Assembly (NCBI RefSeq): GCF_029688845.1
Contig: NZ_JARUKW010000003.1
Span: 186,001-250,000 of the forward strand
Source: Natronococcus sp. A-GB1
GTDB taxonomy: Archaea > Halobacteriota > Halobacteria > Halobacteriales > Natrialbaceae
DNA length: 64,000 nt
Direction of reading: 5' to 3'
The translations under genes were made by a program, and so were the position numbers. Positions 1 through 64,000 of the stretch are shown one piece after another; within the stretch, counting starts at the first letter, position 1; the number at the start of each line of letters is the position of its first letter. The notes under the pieces were generated by a model. That model worked only from the letters and a program-made list of their open reading frames with translations, did not search any database and was not told the origin of the DNA.

Positions 1-184
1 ATTCGACGGTGCCGACGATGATTTTCTCGAAGACAGGGTTGTCGGGCTCGGCGATCACGTACAGGTCGCTTCCCTTGAACTCCTGGGTGTCCGTAATCGG
101 TCCGAAGTAGTCCTCGACAGTGGCCTCCATATCGGGAACTCGCTCCTCGAGATACTCACCGCGGCGCATCTTGTACTCCTTCAT
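1..184 (-). CDS. DUF5611 family protein, N-terminal part
   Basis: The first 61 codons of a minus-strand gene run off the left edge. The protein begins MKEYKMRRGEYLEERVPDME and continues with an FGPITDTQEFKGSDLYVIAEPDNPVFEKI-type stretch, which I recognise as the small haloarchaeal family DUF5611. No function is known for the family. The ATG at 184 is the only suitable start, and the reading frame is intact to the window edge. The missing C-terminus cannot be judged. Confidence 0.75.
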   Translation of the reverse strand, partial: MKEYKMRRGEYLEERVPDMEATVEDYFGPITDTQEFKGSDLYVIAEPDNPVFEKIIVGTVE

Positions 185-340
185 GAATTGGAGATACACG
201 GGGGAGTGTTTACCTCTTTTCATAGCCGCTGTCGGGGTTCCCGCTGCAGTCGGGCGACAAACCCGAACGTCGCTCGAGTCGGGAACGGGCTCACGATCGT
301 GAGGAAAGCAAGGGATCGAACGCGAACCGCGAAACCGGCG

Positions 341-1402
341 TCAGCGGTCGGGCTGTGCGCCGAGATACCCCATCTGACAGTCGGGGCAGATATCGCCGGT
401 TCGAAGGGAGCTGCGTTCGCTACCCGCGGTAAAGCCACAGCGGGGACAGTGCAGTTTCGCCTGGCCGTCGCCACCCGGAATCCCCCCTTCGCTGCCGGGC
501 GTCGGCGCCTCACTTGCTCGCTCGATGCCGCTTCCGGGTTCGGCACTGGCTTCCGCGTCGACCGTCGCCTCTCCGCTTCTCGAAGCCGGCGGACCGCCCG
601 CAGGCGAACTCCCCGATCCGGACGGTTCGGGTTCCGTTTCAGGCTCGGTCTCGCCGTCGCTCGAGTTCGCCTCGATCATCTCGGCACCGGTGTCGAGCAA
701 GATCGCGTCGTCCTCGAGCGGTTCGGACTCCCTGTCGGGCCAGTCCTCAGGGTCGTCGTCGCTCCCGTGCTCGACCGGTGGACCGACGTCGCTGGAGTCG
801 GGCCACTCGCCGTACTCGCGGTCGCGGGTCGTCGTTCCGTCGTCTTCGAGGATCTCGCCGTCGTCGGTGACCGGATCGCCGTTCTCGTCGGTCGGGAGCT
901 CGACTCCGGTGTCGGCGGCGTCGGTCCCGGTAGCGCTCGGCCCCGTAGAGCCGAAGCTAGTGGCGTCGGTTTCGGCGAAGTCGCTCTCGGCGGCGTCGCC
1001 CTCGGGGGGTTCGGTCTCGGGTGTTCCCTTCTCGGTTCCGTCCGGCGACGAGGGCTGTGGCGGCGGGGGCTCGCTCCCGGCGTCGTCGGCGTCGATAAAT
1101 GTCGCGTCCGTTGCTCCCGATTCGGCCGTGAATCCGCCGGTGTCGGCACCGGGTTCGGCTGCCGGCGGCTCCGCCGATCGGGGTGTCGATTGCGGTTCGG
1201 GTTCGTCGGGTCGTGGGCCGGCGTCCGCCATCGAGATGCTCCGAACTTCGGTGTTCTCGCTGACGACGTGTTTGTCGCCACAGCGAGCACACTCCTCGTA
1301 CTCCCGGACAGTGACGACGACCTCACTCCCCCGCTCTTCGCGCTCGCGTTCGACGTCGACGTCTCCGTAGTCGTGACCGAGCAGCGAACATCGCAGGACC
1401 AT
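341..1402 (-). CDS. DUF7093 family zinc-ribbon protein with long acidic linker
   Basis: A protein of 353 residues. The N-terminal 55 residues (starting MVLRCSLLGHDYGD) carry a CARCG knuckle. About 240 residues of acidic, low-complexity Asp/Glu/Ser/Pro sequence follow, and the C-terminus is a compact zinc ribbon with CPRCG and CPDC pairs. The frame extends upstream to 1552, but the conserved N-terminus fits the ATG at 1402. The family is haloarchaeal and uncharacterised; the ribbon suggests nucleic-acid or protein binding, which is inference. It is transcribed away from the next gene, so their promoters share 1403-1542. Confidence 0.8.
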   Translation of the reverse strand: MVLRCSLLGHDYGDVDVEREREERGSEVVVTVREYEECARCGDKHVVSENTEVRSISMADAGPRPDEPEPQSTPRSAEPPAAEPGADTGGFTAESGATDATFIDADDAGSEPPPPQPSSPDGTEKGTPETEPPEGDAAESDFAETDATSFGSTGPSATGTDAADTGVELPTDENGDPVTDDGEILEDDGTTTRDREYGEWPDSSDVGPPVEHGSDDDPEDWPDRESEPLEDDAILLDTGAEMIEANSSDGETEPETEPEPSGSGSSPAGGPPASRSGEATVDAEASAEPGSGIERASEAPTPGSEGGIPGGDGQAKLHCPRCGFTAGSERSSLRTGDICPDCQMGYLGAQPDR

Positions 1403-1542
1403 TGTCTCACCGTATCGAGTCAGGCCATAAAAAACGTACTGCATGGCCGCTGTCGCGGCTCTGTCGGTCCCGCCTGTCGATCGCTCGAGGACGGTAGCCG
1501 AACGACAAACGTCAAATCCCGGGTCGACGAATAGACCGACGG

Positions 1543-1842
1543 ATGAGAGCAAAGCGGGAGTACCGGGACCGGGCGGAGACCGAGGTGGCGGTACTCGACG
1601 CGCTCGTCGACCGGGCCGACGACGGGATGACCATCTTCGAACTCCGCGCGGAGGCCGGAGTCGACATCGACGAACTCGAGGAGGCGCTCGCGACGCTCAA
1701 GGAAGACGGGCTGATCGACGTCGACGCGGGGGCCAGCGAGACGGTGATCAAGCCTGACGAGCGCGTCGTCCCGGAGATACCGACCGACGACGCCGACGAG
1801 CAGTCGATCGGCGACTGGCTCCGCGAACGGATGCCCTTCTGA
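1543..1842 (+). CDS. DUF6432 family winged-helix-like protein
   Basis: A 99-residue protein. Residues 1-70 have the pattern of a small winged helix: a helix at TEVAVLDALVDR, a recognition-like segment at DIDELEEALATLKEDGLID, then a short beta wing. The tail ends DWLRERMPF. This matches the haloarchaeal family DUF6432, presumed DNA-binding but with unknown targets. It lies 40 bases upstream of the YgfZ-like gene in the same direction and may be cotranscribed with it. Confidence 0.8.
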   Translation: MRAKREYRDRAETEVAVLDALVDRADDGMTIFELRAEAGVDIDELEEALATLKEDGLIDVDAGASETVIKPDERVVPEIPTDDADEQSIGDWLRERMPF

Positions 1843-1881
1843 ATCGAAACGCCTGTGGGTGCCTGTCCCCTCTCGGTATCC

Positions 1882-2973
1882 ATGAGCGTCATCGAGGCCA
1901 TCCACACGGATCTCGGAGCCACGTTCGGCGATCGCGCCGGCCGAACGGTCGTCGAACACTACGGCCGTCCCGAGCGGGCCCACCGCGCGGTCAGAAACGG
2001 CGTCGGCCTGTTCGAGGCCGCCTACGGCGTCGTCGTCGTCGAGGGCGACGATCGGGTCGAGTACGTCGACAACGTCGTCTCGAATCGGGTTCCGGGCGAG
2101 GACGGGCAGGGCTGTTACGCGCTCGTCCTCGGCCCGCAGGGCCGCATCGAAATCGAACTCTACATCTACAACGCCGGCGAGCGGCTGCTCCTCTTTACGC
2201 CGCCCGCCCACGCTGACGACCTCGCCGAGGAGTGGGCCGAGAAGGTCTTTATTCAGGACGTCGAGATCCGGGTCGCGACCGACGACTACGCCGTCTTCGG
2301 CGTGCACGGCCCCCACGCGACCGAGAAGATCGCGAGCGTCCTCAACGGCGCCGCCTCGCCCGACGAACGGTACTCGTTCATCCGCGGGACGATGGGCGAC
2401 GACGGCGTCACCGTCGTCCGGACCGACGCGCTCACCGGCGAGGAGAGCTACGAGGTGATCTGTGCCGTCGACGCCGCTGAGGACGTCTATGACGTCCTCC
2501 TAAACCAGGGACTCAACGCCGCCCCGTTTGGCTACCGAACGTGGGACAGCCTCTCGCTCGAGGCCGGCTCGCCGCTGTTCGAGACCGAACTCGAGGGGCA
2601 GATCCCGAACATCCTCGGCCTGCGAAACGCCTTAGACTTCGAGAAGGGGTGTTACGTCGGCCAGGAGGTCGTCTCTCGCGTCGAGAACCGCGGCCAGCCA
2701 AGCAAGCGCCTCGTCGGGCTGACCCTCGACGGCGAGGCCGTTCCCGACGCCGGCGCCGCGGTCTTCGACGGCGACTCCTCGGTCGGCGAGGTAACTCGAG
2801 CCGAGACGAGCCCGCTGCTCGAGGAGCCGATCGCGCTCGCTGTCGTCGAGTTCGGCCTCGAGGCCGACGAACTAACGGTTCGCGTCGGCGGCGAGGACGT
2901 TTCCGTCGTGCGCACCGATCTCCCGTTCGTCGACGGCTCGGATCGCTCGGACCGGCTGCCGGAGTACCAGTAG
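1882..2973 (+). CDS. YgfZ/GcvT-like folate-binding protein
   Basis: A protein of 363 residues related to the glycine-cleavage T protein. The YgfZ signature KGCYVGQE is at residues 255-262 and the C-terminal beta-barrel domain follows. YgfZ/IBA57-type proteins help repair or assemble certain iron-sulfur enzymes using tetrahydrofolate; true GcvT is the aminomethyltransferase of glycine cleavage. The Cys-containing signature and the absence of other gcv genes favour the YgfZ-like role, although haloarchaeal members are often annotated as aminomethyltransferase. The start at ATG 1882 (MSVIEAIHTDLGATF) is preferred over an in-frame codon at 1855 because the family begins there. Confidence 0.85.
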   Translation: MSVIEAIHTDLGATFGDRAGRTVVEHYGRPERAHRAVRNGVGLFEAAYGVVVVEGDDRVEYVDNVVSNRVPGEDGQGCYALVLGPQGRIEIELYIYNAGERLLLFTPPAHADDLAEEWAEKVFIQDVEIRVATDDYAVFGVHGPHATEKIASVLNGAASPDERYSFIRGTMGDDGVTVVRTDALTGEESYEVICAVDAAEDVYDVLLNQGLNAAPFGYRTWDSLSLEAGSPLFETELEGQIPNILGLRNALDFEKGCYVGQEVVSRVENRGQPSKRLVGLTLDGEAVPDAGAAVFDGDSSVGEVTRAETSPLLEEPIALAVVEFGLEADELTVRVGGEDVSVVRTDLPFVDGSDRSDRLPEYQ

Positions 2974-3165
2974 CGATCGTCGTTTTCGGGCCCCTCCGTA
3001 CCCAGTTCGGCCACTCACAGGTGGTGGCGCACGCTGTCGACCGATCGAGCGTCGCGAGGTGCGAGTATGCGAGTCCCTGGAAAGCGAGTAGTACGAGATC
3101 TTTGGCGAAGTCCCCGGCCCCTTTCAGTCACCGGATTCCGACCGATGACGGATCGGGGAACACCC

Positions 3166-3171
3166 TTTATA
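3166..3171 (+). promoter_or_regulatory. TATA element for a leaderless transcript
   Basis: TTTATA is centred 25 bases before the ATG at 3194. That is the spacing expected if transcription starts at or next to the start codon, as is common in haloarchaea. The 220 bases before the gene (2974-3193) hold nothing else I can identify. Confidence 0.6.
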
Positions 3172-3193
3172 CGACGGCTTCGAATGGCCGACG

Positions 3194-3517
3194 ATGAGCG
3201 ATGGATCGAACCCGACGGACGCGGCGGCGGCGTTCGCCGAGCGGGCGGAGGCCGAGTACGGCGAGACGATCCGTCACCTCGTCGTGTTCGGCAGCGCCGT
3301 TCGCAGCGGCGACCGCAACGTCCACAGCAAGGCGGAACTCCTACTGGTACTCGAGGACACGGAGCCCGAGCGCGACCTCGAGGCGCTGGCCCGGGAGATC
3401 GGCCTCGAGTACGGTATCGTGCTCTCGGGACACGTCCTGCCGGCGGATCGGTACGAGGAGCAAACGGACCCCGAGTTCGTCGAGCGAGCGTTCGCCGAAG
3501 GAGAGGTATATGTATAG
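3194..3517 (+). CDS. Nucleotidyltransferase-fold protein with degenerate active site
   Basis: A 107-residue protein with the MNT-type nucleotidyltransferase layout. The substrate loop FGSAVRSG is present (GS at residues 33-34) and is followed by a hydrophobic beta strand. The family normally has S-D-x-D-L after the loop, the two Asp binding metal. Here residues 45-49 read SKAEL, so both catalytic Asp are replaced by Lys and Glu. The fold is recognisable but transfer activity is doubtful. It may serve as a binding or regulatory subunit; no HEPN partner is adjacent. Confidence 0.65.
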   Translation: MSDGSNPTDAAAAFAERAEAEYGETIRHLVVFGSAVRSGDRNVHSKAELLLVLEDTEPERDLEALAREIGLEYGIVLSGHVLPADRYEEQTDPEFVERAFAEGEVYV

Positions 3518-3598
3518 GCAGCGGTCACCCACGGGCGGTTCGGGATCGAGTCGCGCACGCTCGAGCGGCGTCACCCTCGAGGTGACGGATCGGTGACG

Positions 3599-4426
3599 AT
3601 GCGGGTCACGCTGCTCGGTACCGGCGACACCACCGGAACGCCGACCGTGGGCTGTGACTGTGGAACCTGTCGGACGGCCCGCGAGCGCGGCCTCGAGCGC
3701 ACTCGCTTCTCGGTTCACGTCGAGAACGAGCGCACGGACGAGTCGCTGCTGATCGACTTCAGTCCGGACTTTCGCTCCCAGTTCCTCCGCGAGGAGGTGC
3801 CGATGCCCGATGCCGGAATCATCACTCACGTCCACTTCGACCACCTCGACGGTCTGGGCAACGCCTTCCGGGTGTTCGACTCGCTCGAGGTGTACGCGGC
3901 CGACGAGACCGACCCCCGAACCGGGAACAGCGTCGCCGAGACCGTCGCCGAGGACTACCACTACCTGAACACGATCGCCGTTCGGCCGACGTCGCCGCTC
4001 GAGCCGACCCGGATCTGCGGACTCGACGTGACGCTCGTCCCGGTCGACCACCCGCCGCTGGTCTGCTACGGGCTTGCGATCGAGGACCCCGAGACGGACG
4101 CGAAGCTGTCTATCACGGGCGATACGAGCTACGCCGTTCCCGACCGCTCCCGAGAAGTCCTCGCAGGTCCGGATCTCTTGCTGGCCGACGCGATCGTTCC
4201 GGCCCACCTCTGTGCCTCCCACCCCGCCGGCGGTCGCCACGAGGGACCCGACGGGACGCCCTATACGTTCGGCTCGAAACACATGACCCGCGAGGGGGCG
4301 CTGACGCTGGCCGAGGAACTCGAGGCGAGCCGTACCCGACTCGTCCACTTGGCACACTACTATCCCGCAGAAGAGGCGTTCGAGGAGCCGCTGGCGGTCG
4401 ACGGCGAGCGGTACGTCCTCGAGTGA
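3599..4426 (+). CDS. MBL-fold metallohydrolase, PhnP-like
   Basis: A protein of 275 residues. The metal motif HVHFDH lies at residues 77-82, with a further His and Asp in the VDHPP and ITGDTSY segments. A Cys-rich N-terminal motif GCDCGTC (residues 18-24) is typical of the PhnP subgroup of phosphodiesterases, which cleave cyclic phosphates in phosphonate breakdown. No other phn genes are visible, so the substrate is open. ATG 3599 is chosen; an in-frame GTG lies two codons upstream. Confidence 0.85.
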   Translation: MRVTLLGTGDTTGTPTVGCDCGTCRTARERGLERTRFSVHVENERTDESLLIDFSPDFRSQFLREEVPMPDAGIITHVHFDHLDGLGNAFRVFDSLEVYAADETDPRTGNSVAETVAEDYHYLNTIAVRPTSPLEPTRICGLDVTLVPVDHPPLVCYGLAIEDPETDAKLSITGDTSYAVPDRSREVLAGPDLLLADAIVPAHLCASHPAGGRHEGPDGTPYTFGSKHMTREGALTLAEELEASRTRLVHLAHYYPAEEAFEEPLAVDGERYVLE

Positions 4427-4448
4427 GCGGCCTCGATCGCGACGGCGG

Positions 4449-5720
4449 TTAGAAGCCGCCGCCGAGCAGCAGGTCGAGGAAGTCCTGGACTGCGAAGATC
4501 GCCAGAACGAACGCAAGCAACACGAGGAACGCGTTAACGACGTTCAGCATCGGCGTGTTCCGGTACTCGCCCATCGTTTCCTTGTCGTTGACCGCCCAGA
4601 ACAACAGGAGGGCGGCCAGCGGAAGGCCGAAGATCCCGTTGTACGTCGGGAAGAGGATGACCATGTCGACGACCGAGAGATCGAGAACGCTACTGATCAG
4701 CGGCGAGGCGAGTCCCAGCCCGGTCAGGCCGGCGAAGATCAGCTTGAACAGTCGGCTGCTCTGGTCGACCTCGATGTCCATCGCCTGCGGGATGATGTAC
4801 GCCGGCGTCCACATGATCGGAATGATGCTGTTGAACGCCGCGGCCGTCACGCCCGCGATGAAAAGCACCATCGCCCACGTTCCGAACACGTCGACGAGCG
4901 CCTCGCCGGGGGTCATGAACGACTCGAGTTCGGTAAAGCCCATCGGCTGTAACACCGCGGCCGAGACGACCAGGATCGCGACCGTGGTGATCCCGCCGAC
5001 TGTGAAGCCGACGGCAAGGTCTCGGCGGGCGTCGGCGACATCGCTCTCGTCGGTCCAGCCCTTCTCCTCGACGAGGATCGACTCGAGGAAGAAGTTGGGC
5101 CACAGCGCGGTCGTCCCCAGGAGACCTGCGGCGATCGCGAGCGCGCCAAGCGAATCCGACGTCGGGACGAACCCGAGCGCGACCGCGCCGAGGTCCGGAT
5201 TGCTCGGGCCGGCGACGGCGAGATAGAGCACCATCACGGACAGCATCATGATGATCATCAGCTTCTCGATCTTCTCGTAGTTCAACAGTCCGACCCCTAT
5301 GGCCAGCAGCGTCGTCAGGACGGCGATCGGCTGCCAGTCGATGGCACCCCCGGTAACGAAGGAGACCCCCGCGCCGACGGCGGCAACGAGGCCGAGCGTC
5401 CAGGCGACACAGCCGATCGAGAGGAACACCGCGATCGCCGTCGCGGGCCCCTTGCCGAGTTTTTCACGGACGAAGGGCATGAGTGGCCGACCGTGTATCC
5501 CGAGTCGTGCGCTCATGTCCTGTGCCATGACGCCGAGCAACACCGCGCCGACGACGGCCCACAGCAGCGTGTAGCCGTGCATGACCCCGGCCTGGCTCGC
5601 GATGAACACCGACCCGGAGCCGAAGTAGCTGGCGACCATGACGAACGCCAGCCCGTACTCCTGTACTGCATCTGACAGCTCTTGTGCGATTCGTGTCGTG
5701 AAGTTTTCAGTGGTTCCCAT
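4449..5720 (-). CDS. Nramp-related membrane transporter with non-canonical metal site
   Basis: A 423-residue membrane protein with about 11 hydrophobic segments and the Nramp (MntH) repeat layout. The two unwound helices that bind metal differ from the standard: the DPGN motif of helix 1 reads GSGS at residues 34-37, and the MPH motif of helix 6 reads WPN at residues 207-209. In canonical Nramp the Asp, Asn and Met of these motifs coordinate Mn or Fe. The cargo is therefore unlikely to be an ordinary divalent metal bound in the usual way. The gene converges with the MBL gene. The 181 bases upstream hold its promoter region, without a clear operator. Confidence 0.8.
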   Translation of the reverse strand: MGTTENFTTRIAQELSDAVQEYGLAFVMVASYFGSGSVFIASQAGVMHGYTLLWAVVGAVLLGVMAQDMSARLGIHGRPLMPFVREKLGKGPATAIAVFLSIGCVAWTLGLVAAVGAGVSFVTGGAIDWQPIAVLTTLLAIGVGLLNYEKIEKLMIIMMLSVMVLYLAVAGPSNPDLGAVALGFVPTSDSLGALAIAAGLLGTTALWPNFFLESILVEEKGWTDESDVADARRDLAVGFTVGGITTVAILVVSAAVLQPMGFTELESFMTPGEALVDVFGTWAMVLFIAGVTAAAFNSIIPIMWTPAYIIPQAMDIEVDQSSRLFKLIFAGLTGLGLASPLISSVLDLSVVDMVILFPTYNGIFGLPLAALLLFWAVNDKETMGEYRNTPMLNVVNAFLVLLAFVLAIFAVQDFLDLLLGGGF

Positions 5721-5901
5721 GAATTAAATTTCCGGCAGTTCCGCCCGAGGCAGTTCGGTCAACGTACAGAGATAGTATCGCGAAGTCAACCAAATATAAC
5801 GACTCCGCACGTAAAAGGCTCGGCGTTTCACTTTCCAGGGAAAGGGGACGAGAGCCTTCGATACTCAGTATCGAAAGCGATCCGTATTCACCAGCGATCG
5901 A

Positions 5902-6879
5902 TCACCGGAAGCGCTCGAGTCCGGTCTGGCGGTGACGTTTCCCGTCCGGATCGGCGACCCAGTCGGTTCGGTCGTCCCGTTCGGTCTCGAGGTCGACCTC
6001 CGGTCCGGGTTCGGACTCGTACCCAGGGCAGTCGGTGCCGCAGTCGGTCTCCGCGTCGACGACTCCGTGCGCCCACTCGCAGTACGGCAGCGTCGCGCCG
6101 CTCGAGTCCATGGCTCGACAGCTGGCACAGTCGGGAAAACCGTAGGTTCGCCACCCCTTGCCGTAGGCTCGCTCGGCGAGGCGCCGACGGGCGCGTGCCT
6201 TCGCCGCGGGCGAGACGACAGCAACGTCGGTTCGACCGGGGTGTGTCTCGAGGGGTTCGACTCCCGGCTCGGCGACCGCCAGGGGGGTCGGCTCGCGGAG
6301 CACGTCGATTTCGCGGACCGCGCCCTCCTCACGACGGACACGCCAGATCCCGACCTCGTCGGGGATGCGATTGCGGTGGGCGCCCGTGACGTAGCTCTCG
6401 GTCGCCAGCACGACCTCGTCGACGAGTCCGAGGCTAACGTCCGTTCGGAGCTGAGCCTCGAGTTCACCGGGCCGGCCGAGATCCGGTTTGTTCTCGATGC
6501 CGACGATCCGATCGTACCAGTCGGGGTACCGTGCGACCTGGCGGACGTACTCCCGGCCGTTGTGGCGCTCGGGCTCGAAGAAGCCGATCTCGAGGGCGCG
6601 CTCGGTCGCCCGCCGCGCCCGTTCGGGATGGCAGTCGAACGCGTCTTTCCAGTACCGCGCGCGGCCGGGGCCGACCGCTGATTCGATCGCCGCGGTGGGT
6701 ATCGCCTCGGCCGTGATCGCGGTCCGATCCGCGAATCGGTGGCCGGGAGCGACGGCGACGATATCGAGGACGCGCCCGCCCGGATCCGCGACGCCCGCGC
6801 CGAGCTGGCGGGCGAGGAGGCGGTCGCCGCGGAACTCGAGGGCGGCACACAGCTCGAGTTCGAAAGCGAACTCGCTCAC
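5902..6879 (-). CDS. DUF5787 family protein
   Basis: A 325-residue soluble protein matching the haloarchaeal family DUF5787. The N-terminal half has a mixed alpha/beta pattern with an IENKPDLG segment reminiscent of nuclease-like folds. The C-terminal 90 residues hold a cysteine cluster (CASC, YCEW, CGTDCPGY) that could bind zinc or an iron-sulfur cluster. Function is unknown; the nuclease resemblance is only a suggestion. It is a single gene. Confidence 0.75.
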   Translation of the reverse strand: MSEFAFELELCAALEFRGDRLLARQLGAGVADPGGRVLDIVAVAPGHRFADRTAITAEAIPTAAIESAVGPGRARYWKDAFDCHPERARRATERALEIGFFEPERHNGREYVRQVARYPDWYDRIVGIENKPDLGRPGELEAQLRTDVSLGLVDEVVLATESYVTGAHRNRIPDEVGIWRVRREEGAVREIDVLREPTPLAVAEPGVEPLETHPGRTDVAVVSPAAKARARRRLAERAYGKGWRTYGFPDCASCRAMDSSGATLPYCEWAHGVVDAETDCGTDCPGYESEPGPEVDLETERDDRTDWVADPDGKRHRQTGLERFR

Positions 6880-6993
6880 GAGGGGACGAACGGGCGGTAG
6901 CGAAAAAAGGGGGCCGGTCGCGCACTCCAGTGAGAGACAGTGTCACGAGAGACAACAGGATTAATCACCCTGCGGTCCAAAGCCGGATGGTAT

Positions 6994-7137
6994 ATGGGGG
7001 TACTCGATGCACTCGGTGTTCGAGGCCACGATGGGACGACGCGTTACGAGTGTCGAAACTGCGGGAGAGAGCTGACGGCCGACGCCGAGGAGTGTACCGG
7101 TTGTGGCTCCCGCGAGATCGCACACTACGAGTTCTGA
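6994..7137 (+). CDS. Small zinc-ribbon (rubrerythrin-like) protein
   Basis: A 47-residue protein with two CxxC pairs (CRNCG and CTGCG) flanking a short loop, forming a minimal zinc ribbon. Proteins of this size and pattern are common in haloarchaea and uncharacterised. ATG 6994 (MGVLDALGVRG) is chosen; the frame is open from 6940 but the added residues do not fit. Confidence 0.7.
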   Translation: MGVLDALGVRGHDGTTRYECRNCGRELTADAEECTGCGSREIAHYEF

Positions 7138-7237
7138 CGTCGTTTTGGCTTTGCCGTCTGAGATCCGAACGGCCGGAGTACGTCGCTCACCGCGAGCGAA
7201 ACGCTGATTTACGAACGAGACCATCCGCCGATGAGGA

Positions 7238-7426
7238 ATGGCGAACAGGGACGACGTTTCCAGAGAACTCGGGGAGTGTACGGAGTGTGGCACGGTCTAC
7301 GCGGCCAGACGGTGGCCAGACGGGACGATCAAGGCGATCGGAAGTGAGAGCTGTCAGTGTGGGTGTACCGACTTCGCTCTCGTCGAGACTGACGAGGAGA
7401 CGGTGCCGCCGAACGAAGCGGAGTAG
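7238..7426 (+). CDS. Small zinc-finger protein
   Basis: A 62-residue protein with CTECG and CQCGC motifs, likely one zinc site. A TTTA element at 7208-7211 lies 27 bases before the ATG, which supports this start and a leaderless transcript. No specific function is recognised. Confidence 0.65.
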   Translation: MANRDDVSRELGECTECGTVYAARRWPDGTIKAIGSESCQCGCTDFALVETDEETVPPNEAE

Positions 7427-7486
7427 ACAGCCACACCGCCGAGTGACGTTCGCGACGAGCCGCGACGCCCTCGACCGGACCGAGGC

Positions 7487-7807
7487 TCAGCGCGCCTTTG
7501 GCTGCGGATTGGGATGGTTCAGATCGTCGGTCGACGGCCGACGACCGCGTCGGCGATACCACTCGAGGAGCCATCGGCCGGCGACCGACGCTCCGACGGG
7601 AACGGCGACGACGGTCGCGAAGCCGACCGCTAACGCGACCGAGGCGGTGACCAGCGGCAGTCCGGCGACGGTCGCCGCGGCGGTCGTCGCGGTCACGAGC
7701 GCGGTGCTGAACGCGACGACGGTGAGGACACACGAGGCGAACGCCGACGTGAGACTGCGATCGGTGCCGGGCGGTGCGGTCGGGGGAGGGGAGTACGGTG
7801 GGTGCAT
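7487..7807 (-). CDS. Small membrane protein, hypothetical
   Basis: A 106-residue protein with a Pro-rich N-terminus, two hydrophobic segments (about residues 22-48 and 50-75) and a basic, probably cytoplasmic tail RRRGRR. A TTAA-type TATA lies near 7840, about 33 bases before the start. Function unknown. Confidence 0.55.
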   Translation of the reverse strand: MHPPYSPPPTAPPGTDRSLTSAFASCVLTVVAFSTALVTATTAAATVAGLPLVTASVALAVGFATVVAVPVGASVAGRWLLEWYRRRGRRPSTDDLNHPNPQPKAR

Positions 7808-7866
7808 CGGTTCTCGACCGTACCGACGCGCCGATGCGGATTAAGTGTAACCTGAAAAACATTTCT

Positions 7867-7880
7867 GTAACGTCCGTTAC
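7867..7880. promoter_or_regulatory. Perfect palindrome, candidate operator
   Basis: GTAACG-TC-CGTTAC, with 6-base arms and a 2-base spacer, lies in the 264-base space between two minus-strand genes. It is about 60 bases upstream of the start of the small membrane protein gene, beyond its putative TATA element, a position suited to a regulator site. The rest of 7808-8071 shows nothing. Confidence 0.35.
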
Positions 7881-8071
7881 TGAAGGAGATTTCAGGACGG
7901 GTGGCCGACTGTACGGCTACTCGATCGATTCGGCCGTTCGGCCTCGAGAACCGACGGCTTCCCAGGGGAGGCTGCCGCAGTTCCACGCGGTGACGGTCCG
8001 CTGTCGACCCCACGATCGGTCCCCGCGCTTCCTCCGCGGCGGTCACCCGACCGTACGTCGCTCGCGTTCGC

Positions 8072-8971
8072 TCACCGACTCGTCTCGAGCACCGAGAGAT
8101 CCTCGGCCATCCTGACCCGGAGTTCGTCGCCGGCCACCGGCAGCCGCACCTCGAGACGGTAGGGGTCGCGCTCGACGATTCGCGTGTACTCGGCGGAGAC
8201 ACACCACGGGAGCGTCCAGTAGGGTCGGTCGTCGAGCGAGACGCCTCGCTCGTCGTGAAAGCGGACCACCGTCGAGTGATCGAGCAATCGGAGCCCGGCG
8301 GCCGAACAGAGGGTGTGACCGCACTGGATGCACTCGTGATCGACGCGAACGCCGACGCCGAGACAGCACTCGCCGGATTCGGCGATCCCGGTTTCCATCC
8401 GTCCGCTGCACTCCGGACAGACGCCGTCGGCCGCCAGACAGTGGAGGTGGCGGACGCGCTGGTCGAAGGCGTCGGCGATCTCCGCGGGCGTCCGGTCGTT
8501 CAGACCACCGGGCGGGAAGCCGTACTCGCCGTGGCACTGCCCGCAGTCCCGACAGTCGATCGCGAGGTGTTCGTCCGCGTAGGCGGCCCGGAGCGAACCG
8601 CCGCAGTCGAAACACTCCCCCGTGACGGGGAACGGCTCGAGCGTCGGCTGCTGATTGAACGACCCGGCGATCACCGAGCGGACGACCTTCTGGCCGGCGT
8701 GTTTGAACGCGTACCCATCCTCTCGACGGGTGACGAAATGGCCGGTGAGTTTCTGCAGATGGTAGTTGAACTGTGCGGAGTCGCGCATCCCGACCGCTCG
8801 GCGCAGCTCCGAGAACGACACCGGACGCTCGTCGGCCGCCCACAGCGCCTCGAGGATCGCGAGGCGGGTCTCGTTGCCGATCAGCGCGAACGCGTCGGCC
8901 GGGTCCAGACACTCTGCACACTCGAGAACCGATTCGGAGTCGGTGTCGCTCGAAACGGATGAGTCGCTCAT
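8072..8971 (-). CDS. ArsR-like winged-helix regulator with zinc-binding C-terminus
   Basis: A 299-residue protein. Residues 20-95 form a winged helix (ALIGNETRLAILEAL, SFSELRRAVGMRD, FNYHLQKLTGHFV, wing at RREDGYAF), as in haloarchaeal ArsR-type regulators. The C-terminal 190 residues have several CxxC pairs (CFDC, CRDC, CPEC, CIQC), so a zinc-stabilised sensor or effector domain follows. The true start is ATG 8971 rather than 8986, supported by a TATA 27 bases upstream. The ligand is unknown. Confidence 0.75.
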   Translation of the reverse strand: MSDSSVSSDTDSESVLECAECLDPADAFALIGNETRLAILEALWAADERPVSFSELRRAVGMRDSAQFNYHLQKLTGHFVTRREDGYAFKHAGQKVVRSVIAGSFNQQPTLEPFPVTGECFDCGGSLRAAYADEHLAIDCRDCGQCHGEYGFPPGGLNDRTPAEIADAFDQRVRHLHCLAADGVCPECSGRMETGIAESGECCLGVGVRVDHECIQCGHTLCSAAGLRLLDHSTVVRFHDERGVSLDDRPYWTLPWCVSAEYTRIVERDPYRLEVRLPVAGDELRVRMAEDLSVLETSR

Positions 8972-8994
8972 GTGAGGGTCTACCACCCAACCGA

Positions 8995-9002
8995 GCTAAA
9001 GC
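8995..9002 (-). promoter_or_regulatory. TATA element of the regulator gene
   Basis: On the minus strand GCTTTAGC is centred about 27 bases before the ATG at 8971, giving a leaderless transcript. The remaining bases to 9153 form the divergent upstream region of the lipoprotein gene. Confidence 0.5.
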
Positions 9003-9153
9003 GTTCGCTCAACGCCGTTTCTGTAGTATTTATGTCGCCTTTGTCAGGACGGAGCTCAGTCCGACTCGATCTGAGAGGGAGCACGGGCTCCAGCCACCGA
9101 CGGACGCGTTCGCGATCGGAAGGAATTTCGGTCGCTGTAACGGTGTGCAATCG

Positions 9154-9735
9154 ATGAGCAACAACCGACGCCCGACGACGCGCCGTCGGCTACTCGCCGG
9201 CGCGGGCTCGATCGGAGTTCTCGGAGCCGCCGGCTGTCTCGACGACGGCGAACCCGGCGAGTCGACGGACGACTCGAGTGACGAAGACGACGAACAGACC
9301 GACGATCCCGACGACGGCGAGTTCGACGACGACCTGGTCGACGATCCGGTCGACGACGCGGACCACGAGGTCGACGTCTCCGAACTGCTCGTTTACGACC
9401 GTGACGGCGAACAGGTCGCGAACTCCCACGCCGGCCACTGGCACTACGAGACCGAGACGGGCGGACTGCCGGCGATCGAGCCGGGTTCGGCTATCGAACT
9501 CGAAGCCGTCTTCACCAAAGACGGCGAGGAACTCCCGCTGGGCGAGGACGAGCCGTACCGCCTGAGTGTCGAGCTCGCAGACGGGGACGACGAAATCGTC
9601 GACATCGACGCTGACCCCGCGACCGTCTCGATTTCGGGCGAACAGGCGGGAGAGACGGCGACCGTCTTCGAGCTGCTCGAGGACGGAGACGGCATCTGGG
9701 AGGCGCCCCCGATCGATACCTTCGTCAAGGAGTAA
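9154..9735 (+). CDS. Tat-exported lipoprotein, hypothetical
   Basis: A 193-residue protein with a twin-arginine signal ([12 protein letters not shown]) ending in a lipobox with Cys28 (GAAGC). A long acidic Asp/Glu/Ser linker follows (about residues 30-75). The C-terminal domain of about 115 residues has an HWHYE motif and a predicted all-beta pattern, possibly metal-binding. It is expected on the outer face of the membrane. Function unknown. Confidence 0.8.
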
Positions 9736-9848
9736 CGAGGTCGAGATCGCCCGACTGCGCGGAACTGTTTGGTGTCGTGATACGCTCCGAGAACAGTAGG
9801 TTTATCAGTCGCACGAGGGAACTCCTACCTAAGATTACTCATCGTCTT

Positions 9849-11102
9849 ATGGCAGGAAATCAACAACCGGAGGTGAACATCGGACTCGTCGGCCACGTCG
9901 ATCACGGCAAGACGACGCTGGTGCAGGCTCTCAGCGGATCGTGGACGGACCAGCACTCGGAGGAGATGAAACGCGGTATCTCCATCCGGCTGGGGTATGC
10001 GGACGCGACGTTCCGTCACTGTCCCGATCTCGACGAGCCCGAACGGTACACCGTCGAACAGGAGTGTGCGGACGGCTCGCCGAGTGAGCCGCTTCGAACG
10101 GTCTCGTTCGTCGACGCACCGGGTCACGAGACGCTGATGGCAACGATGCTCTCGGGGGCCTCGCTGATGGACGGCGCCGTGTTAGTCGTCAGCGCCAACG
10201 AGCCCGTCCCACAGCCACAGACCGAGGAGCACCTGATGGCGCTGGACATCATCGGGATCGACAACATCGTCATCGCCCAGAACAAGGTCGACCTCGTCGA
10301 CTCCCAGCAGGCCCGACAGAACTACCAGGAGATCCAGGAGTTCGTCGAGGGCACCGTCGCCGAGGACGCACCCGTCGTCCCCGTCTCGGCCGGCCAGGAG
10401 GTCAACCTCGACCTGCTGATCCAGGCGATCGAAGAGGAGATTCCCACACCCGAGCGGGATCCCGCAACCGACGCCCGGATGCACGTCGCCCGGAGCTTCG
10501 ACATCAACAAACCCGGGACGACCGCCGCAAACCTCGCCGGCGGCGTCCTCGGCGGAAGCCTCGTCCGAGGCGAGCTCGAGCTCGACGACGACCTCGAGAT
10601 CCGTCCGGGACGGGAGGTCGAGGAGGGCGGCCAGACCGAGTACGTCCCGATCCAGACGACGGTTCGGTCGCTGCAGGCCGGCGGCGCCGACGCGGAGTCG
10701 GTCACGCCCGGCGGGCTGCTCGGGGTCGGCACCGGACTCGATCCCTCGCTGACGAAAGGCGACGCTCTCGCGGGACGGATCGCCGGTCCGCCGGGGTCGC
10801 TCCCACCGACCTGGGAGCAGTTCACGATGGACGTCGATCTCCTCGATCGCGTCGTCGGTAACGTCGAGGAGACGAGCGGGCCGGGCGACGCGGCCGACAT
10901 CGACGAGATCAGCACGGGCGAGCCCCTGATGATGACCGTCGGCACGGCGACGACCGTCGGCGCGGTCACGAGCGCCCGCAGCGGGGAATGTGAGGTCAAG
11001 CTCAAACGCCCCGTCGCGGCCGAGCCCGGCGCGAAGATCGCGATCAATCGCCGGATCGGCGCCCGCTGGCGGCTGATCGGGCTGGGAACGCTTCGCGAGT
11101 AA
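9849..11102 (+). CDS. eif2g: Translation initiation factor aIF2 subunit gamma
   Basis: A 417-residue GTPase. It has GHVDHGKT (residues 15-22), DAPGHE, NKVD and a SAG switch, followed by the beta-barrel domains II and III. With the alpha and beta subunits it brings initiator Met-tRNA to the small ribosomal subunit. The start at ATG 9849 ([15 protein letters not shown]) matches the family; upstream in-frame codons are ignored. A GTTTATC element near 9799 would give a leader of about 22 bases. It heads the cluster of translation and transcription genes that follows. Confidence 0.97.
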
Positions 11103-11117
11103 CACGACGACAGCGCC

Positions 11118-11504
11118 ATGAGCACCCGGGTCGCCCTCGACACGAGCGCGTTGATGATGCCGGTCGAGCTGGATGTCCGGCTGTTCGACGAACTCGAGCG
11201 GCTGATCGGCTCTGCAGAGCTGGTGGCACCCCAGCCCGTGATCGAGGAGCTCCGGCGGCTCTCGGAGAAGGGCGGCACCGAAGGAACCGCCGCGTCGGTC
11301 GGCCACGACCTGGCGACCGAACGCTGTCTCGTCGTCGACACGGAGGAGTCGTACGCCGACGACGCCCTGGTCGAACTCGCCCGCGAGGGAAGCGTCGACT
11401 ACGTCGTCACGAACGATCGCCCGCTGCGCGACCGGGTGCTCGAGGCGAGCATACCGGTACTTGCATTACGCGGGAGAAACAAGCTGGCAATCACTCAACC
11501 ATAG
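11118..11504 (+). CDS. PIN-domain ribonuclease-like protein (FCF1/VapC9 type)
   Basis: A 128-residue PIN domain. The first acidic residue is Asp8 (VALDTSAL), with a central Glu in VIEEL, an Asp in SYADDALVELA and the terminal acidic residue in VVTNDRPLRD, the usual four-acid site. This protein sits between aIF2-gamma and Rpo7 in many archaea and is thought to act in rRNA or RNA processing. It ends directly against the next start codon. Confidence 0.85.
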   Translation: MSTRVALDTSALMMPVELDVRLFDELERLIGSAELVAPQPVIEELRRLSEKGGTEGTAASVGHDLATERCLVVDTEESYADDALVELAREGSVDYVVTNDRPLRDRVLEASIPVLALRGRNKLAITQP

Positions 11505-12074
11505 ATGTACAAACGGGTCAAACTGAAGGATACGGTCGAAGTACCGCCGAAAGCGCTCGGTGACGTCTCGCCGAAGCTGGTCAAGCAACTGCTGCAGGAC
11601 AAACTCGAGGGTCGGATGGACGAACAGGTCGGCAGCGTCGTCTCGGTCACCCAGGTCCACGACATCGGTGAGGGAGCCGTGCTCCCGAACAAGCCGGGGG
11701 TCTACTACGAGGCCGAGTTCGACGCCGTGACGTTCGACCCCGACATGCAAGAGGTCGTCGACGGCACGATCGTCGAGGTCGTCGAGTTCGGCGCCTTCGT
11801 TGGGATCGGCCCCGTCGACGGACTGCTCCACGTCTCCCAGATCTCCGACGAATACCTCGCCTTCGACGGCGAGAACCAGCAGCTCGCCTCGAACGAGTCC
11901 AACCGCACACTGGGCGTCGACGACGCCGTTCGAGCGCGCATCGTCACCAAGAGCATCGACGAACGCAACCCGCGCGACTCGAAGATCGGTCTCACCGCGA
12001 AACAGCCCGGACTCGGCAAACACGGCTGGCTCGAGGAGGACCACGAGAAGCGCGAAGCGGCCACGGGTGAGTAA
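11505..12074 (+). CDS. rpo7: DNA-directed RNA polymerase subunit Rpo7 (E')
   Basis: A 189-residue protein starting MYKRVKLKDTVEVPP. The N-terminal half is the RNP-like domain that docks on the polymerase clamp. The C-terminal half is an S1 RNA-binding domain (VVEFGAFVGIGPVDGLLHVSQ). Together with Rpo4 it forms the stalk that aids open complex formation and binds the emerging RNA. No gap separates it from the PIN gene. Confidence 0.97.
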   Translation: MYKRVKLKDTVEVPPKALGDVSPKLVKQLLQDKLEGRMDEQVGSVVSVTQVHDIGEGAVLPNKPGVYYEAEFDAVTFDPDMQEVVDGTIVEVVEFGAFVGIGPVDGLLHVSQISDEYLAFDGENQQLASNESNRTLGVDDAVRARIVTKSIDERNPRDSKIGLTAKQPGLGKHGWLEEDHEKREAATGE

Positions 12075-12076
12075 CG

Positions 12077-12274
12077 ATGGCATCCGATCGACTCGTCTGT
12101 CGTGAGTGCCACCGGGTCAACGATCCCGACAGCGGCACCTGCGACTCCTGTAACTCCTCCTCGCTGACCGAGGACTGGGCCGGCTACGTCGTCATCGCCC
12201 ATCCCGAGGACAGCGAGATCGCCACGGAGATGCAGGTCACCGAACCCGGTGCGTACGCGCTGAAGGTTCGGTAA
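12077..12274 (+). CDS. spt4: Transcription elongation factor Spt4 (RpoE'')
   Basis: A 65-residue zinc protein with Cys8, Cys11, Cys22 and Cys25 forming the Spt4 finger, then the conserved WAGYVVI strand. It partners Spt5 and increases RNA polymerase processivity. It follows rpo7 by two bases, the normal archaeal order. Confidence 0.95.
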   Translation: MASDRLVCRECHRVNDPDSGTCDSCNSSSLTEDWAGYVVIAHPEDSEIATEMQVTEPGAYALKVR

Positions 12275-12275
12275 C

Positions 12276-12845
12276 GTGGCTCGCGACGACGACGGGGACG
12301 ACGTCCGCGCGGACGACCAGCTACTGGTTTTACCCGACGAACTGCGCCACGAGCTCAAGGAGCCGATGGGGCCGATCGAGACCGACGCCGAGATTTTGCT
12401 CGAGGGGGTCTCGGGGCCGCTGATCGCCGTCGGCGACGTCGTCACCTACCACATCGTCAGGACGGGACGCGACCCCGACGTCGCACTCGTCGACGAACGG
12501 ACCAAGCGCCAGCTCGTCGAGGCGGAGATCCGCGAGACCGTCACCGAGCGAGTCAACGTCGAGGCCCGCAATCCGCCCGCCGAGCTCACCGCCGACGTCC
12601 TCGAGACGCTTCGGGAGAGCCTCGAGCGCGAGGAGCCGACGACGGTCCTGGTCGACGGCGAGGAGGATCTGGTGGTGCTGCCGGCGATCATGGTCGCGCC
12701 CGACGGCGCCAGCGTCGTCTACGGCCAACCCGACGAGGGGATGGTCCACGTCGTCGTCGACGACGAGGTGCGCCGGGAGGTCCGGGACCTGCTCGAGCGC
12801 TTCGAGGGCGACCAGGAGCGGTTCTGGGAGCTGCTCGAGGAGTAG
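12276..12845 (+). CDS. GTP-dependent dephospho-CoA kinase (DUF359)
   Basis: A 189-residue protein starting at GTG 12276, one base after the spt4 stop. It contains GPLIAVGDVVTYHIV and the VDGEEDLVVLPAIMVAP segment that marks DUF359. This is the archaeal enzyme that phosphorylates dephospho-CoA with GTP in the last step of CoA synthesis. In other haloarchaea the ribosomal genes rps24e and rps27ae follow; here they do not. Confidence 0.9.
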   Translation: MARDDDGDDVRADDQLLVLPDELRHELKEPMGPIETDAEILLEGVSGPLIAVGDVVTYHIVRTGRDPDVALVDERTKRQLVEAEIRETVTERVNVEARNPPAELTADVLETLRESLEREEPTTVLVDGEEDLVVLPAIMVAPDGASVVYGQPDEGMVHVVVDDEVRREVRDLLERFEGDQERFWELLEE

Positions 12846-12988
12846 ACGGAATCGGAGACCGACGTGACGCGGTCGCTTGCAACGCACTCGATCCCTGTCG
12901 GCGAAGGGCTGGTGATCGAAAACGCATCCAGCAGTTAGCGAGAAGAGCGCAGTTTGACGTCTCAGACGCTCTTTTGACGAGAGCCGTG

Positions 12989-12993
12989 TTTAA
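12989..12993 (+). promoter_or_regulatory. TATA element of the secreted-protein gene
   Basis: TTTAA is centred 28 bases before ATG 13019, indicating a separate leaderless promoter after the translation cluster. Confidence 0.55.
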
Positions 12994-13018
12994 GTGACGT
13001 GCAAGCAACCTATTAGCG

Positions 13019-13492
13019 ATGAGTAAAGACAGGTGGATCACACGACGGTCACTGCTGGCAGCAGGTGCGATCGGCGTACTCGGCCTCAGTGCAGTTTCGG
13101 CCTACAACCCGACGACGCTCCGTTATCTAACTATCGAGAACCATACGGACCGTCGAGAGACACTCGACGTTCGCGTCCTCGCCGATGGTGACGTCGTCGT
13201 CGAGCAATCGCTCACGCTCCCAGAGGAAGGATACGAGCGCGTTCCCTGTGAGTGGCCCAGCCGGGCAGGAACGTATCGGTATGGCGGACGGCTGAACGAT
13301 GAAAGCGAGTGGACAGAGGGCACAGTTAGTGACGGTGGGAACGTACTCAGACTCATTCGGATCACCGATACTGGTCTCGAGATCAGCCGCCCCCGTCCTC
13401 AGCAAGATCCGGAAGAGCTAGAGCAAGACCTCTGTGAAATTCCGTGGTGGATCGATGAAGTTCGGGGTAGTGGAAATACACAATACAGCTGA
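13019..13492 (+). CDS. Secreted protein with twin-arginine signal, hypothetical
   Basis: A 157-residue protein. Residues 8-28 (TRRSLLAAGAIGVLGLSA) are a twin-arginine signal without a lipobox Cys. The mature part looks like a single beta-sandwich domain with alternating strands and ends in an IPWWIDE segment. The DNA has fewer CTCGAG-type codons than its neighbours, hinting at later arrival. Function unknown. Confidence 0.65.
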   Translation: MSKDRWITRRSLLAAGAIGVLGLSAVSAYNPTTLRYLTIENHTDRRETLDVRVLADGDVVVEQSLTLPEEGYERVPCEWPSRAGTYRYGGRLNDESEWTEGTVSDGGNVLRLIRITDTGLEISRPRPQQDPEELEQDLCEIPWWIDEVRGSGNTQYS

Positions 13493-13550
13493 AAGTCTGG
13501 AGCGAGGGTCCTCTCGGAAACGGGGAGAGAGTGGGAAAGCGTGTCGCTGA

Positions 13551-13979
13551 TCAGTTCGTCGACCCCGAAGCCGAACCGGAACTCGAGCCCGACGGATCGT
13601 CGTCTCGCGGGTCGTACTCGTGTTCGCGGAGCAGATCCGGGTCGACGTCCCGGAGGACGGCCTCGTGGGTCGACTCGAGCACCACCGGGGGTGCACAGCC
13701 TTCCTCCTCGGCCTCGAGCCAGCGTCCCAGACAGAGACACCAATGGTCGCCAGGCTCGAGGCCGGGAAACTCGAGTTCCGGACGGGGCGTCGTGAGGTCG
13801 TTGCCGCGGGCCTTGCTGAACTGCAGGAACTCCTCAGTGAGGACGGCACAGAGTTCGTGACGGCCGCGGTCGCCCTCGACGCGTCGACAGCAGCCGTCCC
13901 GCAGAAAGCCGGTCATCGGATCGGTGCTACAGGGCTCGAGCTCGGTGCCGAACACGTTCCGATCGGGATCGGTGGTCAT
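13551..13979 (-). CDS. DUF2237 family protein
   Basis: A 142-residue protein with the DUF2237 hallmarks NVFGTELEPCSTDPMTGFLR, DGCCR, FSKARGNDL, GDHWCLCLGRW and APPVVLESTHE. The conserved cysteines suggest metal binding. The family is widespread in bacteria and haloarchaea; its biochemical role is unknown. The C-terminal 20 residues are a low-complexity Ser/Gly tail. Confidence 0.9.
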   Translation of the reverse strand: MTTDPDRNVFGTELEPCSTDPMTGFLRDGCCRRVEGDRGRHELCAVLTEEFLQFSKARGNDLTTPRPELEFPGLEPGDHWCLCLGRWLEAEEEGCAPPVVLESTHEAVLRDVDPDLLREHEYDPRDDDPSGSSSGSASGSTN

Positions 13980-14066
13980 ACCGAACCGTCGGACGGAGCG
14001 CGGAAAAACGTGGTGTCGGCGGGACGTGTGTCGCGGTTGGTCACTACAGCGACCCCAGGGAGACCG

Positions 14067-14858
14067 TCACTCCCGCGTGTGTGACTCTAGGCTCGGCGGG
14101 CTCACCGGTTCGAGGTCGTGACTCGTGAGGTACTGCTCGAGGAACGTCGTCCGCTCGCGGATCTCCTCGGGTTCGTGGGCGTCGGTGCCGAGCGTCACGG
14201 AGACGTCGTACGTATGGAGGGCCTCGAGGAACTCCTCCGAGGGGTGGACGATCGACTCCTTGCGGGTCGCCCGGCCGGCGTTGATCTCGGGGACGGTCCG
14301 CGAGTCGTCGAAGGCCCTCGCGACCCGCTCGTAGTGATCGGTGGTCGTCCGTCCCTGTAGCGGCGGCGTGCGCTCGATCAGGTCGAGGTGGGCCGCGACG
14401 TCGAACAGCTCCGAGTCGATCAGCGACACCAGCCGATCGATGTAGTCGTCGACGACGGTGTCCCGATCGGATTCCGAGAGCCCCTCGAAGTTCGAGGCCA
14501 CCTGGACGTTCTCGCCCTCGACGGCGTGGACGCTGCCGATCGCGTACTGGAACCCCGCCTCCTCGAGGAAGCGCTCGATCTCGGCCTCGTCCCGAGGGTC
14601 GTAGTCCATCTCCACAGCGTCGTAGACGTCGATTCCGGTGCGCTCGCGGACCTGTTCGATCGCGTCGCGGCGCCGCTCGTAGGTGAGATCGAGGTTGAAC
14701 GCGTAGCGGTTGCGAGTGGCGTTGGCCCGGTCGCGTGCGCTGATCGAACAGTGGTCAGTGAGGCCGATTCCCTCGAGCCCCGCCTCCTCGGCGGCCCGCA
14801 CCATCCCCGGCAAAAAGGAGCCGTCGGAGTAGTTCGTGTGGGCGTGGAAATCGTACAT
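14067..14858 (-). CDS. PHP-domain metallohydrolase (histidinol-phosphatase-like)
   Basis: A 263-residue PHP domain. The metal ligands are in HAHTNYSDG (His5, His7), LTDHCS, the Glu of VEMDY, GSVHAVE, AAHLDL and LGTDAHEP, which covers the trinuclear site. PHP enzymes hydrolyse phosphoesters. Members of this size include histidinol phosphatase HisK, but no his genes are adjacent, so the substrate is uncertain. Confidence 0.85.
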   Translation of the reverse strand: MYDFHAHTNYSDGSFLPGMVRAAEEAGLEGIGLTDHCSISARDRANATRNRYAFNLDLTYERRRDAIEQVRERTGIDVYDAVEMDYDPRDEAEIERFLEEAGFQYAIGSVHAVEGENVQVASNFEGLSESDRDTVVDDYIDRLVSLIDSELFDVAAHLDLIERTPPLQGRTTTDHYERVARAFDDSRTVPEINAGRATRKESIVHPSEEFLEALHTYDVSVTLGTDAHEPEEIRERTTFLEQYLTSHDLEPVSPPSLESHTRE

Positions 14859-14928
14859 ACCGGTTCGACGGAACCCGAACAGTTGGTCGTTGCGCTCTCG
14901 ATACCGGTGACGGGTCCGACTGACGCCG

Positions 14929-16335
14929 TCAGTGATCGTGATCGTGGTCGTGGTCGTGATCGTGACCGTGACCGTCGCTGCTGTCGCCGACGTCGCCGCC
15001 CGCGACGAGCGCGTCGTGGTCGCCGTCGATCATGTCCATGTTCTTCAGGTTGTCCCGCTCCTCGAACTCCTCGACGGCGTTGAGGAGGTCCTCCTGGGTG
15101 AGCATGGTTCGATCCTCGGTCAGCGCCTCGAGGACGGCCTCCCGGAGCACCATCCGGAGGTCGCTGCCGGTCATTCCCTCGGTGGCGTCGGCGATGAGTT
15201 CGGGGTCGAACTCGTCGATACGCATCTGCCGGGTGATGACCCGGAGGATGTCGGCCCGCATGTTGTAGTCGGGCTTGGGGAAGTTGACGATCTCGTCGAA
15301 GCGCCGCCAGGCGGCCGCGTCGAGCTGGTCGGGGTGGTTCGTCGCCCCGATCAGGAGCACGTCGTCCTGGATCAGCGAGATGTTGTCGATGCTCTTGAGC
15401 AGGGTGTTGACCGCGCGCTTCAGGGCGGCGTGTTCGTCGCTGCGCCGCGTTTTGGCGACGAAGTCGAACTCGTCGATAAAGAGAATACAGGGCGAGAGTC
15501 GTTTGGCGACCTCGAAGGTCTTATCGACGTTCTTGGCCGTCTCGCCGAGATACTGGCTCGTGATCATCGAGAGCTTGACCTCGACGAACGGGAGGTCCAT
15601 GTCCTGGGCCAGCGCCTGTGCCGTCGACGTTTTGCCGGTGCCTGGCGGGCCGACGAACAGCAGCTTCCCGATCTCGCGAAGGCCGATCTCCGCGAGGTAG
15701 TCTCGGTGTTCGATCGCCTTCGCGATCTTGTCGATCTCGGCTTCCTGGCCCTCGGTCAACACGAGATCGTCGAGCGTGACGTCGACCTCCTCGGGCGCGC
15801 GGACGTCGACGAGATCGAGCATCTCCTCGTCGTCCTCCTCGTCGAAGTACTCCTCGAGCAGGCCGTCTATCCAGACCCGATCCGCCTGGATCGGCCGGTT
15901 TCGCTCGCGGGCCGCCTCGTGGCTGACGTCGACGTCGTACTCCTCGTGGTCGGCGAAGTGTTTCGCGAGTGTCGGGTTCTCGAGCAGCCGTTCGTCGTCG
16001 GTCCGGTCGAGGTACCACTGCTCGGCCATCCCCTCTTCGGTGAACGTGATCGTTCCGGAGAACTCGTCGCGGTCGGTAAACATCAGCCCCGAGACGGCCT
16101 CCCAGGGTCGATCGACGTCCGTCGCCTGTCGTGCGGTGGTGTTGGTCGCCGATAGCGGTCGGGTGATCCCGCCCCGCGTTCGACCGTCATCGTCGTCCTC
16201 GCTCTCGCCGCTCCCGCCCGTCCAGAAGACGCGGCGGTACGACGGCGGGAGATCGTTCTCGTCCAGCGTCCTGTCGTCGGAATACACGCTCGTCGTGAGC
16301 ACGAACTCGACGACATCGAGCGCTGCGTCACTCAT
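14929..16335 (-). CDS. AAA-family ATPase with C-terminal His/Asp tail
   Basis: A 468-residue protein. The AAA module has Walker A GPPGTGKT (residues 229-236), Walker B CILFIDEFD, sensor 1 GATNHPD and an arginine-containing AAAWRRFDEIV segment. The N-terminal 190 residues contain no motif I recognise and lack a membrane helix. The last 15 residues alternate His and Asp after a DSSDGHGH lead, a likely metal-binding tail. It resembles the proteasome-activating or Cdc48-like AAA group. The start at ATG 16335 (MSDAALDVVEFVL) is preferred over 16410. The substrate is unknown. Confidence 0.85.
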   Translation of the reverse strand: MSDAALDVVEFVLTTSVYSDDRTLDENDLPPSYRRVFWTGGSGESEDDDDGRTRGGITRPLSATNTTARQATDVDRPWEAVSGLMFTDRDEFSGTITFTEEGMAEQWYLDRTDDERLLENPTLAKHFADHEEYDVDVSHEAARERNRPIQADRVWIDGLLEEYFDEEDDEEMLDLVDVRAPEEVDVTLDDLVLTEGQEAEIDKIAKAIEHRDYLAEIGLREIGKLLFVGPPGTGKTSTAQALAQDMDLPFVEVKLSMITSQYLGETAKNVDKTFEVAKRLSPCILFIDEFDFVAKTRRSDEHAALKRAVNTLLKSIDNISLIQDDVLLIGATNHPDQLDAAAWRRFDEIVNFPKPDYNMRADILRVITRQMRIDEFDPELIADATEGMTGSDLRMVLREAVLEALTEDRTMLTQEDLLNAVEEFEERDNLKNMDMIDGDHDALVAGGDVGDSSDGHGHDHDHDHDHDH

Positions 16336-16444
16336 TCGGTCAACGTATTCTCTACGCACCCTTAACGTCGTCGTCACGCGGCGACGCTTGCAGGCCGGCT
16401 CGAGCGGCACAATGGTTTTCGTCCATTAGCTCACACACGTACGC

Positions 16445-16813
16445 ATGAACGTGTTGCTGGGACTGGCCGGAAGCGACGAATCGATCACGGCGTTGCGGCG
16501 AACGATCGAACGTACCGACGCCGTCGGCGACGACCTCACCGTCGCGGTTCTCGAGAAGGCCGACACGGAGCGATCCCAGGACGAGATGTACCGCCAGGCC
16601 GAGAAGCTGCTCTCGGAGGCCGATCTCGACGCAGAGATCGAGCGCCTCGAGGGCGATCCGGGCGCCTCGCTGGTCAACTACGCCGAACAGGGCGAGTTCG
16701 ATCAGCTGGTGATCGGCGGCGGGACCATCAGTCCGATGGGGAAGATTCAGCTGGGATCGATCGCGGAGTTCGTTCTGCTGAACGCCCCGACGACAGTCAA
16801 GCTGGTGCGGTAA
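16445..16813 (+). CDS. Universal stress protein UspA family
   Basis: A 122-residue single Usp domain that is shorter than usual. It starts MNVLLGLAGSDES and ends with the nucleotide-loop region IGGGTISPMGKIQLGSIAEFVLL, close to the Gx2Gx9G(S/T) ATP-binding pattern, then TTVKLV. It is expected to bind ATP and act in stress responses. It lies two bases before the acetyltransferase gene, so the two are probably cotranscribed. Confidence 0.85.
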   Translation: MNVLLGLAGSDESITALRRTIERTDAVGDDLTVAVLEKADTERSQDEMYRQAEKLLSEADLDAEIERLEGDPGASLVNYAEQGEFDQLVIGGGTISPMGKIQLGSIAEFVLLNAPTTVKLVR

Positions 16814-16815
16814 CG

Positions 16816-17379
16816 ATGCCCGAGAGAGTGTATCCCGACACGCCGTCGGGACCGTTTCCCGCCCCGCCGTCGACCGCCGAGGACCAGTCGGGTCGGACGA
16901 TCGAGTTTCGGGCCGTCGACGAGTTCGAGGACGAAGCCCTCGACGACACCGTCGAGATGTACGTCGATTTCGACCCGAGCGACCGCGCCCAGGGGATCCC
17001 GCCGACGGGCGAGACTCGGATCCGCAACTGGCTCGAGACGATCGCCGAACACAGCGTCAACGTCGTCGCCCGACACGGCGATGACGTGATCGGCCACGCC
17101 GTACTCGTCCCCGACGCCGACGACCCCGACTCGATCGAGGATGTCGGCGACGTCGAGTGGGAGCTGGCGATCTTCGTCCTCCAGGCCTACCAGCAGTCGG
17201 GGATCGGCACGAAGCTGTTGAAACACCTGCTCGGACACGCGATCGAGCTGGGGATTACCCACGTCTGGCTGACCGTCGAGCGCTGGAACACGCCCGCGAT
17301 CGCGCTGTACGAACGCGTCGGGTTCGAACCTACCGGCACCGAGAACTTCGAACAGGAAATGGGGATCCTGCTCGCCTGA
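16816..17379 (+). CDS. GNAT-family N-acetyltransferase
   Basis: A 187-residue protein with the GNAT core at residues 65-180. The acetyl-CoA loop is near YQQSGIGTKLLKHLL (residues 127-141, Q/R-x2-G-x-G/A type), followed by WLTVERWNTPAIALYERVGF. The N-terminal 40 residues are a Pro-rich extension. The substrate, protein or small molecule, cannot be told. It is coupled to the upstream uspA gene. Confidence 0.88.
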   Translation: MPERVYPDTPSGPFPAPPSTAEDQSGRTIEFRAVDEFEDEALDDTVEMYVDFDPSDRAQGIPPTGETRIRNWLETIAEHSVNVVARHGDDVIGHAVLVPDADDPDSIEDVGDVEWELAIFVLQAYQQSGIGTKLLKHLLGHAIELGITHVWLTVERWNTPAIALYERVGFEPTGTENFEQEMGILLA

Positions 17380-17560
17380 CGATCGGTGTGCGTTCGGAGA
17401 CCGGAACGAGTGCAATAGCGCACAACGTCTCGTTACGTATCGGCAGTGCAACGATCTTCGCGCAGCGAGAGGATCGCGCTCTGTAGGACGTCGACGAGAC
17501 GCTTTACCTCTCGTTTTTCCACCGGACTACTCGTGTTCGTGCGGGAGTGACACAAACATA

Positions 17561-17598
17561 GCGGAAGCCCACGACTGTAGTTGTGGGAGGACGTCACC
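17561..17598 (+). mobile_element. Orphan right end of an IS200/IS605- or IS1341-type element
   Basis: The sequence GCGGAAGCCCACGAC, a TGTA loop and GTTGTGGGAGG forms a hairpin with arms at 17568-17575 and 17580-17587 (one G-U pair). This matches the 3' end that haloarchaeal tnpB-bearing elements of this group carry, where it belongs to the transposon end and the guide-like omega RNA. No tnpA or tnpB reading frame is nearby, so it is a remnant. The surrounding 17380-17641 holds no gene; a T-run at 17513-17518 could end the acetyltransferase transcript. Confidence 0.5.
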
Positions 17599-17641
17599 GC
17601 TGGTGCGTGCATATTGGAGGGTGCCTCTGGGGTGGTCGAAC

Positions 17642-18637
17642 TCAGCCCGCTGGTTCGGGAATGCCGAGAAAGTTGAACGGCTCGGTTTCGACGAGCTCAT
17701 CGGTGACCTCCCCAGCGAAGACGTTCGTCTGATTCCCGCCGAGTGGCAACCACCGAACACCAGCATCGGAAGTGAAGTCGATTTCGTCGAGGTCCAGCCA
17801 AAAGACGTTCGGTGAGAGCGCCGACTCGAAGTAGTAGCGTCGGTCCCGGTGATCGGCGACCGTGCGCCAGCGGGTGGAAGAGATCTCCGGCTGGTCCGGC
17901 GTACTGATCCCATAGGGGACGGAGACGTTGCGGATCGCACCGAAGACGCTCGCCGTTGCGATACGGCGCTCCTGTGTCTGTGGGATCGCGTCCACGAAGA
18001 AACTTGCACGGACGAATCGGTCGGCTGGCCGGTTCGTTCCCGGTAGCATGACGGTGCCGCCGATCTCGGCCCAGTACTCGTTGAGTGCGAGTTGTCGGCC
18101 GAACGGCGGGGAGTTCGTCATGACCTGATACTCCCGACTGTGGTGGATCGTCAACTCGCCGTCGAGATACTCGAAGATCGCGCTGTCACCCGTCATATCC
18201 GACAGCGAGAGGTGCAACGTGGCGAATCGGTCCTCGGTCGGGATTTCGTCGGAGACGACGGCGAACTCCTCGGTTCGGTGGTTCTCGACTGCTTCGGCGA
18301 CCGTCGCGAAGTTGTCGAGGACGTACTGCGTCCACACCGAAATCGAGAGTCCGGGCGTGTCGCCGTCCCACTCGGGGTAGTCGGATTCGGTGAGCCACAG
18401 GAGATTCGCGACTAGACCCGCCTCGTTCATACCGTCACTCGTCGCGATGTCGTACGCGGAGGCGGTGATACTGCCGTACTCAGCTGTCCACTCCACGGAG
18501 TTCGGACCGACTTCGCCAGTTCGTTCCAGTCCGCGAGGAAACACCCAGAGATTGGTTCCGATCTCGCCGTGCCAATCCATCGACCGACCGGTAATCACGA
18601 TGTCCTCGGGTCCGAGATACACTAGCCGTGTACACAT
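17642..18637 (-). CDS. Linear amide C-N hydrolase, choloylglycine hydrolase/penicillin acylase family
   Basis: A 331-residue Ntn-hydrolase. The catalytic Cys2 follows the initiator Met (MCTRLVYLG), with the early Arg and Asp of the family in GRSMDWHG. The conserved Asn is seen in MTNSP and DGMNEAG. The family cleaves amide bonds of bile-salt conjugates, penicillin V or acyl-homoserine lactones; in an archaeon an acyl-amide signal or lipid is more plausible, which is inference. There is no signal peptide. The gene has its own Shine-Dalgarno, TATA and palindrome. Confidence 0.85.
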   Translation of the reverse strand: MCTRLVYLGPEDIVITGRSMDWHGEIGTNLWVFPRGLERTGEVGPNSVEWTAEYGSITASAYDIATSDGMNEAGLVANLLWLTESDYPEWDGDTPGLSISVWTQYVLDNFATVAEAVENHRTEEFAVVSDEIPTEDRFATLHLSLSDMTGDSAIFEYLDGELTIHHSREYQVMTNSPPFGRQLALNEYWAEIGGTVMLPGTNRPADRFVRASFFVDAIPQTQERRIATASVFGAIRNVSVPYGISTPDQPEISSTRWRTVADHRDRRYYFESALSPNVFWLDLDEIDFTSDAGVRWLPLGGNQTNVFAGEVTDELVETEPFNFLGIPEPAG

Positions 18638-18644
18638 TTACGCT

Positions 18645-18740
18645 CTCCTCCGATCTATCGACAATCGTTTGTCCATCATCCGAACACGGTTCCACCGTAC
18701 CTTGAACGGGCTAATAAATCGTCTTCGGTCTGAACCGAAG
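18645..18740 (-). promoter_or_regulatory. Promoter region with Shine-Dalgarno, TATA and operator-like palindrome
   Basis: Reading on the minus strand towards the amidase, a perfect palindrome CTTCGGT-CTGA-ACCGAAG (18723-18740, arms of 7) is followed directly by TTTATT-type TATA sequence (18712-18719). A leader of about 50 bases and the Shine-Dalgarno GGAGGAG (18645-18651) come just before the ATG at 18637. A palindrome touching the TATA/BRE is a common site for repressors or activators in haloarchaea. Confidence 0.55.
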
Positions 18741-19034
18741 TGTCCCGGCCAGCGGGGTATCGACTCACCAAACAGCGACGACCCCATCGAATGCGACCCA
18801 CTCCGAACACCTGACGGGTGTTGGAGTGCGCTCGTTCTCTCACCCCCGATTACAGTCCACGTCTACGACTTCTTCGTGGAGGGTTCCATCGTTTGCACAA
18901 CCGTCGGTGGCTGCCGGATCATCAGCAGATGCCTACTTTCCGCTGGAAGTAGTAGACGACCACTGCACTTGGTAGCGTATGGCATTCGCAGTGCCGAGGG
19001 CAGCAACCCGTTCTTCCGAAAAGAGAACGGGGAA
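18741..19034. other. Intergenic DNA with one imperfect hairpin
   Basis: The rest of the 408-base space between the amidase and the FAD oxidase shows no gene. One stem, CTCC(G)AACACC-TGACG-GGTGTTGGAG at 18801-18826, has a single bulged G. It has no T-run, so I do not call it a terminator. Confidence 0.4.
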
Positions 19035-19039
19035 GGAGG
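19035..19039 (+). promoter_or_regulatory. Shine-Dalgarno site GGAGG
   Basis: GGAGG within AAGGAGGAAACCC ends seven bases before ATG 19046. Strong sites like this are less usual here than leaderless starts, and this one fixes the start of the FAD oxidase. Confidence 0.7.
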
Positions 19040-19045
19040 AAACCC

Positions 19046-20425
19046 ATGGCAACGACAGACGATACAGAAATCGAACAGTTCGGGGAGACGCTCCGAGGCG
19101 ATCTGATCCAGCCAGACGATCCGGAGTTCGACGATACCCGCGTCATCTACAATGCGATGATTGACGAGCACCCGCGGTTGATTGCTCGGTGTTCCAACGT
19201 CGCCGATGTGATCACAGCCGTGAACTTCGGGCGCGATCACAACCTCGAAACGGCGGTTCGTAGCGGTGGCCATAACGGTGCAGGGTTGGCTACGGTTGAC
19301 GATGGACTGGTTATCGACCTGTCGGATATGACTGGAGTCCGTGTCGATCCCGAGGCACAGACCGTCCACGTCGAACCTGGCTGCACCTGGGGCGATGTCG
19401 ACCACGCCACCCACGCGTTTGGGCTGGCAACGGTCAGCGGAATCATCTCGACGACCGGCGTCGGCGGGCTGACACTCGGCGGCGGGCACGGCTATCTGAG
19501 CCGCAAGTACGGGTTGACCATCGACAATCTACTGAGTACGGACGTCGTGTTGGCCGATGGGCAACTGGTACACGCGAGCGAGAACGAAAACGAGGGCCTG
19601 TTCTGGGCGTTACGCGGCGGTGGTGGCAACTTCGGCGTCGTCACCTCGTTCGAGTTCGAGTTGCACCCGGTCGAAACGGTCGTCGCCGGCCCGCTGTTCT
19701 GGCCGATCGACGACCTCGAAAAGACGATGAAGTGGTACCGCGAGTGGCTGCCGGAGCAACCCGAAGACGTCTACGCCTTCTACCTGATCCACGAGGTGCC
19801 GGGTGATCCCTTCCCGGAAGAGATCCACGGTGAGAACGTCTGCGGCCTGATGTGGTGCTATCTAGGACCGGAAGAGGAGGCCGAGGACGTTATTCAGCCG
19901 GCACGAGACACCGCTGAACCGCTGTTTGAGCACATTGATCCGATGCCGTATCCGGTAGTCCAAAGCATGTTCGACGATCTCTACCCCCCGGGCGACCACT
20001 GGTACTGGAAGGGGGATCTCGTGTACGAACTGACTGACGAGTCGATCGCCGAACACGAGCGCTTCGCTGAGGTTCCGACCCCGAAGTCCGGGATGCACAT
20101 CTATCCAATCGACCGTGCCGTCCACAAGATGGACACGGACGCTACCGCCTGGGGACATCGTGACGCGACCTACTCGATGGCAATCGTCGGCGTCGATCCG
20201 GATCCGACCAACGAAGAGCTGATCACCGACTGGACCAGCGACTACTGGGAGGCGGTCCACCCCCACACGGCTGGCGGCTCGTACGTCAACTTCATGATGG
20301 ACGAGGGTGAGAAGCGGGTTCAGGCCTCCTATGGCGACAACTACGATCGTCTTCGGGAGATCAAGTCGAACTACGACCCGGACAACTTCTTCCGGGTGAA
20401 CCAGAACATCGAACCGGCACGATGA
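19046..20425 (+). CDS. FAD-binding oxidoreductase, berberine-bridge/PCMH type
   Basis: A 459-residue protein. The FAD_binding_4 domain has RSGGHN with His76, the site of covalent 8-alpha-histidyl FAD in this family, and GVGGLTLGGGHGYLSRKYG. The second covalent Cys found in bicovalent members is replaced (STTGVGG instead of CxxVGVGG), so a single covalent bond is likely. The C-terminal BBE segment ends NYDPDNFFRVNQNI. Such enzymes oxidise sugars or other alcohols with O2. The stop overlaps the ATG of the next, broken gene in an ATGA junction, so the pair formed an operon. Confidence 0.92.
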   Translation: MATTDDTEIEQFGETLRGDLIQPDDPEFDDTRVIYNAMIDEHPRLIARCSNVADVITAVNFGRDHNLETAVRSGGHNGAGLATVDDGLVIDLSDMTGVRVDPEAQTVHVEPGCTWGDVDHATHAFGLATVSGIISTTGVGGLTLGGGHGYLSRKYGLTIDNLLSTDVVLADGQLVHASENENEGLFWALRGGGGNFGVVTSFEFELHPVETVVAGPLFWPIDDLEKTMKWYREWLPEQPEDVYAFYLIHEVPGDPFPEEIHGENVCGLMWCYLGPEEEAEDVIQPARDTAEPLFEHIDPMPYPVVQSMFDDLYPPGDHWYWKGDLVYELTDESIAEHERFAEVPTPKSGMHIYPIDRAVHKMDTDATAWGHRDATYSMAIVGVDPDPTNEELITDWTSDYWEAVHPHTAGGSYVNFMMDEGEKRVQASYGDNYDRLREIKSNYDPDNFFRVNQNIEPAR

Positions 20426-20877
20426 GGCGGTTCACGAGTGATCGAACAGTCACTCTCGAACGAGATGCGGGGCTCACTATTCCTGTCAAAGCGTAGTCGC
20501 GAGTCGTCATCCTCGTTGGCGACGCGACCGCGGCGTTTCGTGCTGGGGACCCAGTGTCGATTCGACACCCAGACCGGGGCGAGATCGACCCTCTCTATCC
20601 AGTCCGGACCGTTACTCCTAGTGACGAAGATCACGCACTCCTGATCTCGAGGATCGGAACGGCTACCGCAATCCTCGAAGCTAGTGGCGTTTCGGCAGTG
20701 TTCCGTACGCCCGGTCACGCCCACTTGCTGTTCGCGGTACCCGGTCTGCTGGTCGATCAGTGGGACTATACGAGACCCGAAGTTCGCGCTGTGTATTCAA
20801 CACGGCTCTCTCAGCAGCTTTACGAGTTGATCGTGGAGATGGCTCTAGGTGCGCCTATCCACGTCGCACCGAATTAG
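20422..20877 (+). pseudogene. Gene of unknown function interrupted by an in-frame TAG
   Basis: The ATG at 20422 overlaps the FAD oxidase stop (ATGA). The frame then runs 152 codons to TAG at 20875-20877, with only one internal stop: TAG at codon 25 (20494-20496). The 126 codons after that stop read as a normal protein, with segments such as SRVVILVGDATAAF, DEDHALLISRIGTATAI and SQQLYELIVEMALG. I do not recognise the family. A restart at GTG 20554 is possible but would lose about 44 residues. A premature stop is the simplest reading. Confidence 0.55.
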
Positions 20878-20909
20878 CGGGGTCCGGACAACGAACCGTC
20901 GCTCTCCTG

Positions 20910-21368
20910 TTACACCGAGAGGACGGGCTGGCTGGCGTAGGACAGCACGTACTCGGCGGCCTTCTCGAGGATCTCTGCCGAGGCGCCGGTGACGGGCTCT
21001 CGGGGCAGGACGATGAAGTCGGCGTCGACGGCGTCGGCGGTGTCGAGCACGACGTTGCCCGGATGCCGAGTCTTTCGCGTCGTCGAGAACCCGTGGTCGA
21101 CCGACGTCGACAGCGAGACATCCTCGCTGTCGGCGATGTGGCTGATGTCGTCGAGAAAGCCCCGCGTGCTGTCGGCGACGGCCTCCTCCTCGACGGTGCC
21201 GGCATCTATCCCCTGTACGACGCCGCGACCAAGCACGAACAGTGCGTGGACCGACGCGTCGTAGCGGTCGGCGACGGCGACGGCGTACTCGACGGCGGTC
21301 GCGGATTCCTCGCTCCCGTCGACCGGTGCGAGAACCGTGTCGACGGTAAACGACTCGCTGGCATCCAT
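20910..21368 (-). CDS. Universal stress protein UspA family
   Basis: A 152-residue Usp domain starting MDASESFTVDTVLAPVDGSEES. The end, DADFIVLPREPVTGASAEILEKAAEYVL, lacks the glycine-rich ATP loop of standard members, so nucleotide binding is uncertain. Start at ATG 21368; longer in-frame upstream sequence belongs to the divergent gene's other strand. It is paired back to back with a second uspA gene. Confidence 0.88.
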   Translation of the reverse strand: MDASESFTVDTVLAPVDGSEESATAVEYAVAVADRYDASVHALFVLGRGVVQGIDAGTVEEEAVADSTRGFLDDISHIADSEDVSLSTSVDHGFSTTRKTRHPGNVVLDTADAVDADFIVLPREPVTGASAEILEKAAEYVLSYASQPVLSV

Positions 21369-21516
21369 ACGCGGCAGTGTGTGTTCCGGCGTCAAAAAGA
21401 CTCCCCACCGTCCTCGAGCGGCGGGGACGCCACCGTGGCACGATTCGCCGCCCCGAAGCGGAGGCGCCTCGAGCGCGACGGGAGCGTTTAAGCCCTGGCG
21501 CCCGTACGTGTCGGCT

Positions 21517-21963
21517 ATGTTCGATACGGTCGTCGTCGCCACGGACGGCTCCGACAGCGTCAGCCGCGCGGTCGACATCGCACTCGACCTCGCCGACAAG
21601 TTCGACGCCGAGGTCCACGTGCTCTCGGTAATCGACGCCAGCGAAGTCGACGCCTCGCCCGAACAGCTCCGCGAGGAACTTCGAACGGCACTCGAGACGA
21701 CCGCTGACGCCGCGCTCGCGTCCGTCGAGGGCCGAACCGACGGCGACGTCACCACTGCGGTTCGGGAGGGTCGACCCGCCTCCGAGATCTGCGAGTACGT
21801 CCGGGAGGTCGACGCCGATGTCGTCGCTACCGGGACCCGTGGCCGCCACGGCGAGAACCGCCTCCTGCTGGGCAGCGTCGCCGAGCGCGTCGTTCGTCGC
21901 TCGCCCGTACCAGTGTTGACGGTCCGCCAGCTCGAGACGGCCAACGACGGCGCTGCGGCCTGA
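21517..21963 (+). CDS. Universal stress protein UspA family
   Basis: A 148-residue Usp domain: MFDTVVVATDGSDSV at the N-terminus and the ATP loop GTRGRHGENRLLLGSVAERVVRRSPVPVLTVR at the C-terminus, an intact Gx2Gx9G(S) signature. It is divergent from the previous uspA; the 148 bases between them hold both promoters. A general stress role through ATP-dependent signalling is likely. Confidence 0.93.
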   Translation: MFDTVVVATDGSDSVSRAVDIALDLADKFDAEVHVLSVIDASEVDASPEQLREELRTALETTADAALASVEGRTDGDVTTAVREGRPASEICEYVREVDADVVATGTRGRHGENRLLLGSVAERVVRRSPVPVLTVRQLETANDGAAA

Positions 21964-22019
21964 GTCGGGTCGGGTCGTCGATCGGCGGGTACTTCCGGCC
22001 AGCCCCTCCAGTGAAGAGT

Positions 22020-23270
22020 ATGTACGAGGAGCTCATCGACAGCGCCGACTTGCCGACCGCTCGCAAGTCGGTGCTCCCCGGAACCGGCTTCTTCCTCCCC
22101 GACGACCTAGAGGAGGATCTCGAGGACGAACAGACCAAGGCCGCCCTCGAGGGCGCCGAGGTCGCGGTCGTCGCCGACGCCGACGCCGACGGGCTGGCCT
22201 GCGTTGCCCTGCTTCGGGAGGCCTACGACGACGTTCGGAACGTGCCGGAGCCCGACACGGACGAGGAGGACGATGTGGATGCCGAAGCGGCCGACGACGC
22301 CCACGAGGAGAACCTCGCGCTCGCTGCAGGCGAGGCCGACGACCCGCTTGCCGAACCCGAGCCGACGCCCCACGGCGTCGCGCTCATCCCCGCGAGTCCC
22401 CACAACGTCGAGGACGCGCTGGCGCGGGTCGCCGAGTACGCGGAGCCGGGGATCGACCTGTTCGTCTGCGACCTCTGTCCCGACAGGTACGAGTACGTCG
22501 ACGAGGAGCTCGATGCAGCCCTCGAGACGGTCGACCGGGTCTCGTGGTACGACCACCACCAGTGGGACGACGACGTCGCCGAGGCAGTTCGGGAGGCGGG
22601 GGTCGACCTCGTCGTCGGCGACTCCGAGGAGGAGTGTTCGGCCGACGTCGTCTACCGCTCGCTCGAGTACGACTTTGCCCCGATGTACGAGGAGCTGGCG
22701 GCGGTGACGCGGGATCACGACCTCTGGCTGCGCGAGGACCCCCGCAGCGACGACCTCGCGGACTACGCCTACTGGACCGACCCCGCCGAGTACGTCGAGG
22801 TCGTCCGGGAGTACGGCGTCGACCTGCCCGAGTGGGTCCAGGAGTACCTGACCGAGCGCCGCGTCGAGAAGGAGGCGCTGATCGAGCAGGCCGTCGGCCG
22901 CTCGGAGTTCCGCGAGATCGGCGGCTACACCGTGGGGATCACCTACGGGCGCTGCTCGCAAAACGAGGTCGCCGAGACGATGCGCGAGCGCGGCGCCGAC
23001 GCCTCGATCATCGTCAAACCCGCCGGCTCCGCCTCGATCCGGGGAACCGACGAGTTCGAACGCTGCCACGAGGTCGCGGGCCAGGTCAACGGCGGCGGCC
23101 ACCCCAAGGCCGCGGGCTGCAAACCCGATATCTACGACGACATGCTCGACTACGCGATGCACTGGACTTCTCGGGGGGCGGTCGCAAAGCAGGTGTTGCT
23201 CGACGCGTTCCGCGACGTCGCGGAGTCGGCGGCCGAAGACGAGTCGTCCGACGCGTCCGACGAGACGTAG
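22020..23270 (+). CDS. DHH/DHHA1 family phosphoesterase (RecJ-like)
   Basis: A 416-residue protein. It has the DHH motifs VADADADG (Asp53, 55, 57), CDLCPD, YDHHQW (Asp178-His-His180) and an Asp in AVTRDHDLW. The DHHA1 motif GGGHPKAAG lies at residues 358-366. An acidic insert of about 50 residues occurs near residues 78-120. Relatives include archaeal RecJ/GAN-like nucleases and nanoRNases that degrade single-stranded DNA or short oligonucleotides. ATG 22020 is chosen over GTG 22011. Confidence 0.88.
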   Translation: MYEELIDSADLPTARKSVLPGTGFFLPDDLEEDLEDEQTKAALEGAEVAVVADADADGLACVALLREAYDDVRNVPEPDTDEEDDVDAEAADDAHEENLALAAGEADDPLAEPEPTPHGVALIPASPHNVEDALARVAEYAEPGIDLFVCDLCPDRYEYVDEELDAALETVDRVSWYDHHQWDDDVAEAVREAGVDLVVGDSEEECSADVVYRSLEYDFAPMYEELAAVTRDHDLWLREDPRSDDLADYAYWTDPAEYVEVVREYGVDLPEWVQEYLTERRVEKEALIEQAVGRSEFREIGGYTVGITYGRCSQNEVAETMRERGADASIIVKPAGSASIRGTDEFERCHEVAGQVNGGGHPKAAGCKPDIYDDMLDYAMHWTSRGAVAKQVLLDAFRDVAESAAEDESSDASDET

Positions 23271-23326
23271 TTCCTCGAGATCGATTGGGGCCGAAGACGC
23301 GTTCTCGCTTTCGACGGTGGAATCGA

Positions 23327-23800
23327 CTACCTCGCGGCGTCCCGTCGCCGGATAACGTTCGCCGAGGTGATCGACAGCACGGTCGTCTCGTCGACGACGA
23401 CGCTCCGGCCGAACGTGACGTAGCCGCGGTCGGACCGGCTCTCCGACGGGTTCTTCTCGAGCACCTCGACGCGAACGCGGAGCGTCTCGCCGGGACGGAC
23501 CGGCTCGTGCCACCGCAGGTCGTCCATCCCGAGCCCGCCCATGTTCGCGACCCCGTCCTCGCCCTGAACGACGTCGGTGACGAACAGCCGAACCGACAGG
23601 CAGAGCGTGTGCAGCCCGCTGGCGACCAGCTCGCCGAACATCGACTCCGCCGCCGCCTCCTCGTCGACGTGGAACGGCTGCGGATCGAACTGCTCGGCGA
23701 ACTCGACGATCTCGTCTTTCGTGACGGTGTAGCCACCGGTTTCGAAAACGTCGCCGACCGTCAGCTCCTCGTAGTAACGTGTCACGGCAAACGGTTCCAC
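23327..23800 (-). CDS. MaoC-family hot-dog dehydratase
   Basis: A 157-residue hot-dog protein (RYYEELTVGDVFETGGYTVTKDEIVEFA). The hydratase motif FDPQPFHVD has Asp39 and His44, and MGGLGMDDLRWHEPVRPGETLRVRVEV follows. MaoC proteins hydrate enoyl-CoA, for example in fatty-acid or polyhydroxyalkanoate metabolism. No partner genes are adjacent. Confidence 0.88.
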   Translation of the reverse strand: MEPFAVTRYYEELTVGDVFETGGYTVTKDEIVEFAEQFDPQPFHVDEEAAAESMFGELVASGLHTLCLSVRLFVTDVVQGEDGVANMGGLGMDDLRWHEPVRPGETLRVRVEVLEKNPSESRSDRGYVTFGRSVVVDETTVLSITSANVIRRRDAAR

Positions 23801-23829
23801 GAACGGTGACGTAAATCGGCCGGTGGGAG

Positions 23830-24528
23830 CTACTCCTGGGAGAGGACGTAGGCCCGGACGAGCTGCAGGACGTGGACGAACACCCCGGCGACGGCGACGT
23901 AGACGCCAATCGTCTGCAGGCCGACCGAGGCGTTGTGGTTGTCCCGGACCTGCCAGATCTCGTAACCCAGTCGGAGGACGAAGCCAAGGAAGAACAGCGC
24001 GAAGCCGGCCAGCAGCAGCTCCGGCAGGACGAAGCTACCGACGAGGATCGCGATCACGCCGCCGATGAAGGCGTACGTCGAGAACCGACCCCAGTGTTCG
24101 AACGTGATCGAGCGGGCGTAGACGTACCCCGAGATTACGGCCATCATGATCGCGGTGATGACCGCCGTGATGCCGAGGATCGTCACCCGGAGATCGGGCG
24201 GGGCGAAGGCGATCACGCCCGCGCCGAAGGCGGCGAACGCGACCTGGAGGATCACCATTCCGATAAACGCCGTCCCCATGTTGTCGTTTTTGACGCCCCG
24301 CTCGGCGATCAGGTCGCCGATCGTGATCGCCGCGCCGTAGACGATAACGCCGACGATCGGCACCGAGAACACGAGCTGGTTGATCTCGGCGATCGGGGTC
24401 ATCGCGAAGGCGTACATCAGCGCGATGGTGACCGCCATCAGGCTGCTCGCGCCGCCGACGACCGTCACCTCGCGTCGCGACAGCCCGAAGCCGCGATCGG
24501 TCTTCTGTGGCGTCTCGAAGGAACTCAT
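23830..24528 (-). CDS. Seven-helix membrane protein, BI-1/YccA-like permease
   Basis: A 232-residue protein with about seven hydrophobic segments after a 20-residue polar N-terminus. The spacing and the end segment LGYEIWQVRDNH followed by a last helix recall the Bax inhibitor-1/YccA group, often listed as permease in haloarchaea. Those proteins can act as calcium leak channels or protease modulators; the role here is unproven. Confidence 0.6.
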   Translation of the reverse strand: MSSFETPQKTDRGFGLSRREVTVVGGASSLMAVTIALMYAFAMTPIAEINQLVFSVPIVGVIVYGAAITIGDLIAERGVKNDNMGTAFIGMVILQVAFAAFGAGVIAFAPPDLRVTILGITAVITAIMMAVISGYVYARSITFEHWGRFSTYAFIGGVIAILVGSFVLPELLLAGFALFFLGFVLRLGYEIWQVRDNHNASVGLQTIGVYVAVAGVFVHVLQLVRAYVLSQE

Positions 24529-24666
24529 TGGGGGCGAGTAGCCGGGCCGTCAGGAAAAGGCTGCTCCTTGGCGCTGCTCGTCGCCGTCCGGGTCGTCGGT
24601 CGGTGTGAGTCCTCGAGTTGCGGGTCGTGGCTACGAGCTGTCGGTCGCGACGACGCGTGGGGACGG

Positions 24667-25095
24667 CTACGAGTCGGCGACGTTCCAGCGATCCGAGTAG
24701 GCCGTCCCGCAGGCACACTGCGCGTAGGCGTGGACGACCGCGCCCTCGGCGTAGATCCCGCCGACGTCCTCGTTCTGTTCCTCGGCGAACGCGAAGACGA
24801 ACTGGGGGTCGTGGTCGCCGTCCGCGTCGGCGTCGGGGCACTCGCCGCTGGTGAGGTCGTCGTTGATCTCACCCTCCTGTTGCATCGCGGTCTTGGCGAA
24901 GCCCATCGCGTCGGTGTCGGTCGCGGCCTTGAACGCGTTGCGGCCGCTCTCGCCGTCGACGATCATCACGATCCCGTCGTCGACGGGGTCGCCGAACTTC
25001 TCGAAGCGCTCGTCCGCGACGTACGAGTCGGCCAGGAACAGGGCGACGTCCTCGGGACGCTCCCCTGCCAGAAACTCCTCGCGTGGGTTGCTCAT
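24667..25095 (-). CDS. DUF5807 family protein
   Basis: A 142-residue acidic protein starting MSNPREEFLAGERPEDVALF, with the C-terminal motif YAQCACGTAYSDRW carrying three Cys/Gly positions that may bind metal. It matches the haloarchaeal family DUF5807, function unknown. ATG 25095 is preferred over 25122. Confidence 0.75.
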   Translation of the reverse strand: MSNPREEFLAGERPEDVALFLADSYVADERFEKFGDPVDDGIVMIVDGESGRNAFKAATDTDAMGFAKTAMQQEGEINDDLTSGECPDADADGDHDPQFVFAFAEEQNEDVGGIYAEGAVVHAYAQCACGTAYSDRWNVADS

Positions 25096-25143
25096 GAACC
25101 GCTTTCGTCGCTCGAGGGCCAAAAAGGACGCGTCATCCCCTCG

Positions 25144-25533
25144 TCAGCGCTCGAGGTCGGCGTGCTCGAGCATCAGCCGCAGGGTCGCCTCGGGGGAGAG
25201 CTCGTCGTCGAGCTGGGTCGCGTACCAGGTCAGCAGCTCGGCGAACACCTCGCGGACGTCGTTCGAGGACGCCCGGTGGCGTGCGACCTCGCCGTCGACT
25301 TTCAGCGCGATATCGACCGCGTGGGGCTGGGGAGTGTCCGCGAGCCCGGATCCGATCTCGGCGCTCGAGCGCTCGACTCCGCCGCGGCCGTCGGTTAGTA
25401 CCGCACTCGAGGGATCGTCGCCCTCGGAGCGAACCAGAAACCGGTTCTCGCCGAGGTCGTCGACGGCGTCGGTCTCGAGCGAGAGCTCCTCGGGGGTGAG
25501 CACGCCCTCGTCGCGGGAGAACTCCTCGCTCAT
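25144..25533 (-). CDS. Haloarchaeal hypothetical protein
   Basis: A 129-residue acidic soluble protein (MSEEFSRDEGVLTPEELSL). Its C-terminal half is helical (SNDVREVFAELLTWYATQL). It starts four bases after the lipoprotein stop, so the two genes are probably one transcript. I do not recognise a specific domain. Confidence 0.65.
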   Translation of the reverse strand: MSEEFSRDEGVLTPEELSLETDAVDDLGENRFLVRSEGDDPSSAVLTDGRGGVERSSAEIGSGLADTPQPHAVDIALKVDGEVARHRASSNDVREVFAELLTWYATQLDDELSPEATLRLMLEHADLER

Positions 25534-25537
25534 ACGA

Positions 25538-26167
25538 TTAGTCGCTCTCGTTCTCGAGGACGTCGTCGCTCGCGTTGGCCGCGGTCTCGTTCGCGTCGCT
25601 CTCGTTGCCGACGGCCTCGACGTCCTCCTCGTACACTTTGGTGTTCATGATGTTGCTCCAGAGGGTGACCTGGTCCATATCTAGTTCCTCTTCGGCGGAT
25701 TCGTTGCCCACGCTCGAGTTCGTCGACTCGTTGGCGTCGGTTTCGTCGCCCTCCTCGTCGTCGAACCGGTGGACCCACTCGGTGTCGATCCCCCAGCCAA
25801 GCGCCTGCTCCTCGAAGGGGTCCGCGATCTCGCTGTAGAGGTACTCGATCTCCGAGCCCCGGTGGATCAGCGCCAGCTTGTACACCTCGTAGATCACCAT
25901 GATCTCCTCGTCCGATTCGTCGATCGTCTCGGCCTCGGAGTCGTAGGTCAGGAACAGTTCGTCGTCCTCTCGAGTGAGTTCCTCGACCGCGACCCCGTTG
26001 TCCTCGAGGAAGTAGTAGAACTCCTCCGGGGAGCCCTCTCGAGGCTCGGACGGTTCTTGCGGCGTGATCTGTCCGGTGGAGCCGGTACAGCCGGCCAACC
26101 CTGCCGCCGTTACGGTGGCGGCTGTAGTGAGGAAGCGGCGTCTCGAGGGAGTGCCGTCGTCGATCAT
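25538..26167 (-). CDS. Tat-exported lipoprotein, hypothetical
   Basis: A 209-residue protein with a twin-arginine signal (SRRRFLTTAATVTAAGLAGC) and lipobox Cys27. The mature domain (residues 45-150) has an alpha/beta pattern with SPEEFYYFLEDNGVAVEEL. The tail is rich in Asn-Glu-Ser and Asn-Glu-Thr, giving several possible N-glycosylation sequons. It is expected on the cell surface. Upstream, 26168-26362 separates it from the archaellin genes and shows no gene. Confidence 0.78.
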   Translation of the reverse strand: MIDDGTPSRRRFLTTAATVTAAGLAGCTGSTGQITPQEPSEPREGSPEEFYYFLEDNGVAVEELTREDDELFLTYDSEAETIDESDEEIMVIYEVYKLALIHRGSEIEYLYSEIADPFEEQALGWGIDTEWVHRFDDEEGDETDANESTNSSVGNESAEEELDMDQVTLWSNIMNTKVYEEDVEAVGNESDANETAANASDDVLENESD

Positions 26168-26362
26168 ACTCTCAGTGGTTAGTTTGCGTGTAAAAATCTC
26201 TGGACGATATCGAGCGGTGAGTAGTGGAAGGGGCTGGCCTCAATGAGAACCGACATCAGAAGCTATAACATAGACCTCCCTACCGATATCGCTACGTTCA
26301 AAAAATGTCGGCAACAGAGTGTGCTTGAGTGAAGGCTCAAGCCGACTCCAAACTGTTAGTGG

Positions 26363-26965
26363 TTAGACCTCGACGACATCCTGCTCGTCATCGACAGTCT
26401 GCGGCATCGTCACGCCGTAGCTGAACTGTGCACCGGACTGATCGACGAGTTCGACAGTTGCGCTATCACCAGGTGTCAGTGCCTCAGGTTGGTCAGAACC
26501 TCCTTCTAGTGGAACAGTTAGTTCGATGCGGTCACTGGTTTCAGTTAGTGCGGTCGCATCGCTGTCGTCGGTCCCTTCTTCGGTAGAGAATTCCGAGTCA
26601 CCTTCACCACTGTCGTGTTCCAATGTCAGAGAGTCATCGGAATCCGTGTACTGGACCGTAATCGACTCCATGTCGATCACATCCGAACCCGCGGATTTCT
26701 TCACGATGAGGTTGAGTTCCTCAAACTCACCATCTGTTCCCTCGTCGTCCTCTGCGTACGCGTGAACGACTTCGATCTGGTTCGCCACTGCCTGTTGGGT
26801 TTCTGTACCGGTGTCGGAGGCCTGGCTCTGGAGCGAGCCGGCCGTGTTGATCAGAACGCCGGCCGCGATCGCTGCGACCAGGACCATCGCGATAAACACA
26901 ATGAGCGTTCCGATTCCGACCTGACCGCGATCGTTTTCGGAGTTCGAGTGTTCTGTATTAATCAT
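26363..26965 (-). CDS. arlB: Archaellin (type B filament protein), fourth of four
   Basis: A 200-residue archaellin. The class III signal ends NDRG before [16 protein letters not shown], where the prepilin peptidase ArlK/PibD cuts. The hydrophobic core helix [15 protein letters not shown] is shared with the three other copies. The outer domain is acidic, and [21 protein letters not shown] closes the protein. No N-x-S/T sequon occurs in the mature chain. It is the last gene of the set, ten bases after the third copy. Confidence 0.93.
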
Positions 26966-26975
26966 TAGTATTATC

Positions 26976-27746
26976 TTATACGGTTACGACTGTCTGTTCT
27001 TCAGGGCTGTCGACCGTCTGGGGCATCGTTACACCATAGGTGTATTCGGCACCAGACTGGTCAACGAGCTGAATTGATACGCTGTCACCGGGTTCGAGGT
27101 GTTCCGGCTGGTTCTGATCTGCGTCCCACTCGTCTTCATCGCCAACGAGCGGAACGATTACGTCGATACGTTCTTCACCAGCCGTTAGCGAGGTTTCACC
27201 GGTACCATCGGCGTGCTCACCGGCTTCCTGAGTGATGAAGAACGGTTCTGCTTCATCGTCATCCCCGCCTCCATTATCGAGGTTTTCAGCCACACTCTCG
27301 TGAGAGAGCGTGAGTGATTCATCATCACTCGTATACTGAACCGTCATCGACGAGAGGTCAATAACGTCGGATCCAGCCGACTTCTTGACGGTGAGTCTGA
27401 GTTCGTTGAACTCATCGTTGAGCTCATACTCTGCGCTGTCCGGTGAATCATCGTCAGCAAATGGGATGACGACTTCATCTGCGTTGTCGTCCTCAATACT
27501 GTCTCCTACTCCATCTTCATCCCAATCAAACTGATTCTCGGCAGCAGCATGCGTCACTTCGATTTGGTTTGCCACTGCTTGCTGGGTCTCGGAGCCAGTA
27601 TCGGATGCCTGGCTCTGAAGCGAACCGGCCGTGTTGATCAGGACGCCGGCTGCGATCGCCGCAACCAGTACCATCGCGATGAACACGATGAGCGTCCCGA
27701 TTCCGACCTGACCACGATCGTCTTCGGAGTGAATGCGCTCGAACAT
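26976..27746 (-). CDS. arlB: Archaellin, third of four
   Basis: A 256-residue archaellin, the longest copy. The signal is HSEDDRG before [10 protein letters not shown]. It differs from the others by inserts in the outer domain at about residues 80-115 and 150-185 (including an [17 protein letters not shown] region). The framework segments [18 protein letters not shown] and [18 protein letters not shown]-like are conserved. There is no N-glycosylation sequon in the mature part. It follows the second copy by two bases. Confidence 0.93.
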
Positions 27747-27748
27747 CG

Positions 27749-28432
27749 TTAGACCTCCACCACGTCTTTATCGACAAAGCTCGGCGGCGTCGTGATGCCG
27801 TAGGTGAACTGCGCACCAGACTGGTCAGTCAGTGCGACCGTCGCACTGTCGCCGGACTCGAGTGCGTAGTCGTCCTCGATTGCGTCAGCATTGAGTCGGA
27901 GGAGAACGCGGTCACCAGTTTCGGTTAAGGCCATTCCTTCTTCGTCCACATCTACTGTATCGTCATCTGGATTTTGTCCGGCTTCAATCGTCGCGAAACT
28001 GTCATCGTTTTCATCATCAACGAAGTCATCTAGTGAATCTCCAGTTGCGTCAGTCTCATACTCGAGCGTCGCATCTGCTGTCGTACTCGTGTACTGAACG
28101 GTCATCGATTCGAGATCGATGACATCCGATCCAGCCGACTTCTTGATGATCAAGTCGACGTATCCAATTTCGTCGTCATCAACATCGAGATTCGAGTCAT
28201 CAACAACATCGTGGCTACTGGTGTAACCGGTAGCGTGAGTCACTTCGATCTGATTGGCCACCGCCTGCTGGGTCTCGGAACCAGTATCGGATGCCTGACT
28301 CTGGAGCGAACCGGCCGTGTTGATCAGAACGCCGGCCGCAATCGCTGCGACCAGGACCATCGCGATGAACACGATGAGCGTCCCGATTCCGACCTGACCT
28401 CGTTGATCCTCAGAGTGTACCTGCTCGAACAT
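27749..28432 (-). CDS. arlB: Archaellin, second of four
   Basis: A 227-residue archaellin. The signal is HSEDQRG before [10 protein letters not shown], and the core helix is identical to the neighbours. The outer domain holds [14 protein letters not shown] and an acidic loop and ends [16 protein letters not shown]. No N-x-S/T sequon is present. It starts three bases after the first copy, so the four genes form one operon. Confidence 0.93.
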
Positions 28433-28435
28433 CGA

Positions 28436-29044
28436 TTAGACCTCCACGACGTCAGTGTTCTCCTCGTCGAACGTCGCGGGCACAGTCACACCGTAGCTGA
28501 ACTGGGCACCGGACTGGTCGATGAGTTCGATGGTTGCACTGGAGCCAGTTTCGAGGCCATCATCGGCTTCAATCTCCTCGATATCGACTTCGATCTCGAT
28601 CCGATCACTCGTTTCCGTCAGTGCCTCCCCGTCACCGTTAGTGTCAGCGAGAGCCTCGGTTCCGAAGACTCCATCACCTGCGCCGCCACTATCGTACTCC
28701 AAGGTTTCAGACGTACTCGGGCTTGTGTACTGAAGTGTCATCGACTCCATGTCGATAACATCCGAGCCGGCAGACTTCTTGACAACCAGATTTAAGTTAT
28801 CAATTCCGTCCTCGCCGTCGACGCTGTCAGTGGTTTCACCATACGCGTGAACTACCTCGATCTGGTTCGCCACCGCCTGCTGGGTCTCTGTACCTGTATC
28901 GGAGGCCTGGCTCTGGAGCGAGCCAGCCGTGTTGATCAGGACACCGGCTGCAATCGCCGCAACCAGCACCATCGCGATGAACACGATCAGGGTGCCGATA
29001 CCCACCTGACCACGTTCGTCGTTGTCTGCTATATTTTCGAACAT
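28436..29044 (-). CDS. arlB: Archaellin, first of four
   Basis: A 202-residue archaellin and the promoter-proximal copy, which is often the most expressed. The signal is NDERG before [10 protein letters not shown]. Framework segments are [19 protein letters not shown] and [15 protein letters not shown]. The outer domain (about residues 95-165) is the part that differs most between copies. There is no N-x-S/T sequon. The start at ATG 29044 ([12 protein letters not shown]) matches the family. Confidence 0.93.
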
Positions 29045-29081
29045 TGATTGTATTGGTGTCTCCGCGTGTCACGCATCCCGA

Positions 29082-29099
29082 GCGCACCCGTGGGTGCGC
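29082..29099. promoter_or_regulatory. Perfect palindrome upstream of the archaellin operon
   Basis: GCGCACCC-GT-GGGTGCGC, arms of 8 with a 2-base spacer, ends 38 bases before the first archaellin start. As DNA it could be an operator. If transcription starts further upstream it would form a strong hairpin in the archaellin leader RNA. Confidence 0.5.
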
Positions 29100-29106
29100 G
29101 AGCCAC

Positions 29107-29124
29107 CTCGAGTACGAACTCGAG
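29107..29124. promoter_or_regulatory. Second perfect palindrome in the archaellin-arl control region
   Basis: CTCGAGT-ACGA-ACTCGAG, arms of 7 with a 4-base spacer, lies next to the previous palindrome in the 410-base divergent space 29045-29454. The self-complementary GAATATC element at about 29251-29257 could serve as a TATA for either direction. I see no clear TATA nearer to the archaellin start. Confidence 0.45.
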
Positions 29125-29353
29125 AGGCGGCCGCCGACTCGAGCGTCACCCCGCGACCACACGCTGTGACGGCGGGCTGAGAGCTGCACCGGTGCTCGAG
29201 GCCGGCTCGGGCGAATCTGACGGAAGCGCGGATTCAGGGGTTCGTCCCCGCTAGAATATCAGATACAGTGAGTATCAAGCTGATCGTCAGCTCACGTCTC
29301 GATTCGAGTCTCGACTCACGATTCGAAACGAGCGCTGAACTCGTGGAGAGAAC

Positions 29354-29357
29354 TTTA
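29354..29357 (+). promoter_or_regulatory. Putative TATA element upstream of the arl operon
   Basis: ACTTTAG is centred about 27 bases before ATG 29382 and about 100 bases before the arlCE start. Transcription would begin at or near 29382, which is what makes the small ORF there credible. Confidence 0.4.
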
Positions 29358-29381
29358 GCGATCCTGTTAGAAGAGGCGGGT

Positions 29382-29453
29382 ATGACAGAGTACTATCGCA
29401 CAGGGAACGGGCCGGCCGATGCCGGCGATGGGGATCCCAGGGAGGGCCAGTAG
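29382..29453 (+). CDS. Possible 23-codon leaderless upstream ORF of arlCE
   Basis: The ATG at 29382 opens a frame of 23 codons (MTEYYRTGNGPADAGDGDPR and three more) ending in TAG at 29451-29453. One base later comes the arlCE ATG, in another frame. The putative TATA spacing fits a start at this ATG, so ribosomes finishing here could restart at arlCE. It could instead be plain leader; no homologue is known to me. Confidence 0.3.
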   Translation: MTEYYRTGNGPADAGDGDPREGQ

Positions 29454-29454
29454 G

Positions 29455-30435
29455 ATGGCCGCGGGACTGAACTGGCTGCTCCGATGGCTCGGTCGGGAAA
29501 GCTCCGAGGCCGAGTCCGACCCGGAGGGCGTATCGCCCGCCGATTCGGACGACGTGCCAGACCCCGAACCCGAGGGGGCCGACGAGGATGTCACGGCCGG
29601 CGAACTCGAAGCCGAGGCGCACGAGGACGACGCCGAAGCCGAGGCCGAGGCCGAGTTCGCCGACCTCGAGCCTGCATCGCTGGACGACCACGACGGACAC
29701 GAGCAGGAGGCCGAGGCTGACGGCGGCGAGGACGGCCCCGACGACGAGGCGATCGACGATCTGTACTACCGCACCGAGGGCCTCGAGGAGTCCATCGAGG
29801 ACACGGAGATGCGCCTGGACGCGATCCAGGACTCCCAGGAGCAGGTCGTCTCACAGGTCGACGAGCTCAACGACCGCGTCCGGCGGATGCTCGGGCTCTA
29901 CGATCAGGTGACCGACGACATCAACCCCTTCACCGGCGAGGGTGAGGCAGACAACGGGTTCGAGGTCTTCGGCGACGAGCACGCCGACACGGGGGAGGCG
30001 ACCGAGGCTGAGACGATCTCGTTCGACGACCTCAAAAGCGGGGTCGAGACCGAACCCGCCGGCGCCGTCGAAGACGAACCCGAACCCGAGCCGACCGCGG
30101 ACCCCCAGCTCGAGGACCGCGACGCCGACGAGCCGACGCTACAATCGCTGCCCGACGCCTACGCGACCGACGTGATTGTCTTCGAGTGGCTCGCGGACTT
30201 GCTCGAGTCGGGCGGGCCGCGGGCGACCCTCGAGGCGCTGTCGTACTACGTCGAACTTGGCTGGATCGACCCTGAAGTCCGGGTTCAGCTCGAAGCTGTC
30301 CTAAGTGGGCCGGGACTTGAGACCGAAGCATCCGCAAAGGCCACGGAGCTGACGGCCGACGACCACGCCGACAGCTACGCCTACGTGATGCAGCTCCGGG
30401 AACTCCATGAGATCAAACGGACCGTCGAACCCTGA
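29455..30435 (+). CDS. arlCE: Archaellum accessory protein ArlCE (FlaC/E fusion)
   Basis: A 326-residue protein. The first 100 residues are a very acidic Glu/Asp/Ala stretch. A coiled-coil ArlC part follows (EGLEESIEDTEMRLDAIQDS, about residues 105-150). The C-terminal ArlD/E domain has VIVFEWLADLLESGG and YYVELGWIDPEVRVQL. These proteins form the cytoplasmic platform linking the motor to the chemotaxis switch protein CheF. Start at ATG 29455, one base after the small upstream ORF. First gene of arlCE-F-G-H-I-J. Confidence 0.9.
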   Translation: MAAGLNWLLRWLGRESSEAESDPEGVSPADSDDVPDPEPEGADEDVTAGELEAEAHEDDAEAEAEAEFADLEPASLDDHDGHEQEAEADGGEDGPDDEAIDDLYYRTEGLEESIEDTEMRLDAIQDSQEQVVSQVDELNDRVRRMLGLYDQVTDDINPFTGEGEADNGFEVFGDEHADTGEATEAETISFDDLKSGVETEPAGAVEDEPEPEPTADPQLEDRDADEPTLQSLPDAYATDVIVFEWLADLLESGGPRATLEALSYYVELGWIDPEVRVQLEAVLSGPGLETEASAKATELTADDHADSYAYVMQLRELHEIKRTVEP

Positions 30436-30452
30436 CGAGTGGGTGATCGAAG

Positions 30453-30884
30453 ATGGGCTTCAGCACCAGTGGCGCGACCGCGATCCTCCTCATCGGCGTT
30501 CTCGTCGCCGTTAGCGTGGCGTATCCGACCCTGCAGGCGGCACAAGACTTACGCCAGGATGCGATCGAGGACCGGGACGACCGTGCCCTCGAGACGCACA
30601 ACACCGCGATCGACGACGTCGAGGTCACCGACGACGACGGTGAGCTGACGGTGACCGCCAGAAACGACGGCTCGACGTCGCTATCGGCGGCAGATACGAC
30701 GCTACTGGTCGACGGGACGATCCCCGACGACCGAGAGGTCGAAGTCGACGGCGAGCCCGACCGGGAGCTGTGGCTCCCCGAGGAGGAGCTGACGATCGCC
30801 GTCGACGACTCCGCCCTCCCCGACGACCCCGAGCGGGTCAAACTGGTCACCGAACACGGCGTCGCAACCACGGAGGGGGTCTGA
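30453..30884 (+). CDS. arlF: Archaellum stator protein ArlF
   Basis: A 143-residue protein with one N-terminal membrane helix (ATAILLIGVLVAVSVAYPTL) and an outer beta-sandwich domain. ArlF binds the S-layer and anchors the motor as part of the stator with ArlG. Start MGFSTSGATA at ATG 30453. The stop lies one base before the arlG start. Confidence 0.88.
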   Translation: MGFSTSGATAILLIGVLVAVSVAYPTLQAAQDLRQDAIEDRDDRALETHNTAIDDVEVTDDDGELTVTARNDGSTSLSAADTTLLVDGTIPDDREVEVDGEPDRELWLPEEELTIAVDDSALPDDPERVKLVTEHGVATTEGV

Positions 30885-30885
30885 G

Positions 30886-31362
30886 GTGTCGAGCACCTCG
30901 ATCTCGAGTCTGATCCTGTTCATCGCGGCGATGATCGTCGCCGCGGGCGTCGCCGGAACCCTCGTGACGACGGTAACTGACGTGAGCAGCTCCGTCAGCA
31001 CCCAGACCGGGAACACCGCGGACGCGATCGACACCGACATCGCGATCATCAGCGACGCGGGCAGCGACGCCGTCTACGACGAGGACGACGACACCGTCAG
31101 CCTGTACGTCAAGAACACCGGCGAGAAGACCCTCGCCAGCGACGGCGCCGGTCTCGACGTGCTCGTCGACGGCGAGTACGTCTCGAGCGAGGACCTCGAG
31201 ATCGAGATCCACGGCGACGACCACTGGCGGTCGGGCGCCGTCGCCGAACTCGAGATCGATCTCGTGGCTGCCGGCCTTGAGGACGGCTTCGGCACCGGCG
31301 AGGAACACCGAGCGGTCGTCACGAAAAACGACAGCCGCGCGGTGTTCGAATTTCGAACCTAA
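30886..31362 (+). CDS. arlG: Archaellum stator protein ArlG
   Basis: A 158-residue protein starting at GTG 30886, with an N-terminal helix (SISSLILFIAAMIVAAGVAG) and a beta-rich outer domain containing VSLYVKNTGEKTL. ArlG caps ArlF in the stator. It contains one N-D-S sequon near the C-terminus, unlike the archaellins. Confidence 0.88.
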   Translation: MSSTSISSLILFIAAMIVAAGVAGTLVTTVTDVSSSVSTQTGNTADAIDTDIAIISDAGSDAVYDEDDDTVSLYVKNTGEKTLASDGAGLDVLVDGEYVSSEDLEIEIHGDDHWRSGAVAELEIDLVAAGLEDGFGTGEEHRAVVTKNDSRAVFEFRT

Positions 31363-31364
31363 CC

Positions 31365-32093
31365 ATGACTGACCACTACTCTATCGGACTGACGGATCGA
31401 GATCGGGTGAACAACGCCGTCGGCGACGGCATCCCGACCGGAAGCATCGTCCTGATCGAGGGCGAGGACGGCGCCGGCAAGAGCGCGCTCTCCCAGCGGT
31501 TCGCCTACGGGATGGCGACCGAGGGCACCGACGTCAGCTACGTCTCGAGCGAGCTCGAGGCCGGCGAGTTCATCGACCAGATGCACTCGCTGTCCTACGA
31601 CGTCGTCGATCTCCTGCTGGCCGAACGGCTGCTGTTCTTACACGCGAACGTCGACACCCACGACCCGGGGCCGACCCGCCAGCTGCTCGCCCGGCTGGTC
31701 GACGCCGAGCGGCTCTGGCGGGCCGACGTCGTCTACGTCGATACCCTCTCGGCGCTGTTGCGCCACGACCCGAACTACGAGGCAGGCGCCGAGACCGACG
31801 ACGAGGATCGGGTCATCCAGCGACTCGTTACCTTCTTCCGGCGGATGACGAGAAGCGGCAAGTCGATCGTGCTGACGGTCGATCCGTCGGGGATCGCCGA
31901 GGACGCCCTGCACCCGCTGCGAAGCGTCGCCGACGTCTACTTCGACATCGAGACGACGGCAGTCGGCCAGGAGATCAGGCGGAGTGTCCGCGTCCGGCGG
32001 TTCCAGAACATGAACGCCCCGGTCGACGACACGATCGGCTTCAGCGTCCAGCAGGGACGGGGCGTCTCGATCATCAGCCGGACGGTCGCCTGA
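31365..32093 (+). CDS. arlH: Archaellum ATPase-like regulator ArlH
   Basis: A 242-residue RecA-like protein. Walker A is GEDGAGKS (residues 33-40); the Walker B region is in DVVYVDTLSAL. ArlH binds ATP, forms a ring and controls ArlI, switching between assembly and rotation. It lies two bases after arlG and one base before arlI. Confidence 0.95.
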   Translation: MTDHYSIGLTDRDRVNNAVGDGIPTGSIVLIEGEDGAGKSALSQRFAYGMATEGTDVSYVSSELEAGEFIDQMHSLSYDVVDLLLAERLLFLHANVDTHDPGPTRQLLARLVDAERLWRADVVYVDTLSALLRHDPNYEAGAETDDEDRVIQRLVTFFRRMTRSGKSIVLTVDPSGIAEDALHPLRSVADVYFDIETTAVGQEIRRSVRVRRFQNMNAPVDDTIGFSVQQGRGVSIISRTVA

Positions 32094-32094
32094 G

Positions 32095-33780
32095 ATGTCC
32101 GACTTCGGAACGCCGCGACTTGAGGACGACCTGGCCGCCCTCGCCGACGCCCACCCCCACCTCCGCGAACACCTCGAGGGGTTCTACGCCGAACACAACG
32201 AGTACCCGGTCCTGATCGACGAGCCGGGTCCCGGCTGGGAGTCCCCTCGGCCGAACGTCATCTACACACCCGAGGAGCCGATCTTCTGTCACATCCACGG
32301 CGACGTCGGCATCTCGACGACGTACTACTGCGTCGAGCCGATTCTCGAGGACAGCGACGGGGAGCTGTACAACGAGATCCGCCAGCGGCTCCTCGACAAG
32401 AGCGTCACGCGGCCCGCCCCGACCGACAGCGAGGCGTTCGAAGAACACATCGACGCCCTGTTAAATGAGGTCGTCGAGATCGGTTCCGAGACGACCGAGG
32501 AGCCGACTCCGAGCGGACTACTCGACGCGTTCGGGACGAGCACGCTCTCCGTAACCGAGGAGCAGTTCTCCCGCCTGCGCTACCAGCTCCAGCGCGACAT
32601 CGTCGGGCTCGGCCCGCTCGAGCCGGTGATGACCGACACGGCCAACGAGGACATCCACGTCATCGGCCCCGGCCAGTGTTACCTCGACCACGGTACCTAC
32701 GGGATGATCGAGGCGACCGTCGACTTCGGCACGCCAGCGGAGTTCGAACAGTGGCTCCGAAACATGGGCGAACGGATGGACCACCCCGTCAGCGACTCCG
32801 ATCCGGTGATCGACGCGACGCTGCCCGACGGCTCCCGGATCAACATCATCTACTCCGACGATGTCTCGGTACAGGGCCCCTCGTTGACGATCCGACAGGG
32901 CGAGGACGTCCCCCTCTCGATCCTCCAGATCACGAAGTGGGGCACGCTCAGCCCCGAGCTCGCGGCCTACCTCTGGCTCTGTCTCGAGAACGAGCAGACG
33001 GTGTTCGTCGTCGGCGAGACCGCTTCGGGGAAGACAACGACGCTGAACGCCGCGCTCTCGTTTATTCCACGGGACGCCAAGATCTACACCGCCGAGGACA
33101 CTGCGGAGGTAATTCCGCCCCACGACACCTGGCAGCAGCTCCTGACCCGGGAAGGGTCGGGCGACGAGAGCGCCGACGTCGACATGTTCGACCTGGTGGC
33201 GGCTGCGCTCCGTTCGCGGCCCGACTACATCGTCGTGGGCGAGGTCCGCGGCGAGGAGGGCCAGATGGCGTTCCAGGCCGCCCAGACCGGCCACCCGGTC
33301 ATGCTGACGTTCCACGCCAGCGACATTGTCTCGATGATCCAGCGCTTTACCGGGAGTCCGATCGACGTCCCGGAGACGTTCATGGACAACTGCGACGTCG
33401 CGCTGTTCCAGAACCGGGTCAAGCAGGGCGACGACGTCCTCCGTCGGGTCACCTCGGTCCAGGAGATCGAGGGCTACTCCGACTACGAGGGCGGGGTCGT
33501 CACCCGGCAGGCGTTCCGCTGGGATCCCAGGGACGACGTCGTCTCGTTTACGGGTCGGAACAACTCCTACGTCCTCGAGGAACAGATCGCGACGCTGCTG
33601 GGCTACCAGGACACCCGCCGGATCTACGACGAACTCGACCGCCGTGCGGAGATCGTCCGCCAGCTGATCGACGCCGACGTGCTGGGCTACCACGAGGTCA
33701 ACCGGGCGATCGCCGACTTCCAGCGCGACGGCCTGCAGGGGCTGCCGGTTCGGATCAGGGGGCTCGATCAGTTCGCCTAA
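32095..33780 (+). CDS. arlI: Archaellum motor ATPase ArlI
   Basis: A 561-residue type II/IV secretion ATPase. Walker A is GETASGKT (residues 307-314). The Asp and His boxes are YTAEDTAEVI and MLTFHASDIV, and the Walker B region is DYIVVGEVRGEE. It powers both filament assembly and rotation together with ArlH and ArlJ. The N-terminal 180 residues are the membrane-proximal domain. Confidence 0.96.
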   Translation: MSDFGTPRLEDDLAALADAHPHLREHLEGFYAEHNEYPVLIDEPGPGWESPRPNVIYTPEEPIFCHIHGDVGISTTYYCVEPILEDSDGELYNEIRQRLLDKSVTRPAPTDSEAFEEHIDALLNEVVEIGSETTEEPTPSGLLDAFGTSTLSVTEEQFSRLRYQLQRDIVGLGPLEPVMTDTANEDIHVIGPGQCYLDHGTYGMIEATVDFGTPAEFEQWLRNMGERMDHPVSDSDPVIDATLPDGSRINIIYSDDVSVQGPSLTIRQGEDVPLSILQITKWGTLSPELAAYLWLCLENEQTVFVVGETASGKTTTLNAALSFIPRDAKIYTAEDTAEVIPPHDTWQQLLTREGSGDESADVDMFDLVAAALRSRPDYIVVGEVRGEEGQMAFQAAQTGHPVMLTFHASDIVSMIQRFTGSPIDVPETFMDNCDVALFQNRVKQGDDVLRRVTSVQEIEGYSDYEGGVVTRQAFRWDPRDDVVSFTGRNNSYVLEEQIATLLGYQDTRRIYDELDRRAEIVRQLIDADVLGYHEVNRAIADFQRDGLQGLPVRIRGLDQFA

Positions 33781-33781
33781 C

Positions 33782-35548
33782 ATGTCCTCGGAGACCCAGT
33801 CGTCGCCGGAGCTCGCCGCCCGTTCGGCGCTTCGCGAGCTCGGGATGGCCTACGAACAGATGGGGTTCTCGACCGAACGGTACCTCCTGTTTGTCGTCGC
33901 ACCCGCGGTCGGGTTCTTTCTGTTTATGCCCGTGCTGGCGCTGTTGCTGGGTCTCCCCCTGTTGCTGACGCTCCCGGTCGTCCTGCTCGGCCTGCTCGCG
34001 GTCGCCGCCGCGGTCAGCTACCCGAAGCTGCTCCAGGAGCGCAAACGAAAGCAGGTCCGACAGCGCTTTCACCTCTTTTTGACCCACATTACGGTGCTCT
34101 CGATGACGAACATCAACCGCGTCGAGATCTTTCGAACCCTGGCCGAGGAGGAGGAGTACGACGCGCTGGCCGACGAGATGGGCCACCTCGTCGCGATGGT
34201 CGACACCTGGAACATGAGCCTCGACGACGCCTGCCGGATACGGGCCAAACAGACCTCGAGCCCGCTGCTGACGGACTTCCTCGAGCGACTCGCGTACACG
34301 GTCGGCGGCGGCCAGCAGATCAGCGAGTTCCTGATCGACGAGCAGGATACGATCATTCAGCAGTTCGTCACCCGCTACGAGGCCGACCTGGCGAAACTGG
34401 ACGTCATGAAGGAGCTGTACATGTCGATGATGCTGTCGGTTGCGTTCGTCCTCGTGTTCGCGATCGTCCTCCCGATCCTCGTCGGCACGAACCCGACGCT
34501 GCTGATCGCCGGCACGATCATCATGTTCCTGATCGTCCAGCTCGGTTTCGTCTACGCGATCCACCTGATCGCGCCCGCCGACCCGGTCTGGTACGTAGAG
34601 GAGACCGCCGGTTTCGGTCCGATGGACGGGATCCCGACCGCGCTGGCGCTCGGCGTCGGGACGAGTGCTGTACTGGCACTCGGCGTCCTCGTCGCCCTGT
34701 CCGGATTCGTGCCGGTCCCCGACCTCGACGTCCCGCTGCCGATCCTGCTTGCGCTTCCAGTGACGCCGCTTCTGTATCCCGGCTGGAGGATGCGACGGGA
34801 AGAGCAGAAGGTCAAGATCCGCGACGGCGAGTTCCCGAGCTTCGTCCGGACGCTCGGGGCCGTCGAGAGCGTCAAACAGACCTCGACGAGCAGCGTCCTC
34901 TCGAGCCTGCGCCACAAGGACTTCGGCGCGCTGACGGCGAACATCGACGCGCTGTACAAGCGGCTCAACATGCGGATCGACGGCGTTCGATCGTGGCGGC
35001 TGTTCGCCGCCGAGACCGGCTCGTATCTCATCCAGAAGTTCGGCGACATGTACGTTGTCGGCCGCCGGATGGGCGGCGATCCGAAACTGCTGGGGCAGCT
35101 CATCAGCAAGAACTACAACCAGGTGCTGAAGGTCCGCGAGCAGCGCCAGCAGGAGACGATGACCCTCATCGGCGTGCTGTACGGGATCACCGCTGCGAGC
35201 GTCTTCGCCTTCTTCATCGGGCTCGAGATCGTCGACATCATGATGGATATCACCACGGAGATGGAGCTCGACGACACCGAGGACCCCGAGAGCAACGTCG
35301 CCGGCGGGCCGACGCCGGGCGATTTCACCGACGGTCTGCTCCACACCGAACAGTACAACATCGCGGCCATCGAGTACCTGCTGTCGTTCACCATCCTGCT
35401 CAACGCGGCGCTGTCGGCGGTCATTATCCGACTCACGGACCGCGGCCATCCCATCAGCGGGCTGGTCCACTTCGTCCTCCTGACGTGGGTCGGTGCGGTC
35501 GTCGCCGCCGCGACGCAGTACCTCGTCGAGTTCGTCGTCGCCGTCTGA
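33782..35548 (+). CDS. arlJ: Archaellum membrane platform ArlJ
   Basis: A 588-residue membrane protein with two T2SF/GspF-type cytoplasmic domains (around residues 75-200 and 345-460) and about nine hydrophobic segments. It is the platform on which ArlI acts and into which archaellins insert. It starts one base after the arlI stop. Confidence 0.95.
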   Translation: MSSETQSSPELAARSALRELGMAYEQMGFSTERYLLFVVAPAVGFFLFMPVLALLLGLPLLLTLPVVLLGLLAVAAAVSYPKLLQERKRKQVRQRFHLFLTHITVLSMTNINRVEIFRTLAEEEEYDALADEMGHLVAMVDTWNMSLDDACRIRAKQTSSPLLTDFLERLAYTVGGGQQISEFLIDEQDTIIQQFVTRYEADLAKLDVMKELYMSMMLSVAFVLVFAIVLPILVGTNPTLLIAGTIIMFLIVQLGFVYAIHLIAPADPVWYVEETAGFGPMDGIPTALALGVGTSAVLALGVLVALSGFVPVPDLDVPLPILLALPVTPLLYPGWRMRREEQKVKIRDGEFPSFVRTLGAVESVKQTSTSSVLSSLRHKDFGALTANIDALYKRLNMRIDGVRSWRLFAAETGSYLIQKFGDMYVVGRRMGGDPKLLGQLISKNYNQVLKVREQRQQETMTLIGVLYGITAASVFAFFIGLEIVDIMMDITTEMELDDTEDPESNVAGGPTPGDFTDGLLHTEQYNIAAIEYLLSFTILLNAALSAVIIRLTDRGHPISGLVHFVLLTWVGAVVAAATQYLVEFVVAV

Positions 35549-35611
35549 CGGCTCACCGCTCGTAATCGAACGAAGCTTCTTGCGTTCCCGGCGAGGAAAC
35601 GTTCAGTAGTA

Positions 35612-36037
35612 ATGACCGACACGACGCCGTACCTCGAGACGCTCGACGGACCGACCGATCGGACGGACGTAACGATCGACTGGGTTCGATACCTCACCGA
35701 CCGGTTCGGAACGACGGGGGCGCTGAACTGCCTGCGCTACTACGAGGAACTGGGCTGGATCGGCCCCCGCGCCCGCGAACAGCTCGTCGCCTACGTTCGG
35801 GGTGTCTCGCGGGACGCCACCGACCACCCCGACGATGACCTCGCCTCACCGATCGACTCGCTCGAGGGGAGCGCTTTCGCCGCCCACGCGCGAAGCCTCG
35901 CCTACGTGGCCCGCATCAACGGGGAGAGCCTGGCGGACGACGTGCTGGTCGGACGGATGGCCGACCAGCGGACCGATCGGCAGTTCGACGACCGATCGGC
36001 GGACGTCGGTGATGTCGTTGGCGCCGTCGACAAGTAA
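35612..36037 (+). CDS. arlD: ArlD/E-domain protein (short ArlD)
   Basis: A 141-residue protein whose residues 20-70 repeat the ArlD/E pattern seen at the end of ArlCE: DWVRYLTDRFGTTGALNCLRYYEELGWIGPRAREQL. Short ArlD proteins occur in haloarchaeal arl loci and belong to the switch complex. It lies 63 bases after arlJ in the same direction. Confidence 0.8.
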   Translation: MTDTTPYLETLDGPTDRTDVTIDWVRYLTDRFGTTGALNCLRYYEELGWIGPRAREQLVAYVRGVSRDATDHPDDDLASPIDSLEGSAFAAHARSLAYVARINGESLADDVLVGRMADQRTDRQFDDRSADVGDVVGAVDK

Positions 36038-36392
36038 CCCGATCCGATCGTCTTTCGTCGGCAGAACGCTCAGGAATTGCTACAAAATTGGAGCGATAGC
36101 CGTCCCTGACGTCACAAACGCTTCTTTAACCGCTTCTAAACCGGCCCAAAACGCCGTCCTGGATGTTTTATGGATCTTGGTTAACTAAATAATGAAGGTA
36201 AAGAACCCTGTTACTTATTACGTTCCGATACGAGAAGCCAGTAGTTGGATGGGCACAACTCCACACGTCTCGGAACCGCCCGGGATCACCACAACGCGTC
36301 GGACCGGAACGGCTGTCGGACGAACGCGATCGTCGCGCCGCGACGTCGTCGGTCCCGACGGTGGCCCAGCCACGACACCGCCGTGATCATCA
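36038..36392 (+). other. 355-base leader region with direct repeat, TATA and doubtful small ORF
   Basis: Two near copies of CGCTTCT(T/A)(T/A)AAC lie 12 bases apart at 36119-36141. A TTTTATGG element (36166-36173) follows. About 23 bases on, ATG 36192 opens a 64-codon frame (MKVKNPVTYYVPIREASSWM...) of ordinary, unrecognised composition. Either this is a small gene or the promoter gives the PadR gene a 200-base leader. Confidence 0.4.
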
Positions 36393-36893
36393 ATGAGTAA
36401 ACACGACTCCTCCGTCGCGTCCGCGTTCGACGAGCGCTCGAGCGCCGAGTCCGGAAGCGCCAGTGCTGCCGGCCTCGAGACCGACGAACCGGGAACGACG
36501 GACCACGAACTCGACGAACTGTTCGATCAAGTAACCGTTGCGCTCGCGACCGATGAGGTCGCGTTCGACGAGTCGCTGATCAAAGAAAACCTCGAGGAGC
36601 TGCTGCTCGTGCTCGTCTGCGTCCACGGGTCGACACACGGAAAGGAGCTGCTCGCGGATCTAACCGAAGCGTTCGATGCACAGCTCAGCCCTGGGACGGT
36701 CTACCCCTGTCTGCACGAACTCGAGGAGGAGGGCGTGCTGTCGATGCACGCGAAGGTTCGAACGAAGGAGTACTCCGTCGTCGACGAGGCCTACGTCCGC
36801 GCGACCCTCGAACGAACGATGACCCAGCACCTCGCCTTCGGGCTGTTGCTGGATCGGTTTCTCTCCTCCTATCCGGCTGCGGACTCGGAGTAA
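36393..36893 (+). CDS. PadR-like winged-helix regulator
   Basis: A 166-residue protein. Residues 1-60 are acidic and variable. Residues 65-135 match PadR (LLVLVCVHGSTHGKELLADLTEAF, LSPGTVYPCLHELEEEGVL, RTKEYSVVDEA). A short C-terminal helix may dimerise. PadR proteins repress nearby genes or respond to small molecules. Its place right after the arl genes suggests a possible part in archaellum control, but this is inference. Confidence 0.82.
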   Translation: MSKHDSSVASAFDERSSAESGSASAAGLETDEPGTTDHELDELFDQVTVALATDEVAFDESLIKENLEELLLVLVCVHGSTHGKELLADLTEAFDAQLSPGTVYPCLHELEEEGVLSMHAKVRTKEYSVVDEAYVRATLERTMTQHLAFGLLLDRFLSSYPAADSE

Positions 36894-36901
36894 CCGCCCC
36901 G

Positions 36902-37339
36902 TTACTCCGACCCCAGCCCGTCGGCGATGTCGCTCAAACTGTCGCTCGGCGGTTCGCGGGCGTCGTAGAAGTTCGTCTCGCCGGGCGCTCTGAGCCCGTA
37001 GAGAAACTCGGGTTCGACGACGTCGATCAGCACCGATCCGCCCGAGCGAATCCCGTGGTCGTCGATCCACTCCTCGAGTCGGTCCGTTCCCTCGCCGGGA
37101 TTCCGGGCCATCTCCGGTGTGTCGTAGACGCCCGGAACCGACAGCTCCTCGCCCGTGAGGGCGCGTTCGATGCGTGCGAACCGCTCGCTCCCGTCGAGGA
37201 CGACACGGACGACCTCGTCGTGGACGAACGCCTCGCGATCCTCGGCCGGAACGTCGAGTTTGGTTCCCGTTGCCGTCTCGGTACACGTCGAGCGAACGGT
37301 TCGGACTGACGGGTGGTCACTCGAGATTCTGTCTGCCAT
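36902..37339 (-). CDS. DUF7112 family protein
   Basis: A 145-residue acidic protein starting MADRISSDHPSVRTVR, with an AbrB-like or beta-rich N-terminus (KLDVPAEDREAF) and a C-terminus GSVLIDVVEPEFLYGLRAPGE. It matches the haloarchaeal family DUF7112, unknown in function. It converges with the PadR gene and follows S6e by 19 bases, so it is probably cotranscribed with the ribosomal gene. Confidence 0.75.
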   Translation of the reverse strand: MADRISSDHPSVRTVRSTCTETATGTKLDVPAEDREAFVHDEVVRVVLDGSERFARIERALTGEELSVPGVYDTPEMARNPGEGTDRLEEWIDDHGIRSGGSVLIDVVEPEFLYGLRAPGETNFYDAREPPSDSLSDIADGLGSE

Positions 37340-37358
37340 CGTAGAGAAACGAGGGAAG

Positions 37359-37751
37359 TTACTCGTCGTCGCCGCCCAGCAGCTCGTCGATGTCGCTGCT
37401 ACCGGATTCGACGACCGAGGCGTTGATCTGTGCGACGGCGTCGGAGACCTCGCGGCCGCGAACCGTGACGCGCCGGCGCTCGCCGTCGCGGGTGGGGTGG
37501 TAGCCGACCTGTCGGCCCTTCATCAACACTTCCTCGAGGTTCGGACCGCCGACGTTGGGGCTGAGCGGGCGGCCGGCCTCGTCGGAGCCACCGGTGATCT
37601 CGAGGGTGTACCCGTCGAGACCGACGGCACCGCCGTCGACTTCCTCGCCGATCGACTTGCCGATGAACCGGTTCGCGTCCTGTTCCTCCGCTTCGAGCTG
37701 GTAGGTCGACCCGGAGTCCGGATCGCCGACGACGACTGTGAAACTTGCCAT
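37359..37751 (-). CDS. rps6e: Ribosomal protein eS6 (S6e)
   Basis: A 130-residue protein with the S6e pattern [44 protein letters not shown] and [20 protein letters not shown]. It is a structural protein of the small ribosomal subunit. ATG 37751 is chosen over 37784. Confidence 0.97.
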
Positions 37752-37862
37752 GCCCGGTGAAAAACGGCGCGCGCTCAAAAACACATCGAAACACGGTCTC
37801 GACGCGACGCCCGCCCGACTGCGGTCGGTGGCGTTTACCGCCCTCGGTGCGTACCGGTTCCC

Positions 37863-38141
37863 GTGAGCATCGACCGCGACCGCCTCGAGCGACGACTGCG
37901 CGAGGAGTTCGGCGGCTCGAGCGGCGCCGCTAGCGTCGTCGCCCGCCAGGCGACGGACCTCGACGATTCCGGTCGCTACGAGGCCGATACCGGGACCCGA
38001 CTCACGGCCAAAATCGTCGTCGAGGAGCTCGCGGATGCCCCCGACGGCGGCCCGACCGAGCGCTGGAACTGGTGGATCGGCTCGCTCGAGATTGCGTTCG
38101 GCGGCTACGAAGCGTTCGGGATTCGCCGGTACCGGGAGTGA
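37863..38141 (+). CDS. Small haloarchaeal protein, hypothetical
   Basis: A 92-residue protein starting at GTG 37863. Its C-terminal half carries [21 protein letters not shown], a compact aromatic segment. No domain is recognised. It is divergent from S6e and stands alone before the TetR gene. Confidence 0.6.
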
Positions 38142-38192
38142 GCGTGCGACTCTCGAACACCCCTTCGAACCGAAATACCCTTATCTGTGCTG

Positions 38193-38210
38193 ACTAACTA
38201 GTCAGTTAGT
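38193..38210. promoter_or_regulatory. Palindromic operator overlapping the tetR start
   Basis: ACTAACT-AGTC-AGTTAGT, perfect arms of 7 with a 4-base spacer, covers the first two bases of the GTG start codon (38209-38211). A second overlapping inverted repeat, CTGACT-AACT-AGTCAG, lies at 38190-38205. A TATA-like stretch is just upstream near 38176-38183. Binding here would block transcription start, as expected for TetR self-repression. Confidence 0.65.
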
Positions 38211-38937
38211 GACCGATCCCGACGTTCGCGCGTCGATCATGCGCGCAGTGTACGAGGCCCTTTGCGAGCACGGCTATACGGAACTGACGGCACAGGATAT
38301 CGCCGATCGGACCGACAAAAGCAAGTCGCTGCTGTTCTACCACTACGACTCCAAGGAGGACATCCTGGGCGATTTCCTTGAGTTCCTCTTCGAGCGCTTC
38401 GACGAGCGCGTCGCCGAAACCCGCGACCGTCCACCGGTCGAACGGCTGGCGGTGTTCGTCGACTGGTTCCTCTACGGTCCCGAGGAGAACGACCGACAGT
38501 CGTTCCACGTCGCGATGCTCGAGTTGCGCACGCAGGCGCCGTACAACGAGACGTTCCGCGAGAAGCTCCGCAAGAGCGACGATCAGCTTCGGGCGGTCCT
38601 CGAGGAGATCCTCCGGGACGGGCTCGAGGCCGGCGAGTTCAACGAACACGATCCCGAGGAGACCGCGGCGCTGCTGATCGCGGCCTTCGACGGGGCCCGC
38701 ATCCGCCAGCTGACGATCGGCCGCGACGAGTACCTCGAGCAAGTCCGGAAGGGGACCGCCACGTGGGTGTTCGACGACCTGCTTGCCGAGGACGCGTCGT
38801 TCCCGGCCGATCGGGATCCGAGTACCCTTCCGGAGTCCGACCAGCAACACCGCCTTGCCGCCGACCTGGGTAACGACGGAAACGGCGATGCGGACGAGAG
38901 TAACGACGACGAACCGACCGAGCGTGATCGGGAGTGA
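38209..38937 (+). CDS. TetR-family transcriptional regulator
   Basis: A 242-residue protein starting at GTG 38209. The N-terminal helix-turn-helix is ELTAQDIADRTDKSKSLLFYHYDSKEDIL. A helical ligand domain of about 140 residues follows, then a 35-residue acidic tail. Its stop overlaps the start of the MATE gene (GTGA), so the pair is translationally coupled. It probably represses its own operon through the palindrome at its start. Confidence 0.9.
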   Translation: MTDPDVRASIMRAVYEALCEHGYTELTAQDIADRTDKSKSLLFYHYDSKEDILGDFLEFLFERFDERVAETRDRPPVERLAVFVDWFLYGPEENDRQSFHVAMLELRTQAPYNETFREKLRKSDDQLRAVLEEILRDGLEAGEFNEHDPEETAALLIAAFDGARIRQLTIGRDEYLEQVRKGTATWVFDDLLAEDASFPADRDPSTLPESDQQHRLAADLGNDGNGDADESNDDEPTERDRE

Positions 38938-40424
38938 GCAGGTCGAGCAAGGGCACCGATCGCTCGGTCAACGTCACCGACGGCGACCTGTTCAAGCCGC
39001 TAATGGTTCTCTCGGCGCCGATCGTCGCCAGCCAACTCTTGCAGGTCGGCTACAACCTCGCGGACACCTACTGGGTGGGTCGGCTCGGCGGCGACGGCGT
39101 CGCCGCGCTGTCGTACTCGTGGGCGATCGTCTTCCTGATGGTCAGCGTCGGCGGCGGTCTGACCGTCGCCGGGACGGTGCTGATCTCCCAGCACAAGGGC
39201 GCGGGTAACTTCACGCGGTCCTCTCACGTCGCCGGCCAGACCCTCTCGTTCGTGACGATCGTCGCGATCGTCTTCGGAATCGTCGGCTACCTCCTCTCGC
39301 CCTGGATGATCCGCCTGATCGGCGCGGAGCCGGGCGGCGACGCCTTCACCTACGCCGTTACCTACACCCGGATCATCTTCGTCGGCGTCGCGTTCATGTT
39401 CTGGTTTTTCATCTTCGACGCGCTCTCGAGAGGGTGGGGCGACACGCGAACGCCGCTGTACCTGATGGTGATCAGCGTCGCGATCAACGTCGTCATCGAC
39501 CCGTTTCTCATCCTCGGCTTCCAGGACAACCCGATGTTCGCCTGGGTCGGGCTGGCGGGCCTCGAGACGACCCTCTACGAGGCGACCGGCTTCGATGGGT
39601 ACGGCGTCGCGGGCGCAGCTATCGCGACAGTGTTCTCCCGCGGTATCGCCGCGACCGTCGGCCTCTACCTGCTGTTTTCGGGTCGGGTCGGGCTCGAGCC
39701 CTCGCTGTCGGACCTCCGCCTCGAGAGCGAGACGGTTCGAAAGATCCTCGAGATCGGCGGCCCGATCGCGACCGAGCAGGGCTTTCGCGCGTTCGGGATC
39801 ACCGTCCTTACGGCACTGATCGCGATCGCCGGCACCGAGGCAGTCGCCGCCTACGGGATCGTCAATCGGCTCTCATCGCTGATGTTCCTGCCGGCACTCG
39901 GGCTCGCCCGCGGCACCGAAACCGTCGTCGGGCAGAACCTGGGCGCCGAGCAGGTCGACCGCGCCAAGCAGGCGGTCACGCTCAGCGCGGCGCTCGTTCT
40001 CTCGATTTTCGCCGTCGTGATCGGCGTCGCCTACCAGTTCGCCGAACCGATCACGGCGATCTTCATCGAGGGCGATGAGTCGGCGCAGGTGATCGCTTAC
40101 GGCGCCGCCTACATCACGATCGCCGGGCCCTCCTACCTCTTCCTCGGCGCTTTCCAGATCATGCTCGGCGGGATCCGGGGCAGCGGGTCGACCCGCGCCG
40201 CAATGTTGTTGTCGATTCAGGAGCTGTGGCTGTACCGCATCCCGATCGCCGCGATCGCGATCGTCGTCCTCGACATGGGCGTCATCGGCGTCTGGTACGC
40301 CATCGCGGTCTCCTACGTCCTCTCGGCGATCGTTACCGCCGCCTGGTTCCTGCGCGGGACCTGGACGAACAACGTCGTCGACGACGCCTCGCCTGCGGGG
40401 CCAGAAGCGGAACCAAGCGACTGA
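38934..40424 (+). CDS. MATE-family efflux transporter
   Basis: A 496-residue membrane protein with 12 hydrophobic segments and MATE features (LSAPIVASQLLQVGYNLADTYWVG near the start and the internal duplication from about residue 260). MATE proteins export cationic drugs or metabolites using Na+ or H+. It starts at GTG 38934 inside the tetR stop, a standard regulator-pump pair. Confidence 0.93.
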   Translation: MSRSSKGTDRSVNVTDGDLFKPLMVLSAPIVASQLLQVGYNLADTYWVGRLGGDGVAALSYSWAIVFLMVSVGGGLTVAGTVLISQHKGAGNFTRSSHVAGQTLSFVTIVAIVFGIVGYLLSPWMIRLIGAEPGGDAFTYAVTYTRIIFVGVAFMFWFFIFDALSRGWGDTRTPLYLMVISVAINVVIDPFLILGFQDNPMFAWVGLAGLETTLYEATGFDGYGVAGAAIATVFSRGIAATVGLYLLFSGRVGLEPSLSDLRLESETVRKILEIGGPIATEQGFRAFGITVLTALIAIAGTEAVAAYGIVNRLSSLMFLPALGLARGTETVVGQNLGAEQVDRAKQAVTLSAALVLSIFAVVIGVAYQFAEPITAIFIEGDESAQVIAYGAAYITIAGPSYLFLGAFQIMLGGIRGSGSTRAAMLLSIQELWLYRIPIAAIAIVVLDMGVIGVWYAIAVSYVLSAIVTAAWFLRGTWTNNVVDDASPAGPEAEPSD

Positions 40425-40482
40425 CGTCGTCTGCGAGCCTGGAGGGGAAACACCGATTGTGCCCCGTCCCGAACTGTCGGGT

Positions 40483-40833
40483 ATGACCGATCGCAGACGA
40501 CCGTTCTGGCCGGCCTATCTCCTCACGGCGCTGATCGCCGGCCTGGGTCACTGGTATCTCGGCCAGTGGAAACGGGGGTCGATCTGGTTCACCCTCTACG
40601 TCCTCGCGCTCGGCTTTCTCAGTGCCCGATCGGTCTCGGGTGCCCTCGAGCTCGGCGACCCGTTCGTCATCACCGCCCTGCAGTTCGAGTCGGTCAGCTA
40701 CGCCGACGTCGCGATCCCGCTTGCCGTCCTGATCGTCTGCCTGCTCGACGTCTACCTCATCGGCGTCCTTCAGCGGACGGCCCCCTCGAGCGATCCGCCC
40801 GCCGGCGAGGCCCGGTCGAACGGCTCGTCCTGA
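40483..40833 (+). CDS. Small membrane protein, hypothetical
   Basis: A 116-residue protein with three hydrophobic segments (YLLTALIAGLGHWYLGQ, FTLYVLALGFLSA, AIPLAVLIVCLLDVYLIGVL). The AGLGHWYLGQWKRG segment resembles the TM2-domain turn found in many small membrane proteins. ATG 40483 is chosen. Function unknown. Confidence 0.6.
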   Translation: MTDRRRPFWPAYLLTALIAGLGHWYLGQWKRGSIWFTLYVLALGFLSARSVSGALELGDPFVITALQFESVSYADVAIPLAVLIVCLLDVYLIGVLQRTAPSSDPPAGEARSNGSS

Positions 40834-40913
40834 GCGCTCGCGCTTCGGACAATTCGTTTCGTCAGCGAGGCTCGAGCGTAACCAGTATTACCCCGCCGAA
40901 ACTCGTATCAGCC

Positions 40914-41291
40914 ATGGAGACAGACGAAACGGGGCTGTTCGGCGGCGGCATCGCGATCGGAATCCTCCTGATCCTGCTCGGTGTGGTCGCGTACGTCGGA
41001 ACCGGATTCGCGAGCGTCACGGCGCTCATCCCCGCGTTCTTCGGGATCGCCATCGTCGCGATCGGCTGGCTCGGCCGTGCGACGGGTCGGCGACGACTCC
41101 CCATCTACGGCTACGGGCTGCTGGCGCTGCTCGGCATCGCGGGCAGCACGCGGGGGCTCTCGGACGTCTGGACGCTCGCGACGGGCGGCTCCGTCGACAG
41201 TCCGATCGGGGCCGTCTCCCAGGCCGCGATGGTCGTGCTGTGTTTCGCCCTGCTCTTTCTCGTCGGCCGGGCGCTGGGCGACGACCGCTGA
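40914..41291 (+). CDS. Four-helix membrane protein, hypothetical
   Basis: A 125-residue protein (METDETGLFGGGIAIG) with four hydrophobic segments joined by short loops. A long open frame extends further upstream but overlaps the preceding gene, and ATG 40914 gives a normal protein. No family is recognised. Confidence 0.65.
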   Translation: METDETGLFGGGIAIGILLILLGVVAYVGTGFASVTALIPAFFGIAIVAIGWLGRATGRRRLPIYGYGLLALLGIAGSTRGLSDVWTLATGGSVDSPIGAVSQAAMVVLCFALLFLVGRALGDDR

Positions 41292-41342
41292 CGCCGGTCG
41301 GCGAACCGACGGAGGCAAGCGACTCGAGCGGAAAGACCGGGT

Positions 41343-42581
41343 ATGGACGTTCGGTTTCTGGGCGGGGCTCGCGAGATCGGTCGCAGCGCGGTGCTGATCG
41401 ACGACTCCTTGCTGCTCGATTTCGGCATGGACTCGGGGAACCCGCCGTCGTTTCCGATCGGCGACGCCGACCCCGACGCGGTCGTCGTCGGTCATGGCCA
41501 CCTCGACCACGTCGGTTCGATCCCCACCCTGCTGGCGGGCGACGCCCGCCCGCCGATCCACTGGACACCGCCGACGTACGACCTCGCGACGGTGCTCGCG
41601 CGGGATACCCTCAAACTTCACGGCGGGAGCTACAACTGCCCGTTCACCGAGACCGAGATCGCCCGCCTCGCACAGGTCTCGGAGACTCACGGCTACGGCG
41701 AGTCCTTCGAAGCTGCAGGCTACGAGGTCACCTTCTTCGACGCAGGTCACGTCCCCGGTAGCGCCCACGTGCTGGTCTCCGACGGCGACACGCGGCTGCT
41801 CTACACCGGCGACTTCCACACCGAGGACCAGCAGCTCCTCTCCGGAACCGCGGCCCGTCCCGACGCCGACGCCGTGATCTGTGAGAGCACGTACTCCGAC
41901 GTGAGCCGGCCGCCCCGCGAAGAGATCGAGCGATCGTTCGTCGACAGCCTCGAGACCACCCTCTGGGAGGGCGGCACCGTCGTCGTCCCCGCGTTCGCGA
42001 TCGGTCGCACTCAGGAGGTGCTCTGTCTCTGCGAGGCGTACGGCCTCGAGTGCTACGTCGACGGGATGGGAAAGCGCGTCACCGAACTCTTTCTCCGCGA
42101 GCGCAATCGCGAGTTCCTGCGCGATCCCGACCTGCTCCGGCGGGCGAAGGGAAACGCCCGGTTCGTCGACGGTCGGGACGGACAACGCGAACGGATCGCC
42201 GAGCAAAACACCGTGATCGTCACCACCAGCGGGATGCTCCACGGCGGCCCCGCGATGACGTACGTTCCGGCGATCCGCTCGCACCCGACGAACAAGATCG
42301 CCATGACGGGCTACCAGGTCGAGGGCACCCCCGGTCGCGAGCTCTACGAGACCGGCAGCGCAGTCATCGACGGCCGCTCGATGCGGGTCAGCGCGCAGGT
42401 CGAGCAGTACGACTTCTCCGCACACGCCGACCGGGAGGGGTTGCTCGAGTTCCTCGCTCCCTACGCCGACGCCCGGATTCTCGTAAACCACGGCGATCGC
42501 TGTGAGCGATTCGCGGAAGAACTCCGAGAAGAAGGGTTCACGGCCGAAGCCCCCTCGCTTGGCGAGGAGCTGTCGCTCTGA
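41343..42581 (+). CDS. Beta-CASP MBL-fold ribonuclease (aCPSF2-like)
   Basis: A 412-residue protein. Metal motif HGHLDH is at residues 51-56, with further His/Asp in GHVPGSAH and YTGDFH. The beta-CASP motifs are CESTYSD, VVPAFAIGRTQEVL, TTSGMLHGGPA and FSAHADREG. It lacks the N-terminal KH domains of aCPSF1, so it fits the aCPSF2/RNase J-like group, which trims or cuts RNA 3' or 5' ends. Confidence 0.92.
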   Translation: MDVRFLGGAREIGRSAVLIDDSLLLDFGMDSGNPPSFPIGDADPDAVVVGHGHLDHVGSIPTLLAGDARPPIHWTPPTYDLATVLARDTLKLHGGSYNCPFTETEIARLAQVSETHGYGESFEAAGYEVTFFDAGHVPGSAHVLVSDGDTRLLYTGDFHTEDQQLLSGTAARPDADAVICESTYSDVSRPPREEIERSFVDSLETTLWEGGTVVVPAFAIGRTQEVLCLCEAYGLECYVDGMGKRVTELFLRERNREFLRDPDLLRRAKGNARFVDGRDGQRERIAEQNTVIVTTSGMLHGGPAMTYVPAIRSHPTNKIAMTGYQVEGTPGRELYETGSAVIDGRSMRVSAQVEQYDFSAHADREGLLEFLAPYADARILVNHGDRCERFAEELREEGFTAEAPSLGEELSL

Positions 42582-42661
42582 GGGGCCCTGCGCCTTGATA
42601 GAACTGCGGGTTGGAACACGCGCATGGACGACTCCACTCCGACCGCTCGAGGTGACCGTCG

Positions 42662-43210
42662 ATGACCCGGGTCCTGATCTGCTACGGCACGAGCGAGGGA
42701 CAGACCGAGGCGATCGCCGAGCGGATGGGCGACGTCGTCGGCGGCGAGGGCTACGAGGTAACCCTCACACACCTGAAACACCCGCCCGATGGGCTCGATC
42801 CCGGCACCTACGACGGCATCGTGGTCGGCGCGTCGATCCACGGCGGCTCCCACCAGCGCTACGTCGGCTCGTTCGTTCGGGACCACCTCGAGACCCTGAA
42901 TCGGCGGCCGTCGGCGTTCTTCTCGGTCAGCCTCACGGCAGCCCACGACGATCCCGGCGAGCGCGAGCCCGCCACGGCGCTGCTCGAGGCGTTCCTCGAC
43001 GAAACCGGGTGGAACCCCGACGGGACGCTGGCGGTCGCGGGCGCGCTCAAGTACAGCGAGTACGGCCGGCTCAAGCGCTTCGTCATGCGATGGATCGCCG
43101 GCCGGGCCAGCGGCGACACCGACACCGCCCGGGACTACGAGTACACCGACTGGGACGACGTCGAGGCGTTCGCTCGGGAGTTCACGACCCTGCTCCGGGC
43201 CGACGCCTGA
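42662..43210 (+). CDS. Flavodoxin-domain protein (HemG-like)
   Basis: A 182-residue flavodoxin fold. The FMN phosphate loop is CYGTSEGQTEAIAERM near the N-terminus, and VVGASIHGGSHQRYV is typical of the protoporphyrinogen oxidase HemG group. It could oxidise protoporphyrinogen or act as an electron carrier; no haem genes are adjacent. Confidence 0.82.
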   Translation: MTRVLICYGTSEGQTEAIAERMGDVVGGEGYEVTLTHLKHPPDGLDPGTYDGIVVGASIHGGSHQRYVGSFVRDHLETLNRRPSAFFSVSLTAAHDDPGEREPATALLEAFLDETGWNPDGTLAVAGALKYSEYGRLKRFVMRWIAGRASGDTDTARDYEYTDWDDVEAFAREFTTLLRADA

Positions 43211-43374
43211 GACGGCTTCTCGTGACCGGTTACCGGCGCGCTCCCCGCGTTCCTTCGGCTGTATCAAGACGACGATCAGCGGGCGTATGGCTGGCCCGTA
43301 GACGGAGTCGTAGCGGGCGCCATCTGGATTAGTAGGCCGAAGGGTAATACCCCTTCTTCGCCAAACGTTTCGTA

Positions 43375-45255
43375 ATGGTCGGGGTCTGCGGTGCGTTCGG
43401 GAGGGGGAGATCGAATATCGAGTCGATGGCCGAGTGGATCGGCCGAGACGGCGTCGGCGAGGAGGCGAGACACGACGGCGACGGGCTGACCTGCCTCGCA
43501 GCGACACACCGACAGACCCCACAGCCGGTTCGGGTTCCGGAGCGAGACGCGACGCTGCTGATGTCGGGCACCGTCTACAGTCGTCTCGGTGACGGCTCGC
43601 GGCGGAGACGGCCTGTCGGCGTCTCGACGCCGGAGTTCTGTGCACGCGAGTACGCCGCCGACGGGCTCGAGGCGCTGACCGAACTCAACGGCGAGTTCGT
43701 CGCGGTCGTCCTCGAGCGCGCGGACCGGCGGCTGCGGCTCGTGACGGATCTTCTCGGCAGTCGACCGCTGTACTATCACTCGAGCGGCGACTGCCTGCTG
43801 TTCTCGACGTCCGTCCAGTCGCTGGTCGACCACCCCGCCGTTCCGGCCGCGTTCGATCCGTCCGGACTGGTCGAGTACCTCGCTCACAAGCGGGTCCGAG
43901 GAACGCAGACGCTCTACGAGGGTGTCGCGCAGCTGCCGCCCGCCTCGATCACGACGGTCGAACTCGGGGACGAGGACTCGATTGCACACGACCGCTACTG
44001 GTACCCGACTCCACAGCCGACGTCGCTGTCCGCCGATCGGTTCGTCGATAGGTTTCTCCACCGTTTTGCCGCCGCCGTCGACGACCGGGTTCGGTCCGGA
44101 CGAACCCACGGCCTGTTGCTCTCGGGCGGCAGCGACTCGAGGCTCCTCGCGGCGACGGTCGACCCCGACCGCGCGTACGGGTTCACTACCGGTTCGACGA
44201 CGTCGGGTGACGAGTCGTCCATCGCGGCCCGCGTCGCCCGAACCATCGACGTTCCGTTCACGCGACTCGAACTCAACCCGGACCGAACCCCGGCCCTGCT
44301 CGAGGCGTACGGCCGACACGGCAACGGAATCGGCTGGTTCAACGAGGCGCGAACCCTCGCGGTCGCCGACGAGATCCGCGAGGACGTCGACACCCTCGTC
44401 TCCGGGTTGTACGCCGACGTCTTCTTCAAGGGGTGGACGCTTCCCGACCGCCGGCTCTCGACGCCGCTGGGCGACATCACGCTCCCGGTCGGACGGGCGG
44501 CCGAGAATCGGCGGCAGTTCCTCGAGACGCGCTCGAAGGCGACTCCGGCGTACGTCGACACCGACGCGGTCCCGTCCGCCCGTCGGGTGCTCGAGCGATC
44601 CTTGACGGACACGGTCGACGGCGTCCACGATCACGGCGTCGACTACCCGTCGATGGCGGAGCTCGGGCGGGTCGACTTCTGGTACCCCCTGACCAACGAG
44701 AGCTCCTTCGACCGGTACGCCGACGTACAGGTGCTGCCGACCGTCTACCCGTTTCTCGATCGCCGGCTGATCGAGCTCTCGCTCGAGCTGCCCCGATCCG
44801 ACGCGATTCGACAGAACGTCGTCAACCGCGCGGTGTCACGGCTCGCACCCGACCTCGCGGCGATTCCCCACAACGAGAGCGGCGTCTCGCTCTCCCGGCC
44901 GCGGGCGCTCCACTGGCTCGGCCAGCTCTACCGCGAGCGCGTCGGCGACTCGAGCGACGGGACGAACGCGGCCGCGCTGCGAGACGACTGGCTCCCGATG
45001 TTCGTCGGCGATCACGAGTCGACGATCCGAGCGCTCCCCGGTATCGAGTACGAGGAGGTTTGTCGCCTCTGTCGGGAGCACCGCTGCGGAGCGAACCACA
45101 CCGGATCGATCAGTGGACTGGTGAGCGTGCTGGCGATGCCGGCGACGGGGACGATCGTCGACGCCGGTTCCGGGACCGATGCGGTGCCGGACCGGAGCTC
45201 GAGCCGTTCCGGTAACGCCCCGAGTACGGGAACCGAAACCGGCTTCCGGACCTGA
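43375..45255 (+). CDS. Asparagine-synthase-like amidotransferase without Cys2
   Basis: A 626-residue protein. The N-terminal 200 residues have a class II glutaminase fold but begin MVGVCGAFG, so the catalytic Cys at position 2 is missing (a Cys is at 5). The ATP-pyrophosphatase domain has the PP loop LLLSGGSDSR (Ser250-Arg256). The C-terminal 180 residues are helical. Such proteins may make an amide bond with free ammonia, or modify a surface molecule or peptide. The last 40 residues are Ser/Thr/Gly-rich. Confidence 0.8.
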   Translation: MVGVCGAFGRGRSNIESMAEWIGRDGVGEEARHDGDGLTCLAATHRQTPQPVRVPERDATLLMSGTVYSRLGDGSRRRRPVGVSTPEFCAREYAADGLEALTELNGEFVAVVLERADRRLRLVTDLLGSRPLYYHSSGDCLLFSTSVQSLVDHPAVPAAFDPSGLVEYLAHKRVRGTQTLYEGVAQLPPASITTVELGDEDSIAHDRYWYPTPQPTSLSADRFVDRFLHRFAAAVDDRVRSGRTHGLLLSGGSDSRLLAATVDPDRAYGFTTGSTTSGDESSIAARVARTIDVPFTRLELNPDRTPALLEAYGRHGNGIGWFNEARTLAVADEIREDVDTLVSGLYADVFFKGWTLPDRRLSTPLGDITLPVGRAAENRRQFLETRSKATPAYVDTDAVPSARRVLERSLTDTVDGVHDHGVDYPSMAELGRVDFWYPLTNESSFDRYADVQVLPTVYPFLDRRLIELSLELPRSDAIRQNVVNRAVSRLAPDLAAIPHNESGVSLSRPRALHWLGQLYRERVGDSSDGTNAAALRDDWLPMFVGDHESTIRALPGIEYEEVCRLCREHRCGANHTGSISGLVSVLAMPATGTIVDAGSGTDAVPDRSSSRSGNAPSTGTETGFRT

Positions 45256-45290
45256 AACGCCTTTTACGTCGGTCGCCGTCCCAACGACGG

Positions 45291-45701
45291 ATGGCACACG
45301 ATACTGACACCGATCTCGAGGCCCTCGAGCTGAGCGAGACGGAGGAGGCGGCTCTGCACGAGCTTCAGCTCGGCATCGAGTACGTCCACCGGGCCTACGG
45401 AAACCTGCTCCAGTTTCACCACGAACTCGGCCACGCGATGGACCGAATCGGCGACGCCGAGGACAAACTGCGCGAGGCCGGCCATGAGGAGCTGGCCGAC
45501 CGCCTGCGCGACGACCATCTGCCTGCGGGCGCGATCAGCGACCGGTGGACCTACGAACTGGTTGAGGAGTTCTCGGACGGCTTCCTCGAGGACGCCGACG
45601 CCTTCGAGGACGAGGTTCGAGAGGAGCTGGCAGACGGGATCGGTCACGTCACCGAACGCCGCCAGCAGCGCCTGATCCGCGAGCGCGCTCGGCAGGAGTG
45701 A
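45291..45701 (+). CDS. Helical haloarchaeal protein, hypothetical
   Basis: A 136-residue, strongly helical acidic protein (ELSETEEAALHELQLGIEYVHRAYGNLLQFHHELGHAMDR). The four-helix pattern recalls ferritin-like bundles, but no clear metal-ligand set (ExxH pairs) is visible. Function unknown. Confidence 0.65.
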   Translation: MAHDTDTDLEALELSETEEAALHELQLGIEYVHRAYGNLLQFHHELGHAMDRIGDAEDKLREAGHEELADRLRDDHLPAGAISDRWTYELVEEFSDGFLEDADAFEDEVREELADGIGHVTERRQQRLIRERARQE

Positions 45702-45750
45702 CGACCGACAACTGCCAACTGTTTTCGAACCCCGCTCCGTAGACGAACCC

Positions 45751-46878
45751 ATGACCGATCGGTACGACGCTATCGTCCTCGGGGTGGGCGGAATCGGGAG
45801 CGCCGCGACCGCCCACCTGGCGACGCGAGGCGCCGACGTCCTCGGCCTCGAGCGCTACGACGTCCCCCACGACTACGGCTCCTCACACGGCCGTTCCAGG
45901 ATGTTCAGGCTCGCCTACGCCGAGGACCCGGCCTACGTCCCGCTCGCGAAGCGAGCCGCCGAGCTGTGGGACGGCCTCGAGGACGCGACCGACCGGCGAC
46001 TGTTCTACCGCACGGGATCGGTCGACGCCGGGCCCGCCGACGGCGAACTGGTCGCGGGCTCGAGGCGCTCCTGTAAGGCACACGACCTCGAGTACGAGGA
46101 ACTGTCGAGCAGCGAGCTGACCGATCGCTACCCCGGCTACCGGCTCCCGGCGGGGTACGAGGCGATCTACCAGCCCGACGGGGGGTTCCTCGAGCCAGAG
46201 GTCTGCACCGTCGCCCACGTCGAGTGCGCCCACCGGGCGGGGGCGACGATCCGGGCCCGAGAACGGGTCGTCGACTGGCGCCCGACGAGCAACGGCGTCC
46301 GCGTCGAGACCGACCACGACGGCTACGAGGCCGATCGGCTCGTCGTCACCGCCGGCGCGTGGGCGGGACGTTTCGTCGACGCCCTCGAGTCGGTGCTGGT
46401 TCCCGAGCGACAGGTACTCGCGTGGCTCCAGCCGACCGAACCCGACCACTTCGAGCGCGATCGGTTCCCGGTCTGGAACCTCGAGGTCCCGGAGGGCCGG
46501 TACTACGGGTTTCCCGTCCACGACGTCCCGGGGTTCAAGCTCGGCCGGTACAACCACCGCGAGGAGGTCGTCGATCCCGACGCCTTCGAGCGCGAGCCGA
46601 CCCAGACCGACGAACGGCTCCTCCGGGAGTTCGCCGAACGGTACTTCCCCGACGGCGCCGGACCGACGATGGGACTCCAGACCTGCCTCTTTACCAACAC
46701 GCCCGACGACGACTTCGTCCTCGATACGCTACCCGACTACCCGCAGGTCGCCGTCGGCGCCGGCTTCTCCGGTCACGGCTTCAAGTTCGCCAGCGTCATC
46801 GGGGAGCTCCTCGCCGATCTGGCGCTCGAGGGCGAGACCGACCACCCGATCGAGCCGTTCGCGATCGACAGGTTCTGA
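45751..46878 (+). CDS. solA: N-methyl-L-tryptophan oxidase/sarcosine oxidase (SolA/SoxA)
   Basis: A 375-residue flavoprotein of the monomeric sarcosine oxidase family. It has the FAD dinucleotide motif VLGVGGIGSAA, SSHGRSRMFRLAY, and a QTCLFTNTPD segment whose Cys is the usual covalent FAD site. GAGFSGHGFKFAS follows. It oxidises N-methyl amino acids to the amino acid and formaldehyde. The exact substrate is not predictable. Confidence 0.9.
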   Translation: MTDRYDAIVLGVGGIGSAATAHLATRGADVLGLERYDVPHDYGSSHGRSRMFRLAYAEDPAYVPLAKRAAELWDGLEDATDRRLFYRTGSVDAGPADGELVAGSRRSCKAHDLEYEELSSSELTDRYPGYRLPAGYEAIYQPDGGFLEPEVCTVAHVECAHRAGATIRARERVVDWRPTSNGVRVETDHDGYEADRLVVTAGAWAGRFVDALESVLVPERQVLAWLQPTEPDHFERDRFPVWNLEVPEGRYYGFPVHDVPGFKLGRYNHREEVVDPDAFEREPTQTDERLLREFAERYFPDGAGPTMGLQTCLFTNTPDDDFVLDTLPDYPQVAVGAGFSGHGFKFASVIGELLADLALEGETDHPIEPFAIDRF

Positions 46879-46970
46879 CGGGGCTCCGGAGGCTCCTCGA
46901 GTCGTCGTGATCCCCCTCCGGTTGAAGCCGCCGGAACCACGCTTATCCGTTCGTTCGTGTGACCGTCACT

Positions 46971-48407
46971 ATGGGCAGAGAGAGCACACGGCGTTCCGCA
47001 GCCGGAATCGTACGGGGGATTAGAGACGGCGAGCTGTCCCCCGTCGAGGTCGTCGACGACCACCTCGAGCGAATCCGCGAGCGAAACGACCGGACGAACG
47101 CGTTCGTCACCGTCGCCGAGGAGTCCGCCCGGGAGGCGGCCCGCGAGGCCGAGCGCGCGCTTGAGGGCGGCGAGCCGCCAGGGCCGCTCCACGGCGTCCC
47201 CGTCGCCGTCAAGGACATCGACGACGTCGCGGGGATCGAGACCACCTACGGATCGCGGCTCCGCGCCGGACGCGTCGCCGACGCCGACACGGCGTACGTC
47301 GCCCGCCTGAGGGCCGCGGGCGCGATCATCGTCGGCAAGACCAACGCGCCCGAGTTCGGCGTGGGGACGACGACGGACAACCGCGTCGTCGGCCCGACGA
47401 GCACGCCCTTCGACCTCGAGCGAACCGCTGGCGGTTCCTCGGGCGGAGCGGGGGCAGCGCTGGCGGATCACCTCGTCCCGCTCGCACCGGGCTCCGATAC
47501 TGGGGGTTCGATCCGCATCCCGGCCAGCGCCTGCGGCGTCTACGGGCACAAACCCACGTACGGGCTGGTACCGAACGTCGATCGCCCCAACGCCTTCGCG
47601 AGCCACACGCCGTTCTACCACGCAGGTCCGATGACCCGCACCGTCGAGGACGCCGCGCGCTCCCTTTCCGTCATGGCCGGCCCCCACCGCGACGACCCCC
47701 ACTCCGTGCCCGCGACCGACGACTACCTCGCTGCGATTGACCGACCGATCGACGATCTGCGGATCGCCTACAGCCCGGATCTGGGGATCTACCCGCTCGA
47801 GCCCGCGGTCCGGGAGACGACCGACGACGCCGTCCGCGCGCTCGAGCGAGCCGGCGCAACCGTCGAGGAGGTCGATCCGGAGTTCGGCCACGACCGCGCG
47901 GAGATCCTCGAGGCGTTCTACACGATGGCGACCGTTCGCTGGCAGGCGGCCCTCGACGACCTCGAGGCCCAGGGGTTCGATCCGCGCGGCGAGGACCGCG
48001 ACCGGCTCCACGACGCCTTCGTCGGGACCGTCCTGGACGTCGACCCCCCGACGGTGCGGGAACTCACGCGGGCGGACGTCGTCCGATCGCGAGTCTTCGA
48101 CGGCCTGCAGGACCGCTTCGAGGAGTACGACCTGATCGCGTCGGCGACGCTGGCAACAACTCCGTTTCCCCTCGGCGAGCCCCCAGAAACGATCGACGGC
48201 GTCGATATCGGACCACGACGGGGCTGGGTGCTCACCCAGCCGTACAACCTCACCGGCCACCCGGCAGCCTCGGTCCCCGCGGGGTTCGTCGACGGGCTGC
48301 CCGTCGGCATGCAACTCGCCGGGGAGCGCTTTGGCGACGCCGACGTCCTCACGGCCAGTGCCGCCCTCGAGCGACGGCGGCCGTGGCGTGATCGGTACCC
48401 GACGTGA
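46971..48407 (+). CDS. Amidase, amidase-signature family
   Basis: A 478-residue amidase. The Ser-cisSer-Lys triad is visible as Lys81 (VAVKD), Ser155 (GGSSGG) and Ser179 (GSDTGGSIR), with the same spacing as in known members. It hydrolyses amides to acids and ammonia; GatA is unlikely without gatB or gatC nearby. ATG 46971 is used rather than GTG 46959. It lies 92 bases after the SolA gene. Confidence 0.92.
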   Translation: MGRESTRRSAAGIVRGIRDGELSPVEVVDDHLERIRERNDRTNAFVTVAEESAREAAREAERALEGGEPPGPLHGVPVAVKDIDDVAGIETTYGSRLRAGRVADADTAYVARLRAAGAIIVGKTNAPEFGVGTTTDNRVVGPTSTPFDLERTAGGSSGGAGAALADHLVPLAPGSDTGGSIRIPASACGVYGHKPTYGLVPNVDRPNAFASHTPFYHAGPMTRTVEDAARSLSVMAGPHRDDPHSVPATDDYLAAIDRPIDDLRIAYSPDLGIYPLEPAVRETTDDAVRALERAGATVEEVDPEFGHDRAEILEAFYTMATVRWQAALDDLEAQGFDPRGEDRDRLHDAFVGTVLDVDPPTVRELTRADVVRSRVFDGLQDRFEEYDLIASATLATTPFPLGEPPETIDGVDIGPRRGWVLTQPYNLTGHPAASVPAGFVDGLPVGMQLAGERFGDADVLTASAALERRRPWRDRYPT

Positions 48408-48431
48408 GCGCCTGGGGTCGTCGACGGCGGC

Positions 48432-49352
48432 CTACAGCTCGGCGATTACGTCGTCGGCGAACCGCTCGAACGCGCGCTCGCGGTCCTCGCTCTGCAGCCC
48501 GATTATCGCGTGATCGAGGCCGTAGGACTCGAGCCGGCGGAAGTAGTCGCGGTACCACTCGATGCCCGCCCGGTAGCCCAGATGCAGGGGGTCGGGGTCG
48601 GCCGTCGGGTCCTCGGCGAGTTCGACTCGAACCGCGATCGCGAACGGTTTGTCCTCGGTCGCCTCGCGCCACTGTGCGATGTAGCTCTCGAGCGTCGACT
48701 CCGGCAGGTGATAGAACAGCCAGCCGTCGCCGTGCTCGGCGATCCAGTCGTCCGACTGTCGAGAGTTTCCGGTCGGCAGCAGGGGGATCGTTCCACCGAC
48801 CGGTTTCGGCACGACGTCGAGGTCGCCCTCGAGCCGTCCCCATCGGCCCTCGAGTTCCGGATACTCCTCCCGCCACACCGTCCGCAGGGCCTCGTACCCC
48901 TCGCGGAACAGCTCGCCTCGATTTTCGCTGTCGACGCCGAAGGCGGGGTACTCCGGGTCCCGATCCCCGGAGGCGACGCCCATCACAAGGCGGCCGTCCG
49001 AGAGGCGATCGACCGTCGCGGCCGACTTCGCGACGTGTAAGGGGTGGCGAAGCGGGAGGACGACGCTCGAGGTCCCCAGCGCGACGTCGTCGGTGTGGGC
49101 CGCGACGTGGGAGAGCCACGGCCAGGTGTCGAAGGTCTGGCCCGCATCACCGAACTTCGGCCAGTAGGTGGGAACGTCCCGCGCCCAGAGGCCGTCGAAC
49201 CCAAGCTCCTCGGCGAGGGTCGCGAGTTCGATTTCGGTCGTGGGATCGGGTGTCGACCGATTCGTCCCGGTCAGGGGAAAGCCCGCGCCGAAGGTCAGTC
49301 CCTCGCGATCGAACAGCCGCCGGTAGCCAGCGTTCGCGTGATCGGGGGGCAT
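48432..49352 (-). CDS. LLM-class flavin-dependent oxidoreductase
   Basis: A 306-residue TIM-barrel flavoprotein of the luciferase-like type (LATLAEELGFDGLWARDVP, LGTSSVVLPLRHPLHVAKSAATVDRLSDGRLVMGVASGD). Members use FMN or F420. Haloarchaea have F420, so either is possible. It converges with the amidase gene. Confidence 0.88.
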   Translation of the reverse strand: MPPDHANAGYRRLFDREGLTFGAGFPLTGTNRSTPDPTTEIELATLAEELGFDGLWARDVPTYWPKFGDAGQTFDTWPWLSHVAAHTDDVALGTSSVVLPLRHPLHVAKSAATVDRLSDGRLVMGVASGDRDPEYPAFGVDSENRGELFREGYEALRTVWREEYPELEGRWGRLEGDLDVVPKPVGGTIPLLPTGNSRQSDDWIAEHGDGWLFYHLPESTLESYIAQWREATEDKPFAIAVRVELAEDPTADPDPLHLGYRAGIEWYRDYFRRLESYGLDHAIIGLQSEDRERAFERFADDVIAEL

Positions 49353-49411
49353 TCGCTCGAGCTATCGGCTGCGTTCACAAGACGCGTTCGCTCTCGATCC
49401 GATGATCGGAC

Positions 49412-49972
49412 TCAGCGACGGGAACTGGGATCGACGTATCTCAGTCCCGGGCAGCCGTCGACGTACCACAGCGCGATCGCCGTCCCGAACAGCACCCACT
49501 CGAACAGGAAGAAAATCGCGGGATTCGTGAACGGGCCGACGACCAGCTCGACGACCGCAGGCGGTTCGAACAGCCGTTCGCCGTACCGGAACGTCGGCTG
49601 CTCGAGCAGCGGCCAGACCAGAAACTCCGTCTCGAACGGATATCCGAGAAACGCCCGGGGCGGGATATCGGCCAGGAGATGCGAGAGGTGTGCGATGACG
49701 AACGCGGTGGCCGTCTCGAGACGGCCGAAGGCGAACCCGACGGCGTAGACGACGAGAATCAGCGCTGCGGCGAACAGCAACGAGTGGGCGAGCGAGCGGC
49801 CGCTTGGGAGGATGCCTAACCACCACGCCAGCGGCTTGTCGATCAGGTCGGCGAACTGCGAGCCGACCAGGACCGCGAGCGCCGGCTCGGCTCGGGGCGG
49901 CCGTCCGAACCGGCCGCGGGCGTACAGCGAGTACAGGAGGTAGGCCACGCCGAGGTGTCCCCAGGGCCACAT
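49412..49972 (-). CDS. Membrane-bound metal-dependent hydrolase-like protein (YdjM/DUF457 type)
   Basis: A 186-residue membrane protein with four to five hydrophobic segments. The family histidine/aspartate positions are in WGHLGVAYLL, SQFADLIDKP and AHLSHLLADIP. These proteins are annotated as metal-dependent hydrolases, but activity is little studied. The 258 bases between this gene and 50231 hold no gene I can see. Confidence 0.75.
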   Translation of the reverse strand: MWPWGHLGVAYLLYSLYARGRFGRPPRAEPALAVLVGSQFADLIDKPLAWWLGILPSGRSLAHSLLFAAALILVVYAVGFAFGRLETATAFVIAHLSHLLADIPPRAFLGYPFETEFLVWPLLEQPTFRYGERLFEPPAVVELVVGPFTNPAIFFLFEWVLFGTAIALWYVDGCPGLRYVDPSSRR

Positions 49973-50230
49973 GGATCGGCCGTAGCCGTCGGAGCGTGTA
50001 GTTACGGCGTCCGTAACCCAGAGATGCGACGGCGTGCCGACGGGTAGACGCCGCGTAAGCCGGGACGCGCGACTCTCGGTCGCTTCGTCGGCGCCAGTGG
50101 GAGGGAGGAAAATTGTACACGAGAGGACAGACGCTGCTGTCGTATCGAAATCCGAGGCGTCGCTGCCAACATATCGTCTATGCTATCATAGGACAGGCTT
50201 ATCATCGGGTCCGTGGCACGCTCGGCCGTC

Positions 50231-50506
50231 ATGTCCGAGGGAGAAATCGAACGCGAATGAGAAGCGAGCCGAGATGAAATCGCAGATCACCTCGAGACGG
50301 TCGCAAGCGGCCTCAGAGACGACGGTGAGTTCGACCTCGATATGGGTGGCACGACGTTTCAGATCAATCCACCCGAGGAGCTGACCTACGAAGTCGAAGT
50401 TGAAGACGACATGGAAGAGGAAGGGATGATGCGACACCTGGAGTTCGAACTCGAGTGGCCACGACGTGAGCCGGAAGATAAATCGATGAGTGACAGTTTC
50501 GAGTAG
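50231..50506 (+). pseudogene. Amphi-Trp domain protein gene with in-frame TGA
   Basis: The ATG at 50231 opens MSEGEIERE and is then stopped by TGA at codon 10 (50258-50260). The same frame continues without fault for 81 codons to TAG at 50504-50506: EASRDEIADHLETVASGL, DLDMGGTTFQINPPEELTYEVEVE and HLEFELEW. This is the amphi-Trp domain, a small haloarchaeal family. No in-frame ATG, GTG or TTG lies close after the stop, so a single nonsense mutation seems to have killed it. It converges with phoU. Confidence 0.75.
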
Positions 50507-50531
50507 TTGTTCAGAACACCGATAGGTGGTG

Positions 50532-51200
50532 TTACTCGAGGAAACTGTCGTCCCCAGTGGCCATATAGATCGTCCGAGCGGCGATGTTCGCCGCGTGGTC
50601 AGCGACTTGTTCGATGTCAGTGACGGTGAGCAGGAGACGGAGGAGCTCCTCGTAGTACTCGTCCGGATCGACGGTCTTGGCGTCGAGGGTGACCGTTTCG
50701 CCGAATATCTGTCGGTTCGCGTGTTTCGCGAGCTGATCGATCTGGTCGTCGCGAGCGATGATTTCCCGACACGCCTCCGCGTCGGCTGCCTCGAAGGCGT
50801 CGCTTGCGTCGGCGACCATCGTTGCACTTTCCTGGGCCATCGACGGAACGTCGACGTCGGTGTCCATCATCGGGAGCCCGGCTTCGGTTCGTTCGGCGAT
50901 CTTGACCGCGATGTCGCCGATCCGCTCGAGATCGGTGCTGATCTTGAACGACGCGGCGACGAAGCGGAGGTCGCCGGCAACCGGCTGTTGAAGTCCCAAC
51001 AGGTCGATGCAGTTGCGCTCGATTTCGAGATAGTGTTCGTTGATTCGTTCTTCGCTTTCGACGACCTGTCGGGCTAACTCCGTATCGTGATCAGCGAGGG
51101 CTGTTACAGAGCGGTCGAACTGCGTGTAGACGAGGTCGCTCATCTCGATTACCGCCTCACGGAGCGCCTCGAGTTCATCCTGGTAGTGTTTTCGGGCCAT
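50532..51200 (-). CDS. phoU: Phosphate-signalling protein PhoU
   Basis: A 222-residue helical protein made of two PhoU repeats, with the metal-binding motifs in DLERIGDIAVKIAE and DIEQVADHAANIAA. PhoU links the Pst phosphate transporter to its regulators. No pst genes are in the window; its neighbours are the amphi-Trp remnant and the CBS/MgtE pair. Confidence 0.92.
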   Translation of the reverse strand: MARKHYQDELEALREAVIEMSDLVYTQFDRSVTALADHDTELARQVVESEERINEHYLEIERNCIDLLGLQQPVAGDLRFVAASFKISTDLERIGDIAVKIAERTEAGLPMMDTDVDVPSMAQESATMVADASDAFEAADAEACREIIARDDQIDQLAKHANRQIFGETVTLDAKTVDPDEYYEELLRLLLTVTDIEQVADHAANIAARTIYMATGDDSFLE

Positions 51201-51269
51201 GGGTTCGGTTTTCCGTTCGAGTTCGTGCCAACAAAATATGCGCTGTCGAGACCGGATCAGCCAGGCCTG

Positions 51270-51686
51270 TTACACCCAGAATCCAGCTTTTCTCAGCGCT
51301 GACATCGTTCCTTCGTCTTCGACCGCTTCAATCAGATCGCCCGTCCGCACGACGCCGACGATTTTCGATCCGTCGGTCACCGGCAGCGCAGGGAACCCCC
51401 GTTCGGAAACGATGTCCGCTGCGTCAGCCACCGGTGTGTCGGTCGAAACCGTCCGAATATCGGTTGTCATGATTTCCCCGACGGAAGCCGTTTGGTCGGC
51501 GTTCAGCAAGTCGTTGAGCGAGACGACTCCACTGAGTTCGTCGCCGTCGACGACGTACAGATAGTACAACGTCGTTCCGTCCGTTGGCGTTCGATCGCGG
51601 AAGAGATCGATCGCCTCGTCGACGGTGGTCGCCGGGTCAGCGGTCTGAAACTCGTCGGAGACGAGTTCGGAAACGGGGTCGGCCAT
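51270..51686 (-). CDS. CBS-domain protein, regulatory half of a split MgtE
   Basis: A 138-residue protein made only of two CBS domains (AIDLFRDRTPTDGTTLYYLYVVDGDELSGVVSLNDLLNA and the MTTDIRTVSTDTPVADA repeat). In bacterial MgtE these domains sit in the same chain as the channel and sense Mg2+. Here they are a separate gene starting three bases after the membrane gene, so it is probably the detached sensor. The N domain of MgtE is absent. Confidence 0.85.
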   Translation of the reverse strand: MADPVSELVSDEFQTADPATTVDEAIDLFRDRTPTDGTTLYYLYVVDGDELSGVVSLNDLLNADQTASVGEIMTTDIRTVSTDTPVADAADIVSERGFPALPVTDGSKIVGVVRTGDLIEAVEDEGTMSALRKAGFWV

Positions 51687-51689
51687 CGT

Positions 51690-52406
51690 TTACAACGCCC
51701 CCGGGAGCAGCCAGATCGCCAGGCCGAAGTAGATGAGCACGGCGGTAAGGTCTTTGAACGTCGTCACGACGGGGTCGGAAACCGCAGCGGGGTCGAATCC
51801 CAGCTTGTGTGCGGCCCACGGGATGAGGTACCCGAACACGCTGGCGACCGTACAGACGGTCAACAGAGCGGTGAACAGCACCATCGATAGCGCTGCGTTA
51901 TCCTGCCAGACCAGCGCGATGGCTGCGGCGATGCCACCGATAATGAGGCCGATGACGACGCCAAAGACGCCCTCTCGAGCGAGGTGTTTCATCGCGTTCT
52001 TGTCATCGATGTGTCCAGTTGCGAGCCCGCGGACGAAGATCGTGGACGCCTGGGTACCGACGTTCCCACCCATGTCCATGATCACCGGAACGAAAACGGC
52101 CAGCAGCGCGATCTCGGCTGCCTCGAGTGACCCTTCAGCGCCACCAATAACCCCGCCAGCGAGGAGGCCACCAGCAAGTGCAACCAGCAACCACGGGAGG
52201 CGGAGCCAGATCTTCTTTGGCAGTGACGAGGAGAGGATGAGTTCGCTGCGCGTCAGCTCCGCGTCCTTGATACTCTCACCACGAATGGCGATTCCGCCGC
52301 CAGTGGTCTTGGTTCCGCTGTTCGTGACTCCGCCGTCAGTAAGCGGCTCCGCGGCTGGTTCTTCCGTCTGCTCCTCGGACTCGTCTGTCGGTGTCTTAGC
52401 AGTCAT
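51690..52406 (-). CDS. MgtE-type magnesium transporter, membrane half
   Basis: A 238-residue membrane protein with five hydrophobic segments and the MgtE pore motif PVIMDMGGNVGTQASTIFVRGLA. The first 60 residues are an acidic tail. It lacks CBS domains, which are encoded by the next gene. Its ATG (52404-52406) overlaps the end of the 47-residue ORF, implying translational coupling. It imports or releases Mg2+. Confidence 0.9.
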   Translation of the reverse strand: MTAKTPTDESEEQTEEPAAEPLTDGGVTNSGTKTTGGGIAIRGESIKDAELTRSELILSSSLPKKIWLRLPWLLVALAGGLLAGGVIGGAEGSLEAAEIALLAVFVPVIMDMGGNVGTQASTIFVRGLATGHIDDKNAMKHLAREGVFGVVIGLIIGGIAAAIALVWQDNAALSMVLFTALLTVCTVASVFGYLIPWAAHKLGFDPAAVSDPVVTTFKDLTAVLIYFGLAIWLLPGAL

Positions 52407-52539
52407 AGTGCTCCTCCTGGGCTGGCGAGAAGATACCGGCGAACGCGCTGTCGAGCAAGCTGCGAACCTGTTCTTCGAGGGTCGGACCGCTGTAGTTCAC
52501 CGCACTACTCAGCTGCGAATGGTGAGTTGATTCCCACAT
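52396..52539 (-). CDS. 47-residue protein of unrecognised family at the head of the mgtE operon
   Basis: The ATG at 52539 (MWESTHHSQLSSAVN...) encodes 47 residues and its stop TAA (52396-52398) lies inside the mgtE gene, so the two overlap by 11 bases. A TATA sequence lies 29 bases upstream. Its core QVRSLLDSAFAGIF is nearly the same as LVLSLLDSAFAGVF in the 56-residue gene at 52868-53038. The preserved core at diverged DNA level, the good promoter and the coupled stop all argue that it is real. No known family comes to mind. Confidence 0.6.
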   Translation of the reverse strand: MWESTHHSQLSSAVNYSGPTLEEQVRSLLDSAFAGIFSPAQEEHYDC

Positions 52540-52564
52540 ACAGTCGAGAATGTGGCGTTCTTCC

Positions 52565-52571
52565 TATTAAA
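52565..52571 (-). promoter_or_regulatory. TATA element of the small-protein/mgtE operon
   Basis: TTTAATA on the minus strand is centred 29 bases before ATG 52539, in an AT-rich stretch. It predicts a nearly leaderless transcript beginning with the 47-residue protein. Confidence 0.55.
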
Positions 52572-52867
52572 TTCGTCGGAGTAAAATTTGGAATAAAAAC
52601 ACAGAGGCTGCCCTACCTGACGGACACGAGGTCCGCCGGGAGCGAACAACGACCAGCGCTGCCGGTTAGTCCAGGGGGTTAGGCGAGCACCGCGCTGGAG
52701 ACAGGGCTCGTCGTTTCACCTGTCACCCAGTCCAGCACGTCCGGGACACCAGTCGCTGGCAAAGCCGGACACATCGTTCGAGAGTCATTGGTCACTGTAG
52801 AACGACGTGTCCGGAGGCGTGGCTATCGGATGCGGCGGCGTACTCGACCCATACGGGGGCGGCCTGC
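52572..52867. other. Spacer between the two paralogous small genes
   Basis: About 300 bases without a convincing gene. A short hairpin CGGAC-ACGAG-GTCCG is at 52621-52635. The region may be decayed sequence from a duplication of the small gene. Confidence 0.35.
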
Positions 52868-53038
52868 TCAGCGTACCGGGTGTTCCCCATATCGGTTCCT
52901 CTGTTCGGATCCACAGAAGACGCCGGCGAAGGCGCTGTCGAGCAGGCTGAGCACGAGTTCGGAAAGGGGCTGGCCACGGATATTCCCGACCGCACTGGGA
53001 CTTCGACTCGTATCGAAAACGCTGTGTTGACTACGCAT
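52868..53038 (-). CDS. 56-residue protein, paralogue of the 47-residue protein
   Basis: The ATG at 53038 (MRSQHSVFDTSRSPSAVGN...) gives 56 residues ending at TGA 52868. It shares the layout S-x-AVxNxxG/S-x-P-L-x(E)-x-V-x-SLLDSAFAG-(I/V)-F with the protein at 52396-52539 and then a different polar tail. It is on the same strand about 330 bases upstream. Function unknown; the hydrophobic LLDSAFAGVF core could be an amphipathic helix that contacts a membrane protein. Confidence 0.5.
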   Translation of the reverse strand: MRSQHSVFDTSRSPSAVGNIRGQPLSELVLSLLDSAFAGVFCGSEQRNRYGEHPVR

Positions 53039-53218
53039 ACGTGACGACAAACGCATCTCCCTGCTTATTATCGTTCTCCTTCGGCTGGTACATTGTGATA
53101 AAATGCCGTGCAATGAGAGACCTCAGCAGCAACTCGAACCTAGAGCATTCGATCAAGATTATAACTCCTCGAGGAGCTACGGAGCTAGAAAACAAAAGAT
53201 CGGCGTCCCGCGTTGGGA

Positions 53219-55174
53219 TCAGTCGTCGGCGGGTGCGGCGCCGCTGTCCTCGGCCTGGTCGCGGGTCCAGGAGAGTTTGCCGCCGGCCGCGAGGATCGAG
53301 CGCTCGCGTTCGGAGGCGTCGAGCGTCGCGGTGAACTCCTCGCCGTTGACGCGGACGGTGAACTCCTCCTGACCGCTCGTGACGGCCTCGTAGACGTCGT
53401 CGACGATCTCGATCTCGTCGCCCTGGTCGATCGACTCGTAGGTGTCCTCGTCGATCGTCAGCGGGACGATCCCGAAGTTGAAGAGGTTCGCGCGGTGGAT
53501 CCGGGCGAAGCTCTGTGCGAGGACGCCCTCGATGCCCAGGTACATCGGGCAGAGCGCGGCGTGCTCGCGCGAGGAACCCTGACCGTAGTTCTCGCCGGCG
53601 ACGAGGAAGCCGCCGTCGGCCTCGAGCGCGCGGTCGGCGAACGTGTCGTCGACGCGCGAGAGGGTGAACTCGGAGAGCTTGGGGACGTTCGACCGGTACA
53701 TCAGGATGTCCTGCGTTGCGGGGATGATGTGGTCGGTCGTGATGTTGTCCTCCATCTTGAGCAGGGCCTCACCGGAAATCTCGGAGCCGAGCTCGTCGCG
53801 GATCGGGACGTCGCCGATGTTCGGACCCTTGATGAGCTCGTCGTCGACGGCCTCGTCGGGGGCGATGAGATCCGTCTTGGAGCCGTCGTACTCGTCGGGA
53901 AGCTCAACGCCGGGGGCCTCGACGTCGTCGAGGTTGCGCGGATCGGTGATCTCGCCCTCGAGGGCCGCGGCAGCGGCGACCTCCGGCGAGCACAGATAGA
54001 CGTTGTCGTCCTCGATACCCGAACGGCCCTCGAAGTTGCGGTTGAAGGTCCGCAGCGAGACCGAATCGGAGGCAGGGACGTGGCCGATCCCGATACAGGC
54101 ACCACAGGTCGCCTCGGAGAAGTTGACGCCGGCAGCCATCATCTCCGCGACCCAGCCCTCGCGGGCGAGCATCTCGGAGGCCTGCTTGGAGCCGGGGGCG
54201 ACGATCGTCTCGGTCTCGAGGGAGGTCTGGCGGTCCTCGAGCATTTTCGCGACGGGGAGGATGTCCTCGTAGCCGCCGTTCGTACAGGAGCCGACGATGA
54301 CCTGCTCGACGGACTCGCCCTCGACCTCGCTGACGGGGACGACGTTGTCGGGCATCGACGGCGTGGCGATCAGCGGCTCGAGGTCCGAGAGATCGACGAC
54401 GATCTCGTCGTCGTAGTCGGCGTCGTCGTCGGGCTGGAGCTCGACGTACTCGTCGCCGCGGCCGACGCGCTCGAGGTAGTCCTCGGTCTGCTCGTCGGTC
54501 GGGAAGATCGACGTCGTCGCGCCGAGTTCCGTTCCCATGTTGGTGATCGTCATCCGCTCCGGTGCGGTGAGCGTCTCGACGCCGGGACCGGTGTACTCGA
54601 GGATCTTGCCGACGCCGCCCTTGACGCTCAGGCGTCGCAGCAGCTCGAGGATGACGTCCTTCGCGGTGGCCCACTCGGGGAGCTCGCCCTCGAGTCGGAC
54701 GCTGACGATCTCGGGCATCTCGATGTAGTAGGGCGCACCGCCCATCGCGACGGTGACGTCGATCCCGCCGGCGCCGATGGCGAGCTCGCCGAGGCCGCCG
54801 GGGGTCGGCGTGTGCGAGTCCGAGCCGAGCAGCGTCTTGCCGGGCGCGGCGAAGTTCTCGCGGTGGACGTTGTGACAGATACCGTTACCGGGACGAGAGA
54901 AGTGAGCCCCGTAGGTGCCGGCCGCAGAGCGCAGGAAGCGGTGGTCGTCCGTGTTCTTAAAGTCAAACTGGTAGGTCTGATGGTCGCAGTACTGCGCGGC
55001 GATCTCGGTCTGGACCTCGTCCAGTCCCATCGCCTCGAACTGGAGCCAGACCATCGTTCCGGTCGTGTCCTGGGTAAGTACCTGGTCGATCTCGATCCCG
55101 ATCTCCTCGCCGGTCTCGAGTTCGCCCTCGACGAGGTGGTCGTCGAGAATCTTTTCGGTGAGCGTCTGTCCCAT
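53219..55174 (-). CDS. acn: Aconitate hydratase
   Basis: A 651-residue aconitase that converts citrate to isocitrate in the TCA cycle. The iron-sulfur Cys residues are in GSCTNGG and the ATCGACIG segment. The active-site region GENYGQGSSREHA lies in the swivel domain at the C-terminal end. The length fits the archaeal/AcnA-like group. The gene stands alone. Confidence 0.96.
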   Translation of the reverse strand: MGQTLTEKILDDHLVEGELETGEEIGIEIDQVLTQDTTGTMVWLQFEAMGLDEVQTEIAAQYCDHQTYQFDFKNTDDHRFLRSAAGTYGAHFSRPGNGICHNVHRENFAAPGKTLLGSDSHTPTPGGLGELAIGAGGIDVTVAMGGAPYYIEMPEIVSVRLEGELPEWATAKDVILELLRRLSVKGGVGKILEYTGPGVETLTAPERMTITNMGTELGATTSIFPTDEQTEDYLERVGRGDEYVELQPDDDADYDDEIVVDLSDLEPLIATPSMPDNVVPVSEVEGESVEQVIVGSCTNGGYEDILPVAKMLEDRQTSLETETIVAPGSKQASEMLAREGWVAEMMAAGVNFSEATCGACIGIGHVPASDSVSLRTFNRNFEGRSGIEDDNVYLCSPEVAAAAALEGEITDPRNLDDVEAPGVELPDEYDGSKTDLIAPDEAVDDELIKGPNIGDVPIRDELGSEISGEALLKMEDNITTDHIIPATQDILMYRSNVPKLSEFTLSRVDDTFADRALEADGGFLVAGENYGQGSSREHAALCPMYLGIEGVLAQSFARIHRANLFNFGIVPLTIDEDTYESIDQGDEIEIVDDVYEAVTSGQEEFTVRVNGEEFTATLDASERERSILAAGGKLSWTRDQAEDSGAAPADD

Positions 55175-55406
55175 AGCATGCGGATTTCGGCTTTCCGGCT
55201 TGATAAATCCAGCGTGTTTCTATCGGGAACGACCGTGTCATTTCCGGGCATTCGACCGGGTTTCGCGTAAGTATTGCCACACCGCCGATCGTTCGTCCAC
55301 TCGCGCGCAGCCGGCCGACGACGATTCCTCGAGCGTGTTCCGTAACGCCCTGGCACGGGCGCTCCGAACGGATACTCTTTTTTCGGCTCCGGCGCGTAGC
55401 GACGCT

Positions 55407-55889
55407 ATGTTCCGCTCCGGCGCCTTCGTCGCGGAGTACGTCTCCCCGACGACCGACGATCAGATCCAGCCCAACGGCGTCGACCTCACTCTCGACGTCG
55501 TCTTCGAACAGCTCGAGCCCGGTCGGATCGGCCGGGACGGCAAACAGATCGGCGACCGGGTGGCCCGCCCGCTCGAGGAACTCGAGCAGAAGGCGCCGGA
55601 CACCTACTACCTGCCCGAGGGCGCCTACGTCGCTCGCTACGGCGAACGCATCGAGATCCCGGAGGGCCACGTCGGCTTCGTCTACCCGCGCTCGTCGCTG
55701 ATGCGCAACTCCTGTATGTTGAACACCGCGGTGTGGGACGCCGGCTACGAGGGCCGAGGTGAGGGGCTGTTGCAGGCCCACCACGACGTCGAGATCGCTC
55801 GCGGCGCCCGCATCGCTCAGCTGGTGTTCGCCGAGGCCAACCACGAGGGCGCCTACGACGGCAGCTACCAGGGCGAGAACCTCGAGTAG
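55407..55889 (+). CDS. dut: dUTPase/dCTP deaminase family protein
   Basis: A 160-residue protein with the Dcd/Dut trimer pattern: MFRSGAFVAEYV, QPNGVDLTLD, GFVYPRSSLMRNSCMLN, VWDAGYEGRGEGLLQ and RIAQLVFAEA. Haloarchaeal proteins of this kind are annotated as dUTP nucleotidohydrolase, though the family also includes dCTP deaminases. It keeps uracil out of DNA. Confidence 0.92.
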   Translation: MFRSGAFVAEYVSPTTDDQIQPNGVDLTLDVVFEQLEPGRIGRDGKQIGDRVARPLEELEQKAPDTYYLPEGAYVARYGERIEIPEGHVGFVYPRSSLMRNSCMLNTAVWDAGYEGRGEGLLQAHHDVEIARGARIAQLVFAEANHEGAYDGSYQGENLE

Positions 55890-55941
55890 CCGCCGGGCTG
55901 CCGACAGGGGATTGACGGCCGTCCGCGGCGACCGTTCGCAC

Positions 55942-56409
55942 ATGACTGACGCCGAAACGGAACTACCGTCGCTCGTCGGCATGAACCACGTCGCCCTCGA
56001 TGTCGGCGACATCGACGACGCACTCGAGTTCTACGAGGATCTGTTCGCGTTCGAACTCCGGAGCCGGTCCGACTCGAAGGCCTTTCTGGATATGGGCGAT
56101 CAGTTCATCGCGCTCGCCGAAAGCGACGATACCGACCGGGACGGTCAGCGTCACTTCGGGCTCGTCGTCGACGACACCGACGCCGCCGAACGGCGCCTCG
56201 AGGACTGCGGCGTCGAACGCCTCGACGTTCCTGGCCTCGAGTTTCACGATCCGTGGGGGAACCGCGTCCAGCTCGTCGACTACTCGGAGATCCAGTTCAC
56301 GAAGGCCGACCACGTCCTCGAGGGGATGGGCCTCGACGAACTCGAGAAGGCCGACGGGGCGATCGCAGAGCTCGAGGAGAAGGGACTCGTGCCGGAGCGG
56401 TCGGACTGA
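55942..56409 (+). CDS. VOC/glyoxalase-family protein
   Basis: A 155-residue VOC domain (MNHVALDVGDIDDALEFYEDLFAFEL, FGLVVDDTDAAERRLEDCGVE, FHDPWGNRVQLVDY) with a helical C-terminal extension. His and Glu-type metal positions are present. The substrate is unknown. Confidence 0.88.
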   Translation: MTDAETELPSLVGMNHVALDVGDIDDALEFYEDLFAFELRSRSDSKAFLDMGDQFIALAESDDTDRDGQRHFGLVVDDTDAAERRLEDCGVERLDVPGLEFHDPWGNRVQLVDYSEIQFTKADHVLEGMGLDELEKADGAIAELEEKGLVPERSD

Positions 56410-56463
56410 GAACAGGTTCTACGGCCGACAGAACGAAGGCGACCGGCGACGAACTCGAACGCG

Positions 56464-56787
56464 ATGTCCGGGACGGAGCCGTGCGAACGGTGCGGATCGC
56501 AGCGTCCTCGAGCGGCGGCTCGCTGTCCCGACTGCGGACGCGAGCGGACGAGCCGATGGCAGTACGTCGGCTGGCTCGTCCTCGGAATCGCCGTCCCCAG
56601 CCTCGCCCTCGCGACGGCCCTGCTCGGCTATCTCACTCTGCTCTCGATCCAGCAAGGGACGATCGGGGCGGCCGGCCCCGCGATCGCCCTCTGGATCGGG
56701 ATCTGGGTTGGCGCCGCGCTCACCGTCGTGATCGTCTACGATCGGAGCACGGAGAGCCGAACCCCGACGGGGTCGCCGGACCGCTGA
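56464..56787 (+). CDS. Zinc-ribbon membrane protein
   Basis: A 107-residue protein with an N-terminal zinc ribbon (CERCG and CPDCG) and two membrane helices (VGWLVLGIAVPSLALATALL and AIALWIGIWVGAALTVVIV). It overlaps no gene, ends one base before the next and is probably cotranscribed with it. Confidence 0.7.
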   Translation: MSGTEPCERCGSQRPRAAARCPDCGRERTSRWQYVGWLVLGIAVPSLALATALLGYLTLLSIQQGTIGAAGPAIALWIGIWVGAALTVVIVYDRSTESRTPTGSPDR

Positions 56788-56788
56788 G

Positions 56789-57343
56789 ATGATGGCGACC
56801 ACCCACGTCTTCGCCGGGCTCGCCCTCGTAGCTCCGGTCGCCGCCACCGTTCCGACGCTCTCGAGTCCCCTCGCCGTCGGTGCGATCGTCGGCGGGCTCG
56901 TACCCGACCTCGACCTCGTTCTCGAGCACCGCCGAAGCCTGCACTTCCCAATTGCCGGATTGCCCATCGCCGCGCTCGCGGTCGGCGCTGCGGTGGTGGT
57001 TCCCTCGAGTCCCGTCGTCGCGGTCGCCGCCGCAGTCGTCGCCGCCTGGTTCCACGCCGCGAGCGACGTCCTCGGTGACGGTCCGGAGATGAACCCCTGG
57101 ACCGACGTCGGCGACCGCGCGGTCTACGACCACGTCCGGGGTCGGTGGCTACGTCCACGGCGGTTGATCCGCTACGACGGCGCGCCGGAGGACGGCGCGC
57201 TCGCACTCGCGCTCGCGGTGCCGGCGCTGCTCGTCTTCGACGGCTGGATCGGTTCGGTCGTCGCGGGCGGCCTCGCCATCTCGCTCGGCTACGTCCTGGT
57301 TCGGCGACGGCTGGTCGCGTGGCTCCCCGACTGGCTCGAGTAG
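56789..57343 (+). CDS. Membrane-bound metal-dependent hydrolase-like protein
   Basis: A 184-residue membrane protein with the YdjM-like pattern: MATTHVFAGLALVAP, GGLVPDLDLVLEHRR, HFPIAG and AWFHAASDVLG. His and Asp residues in membrane-flanking loops could bind metal. It is a second member of this kind in the window, with little similarity to that at 49412-49972 beyond the motifs. Confidence 0.75.
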   Translation: MMATTHVFAGLALVAPVAATVPTLSSPLAVGAIVGGLVPDLDLVLEHRRSLHFPIAGLPIAALAVGAAVVVPSSPVVAVAAAVVAAWFHAASDVLGDGPEMNPWTDVGDRAVYDHVRGRWLRPRRLIRYDGAPEDGALALALAVPALLVFDGWIGSVVAGGLAISLGYVLVRRRLVAWLPDWLE

Positions 57344-57390
57344 CCGGGAGAAGTCGGAACGCTGATACCGTCGGTCGCGAAGCTTCCGAT

Positions 57391-57858
57391 ATGGTCGACA
57401 CGTTTCTCGCCCAGACGACCCACCTCGTCTTCGCCGCGCTCTGGGCCGGCAGCGTCTTCTACGTCGCGTTCGTCGTCCTCCCGCTGGCTCGAGACGGCGC
57501 GTTCACCTCGACGAAACCCCTCGAAACGATCTCGAGCAGACTGACGTCGATCTCGCGCGTGAGCGCGCTCGTCCTGTTGCTCACCGGCGGCCATCTCGCG
57601 GGAACCCGCTACACCGCCGAGGGACTGTTCAACACGATCAACGGGCAGCTGGTGCTCGCGATGGTCGTCCTCTGGCTCGTCCTCGCGGGGCTCGTCGAGG
57701 TGGGCGCAAAACGGTTCGAGTCCGGACTCAACGGGAAGAAGCTCCGCGAGCCCGCGGCGAACGCCCTGCCGCTGTACCGGGCGGGAGCGGTCGTCGCCGT
57801 CCTCCTCCTGGTTGTCGCCGGAGCGATCACGACCAACGTCGCCGCGGTCGTGTCGTAG
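57391..57858 (+). CDS. CopD-domain membrane protein
   Basis: A 155-residue membrane protein with four helices and the CopD/DUF4149-like start TTHLVFAALWAGSVFYVAFVVLPLARDG. CopD proteins are linked to copper uptake, but no copper genes are adjacent. ATG 57391 is used. Confidence 0.72.
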   Translation: MVDTFLAQTTHLVFAALWAGSVFYVAFVVLPLARDGAFTSTKPLETISSRLTSISRVSALVLLLTGGHLAGTRYTAEGLFNTINGQLVLAMVVLWLVLAGLVEVGAKRFESGLNGKKLREPAANALPLYRAGAVVAVLLLVVAGAITTNVAAVVS

Positions 57859-57875
57859 ACATGTAATTCCTTGCT

Positions 57876-57885
57876 AGATATATTT
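57876..57885 (+). promoter_or_regulatory. TATA element for the 145-residue hypothetical gene
   Basis: AGATATATTT in an AT-rich stretch lies about 50 bases before ATG 57932, giving a leader of about 24 bases with a GAGAGG Shine-Dalgarno-like site at 57925-57930. Confidence 0.45.
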
Positions 57886-57931
57886 GTAAAGAAGATTGTT
57901 ACGAAAGATACTTAGTTAGCTACTGAGAGGT

Positions 57932-58369
57932 ATGTGTATGATGTTCAGGGGCAAAGGGATGGCCCTATCGCTGCTCGCGGTGGGGACCGCCGCGGCCGCC
58001 GGGTACGTCCTTCAGAACGACCGTTCGCCGACCGAAACGGGACGCTCGAAGGCGAACCTCGGCGCCAGGGTCGTCGACGAGGTTCCCGCAGGGGCGACTG
58101 TTATCGACGCATCGGCCCGCCGACTCGCGGAGATTCCGGGCGCCCGGCGGGCGCTCGAGCGCGCGGTCCGTAACGACGCCCGCGAGGACTGGGAACACGT
58201 CACCCTCGAGCGCGACGGCGCCTGGTCGGTCGTCGACACGATCCGGGACTCGCTGCCGTACTACGAGGCCGGTCGGGGCGAGTACAACGGCGTCTACGTC
58301 GAACACCACGGTCGGATCGTCGTGCTCGACGCGATCGGTTGGGCTCGCCTCGAGCAACCGATCCACTGA
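57932..58369 (+). CDS. Hypothetical protein with N-terminal membrane helix
   Basis: A 145-residue protein starting MCMMFRGKGMALSLLAVGTAAAAGYVL, an N-terminal anchor or signal. A soluble domain with GARRALERAVRND and YNGVYVEHHGRIVVLDAIGW follows. No family is recognised. Confidence 0.65.
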   Translation: MCMMFRGKGMALSLLAVGTAAAAGYVLQNDRSPTETGRSKANLGARVVDEVPAGATVIDASARRLAEIPGARRALERAVRNDAREDWEHVTLERDGAWSVVDTIRDSLPYYEAGRGEYNGVYVEHHGRIVVLDAIGWARLEQPIH

Positions 58370-58484
58370 CGGCGGCGGTCGGCTTCGCTGCAGCCGCGGC
58401 GGCTTCTGCCTCGCGTTTCGTCCTCGAGCGTCGCCTCCGCGGCGAATCACAACCACTACCTCGCGGCCCCGCCCATCCGGAGGC

Positions 58485-59384
58485 ATGCAACTGGGCGTTA
58501 TCGGACTCGGACGCATGGGACAGATTGTCGTCGAACGAGTGCTCGAGGCAGGTCACGACGTCGTCGCCTTCGACCTCGATCCGGCAGCCGTCGCCACCGC
58601 GGCCGACGCTGGCGCGGAGCCAGCCGACTCCGTATCGGATCTGGCGGACCGACTCGGTGAGGCAAAGCGGATCTGGCTGATGGTCCCCGCGGGCGAGGCC
58701 GTCGACGCGACCCTCGCCGACCTCGATCCCCACCTCGACGGCGACGACGTCGTCGTCGACGGCGGCAACTCCTACTTCGAGGACTCGGTGCGCCGGGCCC
58801 AGGCCTGTTCGGCGGCGTACCTCGACTGTGGTACCTCAGGGGGGCCGGCGGGCGCCGAACTCGGCTTCTCGCTGATGGTCGGCGGGCCGGAGTGGGCCTA
58901 CGACGAACTCGTCCCGGTGTTCGACGCCGTCGCGACCGGTCCAGACGGTCACGGACGGATGGGGCCTGCGGGCTCGGGCCACTACGTCAAGATGGTGCAC
59001 AACGGCGTCGAGTACGCGCTGATGCAGACCTACGGCGAGGGGTTCGAACTGCTCCACGAGGGCCGGTACGACCTCGACCTCGAGAACGTAGCCACGGTCT
59101 GGAACAACGGCGCCGTGATCCGCTCGTGGCTGCTCGAACTCTGCGAGGAGGCATTTCGCGAGGAGGGGACCGACCTGGGCACTGTCGCCGACCGCATCGA
59201 GGGCGGCTCGACGGGCACCTGGACCGTCCAGGAGGCCCTCGAGCAGGAGGTGCCGCTGCCGCTGATCTACACCGCCCTCTCCGAGCGGTTCGGCTCCCGG
59301 GCCGACGAGGGTCGGTTCTCGAGGCGACTGGCGAGTCGGCTCCGGTACGGCTTCGGCCGCCACGACGTTCCTCGGCGAGAGTGA
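58485..59384 (+). CDS. gnd: 6-phosphogluconate dehydrogenase (decarboxylating), short type
   Basis: A 299-residue protein with the NAD(P) motif GVIGLGRMGQ, then DGGNSYFEDS, GTSGGPAGAELGFSLMVGG and the catalytic HYVKMVHNGVEYALMQ. It is the short (YqeC-like) form found in haloarchaea, where it makes ribulose 5-phosphate from 6-phosphogluconate. Confidence 0.93.
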   Translation: MQLGVIGLGRMGQIVVERVLEAGHDVVAFDLDPAAVATAADAGAEPADSVSDLADRLGEAKRIWLMVPAGEAVDATLADLDPHLDGDDVVVDGGNSYFEDSVRRAQACSAAYLDCGTSGGPAGAELGFSLMVGGPEWAYDELVPVFDAVATGPDGHGRMGPAGSGHYVKMVHNGVEYALMQTYGEGFELLHEGRYDLDLENVATVWNNGAVIRSWLLELCEEAFREEGTDLGTVADRIEGGSTGTWTVQEALEQEVPLPLIYTALSERFGSRADEGRFSRRLASRLRYGFGRHDVPRRE

Positions 59385-59484
59385 GAGCACCGCGAACGAG
59401 GTCATCGCTGTTCAATCTTCTCTGTCATTTCCACCCCGAAATATTGAGTCATCTTCTTTACTCCCGGTCGGCTCACCGCTAGTA

Positions 59485-59799
59485 GTGACCTCTCATCGAC
59501 CGACCACGAGCGTGGCCGCGACGGAGGATCGGCGAACGAGTACGGCGGTTGTCGAACTAGTCGCTCGCGTTGACGAGGTCGATCCGATTGCGCTCGAGCC
59601 CCTCTACGACGCGATCGACCCCGACACGCTGGATTCGATCTGCGATACGGACTCGGGGTTCCGGTCGCTGTCGTTCCGGTACGCCGGCTGGCTGGTTACC
59701 GTCGACTCCCGGGGAGATGGGGTCGAAATCGCGCTGTCGGAGCCGGCGTCACTGGACGGCTCGGTCACCGACGCCCCCGACGCCGAGTCCTCGCTGTAG
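59485..59799 (+). CDS. HalOD1 output-domain protein
   Basis: A 104-residue protein starting at GTG 59485 with the HalOD1 pattern VVELVARVDEVDPIALEPLYDAIDPDTLDSI and LSFRYAGWLVTVDSRGDGVEI. The domain is confined to haloarchaea and is a presumed signalling output. The gene stands alone before the tRNA. Confidence 0.88.
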   Translation: MTSHRPTTSVAATEDRRTSTAVVELVARVDEVDPIALEPLYDAIDPDTLDSICDTDSGFRSLSFRYAGWLVTVDSRGDGVEIALSEPASLDGSVTDAPDAESSL

Positions 59800-59869
59800 T
59801 CGGGCTCGAGGGAGCGTTTCGACGCGAAGAGCAACCGTTATACGGCCGGTTTCTGTACTCTGTTACGGA

Positions 59870-59942
59870 GGGCGCGTAGCTCAGTGGACAGAGTTCTTGG
59901 TTCCGGACCAAGATGTCGCGGGTTCAAATCCCGTCGCGCCCG
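59870..59942 (+). tRNA. tRNA-Arg (anticodon CCG)
   Basis: A complete cloverleaf of 73 bases. The acceptor GGGCGCG pairs with CGCGCCC, the anticodon stem CTTGG/CCAAG holds loop TTCCGGA (anticodon CCG, read for codon CGG), and the T arm contains GGTTCAAATCC. The CCA end is not encoded. It marks the border between the chromosome and the AT-richer element that follows. Confidence 0.95.
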
Positions 59943-60154
59943 TCCCACCGCATAATGCTTGGAATCCACACCCCGGCGGAGGGGATGAGGGGTTCCTTTT
60001 AACCATATAGGGTAGTGCGGTGTCTCCATTCCATCCCGATGCGGGTCACGAGTCTCTGCCGTGCCACGATAATAACTGCACACGTCCTAACAGTACTTAA
60101 AGCTCTGCCGGCGAAATTGCCGCGCGCGCCACACCCACACCCGAACGAGCGTGC

Positions 60155-60163
60155 TAGATAAAT
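60155..60163 (+). promoter_or_regulatory. TATA element of the TatA-like gene
   Basis: TAGATAAAT is centred 28 bases before GTG 60187. This spacing is my reason for starting the gene there rather than at GTG 60151. Confidence 0.5.
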
Positions 60164-60186
60164 GTCAACAGACAGTACATTGGGGT

Positions 60187-60399
60187 GTGAAGGCCTACGA
60201 ACTCCTCGGTGCGATTTCTATCGGCGGGCTCGTCGGCGTCGCCGCACTACTCTTCGGCAGCTCGAAGCTACCAAAACTCGCCCGTTCAGTTGGCCAAGCC
60301 AGTGGTGAACTGCAGAAAGGTAAACAGCAAGCGGAACAGGAACTCAACGAAATGCGGAACGATATCAACGACGAAGAAGGAGAACCCGTAGATGGTTAA
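60187..60399 (+). CDS. TatA-like protein
   Basis: A 70-residue protein. Residues 4-23 are one membrane helix, then the TatA hinge FGSSKLPKLARSVGQ and an amphipathic helix with ELQKGKQQAEQEL, followed by an acidic tail. This is the order in TatA, which forms the pore of the twin-arginine export system. It lacks the usual polar N-terminal residues before the helix. It is carried by the element rather than by a tat operon. Confidence 0.75.
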   Translation: MKAYELLGAISIGGLVGVAALLFGSSKLPKLARSVGQASGELQKGKQQAEQELNEMRNDINDEEGEPVDG

Positions 60400-60680
60400 G
60401 CCTCGAAATCAATCAGCAACTTCTGATCATCAAACACACTAGGCGTCAACACATCAAACCCCACCTCATCCCGCAAAAACGAGACTGCGTGCCAAGTCGC
60501 ACTTTTGGGTGCTAACAACCGGCCTTCAGGCAACTTCCGGAAACAGTACTCACAGAGATTGTCTAACTGGTTCGGTTCTGTCTTGACCACGACTTCCCGA
60601 GGATTCTCATCCATACGCGTCCTGTAATACAGGTACGGATCACGTTCTTCACCCTCAGCGGAATCAGCAACCTTGCTCAT
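60396..60680 (-). CDS. Element protein, hypothetical (third of the SWIM operon)
   Basis: A 94-residue protein with a CEYCFRKLP knuckle. Its start overlaps the end of the previous gene by four bases (ATGA), and its stop overlaps the end of the TatA-like gene on the other strand. No family is recognised. Confidence 0.65.
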   Translation of the reverse strand: MSKVADSAEGEERDPYLYYRTRMDENPREVVVKTEPNQLDNLCEYCFRKLPEGRLLAPKSATWHAVSFLRDEVGFDVLTPSVFDDQKLLIDFEA

Positions 60681-61021
60681 CCCTCATCACCCGCTGACGC
60701 GGAAGACAACCTGGACTCTGGGAACCCGTAGACTCGTACGCCGTGATCTTCTAACTCACCTTCGTCGTGCCATTCAACGATTTCGTTGATATCCCAATCA
60801 GCTAACGATCGCTTGACATCTTCCAGATACGCCGCCTCTACGACTTCCTCATCCTCACCATAGGCGCGGTTTCGGGTTGCGATGGTGATGTCGTTATCAT
60901 CAGGCGGTGTTTCCCAGATCACATACTCGTTCGCTGGCACACCAATGGCGCCGAGGAAGACGAGGTAATCCGACGAGTCAGACTCATCATCAACGGCGAG
61001 ATCACCAGTCTCCAAACTCAC
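60677..61021 (-). CDS. Element protein, hypothetical (second of the SWIM operon)
   Basis: A 114-residue acidic protein (MSLETGDLAVDDESDSSDYL) with mixed alpha/beta segments such as YLVFLGAIGVPANEYVIW. It overlaps the SWIM gene and the third gene by four bases each, so the three are translationally coupled. Function unknown. Confidence 0.65.
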   Translation of the reverse strand: MSLETGDLAVDDESDSSDYLVFLGAIGVPANEYVIWETPPDDNDITIATRNRAYGEDEEVVEAAYLEDVKRSLADWDINEIVEWHDEGELEDHGVRVYGFPESRLSSASAGDEG

Positions 61022-61263
61022 GATGAATCACCCACCATCGGGCGGAGACGCAATCCAAGCTGCTGCTGCACGGCGCGAATATGCTTACAAAGTGCGTTTC
61101 TATATTCAAAATCTTCACAGCCGCACCGCCAATCATCGTCAGCGATGCGGTCTACAACGTGATCTCCATCATTGATACTCCACGCGTCATTGTCGCCAAT
61201 CCTCTCGACATTGTTGATGTCGCGGACGGCGCGTATGTCGCGAACGTAATCATTTGCTCTCAT
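61018..61263 (-). CDS. SWIM zinc-finger protein
   Basis: An 81-residue protein with one SWIM motif CGC-x9-CKH (CGCEDFEYRNALCKH). ATG 61263 (MRANDYVRDIRAV) is preferred to 61398, which would add a non-conserved hydrophobic lead. SWIM fingers bind DNA or proteins and are frequent on haloarchaeal mobile DNA. It is the first gene of a coupled three-gene operon. Confidence 0.75.
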   Translation of the reverse strand: MRANDYVRDIRAVRDINNVERIGDNDAWSINDGDHVVDRIADDDWRCGCEDFEYRNALCKHIRAVQQQLGLRLRPMVGDSS

Positions 61264-61391
61264 CAACTCTGCAACTAACGCTAAGGTAGTTATGATTAAT
61301 AACCTATCGTCTGGGAAGGTTGTCGGTCGAAAGCGTTTTAGCACGAATAGAAGTATGAAATCACCCGATTCGTTCCCTTCAACCAAGCAAC

Positions 61392-61415
61392 TTATCAATA
61401 GATAGTGCTAACTAT
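61392..61415 (+). promoter_or_regulatory. Promoter with operator-like repeat for the winged-helix gene
   Basis: TTATCAAT (61392-61399) is centred 29 bases before ATG 61425. An inverted repeat ATAGT-GCTA-ACTAT (61402-61415) lies between it and the start, well placed for self-repression. Confidence 0.5.
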
Positions 61416-61424
61416 ACGTAGGTG

Positions 61425-61730
61425 ATGGAAGACAACCAAGTATCGCCAAAAGCACGCGAAACAGAACAGATCCTAGCACGCGAAGGACGCGCAACGCGGC
61501 AAATGGTCGCAAACGAACTCAACGTTTCAGGCACGCGAGCCACTCAGCTCCTCAAAGAACTAATCCGTGACAGCCGAGTACGACGGATAGACCACGGATT
61601 GTACGAGCACGAGTACTACAGCCACGAAGCACCTGATGATCTGGAACGACTACGCCAATTCCGCCAGTCGGAAGAGCAGATCTTCGAAGCGATCAGAAAA
61701 TACGACGACGCGTCGGGTGGTGATGACTGA
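61425..61730 (+). CDS. Winged-helix regulator of the element
   Basis: A 101-residue protein. A helix-turn-helix at residues 14-45 (EQILAREGRATRQMVANELNVSGTRATQLLKELI) and a wing with VRRIDHGLYEHEYY give a MarR/ArsR-size regulator. ATG 61425 is used; a GTG precedes it directly. Its end overlaps the start of the frameshifted gene by eight bases. Confidence 0.75.
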   Translation: MEDNQVSPKARETEQILAREGRATRQMVANELNVSGTRATQLLKELIRDSRVRRIDHGLYEHEYYSHEAPDDLERLRQFRQSEEQIFEAIRKYDDASGGDD

Positions 61731-62077
61731 CGAAGAAATCAAAGCAGTGTGGAAAGCGCACATAGACTCCAAACGGGCTAATACAACGAAGCGAACTGTA
61801 CGCTAATCGCGAAGTCGGAAGAGAAGTTGCACTGGAAATATTTTGTGAAGTCTGCGACGACTTAGATGTCCACGAACCAGACTCATGGGACTGGGACGAC
61901 CACAACAACGATTCCTACGCTGAAAGCCAGTACGGCCGTTACGAACTACACGTCAGCCAGAGACAAGTCCTCGAAGCAGCAACGGAGTATGAACCACTTG
62001 CAAAAATTCAGCGAGAATCGCAGCTGTCTCTCGAAGAGAACAACCGGTCTGATGGAGGCGGACGGCGAACGCCCTGA
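61723..62077 (+). pseudogene. Frameshifted element gene
   Basis: The ATG at 61723 reads MTDEEIKAVWKAHIDSKRAN and stops at 61806. The +1 frame then carries on as NGLIQRSELYANREVGREVA, EIFCEVCDDLDVHEP and SQYGRYELHVSQRQVLEAA to TGA at 62075-62077. The join lies near 61771-61776 (TCCAAACGGG). The parts together form one acidic protein of about 117 residues. A family of such small proteins is common on haloarchaeal elements; function unknown. Confidence 0.6.
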
Positions 62078-62170
62078 TAGCGTCGCCGTTCACTCATTCC
62101 CCCAAATTCCCCTCGTAGATCTCGCTGAGCAGATCTGCGAACATTCTAGTCCAGACATTCAACGACCCGC

Positions 62171-62451
62171 TCACTTCTCAAACTGGCTTAAATATACAGT
62201 ACCCTCTAATGTACCAAAATTTGACCATCTACCGACCTTTATAATGATGTGGGAATTTGTCTGCTCTCTCACAAGCAAGTCCTGGGCGAAGTGACGTCTG
62301 AGATCGTGAGACGATATCTTCGACCAATCACGGACTTCGCACGCATATTCGGATCACTCTCTTCGGTGATTTCTTCGGCGACTTCTACAGTTCCAACATT
62401 CTGCACTCCTAGAAAATCCCGTCGAAGCGCACGGCTCCGCTGTTTTATTTC
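62171..62451 (-). pseudogene. Tyrosine recombinase (integrase) C-terminal remnant
   Basis: On the minus strand one frame (62353 down to TGA-stop 62171) reads RDWSKISSHDLRRHFAQDLL, then VREQTNSHIII, VGRWSNFGTLEGTVYLSQFEK. HDLRRHFA is the box II signature of tyrosine recombinases, with the Arg and His of the active site; the Tyr may be in GTVYLSQF. Upstream, another frame continues as VGTVEVAEEITEESDPNMR, so a frameshift near 62350 separates the two. There is no start codon or N-terminal domain. Confidence 0.6.
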
Positions 62452-62488
62452 TCATATATAACACTGAACATACGTTGTCCGACGACCA

Positions 62489-63511
62489 TTAGTGACGTTC
62501 TTCGTCACCAAAGTATTGCAGCGCATTCTGATACTCTCGTCTCGCTCGTTCTCCGACGTTGGTCACCATCTCCCACTCGTCGCGGTCACGCACCACCGCC
62601 CACGCGTCCTCGTCCGCAATCCGCCATACGTCCGCCGCCGACAGGAACTCCCATGGCACGAACGGCCACTCACCCAATTCATCCTCTGACTCACCCCGCG
62701 CCTCGGTGACAACTGGGCCGTCACGCTTGGCGTGATATCGCACCACTGCGTCCAACCATATCACACGCCTAAGCGACTGTGTCCGAATCCCGTCTACACC
62801 CTCTTTGGCGCGACGCCAATACTTCTCTGCATACCCCCAGCCGTACTCGACATCCTTGACGGGCAACAGCGGGTCACTGTTGGTTTCCGGTGTCAGAGTG
62901 ATACTCCAACTCCCTCCTCGGTATACGGCCCGTATCTCTCCCTCCCTACTGTTCCACTCGTCGGGTAGAAAGTACAAGCTGAGTGGGATGTGAACGGATA
63001 GATTGCCGCGGTACTGCTTCCCGGCAACCCCTGCAATTGGGTCAGTCTGCGTCCGGTCAGATGAGAGGCAAACCGGGTCACCCTCGCTTACGCCATCAAA
63101 GAAGTCGCCATGGCCACCTAACCTTCTGGTCGGTTCCACCTCGATTTCCCTGATCTCCACCGTGCGCTCCCCCGGCATGCACGGATCCCCGTTACCGGCT
63201 TCAAGCGGGTAGACCGCCTGCACCGCCGTCCAACAGTCTTCACGGCCGGATTGTCGGGTGTGGAGCGATGGCCGGTCTGTCCACGGTTTCTCCGCCTCCT
63301 CGTTGGTGTCGGTTGCAAGAAAGGAAATAGACAATTCTTCCTCTTTCGAATAGTCTGAATCAGTTTCATTGAAAACGACTTGCTCGACATCGCCGTGCCA
63401 CTTGTTGTCCTCTGCGTCACAGACGTGGATAGTCGCGTTCTCAGAGTGTCGCAGGAGATCGACCATCCCATCCGGATTGTCCGTCGAGTTAAATCGCATA
63501 TGGGAACACAT
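62489..63511 (-). CDS. 340-residue element protein, hypothetical
   Basis: A 340-residue soluble protein, possibly starting at ATG 63499 (MRFNSTDNPD). It has an N-terminal beta-rich half, including ATIHVCDAEDNKWHGDVEQVVF and IREIEVEPTRRLGG. The C-terminal helical half carries WGYAEKYWRRAKEG and ADVWRIADEDAWAVV. No known domain is recognised. Its intact length contrasts with the decayed genes around it. A strong palindrome sits in its promoter. Confidence 0.7.
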   Translation of the reverse strand: MCSHMRFNSTDNPDGMVDLLRHSENATIHVCDAEDNKWHGDVEQVVFNETDSDYSKEEELSISFLATDTNEEAEKPWTDRPSLHTRQSGREDCWTAVQAVYPLEAGNGDPCMPGERTVEIREIEVEPTRRLGGHGDFFDGVSEGDPVCLSSDRTQTDPIAGVAGKQYRGNLSVHIPLSLYFLPDEWNSREGEIRAVYRGGSWSITLTPETNSDPLLPVKDVEYGWGYAEKYWRRAKEGVDGIRTQSLRRVIWLDAVVRYHAKRDGPVVTEARGESEDELGEWPFVPWEFLSAADVWRIADEDAWAVVRDRDEWEMVTNVGERARREYQNALQYFGDEERH

Positions 63512-63529
63512 CCCGTGCCTGACTCATCA

Positions 63530-63552
63530 AACCGGTCACTTTACGACCGGTT
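63530..63552. promoter_or_regulatory. Palindrome over the promoter of the 340-residue gene
   Basis: AACCGGTC-ACTTTAC-GACCGGTT, perfect arms of 8 with a 7-base spacer. On the minus strand the spacer contains GTAAAGT, centred 30 bases before ATG 63511, where a TATA should be. A protein bound here would cover the core promoter. Confidence 0.55.
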
Positions 63553-63655
63553 ACGCCCACACTGAGTATATCTGCGAGGTATGCAATGGCCTCGGCGTAG
63601 ACAGTGAACTCGTGTAGGCGGGAAAATTAGATTTGGTTCGACCGTGACGACATCG

Positions 63656-63817
63656 CTACCGACCAGTAGCTTGAACGCTCTCTAATATTCTATTACCGAC
63701 AGCATTGTATTCCACGACGAATTCTTTGATATTGTCGACGGTATCCTCACCTATTCCAATCGTTCCCTCTTTGACCAAGTAGTGGAGTTCCGCGACTGGT
63801 CGACCAAGTCTGGCAAG
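63656..63817 (-). pseudogene. Gene fragment without start codon
   Basis: Between TAG at 63818-63820 and the stop at 63656-63658 the minus strand reads LARLGRPVAELHYLVKEGT, GIGEDTVDNIKEFVVEYN and AVGNRILESVQATGR, which looks like coding sequence. No start codon fits. It could be the broken C-terminal part of the gene to its right, shifted in frame, or a separate remnant. Family unknown. Confidence 0.4.
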
Positions 63818-63821
63818 CTAG

Positions 63822-64000
63822 TCAGTTGTCGCTTCTTGTCTCCCACAACTCATCCTCGTCCACATCCAAATTCTCTACCTCGTCAAGAATATCAAGGAAC
63901 AGTAGCCATTCCTCATTGCTGATTTCGTAGACGGCGTCGTATTCGCCGCGTGCAATGGCTTGCACGATCTCACCGTACTCGTTTGCGAAGTCAATGCCTG
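63822..64000 (-). CDS. Element protein, C-terminal part
   Basis: A minus-strand frame enters from the right edge and ends at TGA 63822-63824. It reads GIDFANEYGEIVQAIARGEY, DAVYEISNEEWLLFLDILDE and ENLDVDEDELWETRSDN. It is acidic and helical, in normal haloarchaeal style. The N-terminus lies outside the window. Confidence 0.55.
   Translation of the reverse strand, partial: GIDFANEYGEIVQAIARGEYDAVYEISNEEWLLFLDILDEVENLDVDEDELWETRSDN

What the first reader, a model, noticed from the sequence alone, without database searches (positions are those of the whole stretch)
60187..60399. TatA-like protein encoded on a mobile element
The helix-hinge-amphipathic order and FGSSKLPKLARSVG are clear TatA marks, yet there is no tatC. 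Haloarchaea depend on Tat export. A mobile TatA could change export, or puncture membranes as a toxin-like pore in a defence or competition role.
Basis: partly seen in the sequence, partly recalled or inferred. Interest (0 to 1): 0.6.

Follow-up and report, generated by a model that had tools for sequence, protein, structure and literature searches.

The report
Chimeric TatA on a provirus-derived element
A small gene on an integrated mobile element of a haloarchaeon is a TatA protein-export gene of a virus-like element whose membrane anchor was swapped, by a recombination accident, for that of a signal-peptidase-like gene, so it probably no longer works as a normal TatA.

Summary
In detail: 60187-60399 (+) encodes a 70-aa TatA_B_E protein (Pfam E 1.2e-7, above cut-off) on an integrated element. 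attL is the 3' end of tRNA-Arg(CCG); attR with a tyrosine integrase is on contig C5; three congeners have empty sites. The interpretation needs changing. Congener G007 has the related 35-kb element at the same tRNA, with betapleolipovirus-type morphogenesis genes, a complete TatA and, about 9.6 kb away, a separate signal-peptidase-like (S26-like) gene. The window gene joins the two: start and membrane helix from the S26-like gene, hinge and amphipathic helix from TatA. The junction is in frame, in a 16/18-bp homeologous stretch. The viral NTPase and intact S26-like gene are absent here. The chimera breaks a geometry kept by all 63 other haloarchaeal TatAs compared: 12 uncharged residues between the conserved Glu and hinge Phe become 18. 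It also misses NCBIfam's tatAE cut-off. Most likely it is an impaired derivative of a provirus-borne TatA, whose intact form probably helps export virion proteins. The absence of tatC is uninformative, since the host's own tatA is also unlinked from tatC. A toxin-pore role has no support. The intact proviral TatA of G007 is the more interesting object.

The parts
59870..59942 (+). tRNA-Arg (CCG), integration target
   Evidence: ARAGORN; same tRNA beside the element of G007
59912..59942 (+). attL core; exact copy (attR) at G000:C5:9982-10012
   Evidence: empty sites in G001, G003, G004
60138..60186 (+). Leader stretch shared with the S26-like gene of G007; TATA-like TAGATAAAT at 60155-60163, 28 nt before GTG 60187 (promoter role inferred)
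   Evidence: 84% identity over 60138-60255; reading
60187..60399 (+). Chimeric TatA, 70 aa
60187..60255 (+). N-terminal part (codons 1-23, membrane helix) derived from the S26-like gene
60238..60255 (+). Recombination junction, 18-bp stretch shared by both parent genes (16/18 identical in G007)
60256..60399 (+). TatA hinge, amphipathic helix and tail
60396..60680 (-). 94-aa neighbour of unknown function, conserved in G007
   Evidence: 68% identity
60677..61021 (-). 114-aa neighbour of unknown function, conserved in G007
61018..61398 (-). SWIM zinc-finger protein, conserved in G007
   Evidence: Pfam SWIM 4.2e-6
61422..61730 (+). Winged-helix-like regulator, conserved in G007 (homology ends near 61664)
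   Evidence: weak Pfam HTH matches

Best explanation
The gene is a chimera formed on an integrated, provirus-derived element. The ancestral element, as still seen in congener G007, carries a complete TatA and, about 9.6 kb upstream on the same strand, an S26 signal-peptidase-like gene; between them lies a betapleolipovirus-type morphogenesis module. Shown: the promoter-side sequence, start codon and membrane helix of the S26-like gene are joined in frame to the hinge, amphipathic helix and tail of TatA, at an 18-bp stretch in which the two parent genes agree at 16 positions. Shown: the viral NTPase and the intact S26-like gene are absent from this genome. Shown: the helix before the hinge has 18 uncharged residues instead of 12, so the conserved Glu is 6 residues out of place. 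Inferred: because TatA function depends on a very short helix and on that polar residue, the chimera is impaired as a TatA and is probably a relic. Inferred: the intact proviral TatA supplements the host Tat pore during export of virion envelope proteins, such as the spike-like protein with its twin-arginine-like signal.
For: blastn places window 60138-60255 on the start of the S26-like gene and 60238-61664 on the TatA cassette of G007, with the tRNA flank 59500-60112 also matching (base level). The junction is the best match between the two G007 genes, 16/18 and in the same codon phase. The S26-like gene and viral NTPase are absent from this genome, so two co-existing intact parents were not merged by the assembler. 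The leader aligns with the N-terminal anchor of other haloarchaeal S26 proteins, which makes the window the derived state. Helix length is 12 in 63/63 other distinct TatA sequences and 18 here. NCBIfam tatAE: 41.2 bits, below the 53.9 cut-off, while the G007 TatA (56.6) and host TatA (62.6) pass. Tree: window + G007 TatA 99/92. Betapleolipovirus character of G007: NTPase homologous to HHPV3, Harhisp1 and His2, p4 homologue and same gene order. Short-helix and glutamate requirement: PMC12609122 (plant Tha4) and PMC13186574.
Against: The reading frame is open and the TatA part keeps low dN/dS (0.23), although that includes time before the fusion. Pfam still accepts it. A promoter-like stretch and start are kept, so it may be expressed. 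Function cannot be judged from sequence alone. Only one relative (G007) shows the unfused state, and a gap between C23 and C5 leaves part of the element unread.
Confidence: 0.68

Rival explanations
1. The chimera is a working accessory TatA: the new helix gives a different membrane fit or partner, and the element uses it to tune the host Tat pathway.
For: Open frame, kept promoter-like stretch, the near-invariant hinge and amphipathic residues kept, low dN/dS in the TatA part. The host's second chromosomal TatA locus is a truncated relic, so a replacement role is conceivable.
Against: Glu-to-hinge spacing of 18 against 12 in all others; below the NCBIfam cut-off; a full-length relative was found in none of 60 related genomes.
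Confidence: 0.2
2. One reading: the protein perforates membranes as a toxin-like agent in defence or competition.
For: A membrane helix plus an amphipathic helix could disturb membranes.
Against: Same architecture as ordinary TatA; a direct homologue sits in a virus-like element as a normal TatA; no immunity gene or export signal seen; the neighbours are conserved in G007 with no defence family found.
Confidence: 0.04
3. The junction is an assembly error that joined two separate genes.
For: Draft assembly of 57 contigs; the contig ends about 4.7 kb further on; the junction has an 18-bp shared stretch.
Against: The intact S26-like gene and the viral NTPase are nowhere else in the assembly; 18 bp is short for assembler confusion.
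Confidence: 0.05
4. The window state is ancestral, and G007 gained its S26-like gene by fusing to the leader of a TatA.
For: Only two elements are known, so polarity rests on outgroups.
Against: The leader aligns with the N-terminus of other S26 proteins, and all 63 other TatAs have the canonical N-terminus that the G007 TatA also has.
Confidence: 0.03

Closest known systems
Proviral TatA of the same-genus genome G007 (L037:13829-14020, -)
   Same: Hinge, amphipathic helix and tail (65% identity overall, 82% in the TatA part), neighbours 94 aa, 114 aa, SWIM and winged helix, same tRNA site
   Different: Canonical TatA N-terminus with a 12-residue helix; passes the NCBIfam tatAE cut-off
Housekeeping haloarchaeal TatA (host copy G000:C15:32512-32652)
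   Same: FGxxK(I/L)PKLARS hinge and amphipathic helix
   Different: Different clade, 12-residue helix, chromosomal
Haloarchaeal S26 signal-peptidase family (G007 copy L038:7565-8221, -)
   Same: Gives the chimera its start and membrane helix
   Different: No peptidase domain remains in the window
Betapleolipovirus HHPV3 and Harhisp1
   Same: NTPase, p4 homologue and gene order shared with the G007 element
   Different: No TatA or S26 gene annotated in them; the module is missing from the part of the window's element that could be read

Membership tests
TatA_B_E (Pfam PF02416) | Profile match above the curated cut-off | tested here: met
   31.2 bits against 21
TatA/TatE subfamily (NCBIfam TIGR01411) | Profile match above the curated cut-off | tested here: not met
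   41.2 bits against 53.9; G007 TatA 56.6 and host TatA 62.6 pass
TatA | Short membrane helix with conserved Glu 12 residues before the hinge Phe | tested here: not met
   18 residues here; 12 in 63/63 others
TatA | FG hinge followed by an amphipathic helix | tested here: met
TatA | Supports Tat export together with TatC | not testable with these tools
   needs complementation
Integrated mobile element | att direct repeat, integrase and empty site in relatives | tested here: met
Betapleolipovirus-like provirus (G007 element) | Homologous NTPase and syntenic morphogenesis genes | tested here: met
   NTPase E about 1e-38, p4 homologue E 9e-6, same order; the spike-like protein has no blastp match to HHPV3 but matches phrog_2231
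Betapleolipovirus-like provirus (window element) | Morphogenesis module present | tested here: not met
   NTPase absent from the genome; only the two ends are shared with G007; an unread gap between C23 and C5 remains
Membrane-pore toxin | Toxicity to cells | not testable with these tools
   needs expression

The most novel reading that the evidence does not exclude
Some pleolipovirus-like proviruses carry their own TatA to push Tat-signal-bearing envelope proteins through the host translocon, and in the window such a viral TatA has been rebuilt with a foreign, longer helix into a variant that changes the host Tat pore, for example by lowering or redirecting export after the structural genes were lost.
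Probability: 0.12. Interest if true: 0.7.

Novelty: new variant of a known kind. Interest (0 to 1): 0.36.

Why it matters
It is a clear, base-level case of a chimeric gene born by short-homology recombination on an integrated archaeal element, and a natural test of how long TatA's membrane helix may be. It also points to a pleolipovirus-like provirus that carries a complete TatA, which suggests that enveloped archaeal viruses may supplement host export; no earlier report of this was found in the searches made here.

Tried and rejected
IMG/VR scans with the G007 TatA, the viral NTPase and the 94-aa neighbour gave no relative; a GTDB contig scan with the two mobile TatAs gave none; the phage collection has no match to the chimera or the spike-like protein. 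Plasmid TatAs exist in other haloarchaea; the two examined lie among ordinary metabolic or regulatory genes. Literature: no paper found that joins TatA with pleolipoviruses or phage-encoded TatA; a paper on Tat hydrophobic mismatch (PMC9207671) is not held. Considered and rejected: a start at GTG 60151, because the codons just before 60187 are poorly conserved against G007 and the TATA-like box fits a leaderless start at 60187. Considered and dropped: a two-enzyme viral export kit, because the catalytic SGSM box of the S26 family seems to be missing in the G007 protein. The AlphaFold model adds little: two helices, 3-26 and 28-64, mean pLDDT 70.5. The order-wide TatA search has a truncated hit list, so it cannot by itself exclude further chimeras.

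Full report
Observation. The ORF at 60187-60399 is real and scores as TatA_B_E in Pfam, 31.2 bits against a cut-off of 21. It begins 245 bp after tRNA-Arg(CCG). The window is G000:C23:186001-250000 and the contig ends 926 bp after it. The genome also has a housekeeping TatA on C15, a TatA relic on C1, and tatC genes on C12.

The element. The 31-bp 3' end of the tRNA (59912-59942) is repeated exactly at C5:9982-10012. Next to it on C5 lies a tyrosine integrase (Pfam Phage_integrase). The DNA beyond this attR aligns directly after the tRNA in G003, G001 and G004, which are empty sites. The element therefore consists of the C23 end, a gap, and C5:1-10012, at least 15 kb. The genus is probably Natronococcus, because congener G008 has a contig of exactly the length of the Natronococcus sp. 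AD-5 plasmid NZ_CP132295.

The relative in G007. The same tRNA in congener G007 holds a 35.1-kb element with a 33-bp att repeat. It carries an NTPase homologous to those of the pleolipoviruses HHPV3, Harhisp1 and His2, a homologue of their p4, and the gene order spike-like protein, p4, p5-like protein, NTPase. The spike-like protein matches phrog_2231 and has a twin-arginine-like N-terminus RRRQMMKAMAATATAAA, although the Pfam TAT_signal match is below its cut-off. The element also has a D5-type primase, a complete TatA, and a 218-aa protein related to haloarchaeal S26 signal peptidases (the family name rests on motif reading, since Pfam and NCBIfam give no match).

The chimera. Against G007 the window falls into three pieces in the same order: 59500-60112 on the tRNA flank (82%), 60138-60255 on the start of the S26-like gene (84%), and 60238-61664 on the TatA cassette (75%). 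The last two overlap by 18 bp at 60238-60255. In G007 the two genes match there at 16 of 18 positions in the same codon phase, the best such match between them. The window gene thus has codons 1-23 from the S26-like gene, codons 18-23 being shared, and the rest from TatA. The S26-like gene and the viral NTPase are absent from this genome. The leader aligns with the N-terminal anchor of other S26 proteins and every other TatA has its own N-terminus, so the window state is derived. Either a deletion or an exchange between two elements would give this; the data do not separate them. A second difference is a 575-bp stretch with a type IV pilin-like gene between the tRNA flank and the S26-like gene in G007, also absent here.

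Consequences for the protein. In all 63 other distinct TatA sequences compared, the uncharged stretch before the hinge Phe is 12 residues; a conserved Glu precedes it. Here it is 18, with four Gly. NCBIfam tatAE is not reached (41.2 against 53.9), while the G007 and host TatA pass. The hinge and amphipathic helix are intact. TatA-type proteins depend on a very short helix (about 15 residues in bacteria, about 12 in plant Tha4) and on the polar residue in it (PMC12609122; PMC13186574). Impaired function is therefore likely but inferred. The TatA part has dN/dS of 0.23 against G007, the leader 0.54; the first value includes time before fusion and so does not prove present selection.

Placement. 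With the leader masked, the window and G007 TatAs group at 99/92, apart from the clade that holds the host's housekeeping TatA (98/98). Only 51 columns are available, so deeper placement is unsure. The 94-aa neighbour is found only in G000 and G007, plus one marginal hit, among 392 genomes of the order. Recurrence therefore rests on two genomes.

Function. For the intact proviral TatA the likely role is to supplement the host Tat pore during export of envelope proteins. This is inference from its place in the element and the RR motif of the spike-like protein; HHPV3's own spike begins MTRARSVLLAALIV, without such a motif. For the chimera, loss of normal TatA function is the most likely outcome. 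Absence of nearby tatC says nothing: this host's own tatA and tatC are on different contigs, and those of Natrialba magadii have distant locus tags (PMC3403918).

Noticed in passing
L003:1490-1566 (G000:C1, about 38028-38093): Truncated TatA relic (QPLIILFIAVLLFGSTKLP then a stop) at a chromosomal locus syntenic with the genus's second TatA clade, which is intact in G001, G002, G004, G006 and G008.
   Followed up: partly
G007:C1:2185408-2220505 (L119, L037, L038): A 35-kb betapleolipovirus-like provirus that carries a complete TatA, an S26-like protein and a type IV pilin-like gene next to the tRNA.
   Followed up: partly
L038:7565-8221 (-): S26-like protein in which the family's catalytic SGSM box appears to be replaced; it may be an inactive signal-peptidase homologue.
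   Followed up: partly
L045:9690-10019, L040:8983-9270, L046:9572-9853: A further TatA clade (FGAQKIPKLARS), one copy on the 1.02-Mb replicon of G008, grouped at 99/98 in the tree.
   Followed up: no
window 62489-63511 (-); L120:4128-5108, L120:5484-7181, L120:2444-3052: Cargo genes of the window's element without a Pfam family; the 202-aa one on C5 resembles a PIN-type protein by eye only.
   Followed up: no
L099 (G008:C1, about 2996608): The flank after the same tRNA-Arg in G008 does not match the empty-site sequence, so another insertion or rearrangement may occupy the site there.
   Followed up: no
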